Assembly (NCBI GenBank): GCA_007713455.1
Contig: VMRT01000002.1
Span: forward strand, 310,001-374,000
Direction of reading: 5' to 3'
DNA: 64,000 nt
Origin: Pseudomonas sp.
GTDB taxonomy: Bacteria; Pseudomonadota; Gammaproteobacteria; Pseudomonadales; Pseudomonadaceae
The notes beneath the pieces were generated by a model. It had not been told where the DNA came from, made no database searches, and saw only the letters and a list, made by a program, of their open reading frames with translations. Of the stretch, positions 1 through 64,000 are shown one piece after another (within the stretch, counting starts at the first letter, position 1; every line of letters starts with the position of its first letter). The position numbers and the translations under genes were made by a program.

Positions 1-606
1 GATCTGGAGTGCTACAACCTGATCTTCGCGCCGGGCTTTTCGACCAAGACCGAGATTTCCGACGTGTCCGGCCGCGGTGTCGGTATGGACGTGGTCAAGA
101 CCAAGATTTCCCAGCTCAACGGCACGGTGAACGTGTTCTCCACCAAGGGCCAGGGCTCGCGTGTGGTGATCAAGGTGCCGCTGACCCTGGCGATCATGCC
201 GACCCTGATGGTCATGCTCGGCAACCAGGCCTTCGCCTTCCCGTTGGTCAACGTCAACGAGATCTTCCACCTCGACCTGTCGCGGACCAACGTCGTCGAT
301 GGCCAGGAAGTGGTGATCGTCCGCGACAAGGCGCTGCCGCTGTTCTACCTCAAGCGCTGGCTGGTCAACGATGCGGCTCAGGAGGAGCAGCGTGAAGGCC
401 ATGTAGTAATTCTCAGCGTCGGTAATCAGAGCATCGGCTTCGTCGTCGATCAGCTCGTGGGCCAGGAAGAAGTGGTCATCAAGCCGCTTGGCAAGATGCT
501 GCAGGGTACGCCTGGCATGTCCGGTGCGACGATCACCGGCGATGGCCGCATCGCGCTGATTCTCGATGTTCCCAGCATGCTCAAGCGCTACGCACGCAGG
601 ATTTGA
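1..606 (+). CDS. cheA: Chemotaxis histidine kinase CheA, C-terminal part (5' end outside window)
   Basis: The frame is open from base 1 to the TGA at 604-606, giving the last 201 residues of CheA, the cytoplasmic kinase that phosphorylates CheY and CheB. It begins inside the ATP-binding domain: SDVSGRGVGMDVVK at residues 20-33 is the glycine-rich ATP-lid region typical of CheA. The rest, from about residue 65, is the CheW-like P5 regulatory domain that docks to receptors and CheW. cheB follows 53 bases downstream on the same strand, and motC, motD, a ParA-like ATPase and cheW come next, the usual pseudomonad chemotaxis order. The phosphotransfer and dimerisation domains lie upstream of the window. 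Confidence 0.96.
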   Translation, partial: DLECYNLIFAPGFSTKTEISDVSGRGVGMDVVKTKISQLNGTVNVFSTKGQGSRVVIKVPLTLAIMPTLMVMLGNQAFAFPLVNVNEIFHLDLSRTNVVDGQEVVIVRDKALPLFYLKRWLVNDAAQEEQREGHVVILSVGNQSIGFVVDQLVGQEEVVIKPLGKMLQGTPGMSGATITGDGRIALILDVPSMLKRYARRI

Positions 607-659
607 TTCAGTCAGGCAGCGCTTACCTCGGATGGGAGCGCTGCCGCTAGGAGTGATGT

Positions 660-1775
660 ATGGCAGTCAAGGTCCTGGTCGTCGACGATTCCGGCTTCTT
701 TCGTCGGCGCGTCTCGGAAATCCTTTCCTCTGATTCGAATATCCAGGTCGTCGGCACCGCCACCAACGGACGCGAGGCGATCGACCAGGTGCTGGCGTTG
801 AAGCCGGATGTCATCACCATGGACTACGAGATGCCGATGATGGACGGCATCACGGCGGTGCGGCAGATCATGCAGCGCTGCCCCACACCGGTGTTGATGT
901 TTTCCTCGCTGACGCACGAAGGCGCTCGGGTCACCCTCGATGCACTGGATGCCGGCGCCGTCGACTATCTGCCGAAGAACTTCGAAGACATTTCGCGTAA
1001 CCCGGATAAGGTCAAGCAGCTGCTGTGCGAGAAGGTACATACCGTTTCGCGCAGCAACCGGCGCTACAGCACGTTCTGTACCTCGAGCGTAAGTACGCCG
1101 CCGGTATCCGCGCGTGGCACTGCCTCGACATTGGCTACTGCAGCCCCCCGGACCGGCGCTACAACGCCAGCGCCCGCGGCGCCGGCAGCTCGTTCGCCTG
1201 CGCCCAAGCGCAAGGCGTACAAGCTGGTGGCCATCGGTACGTCTACTGGCGGTCCGGTGGCGCTGCAGCGTGTGCTCACTCAGCTCCCGGCGAATTTCCC
1301 CGCGCCGATCGTGCTCATCCAGCACATGCCGGCCGCGTTCACCAAAGCCTTCGCCGATCGTCTGGACAAGCTTTGCCGCATTCGTGTCAAGGAGGCCGAG
1401 GACGGCGACGTGCTGCGCCCAGGGCTTGCTCTGCTGGCACCGGGTGGCAAGCAGATGATGATCGATGGCCGCGGTGCGGTCCGCATCCTGCCGGGCGATG
1501 ATCGCCTCAACTACAAGCCCTGCGTCGACGTTACCTTCGGTTCGGCCGCCAAGTCGTTTCACGACAAGGTGCTGGCGGTGGTGCTGACCGGCATGGGTGC
1601 CGATGGTCGCGAAGGCGCACGGTTGCTCAAGCAGAGCGGCAGCCAGGTGTGGGCGCAGGATGAAGCCAGCTGCGTGATCTATGGCATGCCGATGGCGGTG
1701 GTCAAAGCCAACCTGAGTGATGCGGTCTACGGGCTCGACGACATCGGTCGCAATCTGGCCGAGGCGTGCATCTGA
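660..1775 (+). CDS. cheB: Chemotaxis response regulator protein-glutamate methylesterase CheB
   Basis: A 371-residue protein that removes methyl groups from (and deamidates) receptor glutamates, resetting chemoreceptor sensitivity after phosphorylation by CheA. Residues 1-120 form a receiver domain with the acidic pair D9/D10 and phospho-acceptor D55 in MDYEMP. A Ser/Thr/Ala/Pro-rich linker (about 130-185) leads to the methylesterase domain with the catalytic serine in GTSTGGP (about residue 194), the histidine in LIQHMP and the aspartate in TGMGADG. The ATG at 660 has AGGAG about 8 bases upstream. Length is usual for the family. Part of the cheA-cheB-motCD operon. Confidence 0.97.
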   Translation: MAVKVLVVDDSGFFRRRVSEILSSDSNIQVVGTATNGREAIDQVLALKPDVITMDYEMPMMDGITAVRQIMQRCPTPVLMFSSLTHEGARVTLDALDAGAVDYLPKNFEDISRNPDKVKQLLCEKVHTVSRSNRRYSTFCTSSVSTPPVSARGTASTLATAAPRTGATTPAPAAPAARSPAPKRKAYKLVAIGTSTGGPVALQRVLTQLPANFPAPIVLIQHMPAAFTKAFADRLDKLCRIRVKEAEDGDVLRPGLALLAPGGKQMMIDGRGAVRILPGDDRLNYKPCVDVTFGSAAKSFHDKVLAVVLTGMGADGREGARLLKQSGSQVWAQDEASCVIYGMPMAVVKANLSDAVYGLDDIGRNLAEACI

Positions 1776-1791
1776 TGGAGGCCCGCCTCTA

Positions 1792-2532
1792 ATGGACGTG
1801 CTCAGCCTGATCGGGCTGCTGTTGGCGTTCGTCGCCATCGTTGGGGGCAATTTTCTCGAGGGCGGCCATATCTCGGCGCTGCTCAATGGGCCGGCCGCGT
1901 TGATCGTGCTTGGCGGTACCCTGGGTGCCGTCCTGCTGCAGACGCCCATCGCCGTGTTCATGCGGGCGATGAGTATCGGTCGCTGGATATTCTTTCCGCC
2001 GCGCATCGATCTCGCGCGCGGCATCCTCATGGTCACTACCTGGAGCAATACTGCGCGCAAGGAGGGGTTGCTCGGCCTCGAGCCGGTCGCCGAGACGGAG
2101 CCCGATCCTTACGCACGCAAAGGCCTGCAGCTGCTGGTCGATGGCGCCGAGCCAGAAGTGATCCGCAGCATCCTTGAGGTCGATCTGTATACCCAGGAGG
2201 GGCGTGACCTGCGCGCGGCCAAGGTCTACGAGAGCATGGGTGGCTACTCGCCGACCATCGGCATCATCGGCGCGGTAATGGGGTTGATCCACGTGATGGG
2301 CAATCTGGCCGATCCCAGCCAGCTGGGCAGCGGCATCGCCGTTGCGTTCGTGGCGACCATCTATGGCGTCGCTTTCGCCAACCTGCTGGTGCTGCCGGTC
2401 GGCAACAAGCTGAAGAGCGTCGTCCAGCGGCAGACCGCCTATCGCGAGATGCTGCTGGAGGGCGTGTTGTCCATTGCCGAGGGCGAAAATCCGCGTTCCA
2501 TCGAGATGAAGCTGCAAGGCTTCATGGACTGA
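1792..2532 (+). CDS. motC: Flagellar motor stator protein MotC (MotA family)
   Basis: A 246-residue inner-membrane protein of the MotA/TolQ/ExbB proton-channel family. It forms the A subunit of the second pseudomonad stator (MotCD), which drives the flagellum under load. Four hydrophobic segments lie near residues 2-22, 28-50, 150-170 and 180-203, with a large cytoplasmic loop between the second and third, as in MotA. The chosen ATG has GGAGG about 10 bases upstream, inside the short gap after cheB; an upstream in-frame ATG overlapping cheB lacks such a site. motD follows after 5 bases, so the two subunits are co-translated. Confidence 0.94.
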   Translation: MDVLSLIGLLLAFVAIVGGNFLEGGHISALLNGPAALIVLGGTLGAVLLQTPIAVFMRAMSIGRWIFFPPRIDLARGILMVTTWSNTARKEGLLGLEPVAETEPDPYARKGLQLLVDGAEPEVIRSILEVDLYTQEGRDLRAAKVYESMGGYSPTIGIIGAVMGLIHVMGNLADPSQLGSGIAVAFVATIYGVAFANLLVLPVGNKLKSVVQRQTAYREMLLEGVLSIAEGENPRSIEMKLQGFMD

Positions 2533-2537
2533 CCGCC

Positions 2538-3380
2538 ATGGCCAGACGCAGACCACCGGAAGAGCACGAGAATCACGAGCGATGGCTGGTGTCCTACGCC
2601 GACTTCATCACGCTGTTATTTGCCTTCTTCGTGGTGATGTACTCGATCTCCTCGATCAACGAGGGCAAGTACAAGATCCTCTCCGATTCGCTGGTCGGCG
2701 TGTTCAATCAGGTCGATCGTTCGGTCAAGCCCATCCCCATCGGTGAGGAGCGACCTCGGACCACCGAGGCGGATGTGTCCCAGGTCGAGGATCTGTCGGG
2801 CCCGGCTTCGTCGGCGGGGAAGCCGACCCTCGATCCGCTGGAGCGAATTGCGCAGAGCATGCGCGAGACGTTCGGCGAGCTGATCGCCAACGAGCAATTG
2901 ACGATCCGTGGCAATGAGCTGTGGATCGAGATCGAACTCAACTCCAGCCTGCTGTTCCCCAGCGGCGATGCGCTTCCCAACGACCAGGCATTTCTGCTGA
3001 TCGACAAGGTCGCCGGAATTCTGGCCCCTTTCGACAACCCGATCCATGTCGAAGGGTTTACCGACAATCTGCCAATCAGCACCAGCCAGTTCCCGACCAA
3101 CTGGGAGCTGTCCGCAGCCCGCGCTGGCAGCGTTGTGAGGATGCTTGCAGCGCAGGGGGTGGACCCTTCGCGGATGGCAGCGGTGGGCTATGGCGAATTT
3201 CAGCCCGTGGCGGACAACGCGACAGCCGAAGGCCGGGCGCGCAACCGGCGGGTGATTCTGGTGGTGTCGCGCAATCTCGATGTGCGCCGGAGTGTCACTG
3301 GAATGGGCAGCAGCAATGTACGGCCTGACGATGCGTTGCGTCGGGCTGGCACACAATCTGCACCGGCTGTGTCCATGTAA
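2538..3380 (+). CDS. motD: Flagellar motor stator protein MotD (MotB family)
   Basis: A 280-residue partner of MotC. The N-terminal basic stretch is followed by one transmembrane helix starting at LVSYADFITLLFAFFVVMYS. D22 in YADF is the conserved proton-binding aspartate of MotB proteins. A variable periplasmic linker leads to an OmpA-like peptidoglycan-binding domain (about 115-245) with the NWELSAARA and GRARNRRV motifs that anchor the stator to the cell wall. Located 5 bases after motC in the chemotaxis operon, as in P. aeruginosa. Confidence 0.95.
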   Translation: MARRRPPEEHENHERWLVSYADFITLLFAFFVVMYSISSINEGKYKILSDSLVGVFNQVDRSVKPIPIGEERPRTTEADVSQVEDLSGPASSAGKPTLDPLERIAQSMRETFGELIANEQLTIRGNELWIEIELNSSLLFPSGDALPNDQAFLLIDKVAGILAPFDNPIHVEGFTDNLPISTSQFPTNWELSAARAGSVVRMLAAQGVDPSRMAAVGYGEFQPVADNATAEGRARNRRVILVVSRNLDVRRSVTGMGSSNVRPDDALRRAGTQSAPAVSM

Positions 3381-3467
3381 GCGCTTCAGGGCGCAGTCGT
3401 CAAAACACCGTCGCTTTGCCGTTTTCAGGCAATGCCGTTCCGGTCAGCTTCGCCGGGTGGAAGATCA

Positions 3468-4256
3468 ATGAGAGTTTGGGCTGTAGCCAATCAAAAGGGT
3501 GGGGTGGGCAAGACCACTACGTCGATCGCACTGGCGGGCTTGCTGGCGGATTCCGGCAAGCGCGTCGTCGTGCTGGATCTGGATCCGCATGGGTCGATGA
3601 CCAGCTATTTCGGGCATGATCCCGATAACCTGGACCATAGCGTCTTCGATCTCTTCCAGCACCAGGGTACCGTGCCGGATGGCCTGCCGTGGCAGCTGCT
3701 GCTGGCCACCAGTCACGAGCGTATCTCGCTGATGCCTTCCAGTACCGTGCTGGCGACACTCGAGCGCCAGTCGCCCGGGCAGAACGGCCTCGGGCTGGTC
3801 ATTGCCAAGAGCCTGTCGCAGCTGTGGCAGGACTTCGATTACGCCATCATCGACAGCCCGCCGCTGCTCGGTGTGCTGATGGTCAACGCACTGGCTGCCA
3901 GTCAGCAGCTGGTGATTCCGGTGCAGACTGAGTTTCTGGCGATGAAGGGTCTCGAGCGAATGGTCAGCACGCTGTCGATGATCAACCGTTCGCGTAAGCA
4001 AGCGCTGCCTTACACCATCGTGCCGACCTTGTTCGACCGCCGCACCCAGGCCTCGATGAATACGCTCAAGGTACTGCGAGCCGGTTATGCCGATCATCTC
4101 TGGCCAGCGTTCATCCCGGTTGATACGCGGCTGCGCGATGCCAGCCGCGCCGGCCTGACGCCTTCGCAGTTCGATCCGACCAGTCGTGCGGTTCTTGCCT
4201 ATCGTGCCTTGCTCAAGCATCTGCTGGCGTCGCAAGTGTCTCCGCAGGTGGCGTGA
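3468..4256 (+). CDS. ParA/MinD-family ATPase of the polar chemotaxis cluster (ParC-type)
   Basis: A 262-residue ParA-family ATPase. MRVWAVANQKGGVGKTTTS carries the deviant Walker A box with both lysines (NQKGGVGKTT, residues 8-17), and a Walker B-like IIDSPP follows near residue 130. Relatives encoded in polar chemotaxis operons, called ParC in Vibrio and Pseudomonas, place chemosensory arrays at the cell pole and segregate them at division. Position between motD and a CheW-domain protein is the normal one for this role. The start at 3468 is preferred over the in-frame ATG at 3432 because homologues begin with the Walker A strand. Confidence 0.9.
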   Translation: MRVWAVANQKGGVGKTTTSIALAGLLADSGKRVVVLDLDPHGSMTSYFGHDPDNLDHSVFDLFQHQGTVPDGLPWQLLLATSHERISLMPSSTVLATLERQSPGQNGLGLVIAKSLSQLWQDFDYAIIDSPPLLGVLMVNALAASQQLVIPVQTEFLAMKGLERMVSTLSMINRSRKQALPYTIVPTLFDRRTQASMNTLKVLRAGYADHLWPAFIPVDTRLRDASRAGLTPSQFDPTSRAVLAYRALLKHLLASQVSPQVA

Positions 4257-4343
4257 AGTGCCATGCCGCTCGGCGCCTGCCAGCTCAAGTTTGTCGCGCC
4301 AGTGGCCGATAGCCTGTTCAGATTCTCATAACGAGTTCGTTCC

Positions 4344-5144
4344 ATGAGCCGCACCGTCCTAACCGAAACCCGATCCCAGCAGGCACTGCAGTCCTATCTC
4401 GATGGGCTGCTGCAGGACGCTGCCATCGAACTGGCCGACTCGGTCAGTCAGGACGAATTCCAGGCGGCCGTGCTCGAGGAGCAACTGCGTGATACGCGGC
4501 AGAGCCAACCACCGCGTCTTGAAATAGTCCAGCCGGCGCCGCCGCCCGTGGTGGAAGCGCCTCTAACGATGCCTTCGGTGCCGACTCTTGAGCCGGTCGT
4601 GGAGCTCGAGGTTGCGCCGCAGCTGCCCAGCGAGCCAGTCGAAGCCGTGCCTGACGCCCATCCAGGTTGGGGTGAGGAGCCTTTCGAGTGCCTGCTGTTC
4701 GATGTGGCAGGGTTGACCCTGGCGGTGCCGCTGGTGTGCCTGGGCTCCATCTATCCGCTGGCCGGGCAGGAGCTGACGCCGCTGTTCGGTCAGCCCGACT
4801 GGTTTCTTGGCATACTGCCGAGCCAGTCAGGCAATCTGAAGGTGCTGGACACCGCGCGCTGGGTGATGCCTGATCGGTACCGTGACGATTTCCGCGAGGG
4901 GTTGCAGTACGTGATCTCGGTTCAGGGCTACGAATGGGGGCTGGCGGTCCATCAAGTCAGTCGCTCGATTCGCCTCGACCCCAGTGAGGTCAAGTGGCGT
5001 ACGCAGCGCAGTCAGCGTCCATGGCTGGCAGGAACGGTAATCGAGCATATGTGCGCGCTGGTCGACGTGACTGCGCTGGCCGAGCTGATCGCCAGTGGCG
5101 CTGTGAAACAGATGCAGGGCGCGACGAAGCCGCGGACACATTGA
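4344..5144 (+). CDS. CheW-domain protein, ParP-like partner of the ParA ATPase
   Basis: A 266-residue protein with an N-terminal helix-rich part (about 1-50), a Pro/Val/Glu-rich linker (about 55-105) and a C-terminal CheW-like domain (about 115-260, starting EEPFECLLFDVAGLTLAVPL). In the same genomic position Vibrio and Pseudomonas encode ParP, which links the ParA-type ATPase to the signalling array through its CheW-like domain. It is not the CheW adaptor itself, which is encoded next. The ParP assignment is by context and architecture; the sequence alone supports only a CheW-domain protein. Confidence 0.82.
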   Translation: MSRTVLTETRSQQALQSYLDGLLQDAAIELADSVSQDEFQAAVLEEQLRDTRQSQPPRLEIVQPAPPPVVEAPLTMPSVPTLEPVVELEVAPQLPSEPVEAVPDAHPGWGEEPFECLLFDVAGLTLAVPLVCLGSIYPLAGQELTPLFGQPDWFLGILPSQSGNLKVLDTARWVMPDRYRDDFREGLQYVISVQGYEWGLAVHQVSRSIRLDPSEVKWRTQRSQRPWLAGTVIEHMCALVDVTALAELIASGAVKQMQGATKPRTH

Positions 5145-5159
5145 AAGCAAACAATTGAC

Positions 5160-5180
5160 GGCCGCGCCTGTTGCGCGGCC
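5160..5180 (+). other. Perfect stem-loop between the CheW-domain gene and cheW
   Basis: GGCCGCGC, a 5-base loop and GCGCGGCC form a perfect 8-bp GC stem in the 83-base gap before cheW. No T-run follows, so this is not an intrinsic terminator. It could be an RNA processing or stabilising hairpin that sets cheW level; this is inference. Confidence 0.4.
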
Positions 5181-5227
5181 CGGCGATAGAATCGACCGCC
5201 ATTGCGGTAACTGAAGAAGGTGGGGCT

Positions 5228-5707
5228 ATGAAGATGACGTCTGCGCAGGGTTCCGAAGATCCTGTACTGCAATGGGTGACCTTCCGTCTGGACAACGAGA
5301 CGTACGGTATCAACGTGATGCAGGTCCAGGAGGTGTTGCGTTATACCGAGATTGCGCCGGTACCGGGTGCTCCGAGCTATGTGCTCGGCATCATCAACCT
5401 GCGCGGCAATGTGGTGACGGTGATCGACACGCGTCAGCGTTTCGGCCTGGAAACCGCGTCGGTATCGGACAATACTCGAATCGTGATCATCGAGGCGGAT
5501 CGTCAGGTCATCGGCATCATGGTCGATAGCGTTGCCGAGGTGGTCTATCTTCGCCAATCCGAGATCGAAACTGCGCCCAACGTCGGTAATGATGAGTCAG
5601 CCAAATTCATCCAGGGCGTTTGCAACAAGAACGGCGAGCTGCTGATTCTGGTCGAACTCGACAAGATGATGAGCGAGGAAGAATGGGCCGAGCTTGAGAG
5701 CATCTGA
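5228..5707 (+). CDS. cheW: Chemotaxis coupling protein CheW
   Basis: A 159-residue cytoplasmic adaptor that joins chemoreceptors to CheA. The single CheW domain shows the usual landmarks: LQWVTFRLDNETYGINVMQV at the N-terminus, then the VPGAPSYVLGIINLRGNVVTVID core and QRFGL. The start at 5228 (MKMTSAQ) is chosen because it has the family's usual length; an in-frame ATG at 5171 would add 19 unrelated residues. It is followed 3 bases later by a DUF2802 gene in the same transcript. Confidence 0.95.
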   Translation: MKMTSAQGSEDPVLQWVTFRLDNETYGINVMQVQEVLRYTEIAPVPGAPSYVLGIINLRGNVVTVIDTRQRFGLETASVSDNTRIVIIEADRQVIGIMVDSVAEVVYLRQSEIETAPNVGNDESAKFIQGVCNKNGELLILVELDKMMSEEEWAELESI

Positions 5708-5710
5708 TAC

Positions 5711-6124
5711 ATGCTGATCGCGTCGCTGGTCGCATCGTTGGTTGCGCTGGCCTTCTGCTGTCTTGGGCTGCTGGGCTTCTGCCTGTGGCTGCTCAGGCGG
5801 CAGCGGTTTCTGGCCGAACAACAGCAGCAACGCGATGCGAACAGGGATAAGCGCATCAAGGAGCTGAGCAGCCGCCTGGATGCCTATCTGGAAGGCAGCT
5901 TGCGCATGGGTGATGAGTTGCGTGAGCTGAGTCGCACGCTGGCGCCGTTACCGGACAAGCTCACCCAGCTGGAACAGCGCGACCCCAACAACTTCTCCTT
6001 CTCCCAGGCGGCCAAACTGGTCGGCATGGGCGCAAGCGTCGACGACCTGACGCAGTCCTGTGGCCTGTCGCAATCCGAAGCCGAGCTGATGAGCAAACTG
6101 CATCAGGCTCGCAAGAAACCCTGA
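5711..6124 (+). CDS. DUF2802 membrane-anchored protein, last gene of the chemotaxis operon
   Basis: A 137-residue protein with one N-terminal transmembrane helix (about 2-28: leucine/valine-rich, ending LWLLRRQR), a charged helical middle likely to form a coiled coil (about 35-85), and a C-terminal segment with the repeated pattern of DUF2802 (SFSQAAKLVGMGASVDDL and CGLSQSEAELMSKLH). The C-terminal part looks like a degenerate helix-turn-helix. Function unknown; the gene sits at the same place after cheW in other pseudomonads, and the transcript ends in a terminator overlapping its stop codon. Confidence 0.85.
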   Translation: MLIASLVASLVALAFCCLGLLGFCLWLLRRQRFLAEQQQQRDANRDKRIKELSSRLDAYLEGSLRMGDELRELSRTLAPLPDKLTQLEQRDPNNFSFSQAAKLVGMGASVDDLTQSCGLSQSEAELMSKLHQARKKP

Positions 6125-6136
6125 TTGGGGTTTTTC
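6114..6136 (+). terminator. Rho-independent terminator of the chemotaxis operon
   Basis: AAACCC-TGATT-GGGGTTTTT: a short stem (6116-6121 with 6127-6133) overlapping the TGA of the DUF2802 gene, followed by a T-run. The stem is short but well placed at the end of the operon. Confidence 0.6.
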
Positions 6137-6257
6137 CGTCGACTGGTCGTCCCTTCCGGGCCTTGCGCCGGAACCTCCCACACCCTGCACATTCCAATCC
6201 GTATCAGCTTGGCATTGCTGAGCTTGTCCAGGTCCCATGCTTGGGACGAGGAGGACA

Positions 6258-6701
6258 ATGATGCGGCTTACTCTCATTCTGTTGCTGTTCATGGTTTCGC
6301 TTGGCGCTCAGGCCGTCGAGGCGCCAGACGATGTGGACGGCGCAATGACCGTAAACGTCTTTCAAGCCAAGCGCCTTCATGAACTGGGCGCCGTCTTCAT
6401 CGATGTGCGTGCCGACCGCGAATGGTTATGGGGCCACGTGGAAGGCGCCGTGCACTTCGATCTGGCCAGTGATTTCGTCAGCCTGGCCGGGCCGGAGTGG
6501 CCGCGTGAGCTTCCGCTGGTGATTTACTGCGACAGCGAAATCTGCCCGCGTAGCGCGGAAGCCGCAAGAATGGCCGTGGCCTGGGGCTACCAGCGGGTGT
6601 TCTATTTCCGTGCCGGCTATTTCGCCTGGCAGCTGCATGATCTCCCTCAGGTCACTGGTGAAGATCGTGCAGCCGTCGTACTCAACGCGCAGGCCCACTG
6701 A
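6258..6701 (+). CDS. Secreted rhodanese-like domain protein
   Basis: A 147-residue protein with an N-terminal signal peptide (MMRLTLILLLFMVSLGAQA, cleavage likely after the AQA) and one rhodanese domain (about 30-135: VFIDVRADREW, HVEGAVHFDL, VIYCDSEICPRSAEAA). The catalytic-loop cysteine is present in CDSEIC, so sulfur transfer in the periplasm is possible. GAGGAGG lies just before two consecutive ATG codons (6258 and 6261), either of which could be used. A small perfect hairpin, GTCCCA-tgct-TGGGAC (6232-6247), abuts the ribosome-binding site and could dampen translation. Its 3' end overlaps the convergent FlhB-like gene by 20 bases. Confidence 0.85.
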   Translation: MMRLTLILLLFMVSLGAQAVEAPDDVDGAMTVNVFQAKRLHELGAVFIDVRADREWLWGHVEGAVHFDLASDFVSLAGPEWPRELPLVIYCDSEICPRSAEAARMAVAWGYQRVFYFRAGYFAWQLHDLPQVTGEDRAAVVLNAQAH

Positions 6702-7014
6702 GTTGCGGCAGGGGCGGCGCTGGTTCGCCTGCGCTCCGTTCGTGGAACCCTGGCGGGCATTTGCCCTTGAGGTACCAGGCAAAGGCGATGATCTCCGCGA
6801 TGGTGCGGTATAACGCTTCAGGGATTTCGTCGCCCAGCTCAAGCTTCGCCAGCAATCTCACCAGATCGGCGTTCTCGTAGATCGGCACCTCATGTTCCCG
6901 AGCGATGGCGAGGATCGTCTCGGCCAGCTCGTCATCGCCCTTGGCGCTCAGACTCGGCGCGTTGACACCGTCATAGCTGAGCGCGATTGCCTGGCGTGGC
7001 TGCTTGTCGGTCAT
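6682..7014 (-). CDS. FlhB C-terminal-domain homologue (type III export switch family)
   Basis: A 110-residue protein resembling the cytoplasmic part of FlhB/YscU that follows the self-cleavage site (QAIALSYDG, REHEVPIYENADLVRLLAKLELGDEIPEALYRTIAEIIAFAWYLKG). The NPTH cleavage motif and the FlhB membrane domain are absent, so it corresponds to a free-standing cleaved fragment. Such proteins are common beside fliK in pseudomonads and bacilli and may modulate the hook-length export switch. Its ATG overlaps the fliK stop by 4 bases (ATGA), so the two are translationally coupled. Confidence 0.85.
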   Translation of the reverse strand: MTDKQPRQAIALSYDGVNAPSLSAKGDDELAETILAIAREHEVPIYENADLVRLLAKLELGDEIPEALYRTIAEIIAFAWYLKGKCPPGFHERSAGEPAPPLPQLSGPAR

Positions 7015-8540
7015 GCCTTTTCGTCCACGAAGCGTTGCTCCAGATTGGTGCTCGGACCCTGTGGTGGCGTGCCTTGCCTGCAGCTCAGTTCTCCGACACT
7101 CAGCCCGGCTGCCTGTAGGCGCTCACGCAGATGGGTAAGTTCGGTCGCCACCAACTGGGCCGTGGCACTGCGCTCGGCCCACAGCTGGCTGGTGAGGGTG
7201 CCGCGCGTCAACTGTGCTTGAACTTGCAGTGGCCCGAGTGGTGCAACATCGAATGCGAGTTCGATCTTCCAGAGCGGCTCGCCACGCTCCTTTTCCTGCT
7301 TTCTCGGCTCTTCTTCGCGCTGCAGCTTGATTTGCAGCGGCACGATATCTCGCTGGTCGCGCATTGGCAGCTCCAGCTGCCAGGTGGTGAGGAGGGCGCC
7401 GTCCGGGCCGATTTGTGTCTGCGCGAGACTGGACAGTTGATGGGTCTGCAGCCTGGATACCGCGGCGGCTGCGAGCTTGAGCAGCATTTCGAGGTCGGCT
7501 TCTTCTTCCAGGCCAGGCGGCAGTCGGGTTGGTAGCGGGAACCCCAGCGCGAGCTGACGGACATTGCTTTGCGCCAGGGAGCCCAGCGCTTGCCGCGCAA
7601 ATGCAGGCAACGCCTGGCCCATGGCGGCACTGGCCTGGGCGCTGGCCAGCGGCGTGCTACCTGGAAGATTGGGCATTTGCGCCAGTAGGCGCAGCAGCCC
7701 GGCCTTGAGGTCGCCCTGCAGTCCTTCGGTTTGCCCGGCCAGCAAGCGCGCCTCAAGGAACACGCCGCTCCTGGCCAGCGCTGCGGCGAGTGCCTTGGCA
7801 TCGCCCAGTTGCTGCATTTCGGGTATCAGCCCCAGCAGTTTTTCGGCGGCGCCGCGCAGCCCCTCGGGGAGAGCCCCGGTACCACCCTGTAGAGCCTTGA
7901 ACAGGCCTTCCAGCGAGGCCTGGCGGTGGTGTTGGGCGCCCAGTTGCTCGCCGAGATGCAGCTGATCGAGGCGCCCGCTCAGCGGCAGGAATGCGAGGGA
8001 TTGGTCGCCCTTGACCTGCGCTGTCAGCAGGCTGCCGAGTGCCAGCGGGTTGGCTAATTCGATATTCAGCTTCTGTCCAGCGACGGGGCTGTTGAGCAGG
8101 CTGATGACCGCCTTGAAGATCTTCTGCCCGTCCTCCGACTGCTGTTGACTGGTCGCCACGACACGGCCCTGGATGACGCTGCCGACCGGCAGTTGCTGAA
8201 GGTCGATCATCGAGGCGGGCTGGCGCCCGGCGATCTGTGGAGCGGCCAGCAACCGGGTGTCGGACAGGGCGGTGATGACGTATGCGGTGCCGGGTGGCGG
8301 CGCCTTGTTGCTGCTGACCTCGACGGTCGCCTGGCGCCCGCTGCCCATGGTCAGCCGCAGCACCAGCCGAAATGCCTGCGCCGCTTCCCTGATGCTGACT
8401 ACCTCCGCTTCGGCGTTTTCGCCAGCCGCCAGAAGGCCTTGCATCGGTTGCAGCAGTTTCAAAGCGAGGTCATTCGCCGCTGCCGCCTGGCGCGGCGCGC
8501 TGCTTGGGGGCAGGGCAGTGGTACTCTTGATCTCGGTCAT
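7011..8540 (-). CDS. fliK: Flagellar hook-length control protein FliK
   Basis: A 509-residue protein rich in Gln, Leu and Ala that is exported as a molecular ruler to stop hook growth. Most of the length is low-complexity linker. The conserved C-terminal Flg_hook domain lies at about 375-470 (LLTTWQLELPMRDQRDIVPLQIKLQ, WKIELAFDVAPLGPLQVQAQL, LWAERSATAQLVATELTHLRERLQAAGL). It is preceded by GAGGAAAG close to the ATG. It stands apart from other hook genes here, linked only to the FlhB-tail homologue. Confidence 0.92.
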   Translation of the reverse strand: MTEIKSTTALPPSSAPRQAAAANDLALKLLQPMQGLLAAGENAEAEVVSIREAAQAFRLVLRLTMGSGRQATVEVSSNKAPPPGTAYVITALSDTRLLAAPQIAGRQPASMIDLQQLPVGSVIQGRVVATSQQQSEDGQKIFKAVISLLNSPVAGQKLNIELANPLALGSLLTAQVKGDQSLAFLPLSGRLDQLHLGEQLGAQHHRQASLEGLFKALQGGTGALPEGLRGAAEKLLGLIPEMQQLGDAKALAAALARSGVFLEARLLAGQTEGLQGDLKAGLLRLLAQMPNLPGSTPLASAQASAAMGQALPAFARQALGSLAQSNVRQLALGFPLPTRLPPGLEEEADLEMLLKLAAAAVSRLQTHQLSSLAQTQIGPDGALLTTWQLELPMRDQRDIVPLQIKLQREEEPRKQEKERGEPLWKIELAFDVAPLGPLQVQAQLTRGTLTSQLWAERSATAQLVATELTHLRERLQAAGLSVGELSCRQGTPPQGPSTNLEQRFVDEKA

Positions 8541-8602
8541 CTTTCCTCAAATGCTCTTACAACCTTTCGCGTTCGCGGCCCTCGGCACCAAAGGTTGCCA
8601 TG

Positions 8603-8608
8603 TATAAT
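8603..8608 (+). promoter_or_regulatory. Candidate -10 element of the ccm operon
   Basis: A perfect TATAAT lies in the fliK-ccmA gap, 69 bases before the chosen ccmA start. No good -35 hexamer is visible at 16-18 bases spacing, so the site may need an activator. Position upstream of the leader hairpin supports promoter use. Confidence 0.45.
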
Positions 8609-8615
8609 TCCGCCC

Positions 8616-8655
8616 GCCTGGCCCTGCTTCCTGAGTATAGCGGCCAGGCCTTTTT
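8616..8655 (+). terminator. Terminator-like hairpin in the leader of the ccm operon
   Basis: GCCTGGCC (8616-8623) pairs with GGCCAGGC (8642-8649), with an 18-base loop, and is followed by C and five T. It lies between the TATAAT at 8603 and ccmA. The upstream gene fliK reads away from it, so it cannot be a normal end-of-gene terminator for this strand; attenuation of ccm transcription is the simplest reading. Confidence 0.5.
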
Positions 8656-8676
8656 CATCTTGAGGTGTCGCCAGCC

Positions 8677-9312
8677 GTGTCAACTCCCTTTCTCGAAGCC
8701 GTAGCCCTCGCTTGCGAACGGGATTGGCGGCTGCTTTTCGACAAGCTGGATCTGCGTCTCGAGAGTGGGGAAATGCTGCAGATTTCCGGGCCCAATGGCA
8801 GCGGCAAAACCAGTCTGCTGCGCCTGCTATGCGGCCTGATGCAACCAACCGCAGGCGAGGTGCTGCTCAAGGGCCGGTCGCTCAGCGCTCAGCGTGGTGA
8901 ACTGGCACGCAATCTGTTGTGGATCGGTCATGCTGCTGGCATCAAGGGCTTGCTGACAGCTGAGGAGAATCTCACCTGGCTCTGTGCGTTGCACCAGCCG
9001 GCCAGCCGCGAGGCGATATGGCATGCACTTGCCGAAGTGGGACTGCGCGGGTTCGAAGACGTGCCCTGTCATACCCTTTCTGCTGGCCAGCAGCGCCGCG
9101 TGGGGTTGGCGCGTCTGTATCTCTCGCCACCGCCGCTGTGGATTCTCGATGAGCCATTTACCGCGCTCGACAAACATGGCGTTGCGCAGCTTGAGAGGCA
9201 TCTCGCAGCACATTGCGAGCAGGGCGGACTGGTCGTACTGACCACTCACCACAGCCTGACGGAAAAGCCTACCGGCTATTGTGAGCTCGATTTGGGACAG
9301 CGAGCCGCATGA
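8677..9312 (+). CDS. ccmA: Heme exporter ABC ATPase CcmA
   Basis: A 211-residue ATPase of the CcmABCD complex, which releases holo-CcmE during cytochrome c maturation. It has Walker [10 protein letters not shown] (about 37-45), the ABC signature [14 protein letters not shown], Walker [13 protein letters not shown] and an H-loop histidine in TTHH. Two in-frame GTG codons are possible, 8665 and 8677; the second is chosen because TGAGGTG sits 9 bases upstream of it and the protein then has the family's usual length. First gene of a nine-gene operon; ccmB overlaps by 4 bases. Confidence 0.95.
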
Positions 9313-9980
9313 GCAGCGTATTCACTCTTCTGCTGGCGCGCGAGACGCGTCTGCTGTTCCGTCGCCCGGCTGAGCTGGCCAACCCGCTGGTGTTCTTCGC
9401 CATCGTTATCGCGTTGTTCCCGCTTGCGGTAGGGCCGGAGACTCAGCTTCTGCAAACCATCTCTCCCGGCTTGGTCTGGGTGGCAGCACTACTGGCCGTT
9501 CTGCTGTCACTGGATGGTCTTTTTCGCAGCGATTTCGAAGATGGCTCGCTCGAGCAGTGGGTCGTTTCGCCGCACCCGCTCGCGCTCCTGGTTCTCGCCA
9601 AGGTACTGGCGCACTGGGCTTTTTCCGGGTTGGCGCTGGTGCTGCTGGCGCCACTGTTGGGCTTGATGTTGGGTCTGCCGCTTGGGACCATTCCGGTGCT
9701 GCTGGTTTCACTGTTGCTGGGGACGCCGATTCTGAGTCTGCTCGGTGCGGTGGGCGCGGCGTTGACGGTAGGATTAAAGCGGGGTGGCTTGCTGCTGGCG
9801 TTGCTCATCCTGCCGCTCTACATCCCGGTACTGATTCTCGGCAGCGGCGCCCTGCAAGCGTCGTTGCAAGGTCTGCCGGCAGTCGGTCACCTGCTTTGGC
9901 TGGCCAGTCTGACTGCGTTGGCCGTGACCCTTACACCCTTTGCGATAGCTGCCGGGCTGAAGATCAGCGTTGGCGAATAG
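9309..9980 (+). CDS. ccmB: Heme exporter membrane subunit CcmB
   Basis: A 223-residue very hydrophobic protein with about six transmembrane helices, the permease partner of CcmA. The N-terminal region [24 protein letters not shown] is characteristic of CcmB. The ATG overlaps the ccmA stop (ATGA). A 93-base gap to ccmC is the largest in the operon, with no terminator or clear promoter visible. Confidence 0.95.
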
Positions 9981-10073
9981 CGACACACCCAGATGGCCGG
10001 CGCTCACACCCGGTCGATGTAACGAATCTCGGGGCCTGCATTTGCAAGGTCCCGCTGGACGACGAGTCATCCG

Positions 10074-10829
10074 ATGAACTGGACATGGTTTCACAAGCTG
10101 GGCTCACCCAAATGGTTCTACGAGATCAGCGGCCGCTGGCTGCCCTGGCTTGCCTGGGCAGCCGTGCTGCTGGTCAGCGTCGGTGTGGTCTGGGGTCTGG
10201 CGTTCGCGCCTGAGGATTACCAGCAGGGCAACAGCTTCCGGATCATCTATATCCACGTGCCGGCTGCGTTTCTCGCTCAGTCGATCTACGTGATGCTCGC
10301 AGTGGCGGGGGTGGTCGGGCTGGTCTGGAAGATGAAGCTGGCCGATGTGGCTCTGCAGCAGGCCGCCCCCATCGGCGCCTGGATGACCTTCATCGCCCTG
10401 TTGACCGGCGCGGTCTGGGGCAAGCCGACCTGGGGTGCCTGGTGGGTATGGGACGCACGGCTGACCTCAATGCTCATCCTGCTGTTTCTGTACTTCGGCA
10501 TCATTGCGCTCGGACAGGCGATCAGCAATCGTGACAGCGCGGCCAAGGCGTGCGCTGTGCTGGCGATCGTCGGAGTGGTGAACATCCCGATCATCAAGTA
10601 TTCGGTGGAGTGGTGGAACACGCTGCACCAGCCGGCAACGTTCACCGTCACCGAAAAACCGGCGATGCCAGTGGAAATGTGGCTGCCGCTCCTGGTGATG
10701 GTGATCGGCTTCTACTGCTTCTTCACCGTGGTGCTGCTGATGCGCATGCGCCTGGAAGTGCTGCGTCGCGAATCGCGCGCCAGCTGGGTGAAGAATGAGG
10801 TCAAGGCTCTGGTAGGAAACAACTCGTGA
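10074..10829 (+). CDS. ccmC: Heme-handling protein CcmC
   Basis: A 251-residue integral membrane protein with six predicted helices that loads heme onto CcmE. The periplasmic tryptophan-rich WWD motif is visible ([15 protein letters not shown]), and external histidines occur in [12 protein letters not shown] and [12 protein letters not shown], as expected for heme ligands. ccmD starts inside its stop codon. Confidence 0.96.
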
Positions 10830-11002
10830 ACTTTTCATCCTTCGCGGATTTCATCACCATGGGCAATCATGGCGTGTACGTCTGGACGTCCTATGGCATC
10901 AGCCTGGCTGTCCTGATTCTCAACGTCGCGCTGCCAGCCTTGGCACGCCGGCGTTACCTGCAAGATGAGGCGCGTCGTTTGCGCCGGGAGGAGTCGAAGT
11001 GA
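10826..11002 (+). CDS. ccmD: CcmD, small membrane subunit of the heme release complex
   Basis: A 58-residue protein starting at GTG 10826 (GTGA overlap with ccmC) and ending at TGA 11000-11002. It has the CcmD layout: a short N-terminus containing [15 protein letters not shown], one membrane helix (about 22-40) and a basic, charged C-terminus. CcmD stabilises CcmABC and is needed to release heme-loaded CcmE. Its GTG start and size make it easy to miss. Confidence 0.93.
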
Positions 11003-11466
11003 ATCCGGTGCGCAAGAAGCGTCTTTTCATCGTCCTGGCGATCCTCGCCGGTGTCGGTATCGCCGTGGCGCTGGCGTTGTCCGCTCTGCAGCAGAACATC
11101 AACCTGTTCTACACACCGACCCAGATCGCAGCGGGGGAGGCTCCTGAGGGCACCCGGATTCGAGCAGGCGGCCTGGTCGAAGAGGGTTCGGTGAAGCGTA
11201 CCAACGACTCACTCAGCGTCGCCTTCCGTGTCACTGATGGCGCCCAGGCGATCACTATCACTTACCAGGGAATTCTCCCGGACCTGTTCCGCGAAGGGCA
11301 GGGTATCGTCGCGCTGGGTCGGGTCAATTCCGAGGGCGTTCTGGTTGCCGACGAAGTGCTGGCCAAGCATGACGAAAACTACATGCCGCCCGAAGTAACT
11401 CAGGCGCTGGAGAAGAGCGGCATGATGAAGCACTACGAGGGCGGTAAGCAGGAGTACGCGAAATGA
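10999..11466 (+). CDS. ccmE: Periplasmic heme chaperone CcmE
   Basis: A 155-residue protein with one N-terminal membrane anchor (about 7-28) and a periplasmic beta-barrel (OB-fold) domain. The heme-binding histidine and neighbouring tyrosine lie in the conserved [11 protein letters not shown] at about residues 121-131. It receives heme from CcmC and passes it to the CcmFH lyase. The GTG start overlaps the ccmD stop by 4 bases. Confidence 0.96.
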
Positions 11467-13436
11467 TTCCCGAGCTCGGCCATCTGGCGATGATTCTGGC
11501 GCTGTGCCTGGCAGTGGTCCAGGCCACGCTGCCGCTGATCGGTGCTTGGCGCGGTGACCGACAGTGGATGGGCCTGGCCCAACCAGCCGCCTGGGGTCAG
11601 TTCGCCTTTCTCGGTTTCTCCTTCGCCTGCCTGACCTACGCCTTCATGGTCGACGATTTCTCCGTTGCCTACGTCGCCCACAACTCCAACAGTGCCTTGC
11701 CCTGGTACTACAAGTTCAGCGCGGTCTGGGGCGCTCACGAAGGCTCCTTGCTGCTGTGGGCCTTCATCCTGGCTGGCTGGACTTTTGCCGTGGCGATCTT
11801 CTCCCGCCAGCTACCGGAAGACATGCTGGCGCGCGTGCTCGGCGTCATGGGTTTGATCAGCATCGGTTTCCTGCTCTTTCTTATCGTCACCTCGAACCCC
11901 TTCGAGCGGCTGCTGCCGCAGGTCCCAATGGATGGACGCGACCTCAATCCACTGCTGCAGGATTTCGGTTTGATCGTCCACCCGCCCATGCTTTACATGG
12001 GGTACGTGGGTTTCTCGGTGGCGTTCGCCTTTGCGATCGCCGCGTTGCTGGGTGGTCGCCTTGACGCGGCCTGGGCACGCTGGTCGCGTCCTTGGACGCT
12101 CGTCGCCTGGGCCTTCCTCGGCCTGGGCATCGCCCTTGGCTCCTGGTGGGCCTATTACGAGCTCGGCTGGGGCGGCTGGTGGTTCTGGGATCCGGTGGAA
12201 AACGCCTCCTTCATGCCCTGGCTGGTCGGTACGGCGCTGATTCACTCGTTGGCAGTGACCGAGAAGCGCGGAGTGTTCAAGAGCTGGACCGTGTTGCTGG
12301 CAATCGCGGCGTTCTCGCTGAGCCTGCTTGGGACCTTCCTGGTCCGTTCCGGCGTGCTGACGTCGGTGCACGCGTTTGCTACCGATCCCGAGCGTGGCGT
12401 GTTCATTCTGGTCTTTCTGCTGATGGTAGTAGGCGGCTCGTTGACGCTATTTGCCATGCGCGCGCCTGTGGTCAAGAGCCAGGTCGGGTTCGGCCTGTGG
12501 TCGCGCGAGACTCTGCTGCTAGTCAATAACCTGCTGTTGGTCGTCGCCACGGCGATGATTCTCCTCGGCACGCTCTATCCGCTGCTGCTGGACGCATTGT
12601 CCGGTACCAAGCTTTCCGTCGGTCCACCGTACTTCAATGCGATGTTCGTTCCGCTGATTGGCGCGCTGATGTTGACGTTGGGTGTCGGAATCCTGGTGCG
12701 CTGGAAGGACACTCCGCTGAAGTGGTTGCTCGGCATGCTCACGCCAGTGCTGATCACTAGCGTAGTGCTTGGTGGTCTGGGCTCGTTGCTGTTCGGTGAC
12801 TTCAACTGGGCGGTACTTGCAGTGTCCTTGCTGGCGGCCTGGGTGGTAATCGCTGGCATCCGTGATCTGCTGGACAAGACGCGCCACAAGGGTTTGTTCA
12901 AGGGCATGCGCAGCCTCGCGCCAAGCTACTGGGGCATGCATCTGGCGCACCTCGGGCTGGCGGTCTGTGCCATTGGCGTGGTACTCACCAGCCACCAAAG
13001 TGCGGAGCGCGATCTGCGCCTGGCTCCTGGGGAGTCGCTGTCGCTTGGCGGCTATGAGTTCGTCTTCGAAGGCGCGGTGCATCACGAGGGACCGAACTTC
13101 ACGTCGGACAAGGCGACCATTCGCGTGCTCGACGGCGACAAGCAGATCGCCACGCTGCACCCGGAAAAGCGCCTGTACACCGTGCAGCAGATGCCGATGA
13201 CCGAGGCGGGTATCGATGCGGGCTTCACCCGCGACCTTTATGTCGCGCTGGGTGAGCCGCTGGGTGATGGGGCGTGGGCCGTGCGTGTTCATATCAAGCC
13301 CTTCGTTCGCTGGATCTGGCTCGGAGCGCTGATGATGGGGCTCGGCGGTGTGCTGGCGGCGAGTGATCGTCGTTATCGAGTCAAGGTGAAGACCCGCGTG
13401 CGCGAAGCGCTGGGCATGGCCGCACAAGGAGCCTGA
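11463..13436 (+). CDS. ccmF: Cytochrome c heme lyase subunit CcmF
   Basis: A 657-residue membrane protein with many helices. The WWD domain is clear ([19 protein letters not shown], about residues 238-256), and conserved histidines lie in periplasmic loops (for example in [11 protein letters not shown] and [10 protein letters not shown]). It ligates heme to apocytochrome c together with CcmH and CcmI. Overlaps ccmE by 4 bases. Length matches other proteobacterial CcmF. Confidence 0.97.
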
Positions 13437-13437
13437 T

Positions 13438-13968
13438 GTGAAACGATTGCTGATGTTGCTGCCGCTGGTGATTTTCCTGGTGGTTGCAGTGTTCCTTTAT
13501 CGCGGCCTGTTCCTCGATCCTTCCGAGCTGCCTTCGGCGCTGATCGGCAAGCCACTACCGGCGTTCTCGCTGCCGTCGGTGGAAGACGAGCAGCGCGTCA
13601 TCACCGCCGAGGACCTCAAGGGCAAGCCGGCGCTGGTCAACGTGTGGGCGACCTGGTGTGTCGCCTGCAAGGTCGAGCACCCGGTGCTGAACCGTCTTGC
13701 AGCTCAGGGTGTGGTGATTCATGGAGTTAACTACAAGGACGACAACGCCGCGGCGTTGAAGTGGCTCAACGAGTTCCACGATCCTTATCAGCTGAACATC
13801 CGCGACGAACGCGGCAGTCTTGGGCTGGATTTGGGAGTCTATGGCGCTCCTGAAACCTTCCTCATCGACAAGCAGGGCATCATCCGCCACAAGTTCGTCG
13901 GCGTGATCGACGATCGGGTCTGGCGAGAACAGCTGGCGGCGCTCTATCAGGAGCTGGTGGACGAATGA
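13438..13968 (+). CDS. ccmG: Thiol:disulfide interchange protein CcmG (DsbE)
   Basis: A 176-residue membrane-anchored thioredoxin-like protein. Residues 1-23 form the anchor; the redox motif WCVAC is in VWATWCVACKVEHPVL (about residues 66-81), and the cis-proline loop is in GAPETFLID. It keeps CcmH or apocytochrome c thiols reduced for heme attachment. The GTG start follows the ccmF stop by one base. Confidence 0.96.
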   Translation: MKRLLMLLPLVIFLVVAVFLYRGLFLDPSELPSALIGKPLPAFSLPSVEDEQRVITAEDLKGKPALVNVWATWCVACKVEHPVLNRLAAQGVVIHGVNYKDDNAAALKWLNEFHDPYQLNIRDERGSLGLDLGVYGAPETFLIDKQGIIRHKFVGVIDDRVWREQLAALYQELVDE

Positions 13969-14435
13969 AACGATTGATCCGCGGCGCGCTGCTTGGTCTG
14001 TTCCTGGTCACGACCGCCCAGGCAGCAATCGATACCTATGAATTCAGTGACGAAGCCGAGCGTGAGCGCTACCGCACCCTAACCGAAGAGCTGCGTTGTC
14101 CGAAGTGCCAGAACCAGAACATCGCCGATTCCAACGCGCCGATCGCCATGGACCTGCGCCAGGAAATCTTCCGCATGCTGGAAGAGGGCAAAAGCAACGA
14201 CCAGATCGTCGACTATCTCGTCGATCGCTACGGCGATTTCGTTCGTTACAAGCCGCCGGTAAACGCGAAAACCATGCTGCTCTGGTATGGGCCGGTTGGT
14301 TTGCTGGTCCTCGGCTTTGGCGTGCTGACCGTGATTCTGGTGCGTCGTCGCCGGGTCGAAAAGGCACCTGCATCAACCCTTTCCGAGACCGAGCGCGAAC
14401 GTCTCGCCCAGCTTCTGGATAAAAAAGACTCATGA
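13965..14435 (+). CDS. ccmH: Cytochrome c maturation protein CcmH (thiol reductase subunit)
   Basis: A 156-residue protein with a signal peptide (ending AQA), the conserved redox motif [19 protein letters not shown] and one C-terminal membrane helix (about 103-124). It corresponds to the N-terminal half of E. coli CcmH; the TPR half is a separate gene here (ccmI), as is usual in pseudomonads. Both neighbours overlap by 4 bases. Confidence 0.96.
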
Positions 14436-15652
14436 TTGATTTCTGGATAGCCGCCGGCGCCTTGCTGCTGGTGGCATTGGCCTTTTTGTTGTTACCCATC
14501 CTGCGTGGCCGTCGAGCCCAGGCCGAAGAAGATCGTACGGCGCTGAACGTTGCCTTGTATGAAGAGCGCCTTGCCGAGTTGACCTCTCAGCACTCTGCCG
14601 GAACCTTGACCGCCGAGCAGTTGGAGGCTGGGCGAGCAGATGCTGCACGCGAGCTGTTGGAGGACACCGAGAATAGTGACAAGCCGCGAATCGCCCAGCT
14701 TGGTCGCAGCGTTCCGCTGATTGCGGCGGTTCTGGTGCCCCTGATGGGCTACGGGCTTTATATGTATTGGGGCGCCAGCGACAAAGTTCAGATGGCTCGA
14801 CAGTTTTCGGAGCAGCCTCGCACAGTCGAAGAAATGACCGCTCATCTGGAGCAGGCCGTACAGGAGCAGCCGGATTCTGCCGAAGCCTGGTACTTCCTGG
14901 GTCGTACTTATATGAACCGGGAGCGTCCAGCCGACGCAGCCAAGGCTTTCGGGCGCGTGGTGGAAATTGCGGGCCGTCAGCCCGAGCTGCTCGGTCAGCT
15001 GGCGCAGGCGCTGTATTTCGCCGGTGACCGTCAGTGGTCCGATAAGCTGCAAGCCCTTACTGACGAAGCGCTGCAGGGCGATCCGCAGGAAGTGACCAGT
15101 CTCGGCCTGCTTGGCATCGCGGCATTCGAGGAGGCGCGTTATCCGGACGCCGTGCGCTTCTGGGAGCAACTCGTTGCGGCGCTTCCCGAAGAAGATCCTT
15201 CGCGCGAAGCGATCCGTGGCGGCATCGAGCGGGCGCGGCAGCAGATCGAGGGGGGCAGTTCCACCACCGAACAGGCATCAGCGGCAAGCGAGAAGGCTGA
15301 TACCACAGGGGCCACGCTGCAGATTCAGGTTGCGCTGGACCCGAAGGTGGCGGAATCGGTTTCGCCGCAGGATACGGTTTTCGTATTCGCTCGCGCAGTA
15401 GCGGGGCCACCCGTTCCGCTGGCAGCAAAACGCCTGACGATTGCCGATCTGCCTGCAACCGTCACGCTTGGCGATGCCGATGCGATGGTGCCTTCGATGA
15501 AGATCTCCAGCGTCGAGCAGGTCACGGTAATGGCGCGGGTCTCCCGTTCCGGCGACGCAACAAAAGGTGAGTGGATGGGTCAAAGCGAAGCGCTTGATAC
15601 TGCGAGCGATAACGCCATTGATCTGGTGATCGACCGCGCCGAGGCTCCCTGA
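14432..15652 (+). CDS. ccmI: Apocytochrome c chaperone CcmI (TPR protein)
   Basis: A 406-residue protein. Two membrane helices (about 2-24 and 94-112) flank a cytoplasmic helical loop. A periplasmic TPR region follows (about 130-280: [28 protein letters not shown] and similar), which in this family holds the apocytochrome C-terminus for CcmFH. The C-terminal 110 residues form a beta-rich domain seen in pseudomonad CcmI ([27 protein letters not shown]). Last gene of the ccm operon; no terminator is visible before the next gene. Confidence 0.94.
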
Positions 15653-15669
15653 CCATCCATGAGGTAGAG

Positions 15670-16110
15670 ATGCACACGAATTCGTCAGCACACCCGCTTA
15701 GGCTTGCGCGGTTCGGCCCGCGGGTCGTACTGCTCGGATTGACATTGGCGCTCGGCGCTTGCGCAGGTAATCCCTACGGTTCCGCGCCTCAGGGGCCTGC
15801 TCCAAGTCCGGTGCCGCGCGCGCCCGAGCCCAGTGGGCCGGTTATCTCACCCCCTCCTATCAAGGCGCCACCGGCACCCAGGGCTCCAACTACCCAGAAG
15901 AGCCATCCGCGTTATGCGCCGCCACCGCACGTGGCTGCGCGCTGGGACAATCGTCTTGGGGTCTATGTCGTGGAGGGGCGTGATCTCTTTTACCGGGAGC
16001 GCCTGTATTACCGGTGGGATGGCGACTGGTACTGTGCTGGGCGCCCCGATGGCCCGTGGGAGCCGGTCGCGCCGCCCAGTGTTCCGCCGGGTCTTCGTGA
16101 CCGCTATTGA
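15670..16110 (+). CDS. Small proline-rich lipoprotein of unknown function
   Basis: A 146-residue protein. The N-terminus has a signal peptide ending in a lipobox, LALGAC (cysteine about residue 35), so outer-membrane or inner-membrane lipidation is expected. Residues 40-85 are Pro/Ala/Ser-rich, and the C-terminal 60 residues are aromatic and arginine-rich with YYRWDGDWYCAGRPDGPWEPV. GAGGTAGAG precedes the ATG. It starts 17 bases after ccmI and may be read through from the ccm operon. I do not recognise a named family. Confidence 0.75.
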   Translation: MHTNSSAHPLRLARFGPRVVLLGLTLALGACAGNPYGSAPQGPAPSPVPRAPEPSGPVISPPPIKAPPAPRAPTTQKSHPRYAPPPHVAARWDNRLGVYVVEGRDLFYRERLYYRWDGDWYCAGRPDGPWEPVAPPSVPPGLRDRY

Positions 16111-16153
16111 TGATACTCCTCGGCAGCAGGCGCTAACTTTTTGCGCTTCAGCC

Positions 16154-16180
16154 TAAAGGCGGCTTGCCTATTGCCGATAA
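16154..16180 (+). promoter_or_regulatory. Sigma-28 (FliA) promoter upstream of fliT
   Basis: TAAA (16154-16157), 15 bases, then GCCGATAA (16173-16180) matches the FliA consensus TAAA-N15-GCCGATAA exactly. Transcription would begin near 16188 and reach the fliT ATG at 16262. This ties the small downstream gene to late flagellar expression. Confidence 0.85.
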
Positions 16181-16261
16181 AGGTTCAGCACCGTTGCACT
16201 GCAACGTCCCCAGCTGGCTCGGCCTATGCCGTCCCATCGGGCTCATGCCCCGGAGTCGATA

Positions 16262-16558
16262 ATGAATGCTTCCGTCAAGCGCCTCGAAGAAACTGGTTCC
16301 GCTCTACGCGATGCGCTGACGCAGCAGGACTGGGCCGCAATCAGTATGCTGGATCGCGAGTGCCGTAATGCCGTCGACGAGGCGATGCAGGCACATGAAC
16401 GCGACAACGGCGTGGTTCGTCAGCGGTTGCAGGAGCTTCTTGATCTGTATGGTGAGCTGGTAATGACCTGCCAGATTGAACAGGCACGGGTCGCAAGCGA
16501 GCTGCGTCAGCTGAATCACTCTCAACAGGGTACCAAGGTTTACCAGCTATTCGCCTAA
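16262..16558 (+). CDS. fliT: Flagellar export chaperone FliT (FleP-like)
   Basis: A 98-residue, almost wholly helical protein. The pattern LEETGSALRDALTQQDWAAISMLDRECRNAVDEA and a C-terminus ending in KVYQLFA are those of the pseudomonad FliT/FleP family, which chaperones the filament cap protein FliD. In P. aeruginosa it lies between fliS and fleQ; here fliC, fliD and fliS are absent upstream and the gene has its own sigma-28 promoter, but fleQ still follows. Start 16262 is chosen over an upstream in-frame ATG (16226) because it lies at the right distance from the promoter and gives the family length. Confidence 0.82.
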   Translation: MNASVKRLEETGSALRDALTQQDWAAISMLDRECRNAVDEAMQAHERDNGVVRQRLQELLDLYGELVMTCQIEQARVASELRQLNHSQQGTKVYQLFA

Positions 16559-16931
16559 GCGTGGCGTCAGGCCCGACAGCTTCAAATTCTTCCCAGGATC
16601 ACTGGGGCTGAATTCTTCCTCAATATTTATCATTACAAAGTATGTGGCATTATGCCGCTACCCTTTTGTTGGCGAGCGGCTAATTGGCGCTTATTGCCTG
16701 GTAAATACCTATCTTCGCGGTCATCGTGCACCGAAGTCTTCAAATCGATCTTGAGATGTCTCTCAAGGTACTGATTTTTGGCTCGTTCTTTGGTCGCTAA
16801 TTCACGCCATAAATTTGACTCAGTTCATTTTTTCATTAATCTACGTTCCATCTGCCATCAGTGTGATCGCCGTTCTTCCATGGATGCGAGCGCAGGCTTT
16901 CTTTCAGCTTCTTTAGAGCCCTATAAACAAG
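16559..16931 (+). other. Intergenic region upstream of fleQ
   Basis: This 373-base gap is clearly more AT-rich than the flanking genes. It holds a perfect inverted repeat, CTTGAGA-tgtc-TCTCAAG (16750-16767), without a strong T-run. There is a TGTGA half-site near 16861, of interest because Vfr binds the fleQ promoter in P. aeruginosa, but no convincing second half-site. No coding frame is credible. The fleQ promoter must lie here; I cannot fix its hexamers. Confidence 0.5.
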
Positions 16932-18401
16932 ATGTGGCGTGAAACCAAGATTTTGTTGATAGACGATGATCACGACCGCCGGCGCGACCTGGCCGTCATC
17001 CTGAACTTTCTCAGCGAGGATCATCTGGCTTGTTCAAGCAGTGAATGGCAGGAGGCGGTCGCCCGCCTCGAGTCCAGCCGTGTTGTCAACGGTGTCATGC
17101 TGGGCGACGTGTCCTCCAAGGGCGGTGCTGTCGAACTGATCAAGCAGATGGGCAAATGGGATGAGAATGTCCCGCTGATGCTGATCGGTGAGCCCGCTCC
17201 GGCGGACTGGCCGGACGATCTGCGACGCAGAGTGCTGACCAGCCTGGAAATGCCACCCAGCTACAACAAGCTGCTCGACTCCCTGCACCGTGCGCAGGTC
17301 TATCGCGAGATGTACGACCAGGCAAAGTCCCGTGGTCGCCAGCGCGAGCCCAATCTTTTCCGCAGCCTGGTCGGTACCAGCCGAGCGGTGCAGCACGTCC
17401 GGCAGATGATGGAACAGGTCGCCGACACCGAAGCCAGTGTGCTGATTCTTGGTGAATCCGGCACCGGCAAGGAAGTGGTCGCGCGAAATCTGCATTATCA
17501 CTCGAAGCGCCGTCAGGGGCCTTTTGTACCTGTCAATTGCGGAGCGATTCCGGCGGAGTTGCTGGAAAGCGAACTGTTCGGCCACGAGAAGGGCGCCTTT
17601 ACCGGTGCGATTACTGCTCGCGCGGGTCGTTTCGAGCTTGCCGAGGGCGGCACGCTGTTTCTCGATGAGATAGGCGACATGCCGTTGCCGATGCAGGTCA
17701 AGCTGCTGCGGGTTCTGCAGGAGCGCACCTTCGAGCGTGTTGGCAGCAACCGTACGCAGAATGCCGATGTGCGCATCATCGCGGCGACGCATAAGGACCT
17801 GGAGAAAATGATCGAGGAGGGGACCTTCCGCGAGGACCTCTACTATCGTCTGAATGTCTTCCCCATCGAGATGGCGCCGCTACGGGAGCGTGTCGAGGAT
17901 ATCCCGTTGCTGATGAACGAGCTGATCTCGCGCATGGAGCATGAAAAGCGCGGCTCTATACGTTTCAACTCGGCTGCAATCATGTCGCTATGCCGGCACG
18001 ACTGGCCGGGTAATGTCCGCGAGCTGGCAAACTTGGTAGAGCGCATGGCGATCATGCATCCCTATGGCGTTATCGGGGTAATGGAGCTGCCGAAGAAATT
18101 TCGCCACGTCGACGACGATGATGAGCAGTACGCGACCAGCCTGCATGATGAGATGGAGGAGCGCGCGGCAATAAGTGCGCCAATGGTAGTACCCGAAGCT
18201 CAGGCGATGCTGCCGATCGAGGGTCTGGATCTCAAGGAATACCTCGGCAATCTTGAGCAGGGACTTATTCATCAGGCTCTCGAAGATGCTGGTGGCGTGG
18301 TGGCTCGGGCGGCCGAGCGGTTGAGAATTCGCCGAACCACGCTGGTCGAGAAAATGCGCAAGTACGGCATGAATCGTCGCGACGACGATATGGGCGACTA
18401 G
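16932..18401 (+). CDS. fleQ: Master flagellar regulator FleQ (sigma-54 activator, c-di-GMP responsive)
   Basis: A 489-residue enhancer-binding protein that switches on flagellar genes with sigma-54 and, in P. aeruginosa, represses or activates exopolysaccharide genes depending on c-di-GMP. Domains: receiver-like FleQ domain (1-120), AAA+ domain with Walker A GESGTGKE, the sigma-54 loop GAFTGA, Walker [12 protein letters not shown] and the arginine finger region (about 140-380), and a Fis-type HTH at the C-terminus. The c-di-GMP-binding LFRS motif is at residues 142-145, the same numbering as in P. aeruginosa. Followed by a strong terminator. Confidence 0.97.
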
Positions 18402-18435
18402 CACGCTGCTAGGCGGTACTAAAAAGACGTTCAAA

Positions 18436-18463
18436 AAGGCCACCTGGATCAGGTGGCTTTTTT
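18436..18463 (+). terminator. Rho-independent terminator after fleQ
   Basis: GCCACCTG-GAT-CAGGTGGC (18439-18457) is a perfect 8-bp stem followed by TTTTTT, 35 bases after the fleQ stop. Confidence 0.9.
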
Positions 18464-18512
18464 CGTTTGGCATGGTCGTGCCGATGGCGGCCGCCGGGAC
18501 GTGCTGAGCGCC

Positions 18513-18528
18513 GGGCACGAAGATTGCT
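18513..18528 (+). promoter_or_regulatory. Sigma-54 promoter of fleSR
   Basis: GGGCACGAAGATTGCT matches the -24/-12 consensus TGGCACG-N4-TTGCW at all but the first base, with GG (18514-18515) and GC (18526-18527) 10 bases apart. The start of transcription would be near 18539, with fleS at 18572. In P. aeruginosa fleSR is a FleQ- and RpoN-dependent class II operon, which fits fleQ lying just upstream. Confidence 0.8.
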
Positions 18529-18571
18529 GGTCCCCGTCAACCGACTTTCTTTTGACAGGCGCAAGCGACCC

Positions 18572-19759
18572 GTGAATTCCGTCACCAAGCCATCCGAAAG
18601 TTCATTCGATGCCCCAGACGTGCTGGCGCTGACTCGATCACTGGAGCTCTTTCGTCAGGTATCCGGACAGCTTGGTGAATCCGAGGAGCTATTGCAGGTA
18701 CGCGTCGCCGAGCTCAAGGGGCAACTTGCCGAGGCCGGCGAGCTCCGACGACAGGAGCTGGAGGAGAAAGAGCGTCTCGCGCAGCGATTGCAGAGCGTTC
18801 TCGACCTGCTGCCAGGTGGCGTCATCGTGATCGATGGGCAGGGTGTGGTGCGCGATGCGAACCCGGTTGGTCTTGAGCTGTTGGGCGAGCCACTCGTGGG
18901 GCACCCCTGGCGCGAGGTGATTGGCCGCTGTTTTGCGCCGCGGCGGGACGACGGGCACGAGATATCGCTACGCAATGGTCGCCGCCTATCGATCGCTACG
19001 CGCTCGCTTGCCGGGGAACCTGGTCAGCTGGTGCTGCTCACCGACCTTACCGAGACTCGCCGACTCCAGGATCAGCTGGCGCGCCATGAACGGCTGTCGT
19101 CGCTAGGGCGCATGGTGGCTTCGCTTGCCCACCAGATTCGCACTCCGCTGTCCACCGCGTTGCTATATGCCAGTCACCTCGAACAGGGTGGCCTGAGCGA
19201 ACAGCAGCAGCAGCGCTTCGCCGGTAGCCTCAAGGCTCGTCTGCACGAACTGGAGCATCAGGTCCGTGACATGCTGATCTTCGCCCGCGGTGATCTGCCG
19301 CTGAACGACCGACTGAGTCCGGCTGCGCTGTTGTCGGCGCTGCGTTCGGCCGGCGAGCCACGTCTTCAGGGCGCCAGCGTGCGCTGGCAGTGTGACGTGC
19401 AGGGGGTGGAGGTGTTGTGCAATCGCGATACGTTGGTCGGAGCATTGCTCAATCTCATCGAAAATGCGTTACAGGCCAGCGTCGGGGCGCCGCGTCTGAA
19501 GGTCCACCTGTATCGCCGCGACGAAACGGTGCGGGTTTGCATAAGCGACTGCGGTAAAGGCATCGACGCCGAAACACTGGGTCGGTTGGGCGAGCCGTTT
19601 TTCACCACCCGAACCACGGGAACCGGCCTGGGTCTGGCAGTGGCCAAGGCCGTTGCCCGAGCCCATCAAGGTGACCTGCAGTTGCGCTCGCGGCCAGGCC
19701 GCGGAACCTGTGCGCTGATGAGCCTGCCGCTGATTCCCGCCACTCACAAACCGGAGTGA
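18572..19759 (+). CDS. fleS: Flagellar sensor histidine kinase FleS
   Basis: A 395-residue cytoplasmic kinase without membrane helices. It has an N-terminal coiled coil (about 20-75), a PAS domain (about 75-175: VIDGQGVVRDANPVGLELLG), a dimerisation/phosphoacceptor helix with the H-box SLAHQIRTPLSTALLYASHLEQ, and an HATPase domain with the N-box NLIENALQAS and G-boxes SDCGKGID and TTGTGLGLAVAK. It phosphorylates FleR to control mid-stage flagellar genes. The GTG at 18572 is chosen because it lies downstream of the sigma-54 start and gives the usual length; the open frame extends further upstream. Confidence 0.92.
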   Translation: MNSVTKPSESSFDAPDVLALTRSLELFRQVSGQLGESEELLQVRVAELKGQLAEAGELRRQELEEKERLAQRLQSVLDLLPGGVIVIDGQGVVRDANPVGLELLGEPLVGHPWREVIGRCFAPRRDDGHEISLRNGRRLSIATRSLAGEPGQLVLLTDLTETRRLQDQLARHERLSSLGRMVASLAHQIRTPLSTALLYASHLEQGGLSEQQQQRFAGSLKARLHELEHQVRDMLIFARGDLPLNDRLSPAALLSALRSAGEPRLQGASVRWQCDVQGVEVLCNRDTLVGALLNLIENALQASVGAPRLKVHLYRRDETVRVCISDCGKGIDAETLGRLGEPFFTTRTTGTGLGLAVAKAVARAHQGDLQLRSRPGRGTCALMSLPLIPATHKPE

Positions 19760-19764
19760 CCTGT

Positions 19765-21153
19765 ATGGCCGCCACGATACTTCTCGTCGAAGACGATCAC
19801 GCTCTGCGCGAAGCCCTAGGCATCACGCTGCAGCTTGGGGGCTACGATTACCGTGCCGTCGATTGCGCCGAAGCGGCCTTGTGTGCGCTGCAGGAAGAGT
19901 CATTCGGCCTGGTCATCAGTGACGTGAACATGCCCGGCATGGACGGCCACGAACTGCTCTCGCTGGTTAGGCAACGCTACCCGCAGGTGCCCGTGCTGCT
20001 GATGACCGCCTTTGGCGCGGTAACGAGGGCGGTGGATGCGATGCGCCAGGGCGCTGTCGATTATCTGGTCAAGCCGTTCGAGCCAGGCACATTGCTTGAG
20101 CTCTTGGGGCGTCATGTGAACGGCATCGCTGCTACCGAGGCAGAAGGGCCGGTGGCGCTCGAGCCGTCCAGCCAGCAGCTGCTGGCTCTTGCCCGGCGGG
20201 TGGCGCAAAGTGACTCCACCGTACTGATCTCCGGTGAGTCAGGCACTGGCAAGGAGGTGCTGGCGCGCTATATCCACCAGCAGTCACCGAGGCACTGCAA
20301 GCCATTTATCGCCATCAATTGCGCTGCCATTCCGGACAACATGCTCGAGGCAACCCTGTTCGGGCATGAGAAGGGCGCTTTCACCGGCGCGATTGCCAGT
20401 CAGCCTGGCAAGTTCGAGCAGGCCGACGGCGGTACATTACTGCTCGACGAGATATCCGAGATGCCGTTGGGGTTGCAGGCGAAACTGCTACGTGTGCTGC
20501 AGGAGCGAGAGGTCGAGCGGGTCGGTGGGCGGAAGCCTATCGCTCTGGATATTCGTGTGCTTGCCACCACCAACCGTGATCTCGCTGGCGAGGTAGCGGC
20601 GGGTCGCTTCCGTGAGGACCTCTATTACCGTCTTTCGGTCTTCCCGCTGGCGTGGTCGCCGCTGAGGCAGCGCCCGGCCGATATTCTGCCGCTGGCCGAA
20701 CGCCTGTTGGCCAGCCACGCCAGGAAGATGCGCCAGGCGCCTGCGCGGCTTTCGGCCGAGGCGCAGCGCTGCCTGGTGGCGCACGCGTGGCCGGGCAACG
20801 TGCGCGAACTGGACAACGCGATACAGCGAGCGTTGATTCTTCAGCAGAGCGGCATGATCCAGCCGCAAGATCTGTGCCTAGCGGGTGTGGGCGGTGTCAC
20901 CAACTTGCCTGTCGCCAGCAGCGCGGCACAACCGTGCGAGGGCGCTGCAGGGGAGACGGGGGGCTGTTCCGGACTGGGGGATGATCTGCGCCGCCGCGAG
21001 TTCCAGTTGATCATCGATACCCTGCGTGCCGAACGTGGACGGCGCAAGGAGACGGCTGATCGCCTGGGCATCAGTGCGCGCACCCTGCGTTACAAGCTGG
21101 CGCAGATGCGCGACGCCGGGATGGATGTCGAGGCATCGCTCTACGCGGGCTGA
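19765..21153 (+). CDS. fleR: Flagellar sigma-54-dependent response regulator FleR
   Basis: A 462-residue activator. Residues 1-115 are a receiver domain with D10/D11 and phospho-acceptor D53 ([11 protein letters not shown]). Residues about 140-365 are a sigma-54 AAA+ domain (Walker [15 protein letters not shown], Walker [12 protein letters not shown]), followed by a Fis-type HTH ending near 455 ([17 protein letters not shown]). It drives hook-basal-body genes. GGAG in the end of fleS serves the ATG at 19765; a GTG at 19756 that overlaps fleS is the alternative. Confidence 0.95.
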
Positions 21154-21214
21154 GCGCGCTCCCTTCAACCTCGCTCTGATAAGCTGCTGCCATCCTCATG
21201 ATGGAGATTTCCAG

Positions 21215-21874
21215 GTGCACAAAGACTTCTGGCAGGAGCGCTGGGCTCGCAACGAGATTGGTTTCCACCTTGACGATGTTCATCCCGGCATGCGTCGCCA
21301 CTGGCCGCGACTGGCGTTGCCTGATGGTGCGACGGTGCTGGTGCCGTTGTGCGGCAAGAGTCTGGATCTGACCTGGCTGGCCAAGCAAGGGTTCAATGTC
21401 GTGGGGGTGGAGCTGAGTGAGAAGGCTGTAGACGCGTTTTTCTCCGAGCAGCAGCTCGAAGCTGAAATTTCCCAGCGTGGGCCGTTCAAGGTCTATCGCT
21501 CCGGTACCCTGGAGATCCGTTGCGGCGACTTTTTCGCGCTCAGTGCGGCCGATGTCCTCGGGTGCCAGGCGGTCTATGATCGCGCCGCCTTGATCGCATT
21601 GCCGCACGCGATTCGTCAGCGGTACGCGGCACTGATGTCGAGCATCCTCCCGGCCGGCTGTCAGCAGCTTCTGGTTACGCTGGATTATGACCAGGCAGAG
21701 ATGGAAGGCCCGCCCTTCGCGGTGGGTACGAGTGAGGTGCGCGACCTGTACGCCGCTGAGTGGAGCGTGGAACTGCTGGAAGCCAAGGAAGTGCTGGAGC
21801 GTAATCCGCGGATGCGCGAGCGCGGCCTGACGCGGCTCGAGGAGCACTTCCATTGGCTGCAACGGCGGGTCTGA
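21215..21874 (+). CDS. tpm: Thiopurine S-methyltransferase
   Basis: A 219-residue SAM-dependent methyltransferase of the bacterial TPMT family, known in pseudomonads to methylate selenium and tellurium oxyanion derivatives. Visible marks: VHKDFWQERWARNEIGFHLDDVHP at the N-terminus, the SAM loop VLVPLCGKSLDLTWLAKQGFNVVGVELSE, and VYDRAALIALP. It starts at GTG 21215 with GGAG upstream. Located convergent to a DUF2959 gene. Confidence 0.95.
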   Translation: MHKDFWQERWARNEIGFHLDDVHPGMRRHWPRLALPDGATVLVPLCGKSLDLTWLAKQGFNVVGVELSEKAVDAFFSEQQLEAEISQRGPFKVYRSGTLEIRCGDFFALSAADVLGCQAVYDRAALIALPHAIRQRYAALMSSILPAGCQQLLVTLDYDQAEMEGPPFAVGTSEVRDLYAAEWSVELLEAKEVLERNPRMRERGLTRLEEHFHWLQRRV

Positions 21875-21899
21875 ACCGCCGCTTGTAATGCTGCAGCGA

Positions 21900-22544
21900 T
21901 CAGCCGTCGGCCTGTAAGCGGCGGATGAACGTGTCGGCTTCGTCGATGGCGCGCTGCATGTCAGCCATCAGCTGGTCGACGTTGCCCTGCAGCGTGCGGT
22001 ATTCCCCGTGCAAGGCGCTTATCGCGCGAGCATTGAGGTTGTGCTTGAGAAACAGCACCTGATCGCGCAGAACGCTGAGCACCGGGTCGATGCGTTTCTC
22101 CGCCGCTTTCATCCGCTGGATCAGCGTTCGGTATTCGGCGCGGGTGCGGTTGAGTTCTTTGGCGCTGGCGGCTTTCAGGCTGGCGTTGCTGTATTGCTTG
22201 AGTTCGCTTTCCCATTCCCTGAACAGCGCGTCGGCCACGTCTTCGACCGCTTCGATGCGGGCGCGGACGTCACGCGCACTCGCTACGCTGGCTTCGTACT
22301 CTTCGTTGAGTGCGTCGTAACGCTTCTCCAGATCGCCGCCCTTGACCTCGACGACGCTGCGATAGCGCTCCAAAGCATCCTTGAACTGCTGTTTGGCTTC
22401 CTGCTGCGCGTCACGCGACTCCTCCACACGATCGACCAGGATATCGCGCTTATGGATACCGGCCTTCTCCATCGCTGAATAGTAGGCACTCTGACAGCCG
22501 CCGAGCGCGAGCAGCGCGAAGCAGGCGAATATGAAACGACGCAT
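21900..22544 (-). CDS. DUF2959 lipoprotein
   Basis: A 214-residue protein with a lipoprotein signal (CFALLALGGC, lipidated cysteine about 17) and an otherwise highly charged helical body with long heptad-like stretches (about 25-210), so likely a coiled coil in the periplasm. YYSAMEKAGIHKRDILVDRV is the DUF2959 signature. Function unknown. It is separated from htpX by the htpX terminator and is transcribed in the same direction. Confidence 0.85.
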   Translation of the reverse strand: MRRFIFACFALLALGGCQSAYYSAMEKAGIHKRDILVDRVEESRDAQQEAKQQFKDALERYRSVVEVKGGDLEKRYDALNEEYEASVASARDVRARIEAVEDVADALFREWESELKQYSNASLKAASAKELNRTRAEYRTLIQRMKAAEKRIDPVLSVLRDQVLFLKHNLNARAISALHGEYRTLQGNVDQLMADMQRAIDEADTFIRRLQADG

Positions 22545-22580
22545 GGCGATTCCTTGTATGCGGGTTGAGTCTGCATAGAC

Positions 22581-22609
22581 AAAAGAAAAGGGCGACTTGC
22601 GTCGCCCCT
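22581..22609 (-). terminator. Rho-independent terminator after htpX
   Basis: On the minus strand GGGCGAC-GCAA-GTCGCCC (22590-22607) is followed by a T-rich tract (TTTTCTTTT), just downstream of the htpX stop. Confidence 0.85.
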
Positions 22610-22625
22610 GTTGCGTTCAGTGCAA

Positions 22626-23498
22626 TTAGCCGCGCTGGCGCAGCGCTTCGATGCGGTCTTCCAGCGGCGGGTGGGTCATGAACAGCCCGGCGAGGCCATG
22701 CTTCAGCGAACCGTTGATGCCAAATGCCTTGAGCGTGTCGGGCATGTGAACCGGCATGCCCTGTTCGGCACGCAGGCGCTGCAGGGCGCCAATCATGGCG
22801 CTGGTGCCGGCCAGTTGGGCACCGGCCTCGTCGGCACGGTACTCGCGTTTGCGCGAGAACCACATGACGATAATGCTGGCGAGCAGGCCCAGTACCAGTT
22901 CGGCAAAGATCGTCGCGACGAAGTAGCCGATGCCGTGGCCGTCCTCGTTTTTCAGGATCGCCTTATCGACGAAGTTGCCGAAGATACGTGCGAAGAACAT
23001 GACGAAGGTGTTTACCACACCCTGGATCAGCGCCAGGGTCACCATGTCGCCGTTGGCCACGTGGCCGATCTCGTGGGCAAGCACCGCTTTCACCTCATCC
23101 GGCGAGAAGCGCTCGAGCAGCCCCTGGCTGACCGCCACCAGTGCGTCGTTGCGGTTCCAGCCGGTGGCAAAGGCGTTGGCCTCGTAGGCCGGGAAAATGC
23201 CGACCTCGGGCATCTTGATGCCGGCGTCGCGCGACAGTTGCTCGACTGTCTGCAGCAGCCACTGCTCGTGACGGGTGCGCGGCTGGCTGATGATCTCCGT
23301 ACGCGTACTCATCTTCGCCATCCATTTGGATATGAAAAGCGAAATGAGCGAGCCCGCGAAGCCGAAAACCGCACAGAAGACCAGCAGGCTGCCGTAGTTC
23401 TGGCCGGTATAGCGATCGACCCCGAGCAGCTTCAGGGTGATGCTGGCGATGACCAGTACCGCAAGGTTGGTGGCCAGGAACAAGAAAATGCGCATCAT
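22626..23498 (-). CDS. htpX: Membrane-bound zinc metalloprotease HtpX
   Basis: A 290-residue inner-membrane M48 peptidase that takes part in quality control of membrane proteins. Two N-terminal helices (about 4-24 and 35-57) precede the catalytic motif [14 protein letters not shown] (HEIGH about 140-144); two further helices and the downstream zinc-ligand glutamate in [14 protein letters not shown] follow. The likely promoter at 23540-23568 could serve either the housekeeping or heat-shock sigma factor; htpX is heat-shock controlled in E. coli. Confidence 0.96.
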
Positions 23499-23539
23499 GT
23501 TGCGGCAGACTCCAGGGTAGGAATTGAAGAACGATAGGC

Positions 23540-23568
23540 TATATAAGGTGCGCCCTTGAGCTATTCAA
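23540..23568 (-). promoter_or_regulatory. htpX promoter
   Basis: On the minus strand TTGAAT (23563-23568) and TATATA (23540-23545) are 17 bases apart, placing the transcript start about 35 bases before the htpX ATG. A second upstream CTTGAAA suggests possible heat-shock input, but no CCCCAT-like -10 is seen. Confidence 0.55.
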
Positions 23569-23586
23569 CCGGGCGACTATTTCAAG

Positions 23587-24057
23587 CTATGTCGCTTGCC
23601 CATGGAGGCTGGGGTGCAATGGTGCGCCGGACTGGCTTTCGAACATCAATCGGGCCAGCTGAGCGATGCGCTCGCTGTTCGCGCGCTTCAATGCCTCGCG
23701 AAGCTGATGGGCGAGGCTGGCCTGAATGCGCAGCACGCTGGGAGGGAGGCTGAGGTCGTCGGCGATCTGTCCAGGCACCGCTCGTGACAGGCGCACGAAG
23801 CCTTTTTCGGTAAGCACCGCCTGGTCCAGCGCCTGGAAATGAATGGTGCTCTCGTAACGCAGATAGCCCTCCTCGGCGAGCCAGAGCAGGGCACCCAGGC
23901 AGCTCTGGTGGCGTTTGGAGGGAAGGCCGAACTCATCCGGCTCTTCCCGGCCGATCAGATCTTCTACATACAGCGAGACCTTGCGTGGGAAGGCCTGATA
24001 GAGCATCAGCAGGCCGCCCGCCGCATCCTTGTAGAAATCGTCGATCTGCAGGTCCAT
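23587..24057 (-). CDS. Conserved hypothetical protein downstream of alaA
   Basis: A 156-residue soluble protein (MDLQIDDFYKDAAGGLLMLYQAFPRKVSLYVEDLIG). The middle LGALLWLAEEGYLRYESTIHFQALDQAVLTEKGFVRL has the look of a winged-helix DNA-binding fold (helix, helix, beta-wing, LTEKG), which is inference. It begins 3 bases after the alaA stop, so the two are almost certainly co-transcribed. I do not recognise a named family. Confidence 0.75.
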   Translation of the reverse strand: MDLQIDDFYKDAAGGLLMLYQAFPRKVSLYVEDLIGREEPDEFGLPSKRHQSCLGALLWLAEEGYLRYESTIHFQALDQAVLTEKGFVRLSRAVPGQIADDLSLPPSVLRIQASLAHQLREALKRANSERIAQLARLMFESQSGAPLHPSLHGQAT

Positions 24058-24060
24058 CGC

Positions 24061-25272
24061 TTACTGGTGGTAGGTCTTGAGGAAGTTGCCGATGCGGCCA
24101 ATGGCCTGCTCCAGATCGTCGACGCGGGGCAGGGTGACCACGCGGAAATGATCCGGCCATGGCCAGTTGAATGCAGTGCCTTGAACGATCAGCAGCTTCT
24201 CGGAAAGCAGCAGGTCAAGCACGAACTTCTCGTCGTTGTGGATCGGGCAGATCTTCGGGTCAATGCGCGGGAACGCATACAGCGCGCCCATGGGTTTGAC
24301 GCAGCTGATGCCCGGGATGTCGTTGAGCAAATCCCAGGTACGGTTACGCTGCTCGAGCAGGCGGCCCGGCGGTAATACCAGGTCATTGATGCTCTGGTAG
24401 CCGCCCAGTGCAGTCTGAATCGCATGCTGCGACGGTACGTTGGCGCACAGGCGCATGTTGGCGAGGATATCCAGGCCTTCGATGTAGCTCTGCGCCCTGT
24501 GCTTTGGCCCGGAAATCGCCACCCAGCCCGAACGGAAGCCGGCAACCCGGTAGGATTTGGACAGCCCGTTGAAGGTCAGGCAGAGCACGTCCGGCGCCAG
24601 CGAGGCGGTGGAGATGTGTACGGCGTCGTCGTAGAGAATCTTGTCGTAGATTTCGTCGGAGAACAGAACGAGCTTGTGCTGGCGCGCAAGCTCGACCATG
24701 CCTTCGAGCACTTCCTTGGGGTAGACCGCGCCGGTGGGGTTGTTCGGGTTGATCAGCACCAATGCCTTGGTGTTAGACGTGATCTTGGCCTTGATATCGG
24801 CCAGGTCCGGCCACCAGTTGGCCTGCTCGTCGCAAAGGTAGTGCACCGGCTTGCCGCCGGCCAGGCTCACCGCAGCGGTCCACAGCGGGTAATCCGGGGC
24901 AGGGATCAGCACTTCATCGCCATTGTTCAGCAATGCCTGCATGGACATGACGATCAGCTCGGACACACCGTTGCCGAGGTAGATGTCTTCGATGCCGACG
25001 CCTTCAACCTGCTTCTGCTGGTAGTACTGCATGATCGCCTTGCGGGCGCTGAACAGGCCTTTGGAGTCGCTGTAGCCCTGGGCAGTGGGCAGGTTGCGGA
25101 TCACGTCCTGGAGGATTTCCTCCGGTGCTTCGAAACCGAACGGCGCCGGGTTGCCGATGTTCAGCTTGAGGATGCGATGGCCTTCCTCTTCCAGGCGTTT
25201 GGCGTGCTTGAGCACGGGCCCGCGGATGTCGTAACAGACATTGGCAAGCTTGTTCGATTTGCTGACCTGCAT
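24061..25272 (-). CDS. alaA: Glutamate-pyruvate aminotransferase AlaA
   Basis: A 403-residue class I/II PLP aminotransferase, very similar in its opening (KLANVCYDIRGPVLKHAKRLEEEGHRILKLNIGNPAPFGF) to E. coli AlaA, which makes alanine from pyruvate and glutamate. The PLP lysine is K239 in NGLSKSYRVAGFRSGW; the aspartate/tyrosine pair appears in FSDEIYDKILYDD. The length matches. Divergent from msrB across a 190-base gap. Confidence 0.95.
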   Translation of the reverse strand: MQVSKSNKLANVCYDIRGPVLKHAKRLEEEGHRILKLNIGNPAPFGFEAPEEILQDVIRNLPTAQGYSDSKGLFSARKAIMQYYQQKQVEGVGIEDIYLGNGVSELIVMSMQALLNNGDEVLIPAPDYPLWTAAVSLAGGKPVHYLCDEQANWWPDLADIKAKITSNTKALVLINPNNPTGAVYPKEVLEGMVELARQHKLVLFSDEIYDKILYDDAVHISTASLAPDVLCLTFNGLSKSYRVAGFRSGWVAISGPKHRAQSYIEGLDILANMRLCANVPSQHAIQTALGGYQSINDLVLPPGRLLEQRNRTWDLLNDIPGISCVKPMGALYAFPRIDPKICPIHNDEKFVLDLLLSEKLLIVQGTAFNWPWPDHFRVVTLPRVDDLEQAIGRIGNFLKTYHQ

Positions 25273-25462
25273 GATCCTGAGTGTCCCGAAGTGAAAACGC
25301 GCCAGTTCCGGAAATGGCTGGCCGCGCTTGGCATGAACCCGGGCGCCTTGGCAGTCGGAAACCCCGCTGCCAGACTAGGCGTCGAAGAGGGACGCATGAT
25401 ACGTGCGCCCCGACCACCGGAAAAGGTACAGATCGGCCTTTTTTGAGCTGAGGAGTGTATCG

Positions 25463-25861
25463 ATGGACAAGCTGGAAAAACCGCTCGACGTCTGGCGCGA
25501 GGAACTCTCCGATGAGCAGTTCCAGATCTGCCGGCTGGGCGCCACCGAGCGTCCCTTCACGGGTAAGTACAACGACACGAAGACACCTGGCATCTACCAT
25601 TGCGCCTGCTGCGACACGCCACTGTTTGATGCGGATGCTAAGTTCGATTCCGGCTGCGGCTGGCCCAGCTATTTCCAGCCGGTCAGTGATACCGCTATCG
25701 CCAGCCTGGATGATTTCAGTCACGGTATGCACCGGATCGAGGTCAGGTGCGCACGCTGTGATGCACACCTCGGTCATGTTTTTCCCGATGGCCCGCAGCC
25801 GACCGGGTTGCGCTACTGCATTAATTCCGCCTCTCTCAACCTGAAACCGCGCGAAGCCTGA
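25463..25861 (+). CDS. msrB: Peptide-methionine (R)-S-oxide reductase MsrB
   Basis: A 132-residue repair enzyme for oxidised methionine. Zinc-binding CxxC pairs are in YHCACCD (C47, C50) and CARCDAH; the catalytic cysteine is in RYCINSASL near residue 118. GAGGAG precedes the ATG at 25463. It is followed 26 bases later by a glutathione peroxidase gene, forming a small oxidative-damage operon. Confidence 0.96.
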
Positions 25862-25887
25862 GCATCGTCGGTTGCAAGGAGCCTCGC

Positions 25888-26370
25888 ATGCACGACCCTT
25901 TGCTGGACATTCCCTGCGTCACCATCGAGGGCGAGCAGAAGAGGCTCGCGGATTTCGATGCCAAGGTGCTGCTGGTGGTCAATACGGCCAGTCAGTGTGG
26001 TTTTACCCCGCAATACAAGGGGTTGGAAGCGTTGTGGCAGCGTTACGGCGAGCGCGGATTGATCGTGCTCGGATTTCCCTGTAACCAGTTCGGCAAGCAG
26101 GAGCCAGACGGCGAGCAGGAAATCGCAGCATTCTGCGAACGCCGCTTCGGCGTTTCCTTTCCCCTTTTTGCCAAAGTTGAGGTGAACGGTGGGGATGCTC
26201 ATCCGCTCTTCATTGAATTGAAAAAGCGCGCACCTGGGCTGCTGGGTAGCAAGGCGATCAAGTGGAATTTCACCAAGTTTCTCGTCTCTGACCAGGGTAG
26301 AGCGGTGAGACGTTTTTCCTCTCGCACCACGCCGGAGGCAATGGCCGCGGAAATCGAAACATTGCTTTGA
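25888..26370 (+). CDS. Glutathione peroxidase-family peroxidase
   Basis: A 160-residue thiol peroxidase with the peroxidatic cysteine C37 in NTASQCGFTPQYKGLE, the catalytic Gln/Trp/Asn features in FPCNQFGKQEPD and WNFTKFLV, and a candidate resolving cysteine C83. Cysteine instead of selenocysteine and the presence of the resolving cysteine suggest thioredoxin as electron donor, as for most bacterial homologues. Downstream of msrB in the same direction. Confidence 0.94.
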   Translation: MHDPLLDIPCVTIEGEQKRLADFDAKVLLVVNTASQCGFTPQYKGLEALWQRYGERGLIVLGFPCNQFGKQEPDGEQEIAAFCERRFGVSFPLFAKVEVNGGDAHPLFIELKKRAPGLLGSKAIKWNFTKFLVSDQGRAVRRFSSRTTPEAMAAEIETLL

Positions 26371-26466
26371 CTGCTGCTTAAGTGAGGTTGCGTTTCGCCT
26401 GCCTGATTGCCTGATTGCCTGTTGTCGGGTCCGGTCCAGTCGGGCCTTTTCGTCTCTGGAGTCATC

Positions 26467-27357
26467 ATGGATGTCGAGTTGAAAGCCTTCCTGCTGCGTG
26501 CCGAGGGACTGCTGGCGCGTATCGAGCCGCTGCTACCTGCCCAGCCACCGGTCATCGATTGGGATCGTACCTTTGCGGCGCGCTGGCAGCGTGATGCTCG
26601 CAGCGGCTTTCTGGCACCGCTGGAAGTCAGTCTGGATCTGAGTCTGGCTGATTTGATCGGCATTGATCGCCAGCGCGATTTGCTGTCCGCCAACACGCGC
26701 CAGTTCGTCGATGGATTGCCGGCCAACCACGTGCTGTTGTGGGGCGCCCGTGGCACCGGCAAGTCGTCGCTGATTCGCGCGTTGCTGGCCGAATACGCCG
26801 CGGACGGGCTGCGTCTGATCGAAATCGAGCGTGACCATCTGGCGGACCTGCCACGCGTTGTCGAACTGTTGGCCGGGTTACGACAGGCGTTCGTCCTGTT
26901 CTGTGACGATCTCTCGTTCGAGGCGGGAGAGGGCGACTATCGCGTGCTCAAGAGTGTGCTGGATGGCTCGCTGGAGCGCGCGCCGGAGAACGTGCTGTTG
27001 TACGCCACGTCCAATCGCCGGCACCTGGTCCCGGAACGTCAGAGTGACAACGAGAACTGGCAGATGGTCGACGGCGAACTGCACCCGAACGAAGCGGTGG
27101 AAGACAAGATCGCGTTGTCCGACCGCTTCGGTTTGTGGCTGTCGTTCTACCCCTTTACCCAGCAGCACTACCTCAGTGTGGTACGCCACTGGATCGATTC
27201 GTTGGCGCGGCGGGCCAGCCTCGATTGGGAGTGGAGCGAAGCCCTGGAGAAGGATGCGATTCGTTGGGCAACCGGGCGCGGCAACCGCAACGGTCGCTGC
27301 GCCTACCAGTACGCTCGGCAGTGGGTGGGAAAGCGTCTGCTCGAAGCGCGAGGCTGA
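26467..27357 (+). CDS. DUF815-family P-loop ATPase
   Basis: A 296-residue ATPase. The Walker A box is WGARGTGKSSLIRALL (about residues 95-110) and the Walker B-like region is FVLFCDDLSFEAGEGDYRVLKSVLDGSLE; YATSNRRHLVPE is a sensor-type motif of the DUF815 family (AAA-like). The molecular role of the family is not established. GGAG upstream supports the ATG at 26467. It is convergent with the GST gene. Confidence 0.88.
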   Translation: MDVELKAFLLRAEGLLARIEPLLPAQPPVIDWDRTFAARWQRDARSGFLAPLEVSLDLSLADLIGIDRQRDLLSANTRQFVDGLPANHVLLWGARGTGKSSLIRALLAEYAADGLRLIEIERDHLADLPRVVELLAGLRQAFVLFCDDLSFEAGEGDYRVLKSVLDGSLERAPENVLLYATSNRRHLVPERQSDNENWQMVDGELHPNEAVEDKIALSDRFGLWLSFYPFTQQHYLSVVRHWIDSLARRASLDWEWSEALEKDAIRWATGRGNRNGRCAYQYARQWVGKRLLEARG

Positions 27358-27424
27358 ACGTATCTGCTGAGATAACGCGTCAAGGCGGCCTGCTGCGTGA
27401 CCTCACCGTGGGCGTGATCGGAAC

Positions 27425-28102
27425 TCAGGCGGTAGCGGCCTTGCCCATTTCCTTGAGCTTGGCGTTCATGCGCTGCTCGTCCGGCAGGATGCCCGCGACC
27501 GATGGCAATGCCAGCATGCGTGCATGATGTGCTGCGAGGTCGGGCCAGCGCTGCGCGTCGAGCTGTTCGCCACCGTGCGCCATGTTGATCAGTTGGCAGG
27601 CGACGGCGATGTCCGCCATCGACAGTTGGTTGCCGACGAGGAACTCCCGCTGGGCGAGTTGCTGCTCAAGGTAATCGAAATGCGGCGGTAGCTTCTGCTT
27701 CAGCGCGGCCTGCACCGCCTCTTCATTGCAGGCTTGACCGGCGGTCGGCTTGAGAATTCGGTTGCGGAAAACGGTAAAGGTGGTCAGTGGTGCCAACTCA
27801 TAGTCTGCGTACTTTTCCAGCCAGCGGACCCGCCCGCGTTCCTGCGCGTTACCAGCGTAAAGGGCCGGCGTATCGGGATAGGCCTCCTCGAGGTACTGGC
27901 AGATCACGCTGGAGTCGGCGAGGGTGCAGTCGCCGTCCTTGAGCGCCGGGATGCGTCCCAACGGATTGAGGGCCAGATACCATTGCGGAGGCGTGAAGGG
28001 CATGACCGTCTCTAGCTGATACTCGAGCCCCTTCTGCCTGAGGCACAGGCGCACCTTGCGCACGAACGGGGAGAGGGGAACGCCATACACGGTCAAGGTC
28101 AT
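27425..28102 (-). CDS. Glutathione S-transferase family protein
   Basis: A 225-residue cytosolic protein. Residues 1-80 have the thioredoxin-like N-terminal domain (YGVPLSPFVRKVRLCLRQKGLEY, and the glutathione-binding DSSVICQYLEE); the rest is helical with the GST-C pattern FLVGNQLSMADIAVACQLINM. A GGAG is present before the ATG. It follows an unknown membrane-anchored protein by 36 bases on the same strand. Substrate cannot be told from sequence. Confidence 0.93.
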   Translation of the reverse strand: MTLTVYGVPLSPFVRKVRLCLRQKGLEYQLETVMPFTPPQWYLALNPLGRIPALKDGDCTLADSSVICQYLEEAYPDTPALYAGNAQERGRVRWLEKYADYELAPLTTFTVFRNRILKPTAGQACNEEAVQAALKQKLPPHFDYLEQQLAQREFLVGNQLSMADIAVACQLINMAHGGEQLDAQRWPDLAAHHARMLALPSVAGILPDEQRMNAKLKEMGKAATA

Positions 28103-28138
28103 GGGATTTCTCCGTAGCAGATCAGCGCTGATGAGCTA

Positions 28139-28906
28139 TCAATAGACGTTGTTTTTCTTCCAGAGATCTTCGTCATCGAACGCCTTCATGCCTTCGGCGA
28201 GCTCGTTGGGCTCGTCTGTCTTGGGCACCTCGTTCTTCAACACCAGAGCGTCGGCATGTGCGAGGAGGGCTTCCAGCTGTTTGAGCTGGCTCTGATAAGG
28301 CGCCGGTGCAGGTTGGCGGCGAATATGCTGAATGCCTCGTTCGAACGCCAGGCGTGCGCGTTGCGGCTGGTTCTGTTGCAGCGCAAGTTTTCCCAAGCCG
28401 GTGAAGAATTCGATGTGCAGGATAGCCAGCATGCGTTGGATGTCTTGCACCCAGCGTTTGGCTTCGGCCTTATCGATCAGGCCGTCCTTGGTGGCGCGAA
28501 CGATCTGGGCGTGGAGATCTTCGAGCATGAAGCGACTTTCCTTGGCCTGTGCTTCCGTCACGATCTGCCGCGGAGCATTGCGCATCTCGATCGCTTCGCC
28601 CTTGGCCAGCTCGGCCTGCAGCGCCTGCATTCGCGCGCTCAGTTTGTCATTGCCCTTGTCCACCGGCCGCAAGCGTTCGCTCAGCGCAAGTTCGAGGCGG
28701 GTCAGCAATAGCTTGAGCGCGGGTGTCATCATCTGTCCCGGGAGTCCGTCGGACAGGTCCGCGCAGCGGCGGCAGCGGTCAGTGAGGTCAGCCCGTTTGC
28801 GGGCCTTTTCCAGATTGCCTTTTTCGACAATCTGAATGGTGTAGACGATGCCGACCAGCAGGAACACACCGACCAGGATCAACGCAGTGATCATTAATGG
28901 AGACAC
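28139..28906 (-). CDS. Membrane-anchored coiled-coil protein of unknown function
   Basis: A 255-residue protein: one N-terminal membrane helix (about 5-25: ITALILVGVFLLVGIVYTIQIV), then a long charged helical part with a CRRC pair (DRCRRCADLSDGLPGQ). The GTG at 28906 is chosen as start because AGAGGTG lies 7 bases before it; an in-frame ATG four codons later (28894) has no such site. Homologous proteins in pseudomonads are annotated only as hypothetical as far as I recall. Co-directional with the GST gene. Confidence 0.72.
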   Translation of the reverse strand: MSPLMITALILVGVFLLVGIVYTIQIVEKGNLEKARKRADLTDRCRRCADLSDGLPGQMMTPALKLLLTRLELALSERLRPVDKGNDKLSARMQALQAELAKGEAIEMRNAPRQIVTEAQAKESRFMLEDLHAQIVRATKDGLIDKAEAKRWVQDIQRMLAILHIEFFTGLGKLALQQNQPQRARLAFERGIQHIRRQPAPAPYQSQLKQLEALLAHADALVLKNEVPKTDEPNELAEGMKAFDDEDLWKKNNVY

Positions 28907-29021
28907 TTGACTGCACCTCTCGAGCCGCTGGTTTTTCGCTTGAGTGTAGTGGCTTGATGATGTGGCCGATAGCTCTGCGTGCTGCCCGGATATGGCCTTC
29001 AAATTTTTTTTAAAACTATGC

Positions 29022-29050
29022 TTGACGACTCCCGAGGGCCTCCATAAAAT
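29022..29050 (+). promoter_or_regulatory. Promoter of the tRNA-Glu/tRNA-Gly operon
   Basis: TTGACG (29022-29027), 17 bases, TAAAAT (29045-29050), followed by a GC-rich discriminator (GCGCGCC) typical of stringently controlled stable-RNA promoters. An A/T tract just upstream (29001-29016) may act as an UP element. Confidence 0.85.
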
Positions 29051-29123
29051 GCGCGCCACTTGCAGCGTGAAGCACCAAACAGAGCGCGGCAAGCCGGAAT
29101 GAATCTTGTGGTTTCCGGGCAAC

Positions 29124-29199
29124 GTCCCCTTCGTCTAGTGGCCTAGGACACCGCCCTTTCACGGCGGTAACAGGGGTTCGAGTCCCCTAGGGGACGCCA
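29124..29199 (+). tRNA. tRNA-Glu (anticodon TTC)
   Basis: A 76-base cloverleaf with encoded CCA. The acceptor GTCCCCT pairs with AGGGGAC; the anticodon arm CCGCC-CTTTCAC-GGCGG gives anticodon TTC; the T-arm contains GGTTCGAGTCC. Confidence 0.97.
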
Positions 29200-29216
29200 T
29201 ATTTTTTGTAGACAAC

Positions 29217-29292
<76 letters not shown>

Positions 29293-29335
29293 AATTCTCT
29301 TCGGTGACCTTTTCAAGGTGATCGAAGAAAGAAAA

Positions 29336-29360
29336 AAGCGACCTCAGGGTCGCTTTTTTC
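29336..29360 (+). terminator. Rho-independent terminator of the tRNA operon
   Basis: GCGACC-TCAG-GGTCGC (29338-29353) followed by TTTTTT, 45 bases after tRNA-Gly. Confidence 0.9.
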
Positions 29361-29515
29361 GTTTCAGTCGATCCCTTTCAGATCTCAGCTCTTGCTGATC
29401 TTTATGCCCAGCGCCTGCGTGGCTTGCCATGCGCTGGCGCCGTCCGCTACCTCAGGCCAGCCTACTGCATCGCGCGGCGGGCTGCCGGAGGAGGCTCAAG
29501 GTGGTGGGCGTCCCC

Positions 29516-29806
29516 TCAGGTGTATTTGGTGAAGATGCTGCGCACCCGTTCCAGGGTCTCGCCTGTATCTTGCGTCTGGTCGTGCAGCGCCTCTTCGATC
29601 AGGCAGGTCAGCATCAGTCGGTAGGCTTTGTCCAGCGCGCTACGAGCAGCGGAAAACTGTTGAGCGATGGCTTCGCAATCTTCGCCTCGCTTGATCATTG
29701 CCTGGATGCCGCGCACCTGCCCCTCGACTCTCGCTAAACGTTTCAGCATGGCCTGCTGCTGGGCCTGCATCTCTGCGGATTCCACGGGGAGGGTCTGGTC
29801 ATTCAT
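29516..29806 (-). CDS. CsoR/FrmR/RcnR-family repressor with unusual cysteine pattern
   Basis: A 96-residue all-helical repressor of the CsoR family (RLARVEGQVRGIQAMIKRGEDCEAIAQQ). The first conserved cysteine is C44. The positions of the CsoR/FrmR histidine (C44+25) and of the second CsoR/CstR cysteine (C44+29) hold L69 and A73, while an extra cysteine, C68, sits at +24. So it is neither a typical copper sensor nor a typical CstR; a thiol-based (persulfide or aldehyde) sensor is inferred from the sulfur genes around it. The start at 29806 is chosen because an in-frame upstream ATG adds residues unlike the family. A CsoR-type box lies 62 bases upstream of the start. Confidence 0.85.
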   Translation of the reverse strand: MNDQTLPVESAEMQAQQQAMLKRLARVEGQVRGIQAMIKRGEDCEAIAQQFSAARSALDKAYRLMLTCLIEEALHDQTQDTGETLERVRSIFTKYT

Positions 29807-29868
29807 GCGGCTACCTCGACATGACTGGATGGAGAGCCTGCGAAGATTCCGATTAGGGTCGCGGCTCA

Positions 29869-29886
29869 TATACGGGTAGGGGCATG
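29869..29886. promoter_or_regulatory. CsoR-type operator box 1 (upstream of the CsoR-family gene)
   Basis: ATACGGGTAGGGGCATG-type sequence: an A/T-flanked GC tract in the style of CsoR/RcnR operators. It aligns with boxes at 36258-36275 and 39582-39599 (shared pattern ATACC-N3-GGGGGTA, this copy with two mismatches). Location before the regulator gene suggests autoregulation. Confidence 0.55.
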
Positions 29887-29936
29887 CTAGCGATGCCGCC
29901 GCTGGCGGCCAACTTCTTTCGGTCAGGGCTTGCCAA

Positions 29937-29960
29937 ACAATATATAAAAAAATATATTGT
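29937..29960. promoter_or_regulatory. AT-rich inverted repeat, likely operator of the BigR-like repressor
   Basis: ACAATATAT (29937-29945), six A, ATATATTGT (29952-29960): a perfect 9-bp inverted repeat 30 bases before the ArsR-family gene. BigR-type repressors of Xylella and Agrobacterium bind AT-rich palindromes at their own promoters, so autoregulation through this site is the natural reading. Confidence 0.75.
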
Positions 29961-29989
29961 CATCATCTTAAGTGTTTGATCGCTGACCT

Positions 29990-30307
29990 ATGACTGCCGA
30001 TCTGGATATCGAGCAACTGCGCGCCAATGCGGCGTCCGCGGGGGCTTTGCTGAAGGCTTTGGCCAACCCTGACCGCCTGTTGCTGCTTTGCCAGTTGTCG
30101 CTGGGCGAGCGCAACGTCTCCGAGCTGGAACAGCTGCTGGGCATTCAGCAGCCGACGCTGTCGCAGCAGCTCGCCGTATTGCGCCGGGAGGGGCTTGTTG
30201 CAACGCGCCGCGAAGGTAAGCAGGTCTACTACCGGATCAGCAGCGCTGAAGCATTGGCGGTGATCACGACGCTTTATCAGCTGTTCTGCGAAGGGGGCAA
30301 GCAATGA
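29990..30307 (+). CDS. ArsR-family persulfide-responsive repressor (BigR/SqrR/YgaV type)
   Basis: A 105-residue winged-helix protein (LKALANPDRLLLLCQL, IQQPTLSQQLAVLRREGLVATRREGKQVYY). Two cysteines, C34 and C100, are 66 residues apart, exactly the spacing of the redox pair in BigR (C42/C108) and SqrR (C41/C107), which forms a disulfide or tetrasulfide on sulfide/persulfide exposure and releases DNA. Metal-binding motifs of classic ArsR are absent. It overlaps the next gene by 4 bases and heads a YeeE/YedE-DUF2892 operon; this is the usual neighbourhood for the family. Confidence 0.92.
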   Translation: MTADLDIEQLRANAASAGALLKALANPDRLLLLCQLSLGERNVSELEQLLGIQQPTLSQQLAVLRREGLVATRREGKQVYYRISSAEALAVITTLYQLFCEGGKQ

Positions 30308-30738
30308 CCATCGACTGGATCAACTTCACACCTTGGGCGGCATTGGCTGGTGGTGTCCTCATCGGTGCCGCGGCCAGCTTGTTCGTCCTGCTCAATGGCC
30401 GAATCGCCGGGATCAGCGGGCTGCTTGCCAGCCTGCTGGAAACGGGGGGCGAGGGGCGAAGCGAAAAACTGTTGTTTCTGCTCGGCATCCTGCTCGCGCC
30501 GCTCCTTTGGATGCTGTTTGGCACCCTGCCAGCGATGGAGTTTCAGTCCGGCTGGATCGGTTTGCTGGTGGCCGGGATGTTGGTCGGCGTCGGTACTCGC
30601 TACGGCTCCGGTTGCACCAGTGGGCATGGGGTCTGCGGGATCTCGCGACTGTCACCGCGCTCCATCGTGGCGACCGTGGCATTCATGGTCGCCGGCTTCG
30701 CCACGGTCTATGTACTACGTCATCTGTTGGGAGGCTGA
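30304..30738 (+). CDS. YeeE/YedE-family half transporter 1 (PmpA/PmpB type)
   Basis: A 144-residue membrane protein with about four helices. [22 protein letters not shown] is the conserved cysteine motif of the YeeE/YedE family, whose full-length members import thiosulfate; the half-size pairs (PmpA/PmpB) accompany BigR-type repressors and are proposed to carry sulfur compounds. The ATG overlaps the repressor stop by 4 bases. The second half is the next gene. Confidence 0.92.
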
Positions 30739-30740
30739 GC

Positions 30741-31160
30741 ATGCGCAAGTTGACTTCATTTGCTGCTGGTCTGCTATTCGGGCTGGGGCTGCTGCTTTCC
30801 GGAATGGCCAACCCGGCCAAGGTCATCGGTTTCCTTGATCTGGCGGGCGCCTGGGATCCCTCGTTGGCGCTGGTGATGGTCGGTGCCATCGCTACGGCGC
30901 TGGTGCCTTTCACCTGGGCGAGGAAACACGAGCGCTCTTTGCTCGATGCGCCGATGCAGCTGCCAACCAAGCGCGAGCTGGATGGCAGGCTGATCGGTGG
31001 CAGTCTGCTGTTCGGTGTGGGCTGGGGAATCGCTGGCATCTGTCCGGGCCCGGCCATCGCCATGCTGCTCGGCGGGCACTGGCAGGTCGTGCTTTTCGTT
31101 CTCGCCATGCTTGGCGGAATGCTGTTGTTCTCCGCGCTGGAACGCCGGCGCGCTTGCTGA
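30741..31160 (+). CDS. YeeE/YedE-family half transporter 2
   Basis: A 139-residue membrane protein with about four helices and the counterpart motif WGIAGICPGPAIAMLLGG, whose cysteine would complete the sulfur path formed with the first half. FAAGLLFGLGLLLSGMANPAKVIGFLD is typical of the second subunit. It begins 2 bases after the first half-transporter gene; the two probably act as a heterodimer in the inner membrane. Confidence 0.92.
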   Translation: MRKLTSFAAGLLFGLGLLLSGMANPAKVIGFLDLAGAWDPSLALVMVGAIATALVPFTWARKHERSLLDAPMQLPTKRELDGRLIGGSLLFGVGWGIAGICPGPAIAMLLGGHWQVVLFVLAMLGGMLLFSALERRRAC

Positions 31161-31173
31161 CCGGGAGGTCTTT

Positions 31174-31374
31174 ATGAAAGTCAACGTTGGAACCATTGAT
31201 CGGGCACTGCGCATCGTTGTCGGCTTGGTGCTTATCGGTCTGAGCCTGGGCGGCGTGATCGGTGCCTGGGGCTGGATCGGTCTGTTGCCGCTGGCGACTG
31301 GCATCTTCCGTTTCTGCCCAGCCTATACGCTGCTCGGTATCAAGACTTGCAAGGCGTGCGATTCCAAGTCCTGA
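31174..31374 (+). CDS. DUF2892 small membrane protein
   Basis: A 66-residue protein with two membrane helices (about 11-28 and 31-48) and cysteines in FRFCPAYTLLGIKTCKAC. DUF2892 proteins (YgaP-tail like) are often fused to or encoded with rhodanese domains in sulfide-responsive operons. GGGAGG lies before the ATG. Last gene of the BigR-headed operon. Confidence 0.9.
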   Translation: MKVNVGTIDRALRIVVGLVLIGLSLGGVIGAWGWIGLLPLATGIFRFCPAYTLLGIKTCKACDSKS

Positions 31375-31394
31375 GAGTCTGCGAAGCTCCACAG

Positions 31395-31428
31395 CAAAAA
31401 GGCCGACATCGATGTCGGCCTTTTTTTG
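31395..31428. terminator. Bidirectional Rho-independent terminator
   Basis: GGCCGACATC-GATGTCGGCC (31401-31420) is a perfect palindromic stem, flanked by AAAAA on the left and TTTTTTT on the right, so it can end both the DUF2892 operon and the convergent rhodanese operon. Confidence 0.93.
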
Positions 31429-31447
31429 TCTGCGCGCTGCGATCCGG

Positions 31448-31828
31448 CTATTCGAAACTGGGCAGGCTCGGCTTCACAACGGGCTTGTTCGCGCCGACCC
31501 AGGCGTCGAACCCGCCGGCGATCGACTGGACATGCAGGTAGCCCATGTCCTGCAGCGCAGCTGCGGACAGTGCGGCGCGACCGCTGGTCTTGCAATAGAG
31601 CACGATGTTCATGTCGCGCGCGGCGAGTTCCGGTGTGCCGCTGAGCTTGAACTCCAGCAGCCCCCGCGGAATGTTGAGGGCGCCGGCGATATGGCCCTCA
31701 CGAAACTCATCCGCCTCGCGCACGTCGATCAGCACGTCCGCTGCCTGGATCGCGGCGTCGGCATCTGCGACTGCGACTTCCTGTACGTGGGCCCGGGCCA
31801 GTTCGACGAGGTCATGTGCGTTCTTCAT
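31448..31828 (-). CDS. Cytoplasmic single-domain rhodanese
   Basis: A 126-residue sulfurtransferase with no signal peptide. Active-site loop LYCKTSGRAALSA carries the catalytic cysteine; VLIDVREADEFREGHIAGALNIPRG and GGFDAWVGANKPVV are the other landmarks. It is the last gene of the dioxygenase-SQR-SulP-rhodanese operon, starting inside the end of the SulP gene (ATGA-type overlap). It probably moves sulfane sulfur between SQR, glutathione and downstream acceptors. Confidence 0.93.
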   Translation of the reverse strand: MKNAHDLVELARAHVQEVAVADADAAIQAADVLIDVREADEFREGHIAGALNIPRGLLEFKLSGTPELAARDMNIVLYCKTSGRAALSAAALQDMGYLHVQSIAGGFDAWVGANKPVVKPSLPSFE

Positions 31829-33603
31829 CCTGCGTTCTCCTTGATATTGCCAAAACATTCACGCTGCCGTTCACGGGCATGGTGGGTGGTGTCCGGGTCC
31901 AGTGCGAGCAGCGCTTCGTACTGGCTGATGAAAACCTGACCGCCCAAATGAGCGAGGAAATCAGTGTTCCGTAATCGGTCCATGACCGGCCCCTTGACCT
32001 CGGAAAGATGGAGCTGGATGCCTGCGGTGTGCAGGCGGGCCGTGATGGCCTCAAGACTCTCCAGGGCGCTGGCGTCGATCAGGTTCACGCCTGGGCACAT
32101 CAGCACCAGGTGCTCGGCGTGCGGATAGCGCCCGATCAGCTCGGCGACGCGGTCTTCGAGGAAGCGCGCATTGGGGAAATACAGGCTCTCGTCGACGCGC
32201 ACCGAGAGCACCCTCGGGCTCTGTATTACGGCGAAGCGCTCGATGTTGCGAAAATGCTCGCTACCCGGCAGCTGGCCGACCACGGCAATATGCGGCTGGC
32301 TGGTGCGCCAGAGAAACAGCAACAGCGATAGGCCGACACCGATCAGGATGCCGCTCTCCACGCCGATCAGCAGCACACCGAGCATGGTGGCAGCCATGGC
32401 CGCGGCGTCCTGTCGGGAGTAGCGCCAGGTGCGACGCAGGGCGGAGAGGTCCACCAGGCTGAGCACAGCGATAACGATCGTCGCGGCCAGTACTGCGTGT
32501 GGCAGATTGCGGAACAGTGGCGTGAACAGCAGCACGGTGAGGCCGATGCCCACTGCGGTCAGCGCACCAGCCAGCGGCGTCTGTGCGCCAGCATCGAAGT
32601 TGACCACCGAGCGGGCGAAGCCGCCGGTTACCGGAAAGCCACCACTGAGGGCCGCGGCGACATTGGCGCCGCCAAGTGCGACCAGTTCCTGGTTAGGCTC
32701 GATGCGTTCGCGGCGCTTGGCCGCCAGGGTCTGCGCCACGGAAACCGACTCGACGAAGCCGACCAGGCTGATCAGCACCGCCGCAGGCAACAGTTGCAGT
32801 GCTAGCGTCATATCCAGCATCGGCAGCCTCATGCTGGGTAGGCCGCCAGGCACCGCACCGACTACCCGCACGCCGGCATCGGCGAGCTGAAAGACGCTGA
32901 CCGCCGCTATCGCCAGCAGCAAGGCGGCGACCGGCCCGATCTTGCTCAGCGTGCCGGCGATATGCGGACTCATACCCAAACGCTGCAGCCAAGTGGAGAG
33001 GCGGCTGCGCACCAGGTAGAGAAATAGCAGGCTCGTCGTGCCGACGATGAACGTCGGCAGATGCATTTGCGACAGTGTTCCGAGCAGGCCCCAAATCAGC
33101 TCCACGGCGTTTTCACCTCCGGTTGAGATGCCGAGGATGTGCTTGAGCTGGCCGAGAGCGATGAGGATGCCCGAAGCGCTGATGAAGCCGGAAATCACCG
33201 GATGGCTGAGGAAATTCGCCAGAAAGCCCAGGCGCAGCATGGCCATGAGCAGCAGCACCGCGCCGGAGAGCAGCGCCAGCAGCATGGCTGCGCCTGCATA
33301 TTCCGCGCTACCCGGGGCGAACAACGGTCCCAAGGCGGCCGCAGTCATCAGCGATACCACTGCCACCGGGCCGACTGCCAGGGTGCGACTGGTGCCAAAC
33401 AGGGTATAGGCGATCAGCGGCAGCATACTGGCGTACAGGCCAGTCACTGGCGGCAGGCCGGCGAGCATGGCGTAGGCGAGGCTCTGCGGGATCAGCATCA
33501 GCGTTACGATCAGCGCGGCCAGGCTGTCCTTGGCCGCGGCCGCGCGGTCATAGTGCCTGACCCACTCCAATATGGGCAGGTAGCGGGCCAAGCGCTGCTT
33601 CAT
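31825..33603 (-). CDS. SulP-family inorganic anion transporter with STAS domain
   Basis: A 592-residue protein: a cytoplasmic start, then a transmembrane domain of 10 or more helices (about 20-420, including SLAYAMLAGLPPVTGLYAS, the family signature region) and a C-terminal STAS domain (about 440-560: YPHAEHLVLMCPGVNLIDASALESLEAI). SulP proteins carry sulfate, bicarbonate or other anions. Here, in an operon that oxidises sulfide to sulfite and thiosulfate, export or exchange of the anion products is a plausible role. Overlaps the SQR-like gene by 4 bases. Confidence 0.93.
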   Translation of the reverse strand: MKQRLARYLPILEWVRHYDRAAAAKDSLAALIVTLMLIPQSLAYAMLAGLPPVTGLYASMLPLIAYTLFGTSRTLAVGPVAVVSLMTAAALGPLFAPGSAEYAGAAMLLALLSGAVLLLMAMLRLGFLANFLSHPVISGFISASGILIALGQLKHILGISTGGENAVELIWGLLGTLSQMHLPTFIVGTTSLLFLYLVRSRLSTWLQRLGMSPHIAGTLSKIGPVAALLLAIAAVSVFQLADAGVRVVGAVPGGLPSMRLPMLDMTLALQLLPAAVLISLVGFVESVSVAQTLAAKRRERIEPNQELVALGGANVAAALSGGFPVTGGFARSVVNFDAGAQTPLAGALTAVGIGLTVLLFTPLFRNLPHAVLAATIVIAVLSLVDLSALRRTWRYSRQDAAAMAATMLGVLLIGVESGILIGVGLSLLLFLWRTSQPHIAVVGQLPGSEHFRNIERFAVIQSPRVLSVRVDESLYFPNARFLEDRVAELIGRYPHAEHLVLMCPGVNLIDASALESLEAITARLHTAGIQLHLSEVKGPVMDRLRNTDFLAHLGGQVFISQYEALLALDPDTTHHARERQRECFGNIKENAG

Positions 33604-35348
33604 CCCTTCTTCTCCTGGGTGAAGTCGCAAGCGTCGGGTGCCTCGGCCGGGCGCGGTTCGAAGTCCAGATGCTTCGGCTCGGCCAGCCATTCATGGCCCT
33701 TGAGCATCATCTCGAAGTAGATCGACGGCATCCATTGGGTCTTCAGCTTCCAGGCCAGGCGGCGCGGCACTTTCGGGTCGAGCGGGAACGTCGGCAGCAG
33801 CTTTCCGCCATAGCCGAATTCGGCGAGGATCACCCTGCCGCGCTCGACGGTCAGCGGGCAGGAGCCGTAACCATCGTAGATCGCCCGCGGGCCGCTGCCC
33901 TTGAGCACACTCAGCACATTCTCGGCGACCACCGGTGCCTGTTTACGCACCGCTGCGGCAGTCTTCGCGTTGGGCGCGGAGCAGACATCGCCGAGGCTGA
34001 AGATGTTGCCAAAGCGCGGATGCCGCAGCGTCTCGTGCTCGGCCTCGAACCAGCCATCGGCATTGGCCAGAGCGCTGTGGCGAATGAAGTCCGGTGCGTG
34101 CTGCGGTGGCACCATGTGCAGCAGATCGAACTCACGCTCCACCGTGGTACTTTGCCCGGCGCTGTCGGTCACCTTGAACCAGGCCTTGCGCGCTGGTCCG
34201 TCGACACCCACCAGATTGTGGTTGAAGTTCAGCCGCGCGCCGTAGCGCTCGACGTATTGCATCAGCGCGGGCACGAAGTCTGCGACGCCGAACAGGACCG
34301 CGCCAGCCGAACAGAAGTCGACTTCGATATCCTTCAGCACGCCTTGCTGGCGCCAGTGATCGCAGGACAGGTACATCGCCTTCTGCGGTGCGCCGGCGCA
34401 CTTGATCGGCATGGGTGGTTGGGTGAATAGTGCCTTGCCGCCGCGCAGGTTCTGCACCAGTTGCCAGGTGTAGGGCGCCAGTTCGAAGGCGTAATTCGAG
34501 GTCACGCCGAACTTGCCGAGGCTGTCGCGGGCGCCTTCGATGGCGTCCCAGTCGAGGCTCAGGCCCGGGCAGACCACCAGCGCCCGGTAGCCGATGCGAC
34601 TGCCGTCTTCGAGCACCACTTGCTGGTGCTCCGGCTCGAAGGCTTCGGCAGCCGCGCGGATCCATTGCGCCTTGGACGGAATGCAGCGACTCATCGCGCG
34701 CTCGGTGGCGGCGCGGTCGAACACGCCGGCGCCTACCAGCGTCCAGCCGGGCTGATAGTAGTGCTGTTCACGGGGTTCGATGATTGCGACGCGCAGTTCG
34801 GGGTCGCGCTTGAGCAAACTGGCTGTCACGGCGCCGCCGGCCGCGCCGCCGCCAATCACCAGGACGTCGTAGCGCGGCGTGACGGCGAATTTCGAAGCGC
34901 CCGGCAGCGGCAGATCGGTTGTCGACTGCCAGTAACCCTGCATGCGTGGCAGCAGGCCGCTTAGGTCGTAACTGGCTTGCTGGGCTGTCTGCAGCAACAC
35001 CTGCGGATCGAGGTGATGTGCCTGGGCCAGTGCCCAGAGCGAGGCCGAGCGTGTCCCGGTGCGACAGAACGCCAGTGCTGGCCCCTTGATCCGCGCCAGT
35101 AGCGCTCGGAAGGCCGCGACGTCGGCGTCAGTGATCTGCCCAGATACGACCGGTAGATGGTGATACTCGAGGCCGGACGCCTCGGCGGCGGTGCGCATGG
35201 CCTCGCTGGACGGCTGGCCTTCGTCCTCGTTGTCCGGGCGGTTGTTGATGACGCAGCGAAATCCGCTGCCGGCCAGCAGCGCCATGTCCGCCGGTTGCAA
35301 CTGGGCAGCGACGGAGATGAAAGGGGTCAGTCGTTTTATTGTTTGCAT
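33600..35348 (-). CDS. DUF442 (phosphatase-like)-sulfide:quinone oxidoreductase fusion
   Basis: A 582-residue two-domain protein. Residues about 1-135 are a DUF442 tyrosine-phosphatase-like/rhodanese-like domain with catalytic loop FCRTGTRSASLW. Residues about 150-575 are an FAD/NAD(P) oxidoreductase (VLVIGGGAAGGAVTASLL) of the SQR class, with cysteines in VVCPGLSLDW, IKCAGAPQKAMYL and GDVCSAPNAKTAAAV; the last two match the active pair of mitochondrial-type SQR. Joining the domains suggests direct hand-off of persulfide. GGAGGA precedes the ATG. Downstream of the persulfide dioxygenase. Confidence 0.9.
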   Translation of the reverse strand: MQTIKRLTPFISVAAQLQPADMALLAGSGFRCVINNRPDNEDEGQPSSEAMRTAAEASGLEYHHLPVVSGQITDADVAAFRALLARIKGPALAFCRTGTRSASLWALAQAHHLDPQVLLQTAQQASYDLSGLLPRMQGYWQSTTDLPLPGASKFAVTPRYDVLVIGGGAAGGAVTASLLKRDPELRVAIIEPREQHYYQPGWTLVGAGVFDRAATERAMSRCIPSKAQWIRAAAEAFEPEHQQVVLEDGSRIGYRALVVCPGLSLDWDAIEGARDSLGKFGVTSNYAFELAPYTWQLVQNLRGGKALFTQPPMPIKCAGAPQKAMYLSCDHWRQQGVLKDIEVDFCSAGAVLFGVADFVPALMQYVERYGARLNFNHNLVGVDGPARKAWFKVTDSAGQSTTVEREFDLLHMVPPQHAPDFIRHSALANADGWFEAEHETLRHPRFGNIFSLGDVCSAPNAKTAAAVRKQAPVVAENVLSVLKGSGPRAIYDGYGSCPLTVERGRVILAEFGYGGKLLPTFPLDPKVPRRLAWKLKTQWMPSIYFEMMLKGHEWLAEPKHLDFEPRPAEAPDACDFTQEKKG

Positions 35349-35371
35349 GTCGACGTCCTCCACGCTTGGGG

Positions 35372-36235
35372 CTACAGCACGTCCAGGGGAATCTTCAGGT
35401 AGCGCGTGCCATTGCTTTCCGGCTCGGGCAGCTCGCCGCCGCGCATGTTGATCTGCACAGAGGGCAGGATCAGCGTAGGCATGCCCAGCGTGGCATCCCG
35501 TGCCGTGCGCATGGAGACGAACTGGTCCTCGCTGATGCCGGCGTGCACGTGCACGTTGTGTTCGCGTTCGGCGGCGATGGTCGTTTCATAGAGGAACTCT
35601 TCACGGCCGGGCGCCTTGTAGTCGTGGCACATGAATACCCGTGTGTCGCCCGGCAGGGCGAACAGCTTCTGGATCGACTGGTACAGCGTGCGCGCGTCGC
35701 CGCCCGGGAAATCACAACGGGCAGTGCCGTAATCGGGCATGAACAGCGTGTCGCCGACGAACGCCGCATCACCGATGACATAGGTCATGCAGGCCGGGGT
35801 GTGGCCCGGGGTATGGATGGCGCGCGCCTGGATGTTGCCGACCTGGAAGGTATCGCCATCGTGGAACAGGTGGTCGAACTGGCGGCCATCGGTCGCAAAG
35901 CCGGTACCGGCGTTGAACAGCTTGCCGAAGGTGTCCTGCACCACGGTGATGCGATCACCGATCGCCAGCTGACCACCTAGTTGCTGCCTGAGGTACGGCG
36001 CGGCGCTCAGATGGTCGGCGTGCACGTGGGTTTCCAGAAGCCACTGCACCTTGAGGTCCTGCTCGCGTACATAGTCGACCAGACGCTGGGCGGTAGCATG
36101 GGAGGTACGGCCGGATGCCGGATCGTAGTCCAGCACCGAATCGATCACCGCGCATTGGCGTGTCTGCGGATCGCTGACCACGTAGCTGTAGGTGAAAGTC
36201 GCGGGATCGAAGAAGGGTTCGATATGGGCATTCAT
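35372..36235 (-). CDS. Persulfide dioxygenase-like metallo-beta-lactamase fold protein (ETHE1/Blh type)
   Basis: A 287-residue MBL-fold protein that in this family oxidises glutathione persulfide to sulfite with a mono-iron centre. Iron ligands are expected in LLETHVHADHLSAAPYL (HxHxDH), HTPGHTP and the aspartate of VGDTLFMPDYGTARCDFPGGDA, the last being a signature of the Blh/ETHE1 group. First gene of the minus-strand sulfur operon; GAGGAG precedes the ATG, and a CsoR-type box lies 23 bases upstream. Confidence 0.93.
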   Translation of the reverse strand: MNAHIEPFFDPATFTYSYVVSDPQTRQCAVIDSVLDYDPASGRTSHATAQRLVDYVREQDLKVQWLLETHVHADHLSAAPYLRQQLGGQLAIGDRITVVQDTFGKLFNAGTGFATDGRQFDHLFHDGDTFQVGNIQARAIHTPGHTPACMTYVIGDAAFVGDTLFMPDYGTARCDFPGGDARTLYQSIQKLFALPGDTRVFMCHDYKAPGREEFLYETTIAAEREHNVHVHAGISEDQFVSMRTARDATLGMPTLILPSVQINMRGGELPEPESNGTRYLKIPLDVL

Positions 36236-36257
36236 GGGCGCGCTCCTCTCCAAGATT

Positions 36258-36275
36258 AATACCGGTGGGGGTATG
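36258..36275. promoter_or_regulatory. CsoR-type operator box 2 (upstream of the persulfide dioxygenase operon)
   Basis: AATACCGGTGGGGGTATG: ATACC-N3-GGGGGTA, the best of the three boxes. It lies between the expected promoter and the ribosome-binding site of the dioxygenase gene, so binding would block transcription. A separate AT palindrome, TAATA-GT-TATTA, is at 36321-36332. Confidence 0.6.
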
Positions 36276-36390
36276 TATGTGGAGTGATGTTAGCCCTGAT
36301 TTAGGTTATATGCTTAGACTTAATAGTTATTAGCTGGTGGCGGGGACATTCGCCGCGACCCGCTACGGAAGGGGCGCAGCGGCTGTCGGG

Positions 36391-37114
36391 TCAGTGACTG
36401 GGCGGATTGGCAGCGTCACTGACGATATGGCCATCGACCAGCTGTATGGTCCGCCCGCAATCGGCCGCAAGCCGTGGATCATGGGTCACCACCAGTATTG
36501 CGCAGCCGAACTGGGCATTGATGCGATGAAATAGCTCGAACACGCTTTGCGCGGAGCGGGTATCGAGGTTGCCGGTCGGCTCGTCGGCCAGCAACAGAGG
36601 CGGGCGGGTCACCAGCGCCCGGGCGATGGCAACTCGTTGCTGCTGGCCGCCGGAGATCTGCGTCGGCTTCTTGTCGGCGAACTGCGCCAGTCCGACTTCG
36701 TCGAGCAGGCCGCGAGCCAGGTCGATATCCGCGTGTGATGGCTTGCCGTGGCGAATCATCAGCGGCATCAGCACGTTCTCCAGCACGCTGAATGCCGAAA
36801 TCAGGTGGTGAAACTGGAACACGAAACCGATTGCCTGGTTGCGCAGGTGCGTGCGCGCTTCGTCGTCGCTGTCGCGTGTCGCCTGGCCGAGCACGTACAG
36901 TTCGCCGGAGCTGGGCGTATCGAGCAGGCCGATCAGGTTCAGCAGCGTGCTCTTACCTGAGCCGGACGGGCCGATCAGCGCGGCCAGCTCACCGCGGTTC
37001 AGGCGCAGGTCGATACCGTGCAACACCTCGGTTTCCAGTGGTGTGCCTATGTTGAAGGCCTTGCGTACCTGTTCCAGGCGCAGGACCTCATTGGCCGGGC
37101 TGGCTGGCAGGGTT

Positions 37115-37122
<8 letters not shown>
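36391..37122 (-). CDS. ABC transporter ATPase, LolD/MacB class
   Basis: A 243-residue ATPase with Walker A GPSGSGKST, signature ISGGQQQRVAIARAL, Walker B LLLADEPTGNLD and H-loop VVTHD. The LFHRINAQFGCAILVVTHD region is typical of ATPases that partner FtsX-like permeases (MacB, LolD). Its start overlaps the permease stop by 8 bases. Last gene of a three-gene operon (adaptor, permease, ATPase). A 155-base gap separates it from the dioxygenase operon on the same strand. Confidence 0.93.
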
Positions 37123-38335
<1,213 letters not shown>

Positions 38336-38339
38336 GCAG

Positions 38340-39524
38340 TCAGTCCTGAATGCCGGTTGGAATCGTTTGCTCACGCACGCGTACGCGCTGGCCTTCCTCG
38401 GCGTCGCCGATCAACACCAGATCACCTGCCGCCAGCCCTTCACTGACTTCGCTCAGCGCGGTGCCGAGCATCCCCAGACGCACGCCGACCCGCTCCACCA
38501 CGCCGTCATTGACGCGCAATACCTGGGCACGTGTTCCGTCGCGGGCGCGCAGCACATCGTTGGGCAATACCAGGGCTTGCTCGCGTCGGCCGGTCTCGAT
38601 GTTCACCGAGACGGTCATGCCCTGACGCAGGAAGTCGGCTGGCTCCAGCAGGTCGAGATGGACATCGATGGTCCCACGGGCGGTATCGACGCTCGGCGCG
38701 ATGAAGCTGACGCGTGCCGGCAGCACTCGATCCGGGTAGGCATCGGCGATGATCCTGGCGGCCTGGCCCAGTTCGATCGGGGCCAGGTTCTTTTCGTCCA
38801 GAGGCAGCAGGATCTCGCTACTGCCGGAGCGGGCGATCGTCAGTAGGGTGCGGCCGGGCTGTACCAGGTCGCCGGGTTCGACTTCGCGCGTCTGCACGAT
38901 GCCGTCGACCTGGGCGTGAATGCGGGCTTTCGCCAGGTTAGCGCGCGCCGCTTCCAGGCGCTGACGCAGGACCTGTTCCTCGCTGCCGCCTTCGCCCACG
39001 GCCGCGGCGGCGAAGCGGGCGCGATCGCGGACCACACGCGCAGTCAGCGTTGCGCGGCGAGCCTGCTCAAGGGCCTCGGAGGCCAGGAGCTTGCGTTCGA
39101 ACAGTGTCTCCCGGCGCTGGAGTTCGCGATCGGCCTGTTCGAGGTTGTTCTGTGCCTCGCGCAGGGTGGCCTGTGCCTGGGGGCGGCTGGAATCGATCAG
39201 CTGCAGCAGGGCCGCTTCCGCCTCGCGCAGGCGGGCGCGCTGCTCGTCGTCGCGCAGCTCCAGCAACAGATCGCCAGCCTTTACCGCATCGCCCTCGCGC
39301 ACATGGCGCCCGGCGACAACGCCGGTGATTTCGCTGCCGACCTGCGCCAGCGACTGGCTGTCCACCTCGCCGCTGGCGACCACGCGTTGCACCAGTGGGC
39401 GTGTTTCCAGGCGATAACCGGGCAGTTCCGGCCCTTGAAGCTGGCGCCAGATCATCCAGCCGGCCAGCAGCAGGACCGGGATGATCAGCAAAAGCGCGCG
39501 ACGAATGGTTTTTGCAGCGGGCAC
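38340..39524 (-). CDS. HlyD/MacA-family periplasmic adaptor
   Basis: A 394-residue membrane-fusion protein: N-terminal anchor helix (about 6-25), split lipoyl domain (VVAGRHVREGDAVKAGDLLLELRDDEQ), a long alpha-helical hairpin (about 85-190) and beta-barrel and membrane-proximal domains. The chosen start is GTG 39524, with TAAGGAG about 8 bases upstream; longer readings of the frame have no ribosome-binding site. With the permease and ATPase it makes a MacAB-like tripartite pump lacking an outer-membrane gene here. The promoter region shares box 3 with the divergent ZIP gene. Confidence 0.9.
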   Translation of the reverse strand: MPAAKTIRRALLLIIPVLLLAGWMIWRQLQGPELPGYRLETRPLVQRVVASGEVDSQSLAQVGSEITGVVAGRHVREGDAVKAGDLLLELRDDEQRARLREAEAALLQLIDSSRPQAQATLREAQNNLEQADRELQRRETLFERKLLASEALEQARRATLTARVVRDRARFAAAAVGEGGSEEQVLRQRLEAARANLAKARIHAQVDGIVQTREVEPGDLVQPGRTLLTIARSGSSEILLPLDEKNLAPIELGQAARIIADAYPDRVLPARVSFIAPSVDTARGTIDVHLDLLEPADFLRQGMTVSVNIETGRREQALVLPNDVLRARDGTRAQVLRVNDGVVERVGVRLGMLGTALSEVSEGLAAGDLVLIGDAEEGQRVRVREQTIPTGIQD

Positions 39525-39581
39525 GACGGACCACTCCTTAATGCGGCCCCTCCGGGCCATCGAACCCGCCAAGCTTACGGT

Positions 39582-39599
39582 CATACCCATGGGGGTACA
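39582..39599. promoter_or_regulatory. CsoR-type operator box 3 (between the ABC operon and the ZIP gene)
   Basis: CATACCCATGGGGGTACA: ATACC-N3-GGGGGTA, identical in core to box 2. Located 58 bases upstream of the adaptor start and 112 bases upstream of the ZIP start, so it could control either or both. Confidence 0.55.
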
Positions 39600-39710
39600 A
39601 CGCGGGCGTTGCGCGCAGGTCGGGCGATGGTCTGCGGCTATCGTGACCATAGGCTCTGGAGCAGGGCGTGGCGGAGTACACTGGCCGCCCGCATCGAGGA
39701 TTCTGAAATC

Positions 39711-40643
39711 ATGGCGTCCACCGTTCAAAGCCCGGCGGCCACTCTGCGCGCTGCCTGGCTCGCACAGGCGCAAGCCAACCCCTGGATCACCTTCGGTCTT
39801 GCGGCAACTGCAGTGGCGGTGCTGTTGCTGCTAGTGGCGGGTACCGCCAACGCTTTGCAGAGCAGTGAGGCGGGCAACGTTCGCTACGCGCTGTTGGGCG
39901 GCAGCGCCGGTTTCGTAGCGACGGCGGTCGGCGCGTTTCTGGCGATCGGCCTGCGTGACATTTCTACCCGCACCCAGGACAGTATGCTTGGCTTTGCCGC
40001 CGGCATGATGCTCGCTGCGAGCGCTTTCTCTCTGATCCTTCCGGGGCTGGAAGCGGGGCGTGAATTGTTCGGTAACGGCCCGGCTGCGGCGCTGACGGTG
40101 GTGGTCGGCCTAGGGCTTGGCGTGTTGCTCATGCTCGGTCTGGATTACTTCACGCCGCACGAGCATGAAAGCACTGGCCCCTGTGGTCCCGAGTGCGAAC
40201 GCCTGAACAGGGTCTGGCTGTTTGTGCTCGCCATTGCGCTGCACAACATCCCCGAAGGCATGGCCATCGGTGTGAGCTTCGCCAATGGCGACCTGAGCGT
40301 CGGCCTGCCGCTGACCACGGCGATCTCCATTCAGGACATTCCCGAGGGCCTGGCCGTCGCGCTGGCGTTGCGCACCACCGGGTTGTCGGCGCTGGGTTCG
40401 GTGCTGGTTGCCGCGGCATCCGGGCTGATGGAGCCGATCGGCGCGCTGGTGGGTATCGGCATGTCCAGCGGCTTCGCCATCGCCTATCCCATCAGCCTCG
40501 GCCTGGCCGCGGGGGCAATGATCTTCGTGGTATCCCACGAGGTGATCCCGGAAACCCACCGCAACGGCCATCAGACGCCCGCCACGCTGGGCCTCATGGT
40601 GGGCTTCGCGGTGATGATGTTCCTCGATACCGCGCTGGGCTGA
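39711..40643 (+). CDS. ZIP-family metal transporter
   Basis: A 310-residue inner-membrane protein with about eight helices. The metal-binding motifs of helices IV and V are visible: IALHNIPEGMAIGVSF and ISIQDIPEGLAVALAL, plus SHEVIPETHRNG. Note that the helix-V motif has Gln-Asp in place of the usual His-x-x-x-Glu histidine. A short loop HEHESTGPCGPEC could bind metal. ZIP proteins import Zn, Fe or Mn; the substrate is not predictable. Divergent from the ABC operon. Confidence 0.93.
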   Translation: MASTVQSPAATLRAAWLAQAQANPWITFGLAATAVAVLLLLVAGTANALQSSEAGNVRYALLGGSAGFVATAVGAFLAIGLRDISTRTQDSMLGFAAGMMLAASAFSLILPGLEAGRELFGNGPAAALTVVVGLGLGVLLMLGLDYFTPHEHESTGPCGPECERLNRVWLFVLAIALHNIPEGMAIGVSFANGDLSVGLPLTTAISIQDIPEGLAVALALRTTGLSALGSVLVAAASGLMEPIGALVGIGMSSGFAIAYPISLGLAAGAMIFVVSHEVIPETHRNGHQTPATLGLMVGFAVMMFLDTALG

Positions 40644-40647
40644 CGCG

Positions 40648-41379
40648 TTAGGGCTTGTCCGCCTCGGTCTGCATGATCAGCTCGACGCGGCGGTTGCTGG
40701 CGCGACCCTGTTCGTCGCCGTTGTTGGCGAGCGGTCGCGTGTCGGCGTAGCCGGTTGCGCTCAGCCTCGTCGATTCGATGCCGGCCAGCTGCAGGTAGCG
40801 CACCACGCTGCTGGCGCGGCTGGCGGAAAGCTCCCAGTTGGACGGGAAGCGCTCGGTCTGGATGGGCAGATTGTCGGTATGGCCCTCGACGATGATCCGA
40901 TGACCGCCTGCGGCGAGGGTCGGGACCAACCGGTCGATCACATCCAGCCCGGCGTCTTCCAGCTCCGCCCGCCCTGAGCCGAACAGAATTTCGCTGCTGA
41001 TTCGAAAGCTGATGCTACCATCGTTGACGATGACCTCGATGTCGTCGCCCAGCGCCAGATCGGGCTTCGCTTCGCTCGTGTCGTCCTGCTGCCTATCAGC
41101 CGCCGGCGCCGGTAGCGGCACGATCGATGGTATGGGTGAAGCGCTTGGCTGCAGTGCTACCAGCTGATCGCCAGCCGTCTGCTGCGTGGCTTCTACCATC
41201 GCTGGCTCGCTCTGCTGGCCTTCGCCCTTGCCGGCCAGCGCCAGCATGATCACCAGCATCACCAGCAGCAGGGTGAGCATGTCCAGGTAGGTGATCAGCC
41301 AGGCTTCCTGCTCTTCCTCTCGCTGCGGCTCTATATGCCAGCGGGAGAAGCGGCTGCCCGGCGATGCCTGGCCGTTCAC
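40648..41379 (-). CDS. MotB/PomB-like stator subunit with OmpA domain
   Basis: A 243-residue protein. The N-terminus has the membrane helix WLITYLDMLTLLLVMLVIMLALAG with D33 at the ion-binding position, then a low-complexity linker (about 60-115) and an OmpA-like domain (about 130-240: NWELSASRASSVVRYL, GRASNRRVEL). The start is a GTG overlapping the stop of the MotA-like gene (GTGA). It pairs with that gene as a second stator set in the window, distinct from MotCD. Confidence 0.88.
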   Translation of the reverse strand: MNGQASPGSRFSRWHIEPQREEEQEAWLITYLDMLTLLLVMLVIMLALAGKGEGQQSEPAMVEATQQTAGDQLVALQPSASPIPSIVPLPAPAADRQQDDTSEAKPDLALGDDIEVIVNDGSISFRISSEILFGSGRAELEDAGLDVIDRLVPTLAAGGHRIIVEGHTDNLPIQTERFPSNWELSASRASSVVRYLQLAGIESTRLSATGYADTRPLANNGDEQGRASNRRVELIMQTEADKP

Positions 41380-42191
41380 GTGCGTTCGTCCTGCGGCGCG
41401 CTGCGCGGTACGGCGGGGCTGCCGTCGCGAATTTCGTCGTCGTGGTGGGCGATGAACGACTTGAGCGTTTCGCGCATGTAGGCCGGGCTGCGGCGATTGC
41501 ACATCATGGAGATGCCCTGCATCACCAGATTCATCAGCGCCACGCGTTGCTCGGTACGCCGTTCGAGCTTCACAGCCACTGGTTTGAGGATCAGGTTGGC
41601 CAGCAGCACGCCGTAGAAGGTCGTCATCAGCGCGACCGCGAGGCTGCGGCCGATCAGGTCCATATTGCCGCTACCGAGCATGAACATCAGGTTGATCAGT
41701 CCGACCAGCGTGCCGATCATTCCGAACGCCGGCGCATAGTTGGACATCGCCCGGAACAGCTGTGCCTCGGCATTCTCCCGGGCGCGCAGTCGTGCGATGC
41801 GCCATTGCAGAAGTTCCAGGATGTCTTCTTCCGGGGTGTTGTCGATCACCAGCTGCACGCCGGTGCGCAGAAAGGGATTGCTGACCTGCTCGACCGCTTT
41901 TTCCACTGCAGGTAGATCACCGCTGATCCACAGTCGCGAGATCTGCACCAGCTCATCGAGATCCTGCCGGGTGTACAGGCGTTCGTTGCGCATCACGGTC
42001 CAGATCAGCCCGAACACTCGGGTGACTTCGCGCAACGGATAGCTGATAAAGGTCGCCGCCAGGGTGCCGACCAGTACGATGCCGAGGCTTGGCAGGTCGA
42101 TGAAAAGCGCGGGTTCTTTGGCGGCGAAGAGCATGACGACGGCGAGCAGTCCGATGCTCGCGACGATGCCGATCAGGGTGGAGGGATTCAT
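41376..42191 (-). CDS. MotA/PomA-like stator subunit
   Basis: A 271-residue MotA/TolQ/ExbB-family protein with four helices (about 5-25, 33-50, 150-175, 185-210) and a large cytoplasmic loop, including YPLREVTRVFGLIWTVMRNE. The features are closer to PomA-type proteins than to MotC of this window (inference from the loop sequence). An extended -10 (TGCTATGAT) lies at 42231-42239 on the minus strand without a clear -35. Could energise a flagellar or another envelope motor. Confidence 0.88.
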   Translation of the reverse strand: MNPSTLIGIVASIGLLAVVMLFAAKEPALFIDLPSLGIVLVGTLAATFISYPLREVTRVFGLIWTVMRNERLYTRQDLDELVQISRLWISGDLPAVEKAVEQVSNPFLRTGVQLVIDNTPEEDILELLQWRIARLRARENAEAQLFRAMSNYAPAFGMIGTLVGLINLMFMLGSGNMDLIGRSLAVALMTTFYGVLLANLILKPVAVKLERRTEQRVALMNLVMQGISMMCNRRSPAYMRETLKSFIAHHDDEIRDGSPAVPRSAPQDERT

Positions 42192-42292
42192 CGGAACTCC
42201 GCTGAAGGGGGCCAGTGCAGAAAGCGCGCGATCATAGCAGCTGGCCTTGCGCGTACGGCTGACCTGGGTCAGATCAGCCGCTGGCAGTCGCT

Positions 42293-43468
<1,176 letters not shown>

Positions 43469-43519
43469 TCATGGAAGAGGATGCAATTGGCCTGCCGTAA
43501 GCGTGGCAGCAGTCTGTGG

Positions 43520-43547
43520 TTGTAAGTTGCTGATAAGCCGGTACAAT
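43520..43547 (+). promoter_or_regulatory. Promoter of 4.5S RNA
   Basis: TTGTAA (43520-43525), 16 bases, TACAAT (43542-43547), placing transcription start near 43554, about 25 bases before the 4.5S RNA body. Confidence 0.7.
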
Positions 43548-43580
43548 GGCGCCGCTCGCCGCCAGGCGGGTTTCGTTATG

Positions 43581-43694
43581 GTGGGCCCTGCCGGTCCCCT
43601 CGCAACGATCAGCCGTGAACCCGGTCAGGCCCGGAAGGGAGCAGCCGCAGCGGTGACATTGTGTGCCGGGGTGTGGCTGGTAGGGTTCACCTCC
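43581..43694 (+). ncRNA. ffs: Signal recognition particle 4.5S RNA
   Basis: The conserved SRP domain IV is present: GGTCAGGCCCGGAAGGGAGC on the 5' side, with GTGTGCCGGGGTGTGGCTGG on the 3' side, and CTCGCAACGATC before it. The ends pair (GTGGGCCCT with AGGGTTCAC), and a flanking GTTATGG/CCATAAC (43575-43581, 43693-43699) extends the helix in the precursor. A T-rich run follows near 43710. Binds Ffh for co-translational targeting. Exact ends are judged by alignment from memory with the E. coli RNA. Confidence 0.93.
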
Positions 43695-43881
43695 ATAACG
43701 ATCTTCTCGTTTTTCCTTTCTCTCTTATCTGAATCCGCTGACGCCTTTGCAGGCTCGGGCGTATACGCGTGTCTGCCGTTCCTGTGTTGTGGTATGGCAA
43801 CCGGTTGTTGGCGCCAACCTTGTATCCTGCGCAGCGTTTCCAGAGGCACGAAGTGCCGGTATCGGCTCGAGGAGCACGGTT

Positions 43882-45036
43882 TTGTCTGTAAAAGCGAAGT
43901 GGGACATCTTCTGCGCAGTCGTGGATAACTTCGGTGACATCGGCGTCACCTGGCGCCTGGCCCGGCAACTGGCTGCGGAACACGGTCAGCACGTGCGGCT
44001 GTGGGTGGATGACCTGGATACCTTCGCTCGGCTGTGCCCGGCGGCCAATGCCGAGGCGGAACAGCAGCTGCACGAGGGCGTGGAGGTCCGGCGCTGGTCC
44101 GGCCAATGGTCAGCTACCGAGCCCGCCGATGTGGTCATCGAGGCGTTCGCCTGCAATCTGCCGCAGCCCTACATCAATGCCATGGCTGCCAGCGGTCGTC
44201 GCATCCTCTGGCTGAACCTCGAGTATCTGAGCGCCGAGGACTGGATCGTCGGCTGCCATGCGCTGCCCTCACTGCAGGCCAACGGCTTGCAGAAGTACTT
44301 CTTCTTTCCGGGCTTCGAAGCCCGGACCGGCGGTCTGATTCGTGAAGCCGATCTGATGTTGCGCCGTGCGGAATTTCAGAGCGATATGGCGCAGCAGGCC
44401 GCTTTTCTTGCCTCGCTCGGCGTAGCGCGACAGCCCGGCGCGCGCCTGTTGTCCTTGTTCGCCTACGAAAACACTGCGGTCGCGGGTTGGCTAGACGCCC
44501 TCGCGGCCGATTCGCGCAGCAACCAGCTGCTGGTCCCGGAAGGGCGAGTACTTGGCGATGTTGCCGCCTGGCTTGGCGTGCCGAGCCTGCATGCGGGCGA
44601 TCAGCATCGGCGCGGCAGTCTGCAGCTTTGCGTCGTGCCGTTCATGACTCAGGACGAATACGACCTGCTGCTGTGGAGCTGCGATTTCAACGCAGTGCGC
44701 GGGGAGGAGTCCTTTATCCGCGCCCAGTGGGCCGGCAGACCGCTGGTGTGGCACATCTATCCTCAGGAAGACGATGCCCACTGGGATAAGCTCCATGCCT
44801 TTCTCGATCTGTACGCGCATGAGCTGTCGCCCACGGCCAACGCAGCGCTACGCGAATTCTGGCGTGCCTGGAACGCTGGGCAGGGGGCTGGTGAAGCTTG
44901 GACGACTCTGGTCCGCGAGTATCCGGCGTTGATCGAGCATGCCGAAGCCTGGACCCACGAGCAGGTGGCCAATGGCGATCTGGCCGGAAAGCTGGTGTTT
45001 TTCTACACCGATTGGCTAGGTGCTGTTCACGCTTAG
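43882..45036 (+). CDS. earP: EF-P arginine rhamnosyltransferase EarP
   Basis: A 384-residue inverting glycosyltransferase that attaches rhamnose from dTDP-rhamnose to Arg32 of EF-P. The opening AKWDIFCAVVDNFGDIGVTWRLARQL carries the two catalytic-site aspartates (D15, D19 here); the nucleotide-sugar binding region FMTQDEYDLLLWSCDFNAVRGEESFIRAQWAGRPLVWHIYPQ has the conserved RGEDS-like loop. No ATG fits; TTG at 43882 has GAGGAG about 9 bases upstream and puts the start at the family position. Its target efp is the next gene. Confidence 0.95.
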   Translation: MSVKAKWDIFCAVVDNFGDIGVTWRLARQLAAEHGQHVRLWVDDLDTFARLCPAANAEAEQQLHEGVEVRRWSGQWSATEPADVVIEAFACNLPQPYINAMAASGRRILWLNLEYLSAEDWIVGCHALPSLQANGLQKYFFFPGFEARTGGLIREADLMLRRAEFQSDMAQQAAFLASLGVARQPGARLLSLFAYENTAVAGWLDALAADSRSNQLLVPEGRVLGDVAAWLGVPSLHAGDQHRRGSLQLCVVPFMTQDEYDLLLWSCDFNAVRGEESFIRAQWAGRPLVWHIYPQEDDAHWDKLHAFLDLYAHELSPTANAALREFWRAWNAGQGAGEAWTTLVREYPALIEHAEAWTHEQVANGDLAGKLVFFYTDWLGAVHA

Positions 45037-45139
45037 CGTGCGACCGCACCTTCAATTATGGTGGGGAAAGGCCGTGGCCTGACCTCCGCGCCTTGTTGTA
45101 CGCCGCTCCGTATCGCGCCATTTGGCGCAGCAACGTGGC

Positions 45140-45169
45140 TTGCGACCAGGCGGGAACAGACCCTATGAT
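45140..45169 (+). promoter_or_regulatory. Probable efp promoter
   Basis: TTGCGA (45140-45145), 18 bases, TATGAT (45164-45169), 45 bases before the efp ATG. The longer-than-optimal spacer lowers certainty. Confidence 0.55.
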
Positions 45170-45213
45170 ACGCGGCCTGTTTTTTGTCTCTAATTCCCCT
45201 TCGGATATTTCGT

Positions 45214-45780
45214 ATGAAAACCGCACAAGAGTTCCGTGCCGGCCAGGTGGCCATCATCAACGGCGCACCCTGGGTCATCCAGAAAGCCGAGTTCAACAAG
45301 TCCGGCCGTAACAGTGCCGTGGTCAAGATGAAGTTGAAGAACCTGCTCAACGGTTCGGCTACCGAGACCGTTTACAAGGCTGACGACAAGCTGGAGCCGG
45401 TCATCCTCGAGCGCAAGGAAGTGACCTATTCCTACTTCGCCGACCCGCTGTACGTGTTCATGGACGACGAGTTCAACCAGTACGAAATCGAAAAAGACGA
45501 CCTGGAAGGTGTAATGACCTTCATCGAAGACGGCATGACCGACGTCTGCGAAGCCGTTTTCTACAACGACAAGGTGATTTCCGTCGAACTGCCGACCACC
45601 ATCGTTCGCGAAATCGTTTACACCGAGCCGTCCGTACGTGGCGATACTTCCGGCAAGGTCATGAAGACCGCTCGCCTGAAGAACGGTGCCGAGCTGCAGG
45701 TTTCCGCGTTCTGCGAAATCGGCGACTCGATCGAGATCGACACCCGCACCGGCGAGTACAAGTCCCGCGTCAAGGCCTGA
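45214..45780 (+). CDS. efp: Elongation factor P (Arg32 type)
   Basis: A 188-residue translation factor that relieves ribosome stalling at polyproline. The tip residue is R32 in [17 protein letters not shown], the arginine rhamnosylated by EarP, so enzyme and substrate are encoded together. Three beta-barrel domains are of normal length, ending [17 protein letters not shown]. The ATG at 45214 begins with [11 protein letters not shown], as in other pseudomonads. Followed by a terminator and then a group II intron. Confidence 0.97.
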
Positions 45781-45805
45781 TAGGCCACGCAGACTGCTCC
45801 AAAAA

Positions 45806-45832
45806 GAAACCCGGCCTGGCGCCGGGTTTTTT
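45806..45832 (+). terminator. Rho-independent terminator after efp
   Basis: AACCCGGC-CTGGC-GCCGGGTT (45808-45828) followed by further T. The group II intron begins 5 bases after the T-run. Confidence 0.92.
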
Positions 45833-46328
45833 ATGCGTGCGCCAGGCATGGCGCGTTGCGCGTAAGCGCAACCAGCTTGGCTGTGGTGGCCACGCTGGTG
45901 ACTTGGAGGTGAAAGTCCTCTACACACCCGGCAAGGGGAAGTGTTAGCCGGAGGCAAGGGTGTCGCGGGTGACTGCGAATCTGAAGGAAGCCCGAGGCAA
46001 AATGCTGGCCTGACGAACAGGAAGCGGATTAGGCGGCGTAGCGGGGTAAGACGGCGCAAATCGTCAAAGCCCGATACTTGCACGGAACGCTACGACGTAG
46101 ATCCGACAGGCATAAGCAGGAAGGTCGCGCGAATTACCCTGGGAGATCTGCACGTTTGCCACTGTGCTACCGAGCGCCGCGAGGCGCCGGGATGAGCGTG
46201 TAGAAGTCAGCCGAAGCCGTAGTAAGTGGCGAGTGACCACGCCACCAAGGGCCGAACAGGTTATGCCGCCAGTAGGCGTCAGAGTCTCGTCGAATGTCGA
46301 AAAGCAGAAATTTCTCCGAGGGAGAACT

Positions 46329-47678
46329 GTGACCCCTAGTTCCGGACAGAATCCGCGGGCGACGGCTGGCAGTGCGCAGACATCGACGGCGTCTGTGGCG
46401 TGGACGAACGCGGAGTCGGACACGCTGATGGAGCGGGTGCTGGCACCCGCCAACCTTAAGCGTGCGTATCACCGCGTGGTCAGCAACAAGGGCGCGCCGG
46501 GTGCCGATGGCATGACGGTCGCCGACTTGGCGGGCTACGTGAAACAGTATTGGCCGACGCTAAAGGCAAGGCTGCTGGCCGGTGAGTATCACCCGCAAGG
46601 TGTACGCGCCGTCGACATCCCCAAGCCCAAAGGCGGGACAAGACAACTGGGTATTCCCTGCGTCGTGGATCGCCTGATCCAACAAGCGTTGCTGCAACAG
46701 CTCACGCCGATCTTCGACCCGCGGTTCTCGGACTACAGCTATGGTTTTCGTCCGGGCCGAAGCGCTCACCAAGCCATCGAAACAGCCCGTGCCCATGTGG
46801 CGGCGGGTCACCGCTGGTGCGTGGAACTTGATCTTGAGAAATTCTTTGATCGAGTTAACCACGACGTGCTGATGGTCCATATAGAGCGCCATGTTGAAGA
46901 TAAGCGAGCACTCAGGCTGATCCGCCGTTACCTCGAAGCGGGGGCGATGTCGGGCGGGCTTGTCGGCCGACGGCAGGAAGGGACGCCGCAAGGCGGCCCG
47001 CTCTCGCCGTTGCTGTCGAACATCCTGCTCAACGAACTCGACCGTGAGTTGGAACGGCGGGGCCATCTCTTCGTGCGCTATGCCGATGACGCGAACATCT
47101 ATGTGCGTAGTCGGCGAGCTGGCGAACGCGTGATGGCCAGTGTCGAGCGCTTTCTGAACCGGCGTCTGAAACTGACGCTGAATCGGGAAAAGAGCCGGGT
47201 GGCAAGGTCGTGGGTCTGTGACTATCTGGGCTATGGAATGAGCTGGCATCAACGGCCGAGGCTGAGAGTGGCGACGATGAGTTTGGGTCGCTTGCGCGAC
47301 CGGCTCAGAGAGCTGCTGCGTGGAGCGCGGGGCTGCAAGATGGCGAACGTCATTGAGCGAATAAATCCCGTGCTGCGTGGTTGGGCAGGCTATTTCAAGC
47401 TAAGTCAGAGCAAGCGGCCACTTGAGGAGCTGGACGGCTGGGTGCGTCACAAACTTCGTTGTGTTATTTGGCGCCAATGGAAGCTGCCCTCTACGAGGGC
47501 GCGCAACCTGATGCGCCTGGGACTCAACGAAGCACGGGCCTGTAAGTCAGCATTCAATGGTCGCGGCCCATGGTGGAACTCGGGGGCGCCTCATGTGAAT
47601 CAGGTGCTGCCGAAGAGGCTGTGGGATCGACTTGGGTTGGTCTCGATACTGGATACGATAAACGGCTTAGCCGCATAG
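46329..47678 (+). CDS. ltrA: Group II intron-encoded reverse transcriptase/maturase
   Basis: A 449-residue intron-encoded protein. The reverse transcriptase domain spans about 35-300 with PKGGTRQLGIPCVVDRLIQQAL, YGFRPGRSAHQAIE, EGTPQGGPLSPLLSNILLNELD and the catalytic YADD at residues 251-254. The maturase (X) domain is about 330-440 (GWAGYFKLSQSKRPLEELDGWVRHKLR). There is no HNH endonuclease domain, so mobility would use replication forks or single-stranded targets. Start GTG 46329 is chosen because GAGGGAGA lies just upstream and homologues begin TPSSGQNPRAT; the open frame reaches further upstream into the ribozyme. The frame is intact. Confidence 0.94.
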   Translation: MTPSSGQNPRATAGSAQTSTASVAWTNAESDTLMERVLAPANLKRAYHRVVSNKGAPGADGMTVADLAGYVKQYWPTLKARLLAGEYHPQGVRAVDIPKPKGGTRQLGIPCVVDRLIQQALLQQLTPIFDPRFSDYSYGFRPGRSAHQAIETARAHVAAGHRWCVELDLEKFFDRVNHDVLMVHIERHVEDKRALRLIRRYLEAGAMSGGLVGRRQEGTPQGGPLSPLLSNILLNELDRELERRGHLFVRYADDANIYVRSRRAGERVMASVERFLNRRLKLTLNREKSRVARSWVCDYLGYGMSWHQRPRLRVATMSLGRLRDRLRELLRGARGCKMANVIERINPVLRGWAGYFKLSQSKRPLEELDGWVRHKLRCVIWRQWKLPSTRARNLMRLGLNEARACKSAFNGRGPWWNSGAPHVNQVLPKRLWDRLGLVSILDTINGLAA

Positions 47679-47683
47679 TCTGA

Positions 47684-47715
47684 ACCGCCGTATACGGAAC
47701 CGTACGTACGGTGGT
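47684..47715 (+). ncRNA. Group II intron domain V
   Basis: ACCGCCGTA (47684-47692) pairs with TACGGTGGT (47707-47715), with an inner ACG-GAAC-CGT hairpin and the usual bulge, giving the 32-base catalytic hairpin of the ribozyme. Confidence 0.85.
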
Positions 47716-47770
47716 GTGAGAGGACGGCGGATGTAAATCCGCCTCCTACTCGATCCTTTCACTTGCCGAT

Positions 47771-47796
47771 CGGTGCGCGACAAGTGTCGCGCACCG
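47771..47796. repeat. Perfect 12-bp inverted repeat between intron and DAHP synthase gene
   Basis: CGGTGCGCGACA-AG-TGTCGCGCACCG. It may act as the 3'-end structure of the minus-strand DAHP synthase transcript, since it lies 32 bases after the stop, but no T-run follows on either strand. Alternatively it is a protein-binding palindrome. Confidence 0.6.
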
Positions 47797-47827
47797 TGAC
47801 CGGCAGCCTGCGGCTTCTACCTCGCCA

Positions 47828-49177
47828 TCAGTTGGGCCGCAGTTGCTTCAGGGTTTCCGCGATCATGAACGCCATTTCCAGCGACTGATCGGCGTTTAAC
47901 CGCGGGTCGCACTGGGTGTGATAGCGATCGCTGAGGCCGGCTTCGGTGATTGGCCGCGAACCGCCGATGCATTCGGTGACGTTCTGGCCGGTCATCTCGA
48001 TATGAATCCCGCCGGGGTAGCTGCCCTCGGCACGATGCACATCGAAGAACTGACGCACTTCGGCGAGCACCTTCTCGAAGTCCCGCGTCTTGTAGCCGCT
48101 GGACGCCTTGATGGTGTTGCCATGCATTGGGTCGGAACTCCAGAGCACATGGCGACCTTCGTTCTGTACCGCGCGCACCAGTCGCGGCAGGCCGGCTTCG
48201 ACCTTGTCGGCGCCCATGCGCACGATCAGGTTCAAGCGACCGGGGTCATTCTGCGGGTTGAGGATGTCGATCAGGCGGATCAGCTCCTCGCTGTCCATGC
48301 TCGGGCCGACCTTCACGCCGATGGGATTGCCCACTCCGCGCAGGAATTCGACATGCGCGCCGTCGAGCTGACGGGTGCGGTCACCGATCCACAGCATGTG
48401 CGCGGAACAGTCGTACCAGCCGCCGCTGAGGCTGTCCTGGCGGACGAAAGCCTGCTCGTAGTTCAGCAACAGTGCCTCGTGAGCCGTGAAAAAGCTGGTC
48501 TCGCGCAATTGTGGCGCGCCATCCAGGCCGCATGCGCGCATGAATTTCAGCGTTTCGTCGATGCGTGCGCCGAGCTGGTGGTACTTCTCGGCCAGCAGGG
48601 AGTTGGCGATGAAGTCCAGGTTCCACTGATGCACCTGGTGCAGGTCGGCGAAACCGCCCTGGGCGAATGCACGCAGCAGGTTCAGGCTGGAGGTGGACTG
48701 ATGGTAGGCCTGCAGCAGACGCTCCGGGTACGGCACGCGGCTTTGTGCGTTGAAGTCGATGCCATTGACGATATCGCCCCGGTAAGCCGGCAGCGTCATG
48801 CCGTCGACGGTTTCGTCATCGGCCGAGCGGGGCTTGGCAAACTGGCCGGCCATACGCCCGACTTTCACCACCGGACAGCCGGCCGCGAAGGTCATGACGA
48901 TCGCCATCTGCAGCAGCACCTTGAAGGTGTCGCGAATCTTGGTGGCCGAGAATTCGGCGAAACTCTCGGCGCAATCGCCGCCCTGCAACAGGAACGCGCG
49001 GCCCTGGGTCACCTCGGCGAACTGCCGTCTCAGCTCCCGTGCTTCGCCGGCGAAGACCAGCGGTGGCAAGCCGGCCAGGGTGCGTTCAACGCGCGAGAGG
49101 TGTTCGGCATCCGGGTATTCGGGCTGCTGCTGGATCGGCTTGCTTCTCCAGCTATCGGGGCTCCAGGCGTCGTTCAT
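47828..49177 (-). CDS. Class II 3-deoxy-7-phosphoheptulonate (DAHP) synthase
   Basis: A 449-residue plant-type DAHP synthase, first step of the shikimate pathway from PEP and erythrose 4-phosphate. Landmarks: [15 protein letters not shown] near the N-terminus, [42 protein letters not shown] and [16 protein letters not shown], holding the metal-binding cysteine, histidine, glutamate and aspartate. The ATG at 49177 gives the normal length; the open frame extends upstream without support. Unlike the E. coli class I enzymes it has no ACT-like extension. Confidence 0.95.
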
Positions 49178-49309
49178 GATCGTTCCAACTGATAAAAGTG
49201 CGGCGATTTTACCTGAAGCGCCCGGGCCCCGGAGATAGCGATGGCCTATGGGGCTGCGTAAGATGCGTTCGCCGACACGCTGGTGATCGGATAGCTGCGG
49301 AGCACATTG

Positions 49310-50059
49310 ATGGACAAAGAGGAACGCCTGCTCGCCGAAGTGCATGACGCTTTCGGGCTGATTCGCGTACTCGAGGTGGACGACTACCGTTTTCTCGAGT
49401 TTGGCGCGGCGGTCGAACAGAGCTGCGTATTCACCGCCGATCCTGCCTGGCTCGAATACGATTACACCCGCGCGATGCTGCTCGGTGGGCTGTGTCATGC
49501 AGAGCCGGAAACCGCACTGTTTCTAGGTCTTGGTGCCGGCAACCTGACCCAGGCCTGTCTGCAGTTCCTGCCGCTGGAGGACGTCGAGGTCATTGAGCTG
49601 CGGCCGGCGGTGCCGGAGCTTGCGATGCAGTACCTCGGCTTGCAGAACGACTCGCGGCTGTATATCCGCATCGGCGATGCCACCGAGCTGCTGGATACCG
49701 CTGAGAGTTCCGATCTGATCTTCGTCGACCTGTACAACGATGCAGGCCCGGATGCCGCGCATCTGGCCTGGTCGTTCCTCAAGCGCTGTCAGGAAAAACT
49801 CAATCCGGGCGGCTGGCTGATCATCAATCAGTGGGGCACCGATGACGATCGCCCGTTGGGCGCGGCGCTGCTGCGTGGCCTCTATCATCGGCATTACTGG
49901 GAGTGCCCCGTGAAGGAGGGCAACGTGGTGCTGCTGGTGCCAGCGGATCTCGATCAGCAGCTGGACATGACCGGGCTGCGCCAGCGGGCCGAAGTGTTGG
50001 CGCCGCGCCTGGGCTATTCGCTGGATTCGTTGATTGCGGCACTGCGGCCCGCGAGCTAA
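49310..50059 (+). CDS. Spermidine synthase-like (Rossmann methyltransferase-fold) protein
   Basis: A 249-residue protein with a spermidine-synthase-like fold: [20 protein letters not shown], the SAM/dcSAM loop [20 protein letters not shown], the acidic [11 protein letters not shown] and [14 protein letters not shown]. The N-terminal tetramerisation domain of true spermidine synthases is short or missing, so the substrate is uncertain. Divergent from the DAHP synthase gene. ATG 49310 is preferred over TTG 49307. Confidence 0.87.
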
Positions 50060-50277
50060 CTCTGCACCGAACGGGTGCGTCGACGGTAGTGAAGGTTTGT
50101 GGCTGTTCCATATCGGTGCGTACTGGCCGCCGCCGTCCCGCACCGAAAAGCGCGACGCGCGGCTCTATCGCGGGGCCTCATTCGCTCCACTCAATATTTC
50201 GGTCCCACGAAGCCAGCAGTTAATCAATGTTGGAGCGCTGTGTCTTGCCGCGCTGATGAGCAAACGTGACGGCATGG

Positions 50278-50294
50278 CTGGTCTGCTAATTGCA
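50278..50294 (+). promoter_or_regulatory. Candidate sigma-54 promoter of the chemoreceptor gene
   Basis: CTGGTCTGCTAATTGCA has GG (50280-50281) and GC (50292-50293) 10 bases apart and a full TTGCA -12 box; the -24 box is weaker (TGGTCTG). Expected start near 50305, before the GTG at 50333. Confidence 0.4.
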
Positions 50295-50332
50295 AAACGC
50301 CAGCATTTTTTGTCGGCAGTAAGGAATCGCCC

Positions 50333-52495
50333 GTGCCTCATCTTCAAAGCAATCTGATGCATCTGTCCGCTAGCGAGCGCCATTGGCTTCCGTGGTCAGG
50401 GCCAACCGGCAAGCTGGCGATGCGCTGGTCGTGCTGGTTGAATCGTGGCGTGTATCCCGCGGTGGAGCAGGTCTTCGAGGGCGTTGCGCAGTCACGGGTG
50501 CGCATCCTGCAGAACTGGGTCGCCAGTCACTGGGGTCATCTGGCGGACCTCGCCGCCAACCTGGGCGAAGCCGTTGGCCACGTCGCTAGCGATGTGCTGG
50601 AGGGGAAACGGGCACAGCTGCCGGATATTTCCGAGCTGTTCGTCATCGATTCGCAAGGCCGCGTGCTGGCATCCACCTGTGCGGCTCATGTCGGGCAGCA
50701 GGATCTTGATGGCCGAGCGGTAGCGCGCGGGATGAGTGAGCCGTTCCTGCATGGGCCCTATCGTGATCCGCTGACCCAGCGCCTGGGCGCGAGCACGTCG
50801 CGCTTCCATGATGCGGTCACCCTGATGTTCTACCAGCCGGTGCATGTTGGCGGTAAGTGTCTCGGCTGCATCTGCGCGCGGGTGCCCAATGATGTGATCG
50901 GTGACCTCATCCAGCGCGAGGCCGGCCACGTCTACCCGGAATCGGGTGACAACTACCTGTTCATGGTGGAGTCGCGCTTCGACAGCAGTGTTCAGACCGG
51001 CACGGCGCTGTCACGCTCGCGCTTCGAAGATGCCACCTTCAGCCACGGCGAGAACCTGAAAAGCGGTGTGCACACGCGCTGGGGAACGGTGCGCGTGCAG
51101 CAGCATACCGAGCTGGAATTGCGTTTTACCGATCCGGCCACCGGCCAGTTGCATCCTGGTGTGCGGGAGACGATCGCCAAGGGTGCCAACCTGTTCGTCA
51201 CCTATCCCGGCTACTCGGACTACCGACACATTCCGGTCATCGGCAAGGGCGTTACCTTTCAGCTGCAAGGCTCGCCAGACCGTTGGGGGATGATGTGCGA
51301 GGCGGATCTGGAGGAGGTCTATCGTCGCCGTTCGCTGAGCGTCGGGCTGATGAAGACCTATCTGCTCACGGTGACCACGCTGTTCGCCATCGGCAGTCTG
51401 CTGCAGGAGTTCAGCGGTCTGCCCACCACCGCGCTGCACCTGGTCAACGGTTTGTTGCTCCTGCTGGGGGCCTGGGCGTTCGGGTCCTTCGGGCCGCGAC
51501 GGCTGGCTGCGCGCATGCAGGAGATGACCGAGGTGATTCGTACGCTGGCCGAAGGCGAGGGCAATCTGCGCCAAAGGGTCGACAGCAGCACCATGCAGCG
51601 CGATGAGAGTGGCGACATGGGGCGCTGGATCAACAGTTTCATCGACAGCCTGGACGGTGTGGTCGGCCAGGTGATCCAGGTCTCGAAACACGTTCGTCAG
51701 GACAACGAGCTGATGCTCGAACGCAGCAGCGAAGCGGGGCAGACCACCAGCGATGTGGCCGAATCGATCCATCAATTGTTGCTGCTGGTGGAGGAGCAAC
51801 TTGGCGAAATTCAGCAGGCATCGATGACCGCCGAGGAAATGAAGGGCGCCATGGACGAGGTGATGCAGCGTGCCCGCGAGCGTTTCGACACCGTGCGTAA
51901 CGGTACCGAATCGATCCGTGATGTGGTGCAGCGCTCGGCTCAGAGTGTTCAGCTGCTTGACAGCCGCATGGGCGAGATCGATGAGATCGTCGGCCTGATC
52001 AGCGACATCACCACGCAGACCAATCTGCTGGCGCTGAACGCGGCAATCGAAGCGGCCAGGGCAGGGGACCATGGTCGCGGCTTCGCCGTGGTGGCGGGTG
52101 AGGTCCGCTCACTGGCGCAACGTACGGCCAAGGCGGCTGAGGACATTCGGCACAAGGTCGAGAGCCTGCAGGCGGAAACGCGCCAGGCGGTGTCGTTCAT
52201 GGAGGGTGGCGTCCAGAATGTCGACAGCAGCCTGCGCCTGACCGAGGAGGCATCCTCGGAGAATGTGCATCTGCATCACACCGTCGAGCGCATGTTCGAC
52301 ATCATCAAGGGGCTGAACGAGCGCAGCCTGCATTACGGTCAGACCATCCGTGGCGTCGACCAGGCCTCCAATGAGATGGGGCAGACCCTCGGCGTGCTGC
52401 AGGACAGCGCTGAGCGTGTTCGTCATACGGCTGGCAAGCTGCACCAATTGGTCGGCCGCTTCCGCGTCAGCGCCGCCAATAGCGAGGCTGCCTGA
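50333..52495 (+). CDS. Methyl-accepting chemotaxis protein with atypical membrane layout
   Basis: A 720-residue chemoreceptor. The N-terminal 330 residues form a sensor with Cache-like features ([44 protein letters not shown]) but no transmembrane helix before it. Two helices lie close together at about 338-357 and 365-384. A HAMP-like segment (about 385-440) and the signalling domain follow, with the hairpin tip [29 protein letters not shown]. So either the sensor is cytoplasmic or the topology is unusual. The GTG at 50333 has AAGGA 8 bases upstream; ATG 50357 is the alternative. No C-terminal CheR pentapeptide. Confidence 0.9.
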
Positions 52496-52871
52496 AAGTG
52501 ATGCCCGCCGCGAGGACGATACCTGCCACGGTGCCGCTGCTGTGCACCTGGCTCGGTGCAGGCGAGCCACGCGGCGGAGCTTGCTGGCCAACGGCGCGCC
52601 CGGCAGCCCAACCGCCAGCGCAAAATACCCGCACAGCTTCACGTTAATCCGGTATAGTACGCGCCGGCTGAAACCCAGCCTGCGTTCAGGTACTGCAACA
52701 CACGAAGCACTGCTTCGGCTGCTGTCCGCTTCGAGCGGGCTATCCTTGACGATTCATCATTCATACGTTTTCGCAACCCCGCCGACCAGGCTGCCAGGGT
52801 GACCTTCGGGTTTTGCACGGCATGCGCAGCTTCGGAACAATGGGTCTTGCGGAGCATCAGAGACAAGACCC
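52496..52871 (+). other. Long leader/intergenic region before the DEAD-box helicase gene
   Basis: This 376-base gap has no credible coding frame. A TATAGT (52653-52658, preceded by GG) is a possible -10 without a good -35. A start there would leave a 5' leader of about 210 bases, and cold-shock helicase genes commonly have long regulatory leaders; this is inference. Confidence 0.4.
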
Positions 52872-54542
52872 ATGACCCAGGAAATCGGCGGCTTTGCCGC
52901 ACTCGGTATTCACTCCGCTGTTCTGGCTGCCATCAGCGCAGTCGGCTACGAAGAACCATCCCCTATTCAATCTCAGGCGATCCCGGTGATCCTTGGCGGT
53001 CACGACATGATCGGCCAGGCGCAGACCGGTACCGGCAAGACCGCGGCCTTTGCGCTGCCGATCCTGTCCAAGATCGATCCCGCTCGTAAGGAAGTGCAGG
53101 CACTGATCCTCGCGCCGACTCGCGAACTGGCCCTGCAGGTCGCCACTGCATTCGAAACCTATTCCAAGCAGATGCCTGGCCTGACCGTCGTCGCGGTCTA
53201 CGGTGGCGCACCCATGGGCCCGCAGCTCAAGGCCATTCGCCAGGGCGCGCAGGTCATCGTTGCGACACCGGGCCGTCTGGTCGATCACCTGAGCCGCAAC
53301 AGTGGCCTGCTGTCGACCATCCGCTTCCTGGTCCTCGATGAAGCCGATGAAATGCTCAAGCTGGGCTTCATGGACGACCTCGAAGTGATCTTCGAAGCGA
53401 TGCCAGAGAGCCGTCAGACTGTTCTGTTCTCCGCTACGCTGCCGCACTCCATTCGCGCGATTGCCGAAAAGCACCTGCGTGAGCCGCAGCACATCAAGAT
53501 CGCTGCCAAGACCCAGACCGTCGCTCGTATCGAGCAGGCACACCTGATGGTCCATGCCGATCAGAAGATCCAGGCTGTGCTGCGCCTGCTGGAAGTCGAG
53601 GATTTCGACGCCCTGATTGCCTTCGTGCGCACCAAGCAAGCCACGCTGGATCTCGCCGCCGCGCTGGAAGCCAAGGGCTACAAGGCCGCTGCGCTGAACG
53701 GCGATATCGCCCAGAACCAGCGTGAGCGCGTTATCGAATCGCTCAAGGATGGCCGCCTGGACATCGTCGTCGCCACCGACGTCGCCGCCCGTGGTCTCGA
53801 CGTGGCGCGCATCACCCACGTATTCAACGTGGACATGCCCTACGATCCGGAGTCCTACGTACACCGCATCGGCCGTACCGGCCGTGCCGGTCGTGAAGGC
53901 CGTGCGCTGCTGCTGGTCACCCCGCGTGAGCGTCGCATGCTGCAGGTTATCGAGCGCGTGACCAACCAGAAGGTCGCTGAAGCCCGTCTGCCGAATGCGC
54001 AGCAGGTGCTGGACGCCCGCATCAAGAAACTCACTAACAGCCTCGCGCCGCTGGTTGCCGATGCCGAAGCCACCCATGGCGAGTTGCTCGACAAGCTGGT
54101 CGCCGACATCGGTTGCAGCCCACGTGCTCTGGCCGCTGCGCTGTTGCGCAAGGCCACCAATGGTCAGGCTCTGACCCTGGCCGAGGTGGAAAGAGAGCAG
54201 CCGTTGGTTCCGACCAGCAGCCCGCGCGAGCGCACCGAGCGTTCGGATCGTCCTGAGCGTGGTGGTGATCGCGAGCGTCGCGCTCCGGTCCCGCTGGCCG
54301 AAGGCCGCGCCCGCTGCCGTACGCCGCTTGGAGCGCGTGACGGCATCGCTGCCCGTAACCTTCTCGGCGCCATCCTCAACGAAGGCGGCCTGGCCCGCGA
54401 AGCCATTGGCCGCATCCAGGTGCGCGACAGCTTCAGCCTGGTCGAACTGCCGGAAGACGGTCTCGAGCGCTTGCTTGGTAAACTCAAGGACACCCGCGTC
54501 GGTGGCAAGCAGCTCAAGCTGCGTCGCTATCGCGAGGATTGA
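52872..54542 (+). CDS. deaD: DEAD-box RNA helicase DeaD/CsdA
   Basis: A 556-residue helicase for ribosome assembly and mRNA unwinding, often cold-induced. Motifs in order: Q motif PSPIQSQAIP, I AQTGTGKT, Ia PTRELALQ, II LDEADEML, III FSAT, and VI HRIGRTGRAGREG. After the two RecA domains (to about 370) come a helical linker, an Arg/Glu-rich disordered part (about 440-475), and a DbpA/CsdA-type RNA-binding domain (about 480-555). A strong terminator follows. Confidence 0.93.
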   Translation: MTQEIGGFAALGIHSAVLAAISAVGYEEPSPIQSQAIPVILGGHDMIGQAQTGTGKTAAFALPILSKIDPARKEVQALILAPTRELALQVATAFETYSKQMPGLTVVAVYGGAPMGPQLKAIRQGAQVIVATPGRLVDHLSRNSGLLSTIRFLVLDEADEMLKLGFMDDLEVIFEAMPESRQTVLFSATLPHSIRAIAEKHLREPQHIKIAAKTQTVARIEQAHLMVHADQKIQAVLRLLEVEDFDALIAFVRTKQATLDLAAALEAKGYKAAALNGDIAQNQRERVIESLKDGRLDIVVATDVAARGLDVARITHVFNVDMPYDPESYVHRIGRTGRAGREGRALLLVTPRERRMLQVIERVTNQKVAEARLPNAQQVLDARIKKLTNSLAPLVADAEATHGELLDKLVADIGCSPRALAAALLRKATNGQALTLAEVEREQPLVPTSSPRERTERSDRPERGGDRERRAPVPLAEGRARCRTPLGARDGIAARNLLGAILNEGGLAREAIGRIQVRDSFSLVELPEDGLERLLGKLKDTRVGGKQLKLRRYRED

Positions 54543-54559
54543 TCGGTAGGTAGATAAAT

Positions 54560-54590
54560 GAAAGGCGGGCTTATTAGCCCGCCTTTTTTA
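54560..54590 (+). terminator. Rho-independent terminator after deaD
   Basis: AAAGGCGGGC-TTATTA-GCCCGCCTTTTTT, a perfect GC-rich stem with T-run, 20 bases after the stop. Confidence 0.95.
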
Positions 54591-54801
54591 TTGCCCAAAG
54601 GAAGATCCACCTCGGCTCTCGCTTTCCATCGATCACGCCAAGGGCTGGTTACTCATCCGTCCCTTTGCATTCCGTGTCGTGCTCCGATAAACGAAGCTCT
54701 CCTCGCTCGTCAATCCCGCTCGGGCTGTTCAAACTCTGAACAACATGCTACAAACGAACGCAACCCGAATGATCTAGCCGCTTGAAAACGAAGGGAAAAC
54801 C

Positions 54802-55086
54802 ATGACCAAGTCGGAGTTGATCGAGCGAATCGTCACCCAGCAGGGGCTGCTGTCGTCGAAGGATGTCGAGCTGGCCATCAAGACCATGCTTGAGCAAATG
54901 GCTCAGGCTCTGGCCACTGGCGACCGGATCGAGATCCGCGGCTTCGGCAGTTTCTCCCTGCACTACCGCGCCCCGCGCATCGGCCGCAATCCCAAAACCG
55001 GCCAGTCCGTCAGCCTCGATGGCAAGTTCGTACCGCACTTCAAACCCGGGAAAGAGCTACGCGACAGAGTCAATGAAGAAGAGTAA
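54802..55086 (+). CDS. ihfB: Integration host factor subunit beta
   Basis: A 94-residue DNA-bending protein of the HU/IHF family. [15 protein letters not shown] and [20 protein letters not shown] (the beta-arm with the intercalating proline in RNPKTG) identify IHF-beta rather than HU. AAGGGA precedes the ATG. In pseudomonads ihfB usually follows rpsA and borders the O-antigen locus; here the upstream neighbour is deaD, not rpsA, and a polysaccharide-type cluster follows. Confidence 0.95.
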
Positions 55087-55118
55087 CTACCACTAGTTAC
55101 GTTACTTGCTCCTCGCAG

Positions 55119-55241
55119 ATGGCATCCCTTTGGCGCCGTATCGCTTGTTGCATCTTCAGTCTGGTCTTATCGGTACTCGCGCTTGGTGTGTGGATAGCGG
55201 CATGGCACAATGCCGCCGATTCTGTGATGGACATCACGTAG
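55119..55241 (+). CDS. Possible 40-residue membrane peptide
   Basis: A short frame (MASLWRRIACCIFSLVLSVL then ALGVWIAAWHNAADSV) with one clear membrane helix, located just after ihfB where pseudomonads often have a small membrane protein gene. There is no ribosome-binding site and no family match I can name, so it may be noncoding or a remnant. Confidence 0.3.
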   Translation: MASLWRRIACCIFSLVLSVLALGVWIAAWHNAADSVMDIT

Positions 55242-55262
55242 CCTGGTTAAAGGATCTAACCG

Positions 55263-56735
55263 ATGTTCTTTCCCGACATTACCCACCACGGCGCCGTTAA
55301 CGGCGTGACCGGCTCGTGCCATCAGCTGCATGCAGACGCGACCAACAGCTATCTCATCGACTGTGGTCTATTCCAGGGGGCGGAAGCTTCAAATGGGGGA
55401 AGAGCAGGGCCGAACAGTCCCGAGATCGACTTTCCACTGGATACGGTGCGGGCGCTGATAGCGACTCACGTCCATATCGATCACGTTGGCCGAATCCCGT
55501 ATCTGCTCGCGGCGGGGTTCAAAGGGCCGATTCTCTGTAGTGAACCCTCTGCCAAGCTGCTGCCCATCGTTCTGGAGGATGCGTTCAAACTAGGCATCAG
55601 CCGCGATCAGAAGCGGGTCGAACGCTATATAGAATTGATCGAGCAACGCATCATCGCGTTGCCTTACAACACCTGGTTCACCCTGCACGAGTCGGCCGCA
55701 CTCGTATGCCGTGTTCGATTGCAGCGGGCTGGGCATATCCTGGGTTCTGCCTATGTCGAATTCGATCTGGAATACCCCGTAACGGGAGAGAAGAAGCGCG
55801 TCGTTTTCTCGGGGGACCTGGGCGCGCGCCATGCCCCGCTTTTGCCCGCACCCAAACCGCCTAGTCGCGCGGACATCCTGGTTATCGAAAGCACCTATGG
55901 CGATCGCCTGCATGAAGATCGTCGTACTCGACGGTTGCGTCTGGAGCGGCTCATCGAGCAGGCCCTGCAAGACAACGGCACCGTGCTTATCCCGGCCTTC
56001 AGCATTGGTCGCACCCAGGACCTGCTCTACGAGCTGGAAGCAATCATTCACAGCAAGACCCACTCGCTCCCGCCTGTAGGAGCGAGCTTGCTCGCGAACA
56101 ATCCTGATGAGACGACAAACCCGACCAACTGGCCTCGCTTGCCCATCATCCTGGACTCCCCCCTGGCCAGCCGCTTCACCGCTGCCTATCGAGAACTGCA
56201 GCCCTTCTGGAATCAGGAAGCGCTCAAGCGTGTACAATCCGGCCGCCGGCCGCTGGGCTTCGAGCAATTGATAAAGGTCGACAGCCATAACGAGCACCTG
56301 CGCATGGTCGAGCACCTTGCGCGTACCGCTCGTCCGGCAATCGTGATCGCCGGTAATGGCATGTGCTCAAGTGGCCGTATCGTCAACTACTTGAAAGCTA
56401 TGCTGGGCGATTTGCGGCACAACGTGCTGTTCGTAGGCTACCAGGCGGCGGGAACGCCGGGTCAGGCCATTCAGACCTATGGTCCGAAGGGGGGCTACGT
56501 TGATATCGAAGGCGAACGGTTGGATATAAGGGCCGGTATCGCGAGTATCGGAGGCTATTCGGCCCATGCCGATCAGGAAGGATTGGTGAGGTTCGTAACA
56601 GGGATGCGCCGCAGGCCATCCCAAATTCGCATTGTTCACGGCGAACAAAATGCAAAACAGGCTTTGGGTAATGAGCTCATTCGTCTTTTCGAAAAAACGG
56701 GTGAAGCGGTAGATATTACTATTCCAAGATGTTAA
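55263..56735 (+). CDS. Beta-CASP metallo-beta-lactamase nuclease with an in-frame REP insertion
   Basis: A 490-residue RNA-processing-exonuclease-like protein. MBL motifs: THVHIDHVGR (HxHxDH), RAGHILGSAY, VFSGDLG; beta-CASP motifs: ESTYGD, AGNGMCSSGRI and the late histidine in GGYSAHADQ. A stretch of about 20 residues before LPIILDSPLASRF (around residues 270-290) is encoded partly by a REP element (56076-56098) and interrupts a region that is compact in the family. The reading frame stays open. Such proteins are widespread beside O-antigen loci in pseudomonads; RNA or DNA target unknown. Confidence 0.9.
   Translation: MFFPDITHHGAVNGVTGSCHQLHADATNSYLIDCGLFQGAEASNGGRAGPNSPEIDFPLDTVRALIATHVHIDHVGRIPYLLAAGFKGPILCSEPSAKLLPIVLEDAFKLGISRDQKRVERYIELIEQRIIALPYNTWFTLHESAALVCRVRLQRAGHILGSAYVEFDLEYPVTGEKKRVVFSGDLGARHAPLLPAPKPPSRADILVIESTYGDRLHEDRRTRRLRLERLIEQALQDNGTVLIPAFSIGRTQDLLYELEAIIHSKTHSLPPVGASLLANNPDETTNPTNWPRLPIILDSPLASRFTAAYRELQPFWNQEALKRVQSGRRPLGFEQLIKVDSHNEHLRMVEHLARTARPAIVIAGNGMCSSGRIVNYLKAMLGDLRHNVLFVGYQAAGTPGQAIQTYGPKGGYVDIEGERLDIRAGIASIGGYSAHADQEGLVRFVTGMRRRPSQIRIVHGEQNAKQALGNELIRLFEKTGEAVDITIPRC
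56076..56098 (+). repeat. Pseudomonad REP element inside a coding sequence
   Basis: GTAGGAGCGAGCTTGCTCGC followed by GAA: the classical pseudomonad REP with GCGAGC/GCTCGC stem. It is translated within VGASLLANN of the beta-CASP nuclease. REPs normally lie between genes. Confidence 0.92.
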
Positions 56736-56738
56736 ATG

Positions 56739-57079
56739 GTAAAGGCAGCCCAGCGAGGAGCCTCACCAAGTGCGCAGTAACCGGCTAGGTCCTAAAGCAA
56801 TGAAGTTAATCACGCGCGTTTTAGAGCGGACAAATGGAAGACTCTATCTCAGTGTTGTGATAGATGTCTTGGGAGAGAGCTCTCCATGAGACATTAGGCC
56901 GTAGTCACGTAATCGATAATCTGTAACTACTAAGGATGCTCTGAAGTGGCAGCCAATTTTTGACCGACTCCTGGCTCCGCTTTTTCAAAGCAGAAGCTGA
57001 TCGTTTTTGGATCAGAACCGGTTTTGAAAAATCAGCAGAGTCTGAAGCTAGCCAGAAATCGGCGGCTACTTCAGACATC
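56739..57079 (+). other. Noncoding junction region between the nuclease gene and the AT-rich cluster
   Basis: About 340 bases with lower GC than the left flank. It contains a palindrome GAGAGCTCTC (near 56875-56884) and stop codons in all frames, except for a short frame beginning near 56960 that runs into the nuclease relic. No JUMPstart element, IS end or promoter is recognised. Confidence 0.4.
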
Positions 57080-57345
57080 CCTAAGGTGATGCCCGGTGAT
57101 CCACCATGTGTTTACCAAGCGGGAACGCTTGGTCAGGCTGTTCAGATCTTTGGCCCGCAAGGCCGGGGCGGCTTACGTTGATATCGAGGGTGGGTGGTTG
57201 AACGCAAGGGCTGGCATCGCGATCATTTGTGCTTATAGTCCCATGCCAATTTGGATGGATTGATCAGGTTCGTTACCCGGATGCGTCATTGGCTGTCAGA
57301 GGTGCAGATCGTGCATGATGAGGCTCAACCCAAGAGCAGTTTTCT
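57080..57345 (+). pseudogene. Decayed duplicate of the 3' end of the beta-CASP nuclease gene
   Basis: Translation in shifting frames reproduces the C-terminal part of the intact gene: YQAGTLGQAVQIFGPQG against YQAAGTPGQAIQTYGPKG, then YVDIEGGWLNARAGIAIICAYS against YVDIEGERLDIRAGIASIGGYS, then GLIRFVTRMRHWLSEVQIVHDEAQPK against GLVRFVTGMRRRPSQIRIVH. At least two frameshifts and an internal deletion are present. A partial tandem copy or a trace of gene conversion or replacement at the locus boundary. Confidence 0.85.
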
Positions 57346-57445
57346 CAACGATTGCGGGCTCTGCACTTGAAATGATGACCCGAGAGCCTATTAAGGAAGT
57401 GAATTCTTTCCCCTTGAAGCTATATATCTTTGGAAGTTAAGTAAA

Positions 57446-58291
57446 TTGATTTTAATTCGAGCAGTCATTAGGTCAGTGTTATTTATTTTGATTTTTGGCG
57501 GTGTTGGAGGTGTGCATGCCGAGGAACAGTTCTACTTAAAATATAAGAGGATGGTTGATAGCAGCATGTATATTAGACACGCCTTGGGTGGTTACGACGG
57601 CCGAACGTATTTGAATATAGTGGATGCCGCCGAAGTCGGATATAAAAAAGGCTTCAGGCTTTATGAAGTGGACGTTAGCTTTACTTCCGATAAAAAACTT
57701 GTTTTGTCTCATGGTTGGACAAGAAAAGATTATAAAGAAAGGCTCGGTCTTCTTTTTAAGGAGGAGAGCCCTGTTCCAAGTCATGATGGCTTTATGTCAG
57801 AAAAAATGCATGGTCGCTATGCGCCTAGCGATATAGATGATCTAGTGGGATTTATGAAGAATCATCACGATGTCTATGTGATGATAGATATAGGGCGCGC
57901 TACGTATGCAAGAACAAAGAAAATGTATAGTGCACTTGTGAGCAGCGTAAGAGACGATTCTGTATTGAGCCGGTTTATCGTGGGTGGCCACACTACCGAG
58001 GCAATAAGAGCGGTAAAAGAGGTTTATGACTTTAAATTATATAATCTTTACTATGCGGCGAATGTATTAAGAGAGAAAAAACTTGAGAGAGTAGAGGACT
58101 TCATTCGGTGGTGCGAGAAAAATGGAGTTACGAGTGTTTCTATATCTGCTGATCGGTACTCTCTAAAGCTTGCCGAGGCTTTCAATCAAAGCTCATTGAT
58201 TGTTTATGTATTTACGGTCGATGAGGAGGAGCGTGCACGCGATATTTTATTGATGGGAGCTTCTGTCGTGGGTACCAACTTTCTTGAGTAA
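57446..58291 (+). CDS. Secreted GDPD/PLC-like phosphodiesterase
   Basis: A 281-residue protein with a signal peptide (residues 1-24, ending VHA) and a PLC-like TIM-barrel of the glycerophosphodiester phosphodiesterase type. Expected active-site residues: the first histidine in YIRHALGG, Glu and Asp in YEVDVSFTSDKKLVLSHGW, and the second histidine in SHGW. The TTG at 57446 is used as start (GGAAG upstream). AT-rich codon use differs sharply from genes before 56735. It heads the polyol-phosphate cluster and could trim or recycle glycerol-phosphate polymer in the periplasm (inference). Confidence 0.82.
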   Translation: MILIRAVIRSVLFILIFGGVGGVHAEEQFYLKYKRMVDSSMYIRHALGGYDGRTYLNIVDAAEVGYKKGFRLYEVDVSFTSDKKLVLSHGWTRKDYKERLGLLFKEESPVPSHDGFMSEKMHGRYAPSDIDDLVGFMKNHHDVYVMIDIGRATYARTKKMYSALVSSVRDDSVLSRFIVGGHTTEAIRAVKEVYDFKLYNLYYAANVLREKKLERVEDFIRWCEKNGVTSVSISADRYSLKLAEAFNQSSLIVYVFTVDEEERARDILLMGASVVGTNFLE

Positions 58292-59120
58292 TGCTCGGTT
58301 TATACCGAGAGTCAGTAGAGTTTTGCTCAAAATATTCTTGTATGGGCTTTGTGATGTCATGACGCTAAAAAAATATTATGTCTTCTGGTGTGAGGCTTAT
58401 CGCGCCACTTTTAGTGAGCTGCCTACGGTTGGGGTGTTGTTTTGTTTGGGGGCCTTGGCATCTTCTAGGGTGTTCCAGATAGTTGCTTTTTTTTTACCTT
58501 TAAAAATTTTGATTATGTTGAATCATGAGGGGGGGATGAAGTACGAAGAGATTATGCCATATGGTGAACTGTTGAGTGATGCGTTTTTCTTAATGATAGC
58601 GGTTCCTGTTCTTTATGTTTTTTATTTTTCTACAGGTATCGCATATCGCTTTTTTGTAGATCGCTATTGGGTGTGTATAAAAAACGCGCGGGTAAAGGTG
58701 TTTGATCTCGAATATCGAGCTGGGCGATTGTACAAGTTATACAATAGGATGCTCAAAAGTGCTGGAGAACTGGTGCTGATCGTGTTCTCTATCATTCTCG
58801 CTTTAGCACTGAGTTGGCGGCTTGCAATCGTTTTAGTATTGATTCTGTGGGTGAGTTTTTATATTTTTTATTATAAGGCTGTTTTGCGGGATGATCATGC
58901 TCGATTGACCATCTTCAGGGTTAGCCCCAAGCAGTTTGTCGAGTATTCTTCTTCGTTAAGCTTTATTTTATACTTTTTTGTTATTGTTTATGACGTCTGG
59001 TTTTTTGATCTCGGCATCTTTTCTGCGATTTTCCTTGTCCTGCTATCTAGAGTGACCTTTCAATCACTTAACCGGTTGCTGGGTGAAAGTATCGTCCTGG
59101 TTAGGCTTTTCACCGCATGA
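58284..59120 (+). CDS. Polytopic membrane protein of unknown function
   Basis: A 278-residue protein with about five to six hydrophobic helices (near 50-75, 100-125, 168-190, 190-205, 225-245, 245-265). The TTG at 58284 overlaps the previous stop; in-frame ATG codons further in are alternatives, so the start is uncertain. It has the feel of an ABC-exporter transmembrane half without an ATPase, but no motif proves this. AT-rich. Located between the phosphodiesterase and TagF-like genes, so a part in polymer export or assembly is inferred. Confidence 0.65.
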   Translation: MSNARFIPRVSRVLLKIFLYGLCDVMTLKKYYVFWCEAYRATFSELPTVGVLFCLGALASSRVFQIVAFFLPLKILIMLNHEGGMKYEEIMPYGELLSDAFFLMIAVPVLYVFYFSTGIAYRFFVDRYWVCIKNARVKVFDLEYRAGRLYKLYNRMLKSAGELVLIVFSIILALALSWRLAIVLVLILWVSFYIFYYKAVLRDDHARLTIFRVSPKQFVEYSSSLSFILYFFVIVYDVWFFDLGIFSAIFLVLLSRVTFQSLNRLLGESIVLVRLFTA

Positions 59121-59165
59121 TTGGCTCAGAATCCTTGGACCTTAAAGGCCGGAAAAGCGAGCGCT

Positions 59166-60278
59166 ATGAAAATTTTTCTTAGGCAATGGGGCAAGATTTT
59201 TTTGCAAATACTTTTTTTGCCGGTCTTGTATTGGCTTTTTTCTTTTAGGCGTATTAGGGAGGAAGTCGTCATATTTGCTGACTCGAATGGCACATCCGTT
59301 CCTTTCAGCATGAAGGTGTTGCATAGACAGCTAGCTATGCAAAAGGATTTTATTGGGATTGATTTTTTTTATGACTTCAAAAGGGAGTCTCTGTTTAGCC
59401 TGTTCTGTATCCTAGTCAAGTTTATGTGGCTGTATGCAGGGGCGGGGAATATTGTTCTTTGCAACTATTTTCTACCGGTGTCCAGTTGTCGCAAGAAGGA
59501 AGGTACAAAGGTAATCCAATTGTGGCATTCTGGCGGGTTGTTAAAGAAAATTGCAAATGATGCGGTTGACGATATACCCAGTTATTATGTTGGGGATTTG
59601 TTTAGAAACTATGACTGGCTTGTTGTTAGTGCGCCATCCTGTCGGGAAACATTAGCGCGTGCAATGAAAATAGCACAGGAGAAAATTACCGCTCTCGGTA
59701 TGTCTCGGACGGATGCGTATTACGACATGCTGTTTTTGAACTCATGTCGAAAAGAGTTTTACAAGACATACCCTGAAGCGGCTGGTAAGCAAGTCGTTCT
59801 TTGGGCACCAACATTCAGGGGTACGGCTGGGGCTCCTTCACTCGTGGGGGAGGATGCTATTATTGAACTGCAAAGGAGGCTGCCTGAGGAATACTTTCTG
59901 GTATGCAGCGTCCATCCGCATTTGCGGGGCAAGACATATTTACCCAGCTCTTCTATGCCGACCGAATGGCTCTTGGCTTCTACGGATATTTTGATAACTG
60001 ATTATTCTTCAATTTTATTTGATTACTTGATCTTTGAGCGTCCACTAATTCTGTTTGCTCCAGATTTTGATTTGTATCAAAAGGGAAGAGGGTTGTATAT
60101 CGATTATTATTCTCTTCCTGGAGAAGTTGTGCATGATGCAAAAGAATTATTGCCTGCAGTGCAAAGGGCACAAGAAATTATGGAATATGACTCATTGATT
60201 CGGGCTCGGGAGTATTATATGGAATGTTGTGATGGGCAGGCAACAGACAGGCTCTTAGCGCTAATGAGGCGGAGTTAG
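59166..60278 (+). CDS. CDP-glycerol glycerophosphotransferase-family protein 1 (TagB/TagF-like)
   Basis: A 370-residue protein with a hydrophobic, basic N-terminus (about 1-30) for membrane association. The catalytic domain shows the family's histidines in VIQLWHSGGLLKK and CSVHPHLRG, then VVLWAPTFRG and the CDP-binding ILITDYSSILFDYLIFERPLILF. These enzymes transfer glycerol- or ribitol-phosphate from CDP-polyols, building teichoic acids in Gram-positives and some capsules in Gram-negatives. ATG 59166 is chosen; TTG 59121 is the alternative. Two relatives follow. Confidence 0.88.
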   Translation: MKIFLRQWGKIFLQILFLPVLYWLFSFRRIREEVVIFADSNGTSVPFSMKVLHRQLAMQKDFIGIDFFYDFKRESLFSLFCILVKFMWLYAGAGNIVLCNYFLPVSSCRKKEGTKVIQLWHSGGLLKKIANDAVDDIPSYYVGDLFRNYDWLVVSAPSCRETLARAMKIAQEKITALGMSRTDAYYDMLFLNSCRKEFYKTYPEAAGKQVVLWAPTFRGTAGAPSLVGEDAIIELQRRLPEEYFLVCSVHPHLRGKTYLPSSSMPTEWLLASTDILITDYSSILFDYLIFERPLILFAPDFDLYQKGRGLYIDYYSLPGEVVHDAKELLPAVQRAQEIMEYDSLIRAREYYMECCDGQATDRLLALMRRS

Positions 60279-60283
60279 GGGTG

Positions 60284-61504
60284 ATGAGGTATGTCAGCAG
60301 TGTTGTAAGGAACATTAAACGGGGCGTTTTCTGGGAAAGGCTCATGGAGCGACTTTCCCTTGGGATGGCCATTTTTTTTCGCAAAATTATTGCATGCACG
60401 GTTTCGGTCGACTCGCGAAAGGTAATGTTTATGACCTTTCAGAATGAGTATACCTGTAACCCTAAATATATAGCTGAGCAAATTTTAAAAGAGAATTTGA
60501 ATTGCGATATGGTGTGGGCGATTGGTCGCAATACGAACAAGGCCCTTTTTCCAAAGGAAATACGGCTGGTTCGGCGTAATTCGTGGCGTTTTTTCAGAGA
60601 GCTCGCCAGTTCTCGGGTTTGGGTCGATAACGCACTCAACTTCATCTGGCTACGAGTTCCGAAGAAAAAAGAGCAAGTCTATCTGCAGACCTGGCATGGC
60701 TCTATGGGGCTGAAACGAATAGGCAGAGATGATATCAAGAATAAACAGTGGCTTGCGCGAGCCGAGTGGTGTGATCGGGATACGGATTATTGCATCTCGA
60801 ATAGCGAGTTCGAGAATCGCGTATATCGGGAAAGCTACTGGCCGACGGTGAATATCCTGCCCTACGGACATGCGCGCAATGACGTTTTCTTCAGATGTGA
60901 ACCTGGGCATGTTCGCGAACTCAAGGAGAAAATCTGTCGAACCTATGGCTTGTGCTCGGATTACCGTATTGCCCTATATGCGCCGACGTTCCGTGATGAT
61001 AAGGCGCTGGATCATTACGACTTGGACTATAGCCGTGTGCTTGCCGCATTGAAGAAACGCTGGGGTGGGGAGTGGTATTTGTTCGCTCGCTTTCACTTCC
61101 AGAGTAAATCGGCTCAATTCGCCGAGCAGGAAGATAATGTCGTCAATCTCAGCCATTACCCTGACATGCAGGAATTGATGCTGGTGGCCGATGTCGGTAT
61201 TACCGATTATTCAAGCTGGATTTGTGATTATCTGCTGACGCGAATGCCAGGATTCATCTATGCCAGTGATCTGAGTCATTATGGTGATGAGCGTGGCCTG
61301 TATTACCCGCTCGACAGTACACCTTTCCCCGTAGCTACTCGAACCGATGAGTTGGCAAGCCATATCGAGGGCTTCGATGATGCTATATATCAATCGAAGA
61401 TAGAGCTTTTTCTTGCTGATAAGGGATGTGTTGAGGATGGATATGCCAGTGCGCGAGTCGTGGGTAAGATACGTGCATTGCTGGATGAGCCTGAACATGC
61501 CTGA
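60284..61504 (+). CDS. CDP-glycerol glycerophosphotransferase-family protein 2
   Basis: A 406-residue relative of the preceding protein. Catalytic landmarks: YLQTWHGSMGLKRIGRDD, ALYAPTFRDD, FARFHFQSKS and VGITDYSSWICDYLLTRMPGFIYASDL. In the second motif the usual histidine pattern is RFH rather than VHP. GGAG lies about 9 bases before the ATG at 60284. Codon use becomes somewhat more GC-rich in the second half. Probably adds one polyol-phosphate, or forms part of the polymerase set. Confidence 0.88.
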   Translation: MRYVSSVVRNIKRGVFWERLMERLSLGMAIFFRKIIACTVSVDSRKVMFMTFQNEYTCNPKYIAEQILKENLNCDMVWAIGRNTNKALFPKEIRLVRRNSWRFFRELASSRVWVDNALNFIWLRVPKKKEQVYLQTWHGSMGLKRIGRDDIKNKQWLARAEWCDRDTDYCISNSEFENRVYRESYWPTVNILPYGHARNDVFFRCEPGHVRELKEKICRTYGLCSDYRIALYAPTFRDDKALDHYDLDYSRVLAALKKRWGGEWYLFARFHFQSKSAQFAEQEDNVVNLSHYPDMQELMLVADVGITDYSSWICDYLLTRMPGFIYASDLSHYGDERGLYYPLDSTPFPVATRTDELASHIEGFDDAIYQSKIELFLADKGCVEDGYASARVVGKIRALLDEPEHA

Positions 61505-61521
61505 CTGCTGCTGTGTTGGGG

Positions 61522-64000
61522 GTGAGAGTTAATATTATGCTGACAGGTATTCTCCCGTATTCCGATGATGTCGATAGTTTTTTGGCGACGGCCCGCTCAT
61601 TCCTTGAGCAGTGCCTCGCGTGTGAACAGCTTCGACCGATCCATGATTTGCCACGACTGATTGTCGTAAACAGAACGGCCTCGGCTATCGATAACAATGT
61701 CGTTATAGAACTCATGCAGACATACAAGGCTTCGGTAGTCTGCTTGGATGTCGGTGTCATACCCGAGCCGACTGCCTACAATCAGGCAGTGTGTGAGGTT
61801 GCCACGTCTTATGTGATGTTCCTTGGTGCCGGCGATATTTTTCCGGCCAACTTCTTGAGTGGTCTGCGCGACTTTCTCAAAGAGCAAGGCAATGGTTGCG
61901 CCTTCGTTTCCCTTGGTACCCAGTACCGTTCCGCCAAGACCCGTAAATACGAATTCCTGGCTAAACGTAATACGCCCGAGATCGTTGATCTGCTATTGCA
62001 GCCTGAGCTGGTTCCCATTGTGTTTTCGGGCATTCTGGTCAGGCTGGAAGATATTATCGCCACGCCCTTCAATGAGGAATTGGTTTATGACTATGGCCTG
62101 GACTTTCTCTATCGGCTATTGGCCAAGAATCCGCTTTACGCGTTGTGCAAGAGGGTAGTGTGCAAATCCTCTGCTGTGGTGGCACCAGGAGTTGACTCCA
62201 GCAGATACGCCATGGAAGTGACCTGGTACTGGCAGACCTTGCGCGACTTCCTGTTGCCGCTCGTCGAGGAGCATGAGCAACAGGGCGGTATGGTTCCGGC
62301 CTACCTGCAATATGCGGTGTTGTATCAGCTGGGCTGGCGCTTCCAGCTCAGTATCAATGATAAGACAAAGCAGGTAGTCGACGAGCAGGCCCTCGAATAT
62401 TTTGCGTTGTGCTCCCGCTTGTTGAAAACACTGGAGGTCCGTGTTCTGCTGAGTCGGCATCAGCCTTTCCTGATTTCTCAATTATTGCGTTATACCTTTC
62501 TGCATTTGAAGTACGAAGGGAAGTATGCCCCAAAGTACGCGTTCCACGGGGATGAGATATTTTTACAACAGGATGAATATTTACTGCTCAAAGCGAACTC
62601 GCAGAAGGTCGTATTGGAGCTTTTGGAGTTCGACAGGGGCGACCTGATTATCGAGGCTTCGATAGATAATTTTATTGATTTCAGCCGATGCCGGCTATTG
62701 GCCTTCTTTGCCGATGATCCTCTGGAGGTCGAGGAAACCTATCGCTATGCACATACCAAGTATTTTGGTGTGAGTACGCACAAACGCTACACCTTTCGGC
62801 TCCGCATACCCAAAGCCAGGCTGGCTCAGTCGTCTGGCGGGGTTTCGTTTAGGCTGGACTTTGCTGGGAATAGTCTCTTTCCCGCCATTGTGACAAAGCG
62901 CTATACGTCCAGGCTATGCTCCGGATTTCCGGAGTCATACTGGATGTCGGATGGCTATATCTTGCGGTTCTCCGCCGATGAAAAGGTCATCGAAATACAG
63001 AAATCCAGCCTGTTAGGCGGACTTAAGGCGGAGGTTGCTTATCTCCACGGTATGGTGCTGGGGAAATACCGTTCGCGTCGAATGTTCCTGCTGCGTTGTT
63101 TGTACTGGGCAGTCTATCCTTGGTTCCACTTTAAACGGATATGGCTGACCTATGACAAGCTTTACAAGGGGGGGGATTGCGGGGAATATTTCTATAAGTA
63201 TTCCTGTGGGCGTACCGAAAATATTCATCCTGCTTATGTCGTAAATAAGACAGCTCAGGACTACTCCCGCTTGTGTCAGGAGGGGTATCGTCCACTTGTT
63301 TATGGCAGTCTAAGGCAGAAGCTGCATTTTCTTTACGCTGAGGTAGTTTTCACCACTCACGGTGGTGTTACCTCATTCAACTCTTTCTGGGGGAGAGAAA
63401 TCTCTTTCGTTCAAAATCTCTTAAAATTCGATGTGGCCTGTATTCAGCATGGCTTAACAGTTCAGCAATTGGCATCCAATTCCAATAGGCTCTTCAATAA
63501 CATGAAGAGATATTACTGCGCATCAAAATACGAAATTAAAAATCTTGCTCATCCTGTTTATGGTTATGAGAATAAGGATATTCTGCGCCTGACTGGTATC
63601 CCACGTTACGATGGCCTGGTACCTCGTAAGAAGAAGCAGATACTCATTACTCCAACGTGGCGTAGTTATATCGCAATGCCGCCGGTCAAGGGCGAATCAA
63701 GGCCTTACTTTCAGGGTTTCAAAGATACGGAATATTTCAGAGTCTACAATTCTCTTATTTCGGATTCTCGCTTGCTTGATGTAGCCCGAGAGGAAGGGTA
63801 TAAGATAGTATATCTCCTCCATCCTGTCGTGAGTGCGCAACTCGAGGACTTTTTGTGTTCCGATGTTGTTGAGGTTCTGCCTGCGCTGGATATCAACTAT
63901 GAAGAAATTCTGACAGGGTCCAGCCTGATGGTCACGGATTACTCAGGTGTTCAGTTTGATTTTGCCTATATGCGTAAGCCGATAGTCTATTATCATCCGG
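61522..64000 (+). CDS. Large bifunctional protein: GT-A-like domain plus CDP-glycerol glycerophosphotransferase domain (3' end outside window)
   Basis: Open from GTG 61522 (or ATG 61537) to the window end: at least 826 residues. The N-terminal part (about 1-200) resembles a family 2 glycosyltransferase: PTAYNQAVCEVATSYVMFLGAGDIFP. A middle part (about 330-470) is beta-rich (VVLELLEFDRGDLIIEASID). The C-terminal part carries TagF-type motifs: ACIQHGLTVQQ, ILITPTWRSY, YLLHPVVSAQ and LMVTDYSGVQFDFAYMRKPIVYYHP. Joint sugar transferase and polyol-phosphate transferase activity would make a hexose-polyol-phosphate repeat polymerase, as known for some Gram-negative capsule polymerases. Confidence 0.85.
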   Translation, partial: MRVNIMLTGILPYSDDVDSFLATARSFLEQCLACEQLRPIHDLPRLIVVNRTASAIDNNVVIELMQTYKASVVCLDVGVIPEPTAYNQAVCEVATSYVMFLGAGDIFPANFLSGLRDFLKEQGNGCAFVSLGTQYRSAKTRKYEFLAKRNTPEIVDLLLQPELVPIVFSGILVRLEDIIATPFNEELVYDYGLDFLYRLLAKNPLYALCKRVVCKSSAVVAPGVDSSRYAMEVTWYWQTLRDFLLPLVEEHEQQGGMVPAYLQYAVLYQLGWRFQLSINDKTKQVVDEQALEYFALCSRLLKTLEVRVLLSRHQPFLISQLLRYTFLHLKYEGKYAPKYAFHGDEIFLQQDEYLLLKANSQKVVLELLEFDRGDLIIEASIDNFIDFSRCRLLAFFADDPLEVEETYRYAHTKYFGVSTHKRYTFRLRIPKARLAQSSGGVSFRLDFAGNSLFPAIVTKRYTSRLCSGFPESYWMSDGYILRFSADEKVIEIQKSSLLGGLKAEVAYLHGMVLGKYRSRRMFLLRCLYWAVYPWFHFKRIWLTYDKLYKGGDCGEYFYKYSCGRTENIHPAYVVNKTAQDYSRLCQEGYRPLVYGSLRQKLHFLYAEVVFTTHGGVTSFNSFWGREISFVQNLLKFDVACIQHGLTVQQLASNSNRLFNNMKRYYCASKYEIKNLAHPVYGYENKDILRLTGIPRYDGLVPRKKKQILITPTWRSYIAMPPVKGESRPYFQGFKDTEYFRVYNSLISDSRLLDVAREEGYKIVYLLHPVVSAQLEDFLCSDVVEVLPALDINYEEILTGSSLMVTDYSGVQFDFAYMRKPIVYYHP

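Follow-up and report, generated by a model that had tools for sequence, protein, structure and literature searches.

A predicted alditol-phosphate polymer locus at the ihfB-wbpM O-antigen site of a Pseudomonas strain, with a candidate membrane protein for export

What surface polymer would a pseudomonad make with teichoic-acid-type genes at its O-antigen site, and how would that polymer leave the cytoplasm? These questions are raised by the end of the stretch of DNA analyzed here, 64,000 nucleotides in length (the window). Positions 57446-64299, an AT-rich stretch at the O-antigen site between ihfB and wbpM, encode a secreted GDPD-like protein, the 6-TM protein TM278 and three PF04464 (TagF-type) proteins. 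Open reading frames and Pfam agree here with a sequence-only reading, which had described three consecutive TagF-type proteins, a secreted GDPD-like protein and a membrane protein. The abrupt shift to AT-rich DNA that it noted is also clear, with GC content falling from ~0.62 to 0.40-0.51 on entering the cluster. It had placed the locus beside ihfB. The site is indeed that between ihfB and wbpM, but an MBL-fold exonuclease gene and the remnant of a second copy intervene before the cluster. The wbpM gene that it had proposed to look for past position 64000 is present (Table 1). In 43 Pseudomonas strains the OSA (O-antigen) locus lies invariably between ihfB and wbpM, as stated in PMC13101481. 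We conclude that the locus is most likely an accessory cassette at this site, whose product is most likely an alditol-phosphate-containing, teichoic-acid-like glycan. The evidence is at the gene level only, there being no data on the polymer, the enzyme activities or expression for this locus.

Table 1. Features of the locus, all in window numbering, which is continued past position 64000 for features beyond the window
Feature	Position	Strand	Remarks
ihfB	54802..55086	+	ORF, named by eye; conserved left flank of O-antigen site
beta-CASP/MBL-fold exonuclease-like gene	55263..56735	+	Pfam Beta-Casp, RMMBL, Lactamase_B
second MBL-fold gene copy, decayed fragment	about 57113..57352	+	tblastn E=1e-9, 35% over 86 residues
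secreted GDPD-like phosphodiesterase, 281 aa	57446..58291	+	PF03009; signal-peptide-like N-terminus by eye
TM278, 6-TM protein of unnamed family	58284..59120	+	candidate exporter; predicted type IV ABC-like membrane domain, no NBD
TagF-type polyol-phosphotransferase 1, 385 aa	59121..60278	+	PF04464; nearest solved relative TarL (8va1, E=3e-23)
TagF-type polyol-phosphotransferase 2, 407 aa	60281..61504	+	PF04464; nearest solved relative TagF (3l7i, E=8e-41)
large TagF-type protein, 928 aa	61513..64299	+	crosses window end (64000); PF04464 C-terminal, residues 555-898
IspD/TarI-like cytidylyltransferase	64325-65053	+	PF01128; beyond window
CDP-alditol-type reductase	65054-66133	+	PF01370; beyond window
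LbH acetyltransferase-like	66142-66951	+	beyond window
GT2	66982-67746	+	beyond window
wbpV-like	67810-68805	+	beyond window
wbpL-like	end 70867	+	beyond window
wbpM-like	70937-72946	+	beyond window

Could this simply be a horizontally acquired cassette that is decaying or already non-functional? It is AT-rich and rare in the genus, the fragment of the duplicated MBL gene forms a scar immediately before the cluster, and there is a possible trace of IS66 ahead of wbpL. Nevertheless the reading frame is open in each of the twelve genes that run from the GDPD-like one to wbpM, with tight spacing as far as wbpV, and motifs are intact in the proteins checked (TagF-type, GDPD-like and reductase). 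We consider decay improbable.

The GDPD-like protein matches PF03009 with 32.9 bits against a cut-off of 23.6. Its motifs are H45, E74-x-D76 and H89, the first reading HALGG rather than HRG, the usual first motif of GDPD proteins. It is a putative periplasmic trimming or turnover enzyme. Matches to designed SAKe proteins found with phmmer were due to one repeated 19-residue stretch, and were discarded.

The three TagF-type proteins score 166.8, 232.1 and 120.1 bits in gene order (Pfam cut-off 22.1), and are the only PF04464 matches in the genome. TagF motifs had been ascribed to each of them. This holds for TagF1 (WHS/APTFR/TDYSS) and TagF2 (WHG/APTFR/TDYSS), while those of the 928-aa protein have diverged (QHG/TPTWR/TDYSG). 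Of three sequences from TagF structures, two carry changes at a pair of histidines, which we take to be catalytic; on alignment with TagF and these mutants, TagF2 keeps both. Motif equivalents are present in TagF1 and the 928-aa protein. On family knowledge, and without activity data, these proteins would transfer polyol phosphate from a CDP-polyol. In the 928-aa protein the N-terminal half looked GT2-like by eye, a suspicion that an hhalign probability of only 7.7% did not bear out; AlphaFold2 without an alignment gave a pLDDT of 40, and we leave this half unassigned.

What is the polyol? The sequence-only reading had looked to DNA past 64000 for CDP-polyol synthesis of the tagD/tarI kind. 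An adjacent cytidylyltransferase and CDP-alditol-type reductase are found directly downstream, starting 325 bp past the window. The former is TarI-like, and the genome has a separate ispD that scores higher. No tagD-like gene, in contrast, was recognized anywhere in the genome, where the three PF01467 matches resemble coaD, nadD and hldE as judged by length, neighbors and eye. The unit is therefore probably alditol phosphate, not glycerol phosphate, and the donor predicted from these genes would probably be a CDP-alditol of the pentitol or hexitol type, not CDP-glycerol.

The pairing of PF01128 with PF01370 is that of HS5.18/HS5.17 of C. jejuni. In the HS:5 CDP-6-D-glucitol pathway the two genes are likewise adjacent, whereas the present pair lies among TagF-type enzymes at an O-antigen site. 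Pneumococcal Mnp1/Mnp2 and AbpA/AbpB are gene pairs of the same kind (sequences not compared). The best solved match of the reductase is 8v4g (HS5.17, the Campylobacter CDP-6-glucitol synthase; E=5.5e-43). Fourteen of the 19 active-site residues named in the HS5.17 paper (NADP/CDP binding) are conserved, with identity at R56, K60, T98, S100, R164, Y167, K171, R208, T227, R233 and Y295 (HS5.17 numbering). In a multiple alignment, where Y295 falls out of register, the reductase keeps 13/18, while seven homologues from Pseudomonadaceae keep 7-9/18. Overall it is 27.9% identical to HS5.17 there, against 22.6-25.8% for the homologues, and 30% identical in the comparison that gave 14/19. An N-terminal extension ahead of the Rossmann fold, seen by eye, is shared with HS5.17. 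The active site is thus mostly kept, but N34 and D212 differ (D212 to Q), and the sugar-contacting Q196 is replaced by leucine. Given the changes at Q196 and D212, the identity of the alditol is not fixed. The earlier proposal of a polyol-phosphate-containing surface polymer gains support from the gene content, though probably not with glycerol as the polyol, and the polymer itself remains unseen.

The same genes might specify a heteroglycan O-antigen carrying single alditol-phosphate side groups, the TagF-type enzymes being decorating transferases. Single polyol phosphates are known or predicted in O-antigens (H. parainfluenzae strain 17), and flagellin-glycan-like islands of relatives also hold TagF-type proteins. 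Yet with three distinct TagF-type proteins and only one GT2 plus a priming enzyme, hardly any glycan would remain for decoration. Nor was a Wzy-like protein recognized here: from the MBL gene to wbpM, at least three hydrophobic segments are present in TM278 and wbpL alone. We therefore regard the side-group reading as unlikely.

How, then, would a teichoic-acid-like chain cross the inner membrane? Either wzx/wzy or ABC export might have been expected past 64000, and the absence from the locus of both wzx/wzy and Wzm/Wzt had not been foreseen. This draws attention to TM278. It has no Pfam family above cut-off and no NCBIfam match, and a profile of its family finds no PDB sequence at E up to 10. 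The predicted model is moderate (pLDDT 59, pTM 0.53; the other four models have pLDDT 40-50). In a Foldseek search the best 50 of 369 matches (E <=10) are all ABC transporters, the best having E 0.02 and none being below 0.001. VIA-align gave Z up to 14.7 (rmsd 4.5, 213 aligned), Z being about the chance level for helical bundles. There is no Pfam match to a nucleotide-binding domain in TM278 or the other locus proteins. On this moderate model the predicted fold of the family resembles ABC-transporter membrane domains without the ATPase. A possibly similar arrangement, a type IV ABC-like membrane domain lacking an NBD, is that of SbmA/BacA (SLiPT), to which the TM278 model aligns with Z 12.4 and rmsd 7.2 over 231 residues (9g3g). 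The matched part has 235 residues, whereas the median in 28 tabulated ABC rows is 292. According to PMC13316013, SbmA imports peptides and has eight TMs in each protomer. That TM278 exports the polymer is our inference, made without transport data and held at somewhat less than an even chance. The energy source for transport has not been identified.

The two nearest TM278 relatives recovered, one in Halopseudomonas pertucinogena and one in Marinobacter litoralis, lie beside tagD-like, LicD and PF04464 genes, in keeping with our reading of the locus; a point against it is the Wzm/Wzt-like pair 8-9 kb from the homologue in Halopseudomonas. Members of the family stand alone, or have ~580 aa and are fused to a C-terminal domain of undetermined function. 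First judged by eye to be kinase-like, this domain gave an hhalign probability of 2.3% against an APH protein, across the APH catalytic loop (60 random ORFs, <=0.7%), which is no more than a hint. The gene for that APH protein (PF01636, E=6.5e-7) is the second one downstream of a TM-only member. Searches of a plasmid collection with the 582-aa member (threshold E 1e-5) and with TM278 (threshold E 1e-3) gave no match.

The distribution of the family was surveyed in a genus sample, using a profile seeded with three family members (G045, G053 and G040) and our own protein. wbpM was present in 54 of 56 genomes, and 53 loci were read, one at a contig end (G019) being left out. The MBL-fold gene, matched in the first stretch of 26/53 loci, served as the left border; 37 loci were bounded, and the 16 with no left border within reach were dropped. 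To count as an exporter, a protein had to match one of the Wzx, Wzm or Wzt profiles built for this survey, or to be 340-600 aa long with at least eight hydrophobic segments. By this definition a recognizable exporter occurs in 0/6 bounded loci with the TM family and in 31/31 without it (18/31 by the profiles alone). Two TM-family loci, G045 and G016, encode a 676/677-aa protein with 8-9 segments that size excluded from the count; that of G045 is Acyl_transf_3/SGNH by Pfam, and its G016 counterpart is similar by eye.

The export idea came from our locus together with the initial 12 relatives; another 40 loci were read later. Of the six TM-family loci, four preceded the idea and only two are independent of it. 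Among the 25 bounded loci read afterwards, an exporter is found in 0/2 with the family and 23/23 without. Fisher values of 0.003 for these later loci and 4e-7 for all 37 overstate the evidence, because the genomes are related. None of the 16 dropped loci has the TM family; eight show an exporter and eight do not, seven of the latter on pieces of 2-16 kb and one (G017) over 40 kb. Such unbounded loci without an exporter, G017 included, led us to lower slightly the likelihood of the wider proposal, given below, that the TM family is a new export route.

A rival account accepts the polymer but has TM278 anchor or organize the polymerases, with export by a Wzx from a neighboring or other exopolysaccharide cluster. 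The genome encodes three Wzx-like proteins outside the locus that could act in trans, one of them ~11 kb beyond wbpM in an opposite-strand EPS cluster, and the only PF01943 match of Marinobacter is likewise in an adjoining EPS cluster. If a trans-acting Wzx were enough, the presence of an exporter in every bounded locus without the TM family, and in none with it, would be odd. The locus also lacks a recognizable Wzy, and Wzx flips single repeat units, not polymers finished in the cytoplasm. We find this account somewhat doubtful, but it remains a real possibility.

Established teichoic-acid-like systems fit less well. One is the lipid-anchored group 2 (Kps-type) capsule: CpsA/CpsC/CpsD of Actinobacillus have TagF-type domains and a large polymerase in common with our locus, and Cps3D is the best solved match of the 928-aa protein (E=3e-5). 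CpsA/CpsC homologues are reported in Pseudomonas sp. in PMC11666461. Against this, the genome has five PF01061 matches, none of them recognizable as a TagGH/KpsM-type permease; by their neighbors they are YadGH-like (2), Ped-type (1) and RbbA/YhhJ- or YbhFSR-like (2). A search confined to the locus revealed no LicD, and the site is that of wbpL/wbpM O-antigens. We rejected the capsule as very improbable for want of KpsM in the genome and LicD in the locus. Wall teichoic acid systems (TagF/TarF/TarL, TarI) likewise have PF04464 enzymes, of which the locus has three, and a TarI-like cytidylyltransferase, with a priming enzyme of the WecA/TagO superfamily. The locus differs in its WbpL/WbpM priming and Gram-negative host, and the classic pathway was rejected because neither TagD nor TagGH was recognized. 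The Wzx/Wzy and Wzm/Wzt cassettes of sister genomes, at the same site, share the MBL gene and wbpM as flanks and in several cases wbpV/wbpL; TM278 stands where those exporters occur.

Our preferred reading remains a teichoic-acid-like glycan, with export by TM278 as an inferred step. The cytidylyltransferase would activate a keto-sugar phosphate with CTP, and the NADPH-dependent reductase would then reduce the product to the CDP-alditol. WbpM, WbpV and WbpL would provide a primer on undecaprenyl phosphate, WbpL being most likely the priming enzyme, and the GT2 and three TagF-type enzymes would assemble the chain in the cytoplasm. Gene content and family assignments are direct observations; we hold these first three steps, which rest on family knowledge, with good confidence. 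The rest is inference: the lipid-linked polymer would cross the inner membrane via the ABC-like, ATPase-less TM278, the acetyltransferase would decorate it and the secreted GDPD-like enzyme trim it, and a WaaL-type ligase encoded elsewhere in the genome would attach it to LPS.

PMC6804347 already drew attention to Pseudomonas O-polysaccharide clusters that lack Wzx, Wzy and Wzz, suggesting as explanation either a route independent of Wzy or the loss of genes from the cluster. In openly licensed literature, available in part, no published description of this locus or of such an exporter was recognized. Teichoic-acid-like polymers are already known in Gram-negatives; a TM278-type exporter, if true, would be new. 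The TM278 family might add to Wzx/Wzy, Wzm/Wzt and synthases another way for O-antigen-type polymers to cross the inner membrane. It would be a transporter with an ABC-like membrane domain but no ATPase, perhaps ion-driven, that exports polymers finished in the cytoplasm, here a teichoic-acid-like chain; we put this wider proposal forward a little more tentatively than export by TM278 itself. Teichoic-acid-like chains at the pseudomonad O-antigen site would widen the surface chemistry met by phages and tailocins. More important, in our view, is that a membrane-protein family occurring where the exporter is missing offers a single-gene test for exporter-less clusters.

An ORF check found each gene that the sequence-only reading had placed in a teichoic-acid-like polymer locus downstream of ihfB (in G000:C23:310001-374000; genome size 4.71 Mb), and the shift to AT-rich DNA it described is clear, with GC passing from ~0.62 to 0.40-0.51 over the cluster border. 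Pfam assigns a GDPD domain to the first product and PF04464 to all three proteins encoded 3′ of TM278, a six-TM protein; these three are the only PF04464 matches in the whole genome. TM278 itself matched no Pfam family over cut-off, giving a single sub-cut-off match to MtrC. A decayed C-terminal piece of the MBL-fold exonuclease gene, present also as an intact copy, is likely the scar of a cassette exchange.

Past the window the cluster continues to a wbpM-like gene (see table; the wbp names are presumed). The 5′ part of the wbpL-like ORF contains a weak IS66 transposase match (21.4 bits, cut-off 23.1), so wbpL itself probably begins further 3′, and a remnant of an IS may separate it from wbpV. 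An EPS cluster faces the locus: Pfam identifies Wza, Wzc, Wzx and WcaJ types in it, and inspection by eye adds Wzy-, pyruvyl-transferase- and cellulase-like genes.

Features of the locus and of related regions (unprefixed positions are those of the window; L004 10325 is window position 64325)
Feature	Position	Strand	Remark
MBL-fold exonuclease gene, intact	55263-56735	+	
MBL-fold exonuclease gene, decayed piece	57113-57352		
GDPD-domain gene	57446-58291		
TM278	58284-59120	+	
IspD/TarI-like cytidylyltransferase	L004:10325-11053	as cluster	
Extended SDR (reductase)	L004:11054-12133	as cluster	
LbH acetyltransferase-like gene	after SDR	as cluster	
TuaG-like GT2	after LbH gene	as cluster	272.7 bits, cut-off 400
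wbpV-like SDR, wbpL-like GT4, wbpM-like gene	after GT2, in that order	as cluster	
Weak IS66 match	L004:15695-15802		
EPS cluster	L005:4017-17686	minus	past window
WaaL-type ligase candidate	C20:120932		
Type I secretion-like genes (G004)	L101:10160-14642		

The interpretation is also supported, except in the nucleotide, where a CDP-alditol probably takes the place of CDP-glycerol. The genome's best ispD match lies on C26 (222.9 bits), and the locus cytidylyltransferase (140.1 bits; third match 36.6) is thus a paralogue. Its nearest solved structure, 4jis (E = 1.6e-33), is annotated as a ribitol-5-phosphate cytidylyltransferase. For the SDR, 8v4g/8v4h came first (E = 5.5e-43), followed by UDP-glucuronate decarboxylase (5e-31). 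The substrate of AbpA is xylulose-5-phosphate. This 240-aa protein is reported to have a role in CDP-arabinitol synthesis (PMC10118250). The 8v4g/8v4h entries are C. jejuni HS5.17, which converts CDP-6-fructose to CDP-6-glucitol and has a PF01128 cytidylyltransferase as partner, and Mnp2 converts the same substrate to CDP-mannitol (PMC10918830). The locus SDR shares 14 of the 19 HS5.17 residues that the structure paper singles out, among them the catalytic Tyr/Lys, M139/E140, the two pyrophosphate arginines and the Tyr that stacks on cytosine; the five that differ are N34, Q196, D212, F226 and L296. In a multiple alignment, where the stacking Tyr of the locus SDR is out of register, it keeps 13/18, compared with 7-9/18 for seven Pseudomonadaceae homologues and 6/18 for the wbpV-like protein (overall identities to HS5.17 27.9%, 22.6-25.8% and 16.4%). 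Nine genomes had matched; our own and G185 (L040), whose SDR frame was displaced in ORF picking, are not among the seven. Because HS5.17 is the best solved match and its residues are kept above the level of the homologues, the predicted product of the cytidylyltransferase/SDR pair is likely a CDP-alditol; which alditol is unresolved. The genome's three PF01467 matches are coaD-, nadD- and hldE-like, judged from length and neighbours, and thus no CDP-glycerol route was seen in the genome.

The nearest solved relatives of the polymerases are TarL for TagF1 (8va1, E = 3e-23), TagF for TagF2 (3l7i, E = 8e-41) and, weakly, Cps3D for the 928-aa protein (E = 3e-5). TagF-type enzymes are already known in Gram-negative capsule systems, and Pseudomonas sp. 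homologues of CpsA/CpsC are reported (PMC11666461); ribitol phosphate is predicted in the O-antigen of H. parainfluenzae strain 17 (PMC3989065), and a reference title in PMC3210612 gives a glycerol teichoic-acid-like O-polysaccharide for Hafnia alvei 1205. What is new is thus the combination at this site rather than the kind of chemistry. PF04464 exceeds cut-off in 7/56 genus genomes including our own, and is unmatched in the single other genome labelled as the same species. Five of the remaining six PF04464-positive genomes carry the gene in an island that also encodes a ~1175-aa glycosyltransferase. These islands (L043, L044, L042, L046, L047) look flagellin-glycosylation-like; adjoining flagellin and FliD were confirmed by Pfam in one of them alone, L043. 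It would be unusual for flagellin glycans to bear polyol phosphate. The sixth genome, G007, has its PF04464 gene at the O-antigen site, together with Wzm/Wzt.

Between the MBL gene and wbpM, only TM278 and WbpL show at least three hydrophobic segments. None of five PF01061 matches in the genome is Wzm-like, judged from neighbours, which suggest systems that we take to be YadGH-like (two), Ped-type (one) and an RbbA/YhhJ- or YbhFSR-like pair (two). All three PF01943 (Wzx) matches are in other clusters, one being the opposite-strand EPS cluster. A candidate ligase of the WaaL type (PF04932, 45.3 bits, cut-off 31.7) adjoins hldE-, msbA- and kinase-type genes.

The best AlphaFold2 model of TM278, from a three-sequence alignment, has two shorter N-terminal helices followed by six long ones (pLDDT 59, pTM 0.53). 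The best 50 of 369 Foldseek matches are type IV ABC transporters, with a top E of 0.02 and none <0.001. ABC transporters, so titled or known as such, account for 48 of the 50 VIA-align rows listed; of the other two, one is the NBD-less SbmA and one (7ekl) has an uninformative title. Since the top Z of 14.7 is barely over helical-bundle level, a type IV ABC-like fold is likely, not demonstrated. The match covers 235 residues of TM278, compared with 287-306 (median 292) in the 28 VIA-align rows tabulated. SLiPTs such as SbmA lack NBDs and coupling helices (PMC13316013), which would suit the shorter TM278 domain.

A TM278 query matched 3/398 Pseudomonadaceae genomes (own, G171, G276) and 3/369 of the class (own, G537, G619); scanning genome contigs with a two-sequence alignment gave two named loci, in H. 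pertucinogena and Marinobacter litoralis CARE-V18. The Marinobacter order is wbpM, wbpL, LicD, TM278 homologue, PF04464-GT4, tagD-like, PF04464-GT4, wbpV, MBL gene, which places our flanking genes, inverted, around an apparent CDP-glycerol version. None of its three PF01061 matches is Wzm-like by neighbours, and its sole PF01943 match is in an EPS cluster adjoining the locus. In H. pertucinogena a Wzm/Wzt-like pair 8-9 kb from the homologue (L083) counts against a strict rule of exporter replacement. Longer members (~576-605 aa) with an added C-terminal domain occur in other glycan loci. In L066, L067, L068, L141, L033 and L049 this domain has no Pfam family and bears a faint resemblance to kinases. 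The G016 locus (L122) has a TM-only member and, two genes beyond it, a separate APH-type gene. A profile of eight other members (two TM-only), excluding TM278 and its H. pertucinogena homologue, was searched against 2954 ORFs (E up to 10) and found TM278 at E = 4.8e-11, its sole match beyond profile members. The hhalign value for the two groups was 98.7%, and <1% for controls (own MsbA, a Wzm, a Wzx, a T1SS transporter). With TM278 alone, phmmer recovered none of the other family members.

The stretch 5′ of wbpM was read in 53 of 54 genus genomes having wbpM, reaching the MBL gene or ihfB in 37 loci. Six of these bounded loci contain a family member (own, G045, G053, G040, G016, G011), and all six lack matches to the Wzx, Wzm and Wzt profiles, as well as any further 340-600-aa protein with at least eight hydrophobic segments. 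By the same criteria all 31 bounded loci without the family score as having an exporter (18/31 by profiles alone; Fisher 4e-7 over all bounded loci). The export idea arose from the first 13 loci (bounded: exporter in 0/4 with the family, 8/8 without); among bounded loci of the 40 read afterwards, the figures are 0/2 versus 23/23 (Fisher 0.003). Since the genomes share ancestry, these values do not rest on independent loci. G004, labelled as the same species, has Wzm/Wzt at the O-antigen site; type I secretion-like genes (ABC, HlyD-like, TolC-like, by eye) precede them there.

By these counts the TM family stands where an exporter is absent. That the family is itself the exporter is a tentative inference, which we hold at somewhat less than even confidence. 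The polymer locus alone is a modest addition; it is the question of the exporter that raises its interest.
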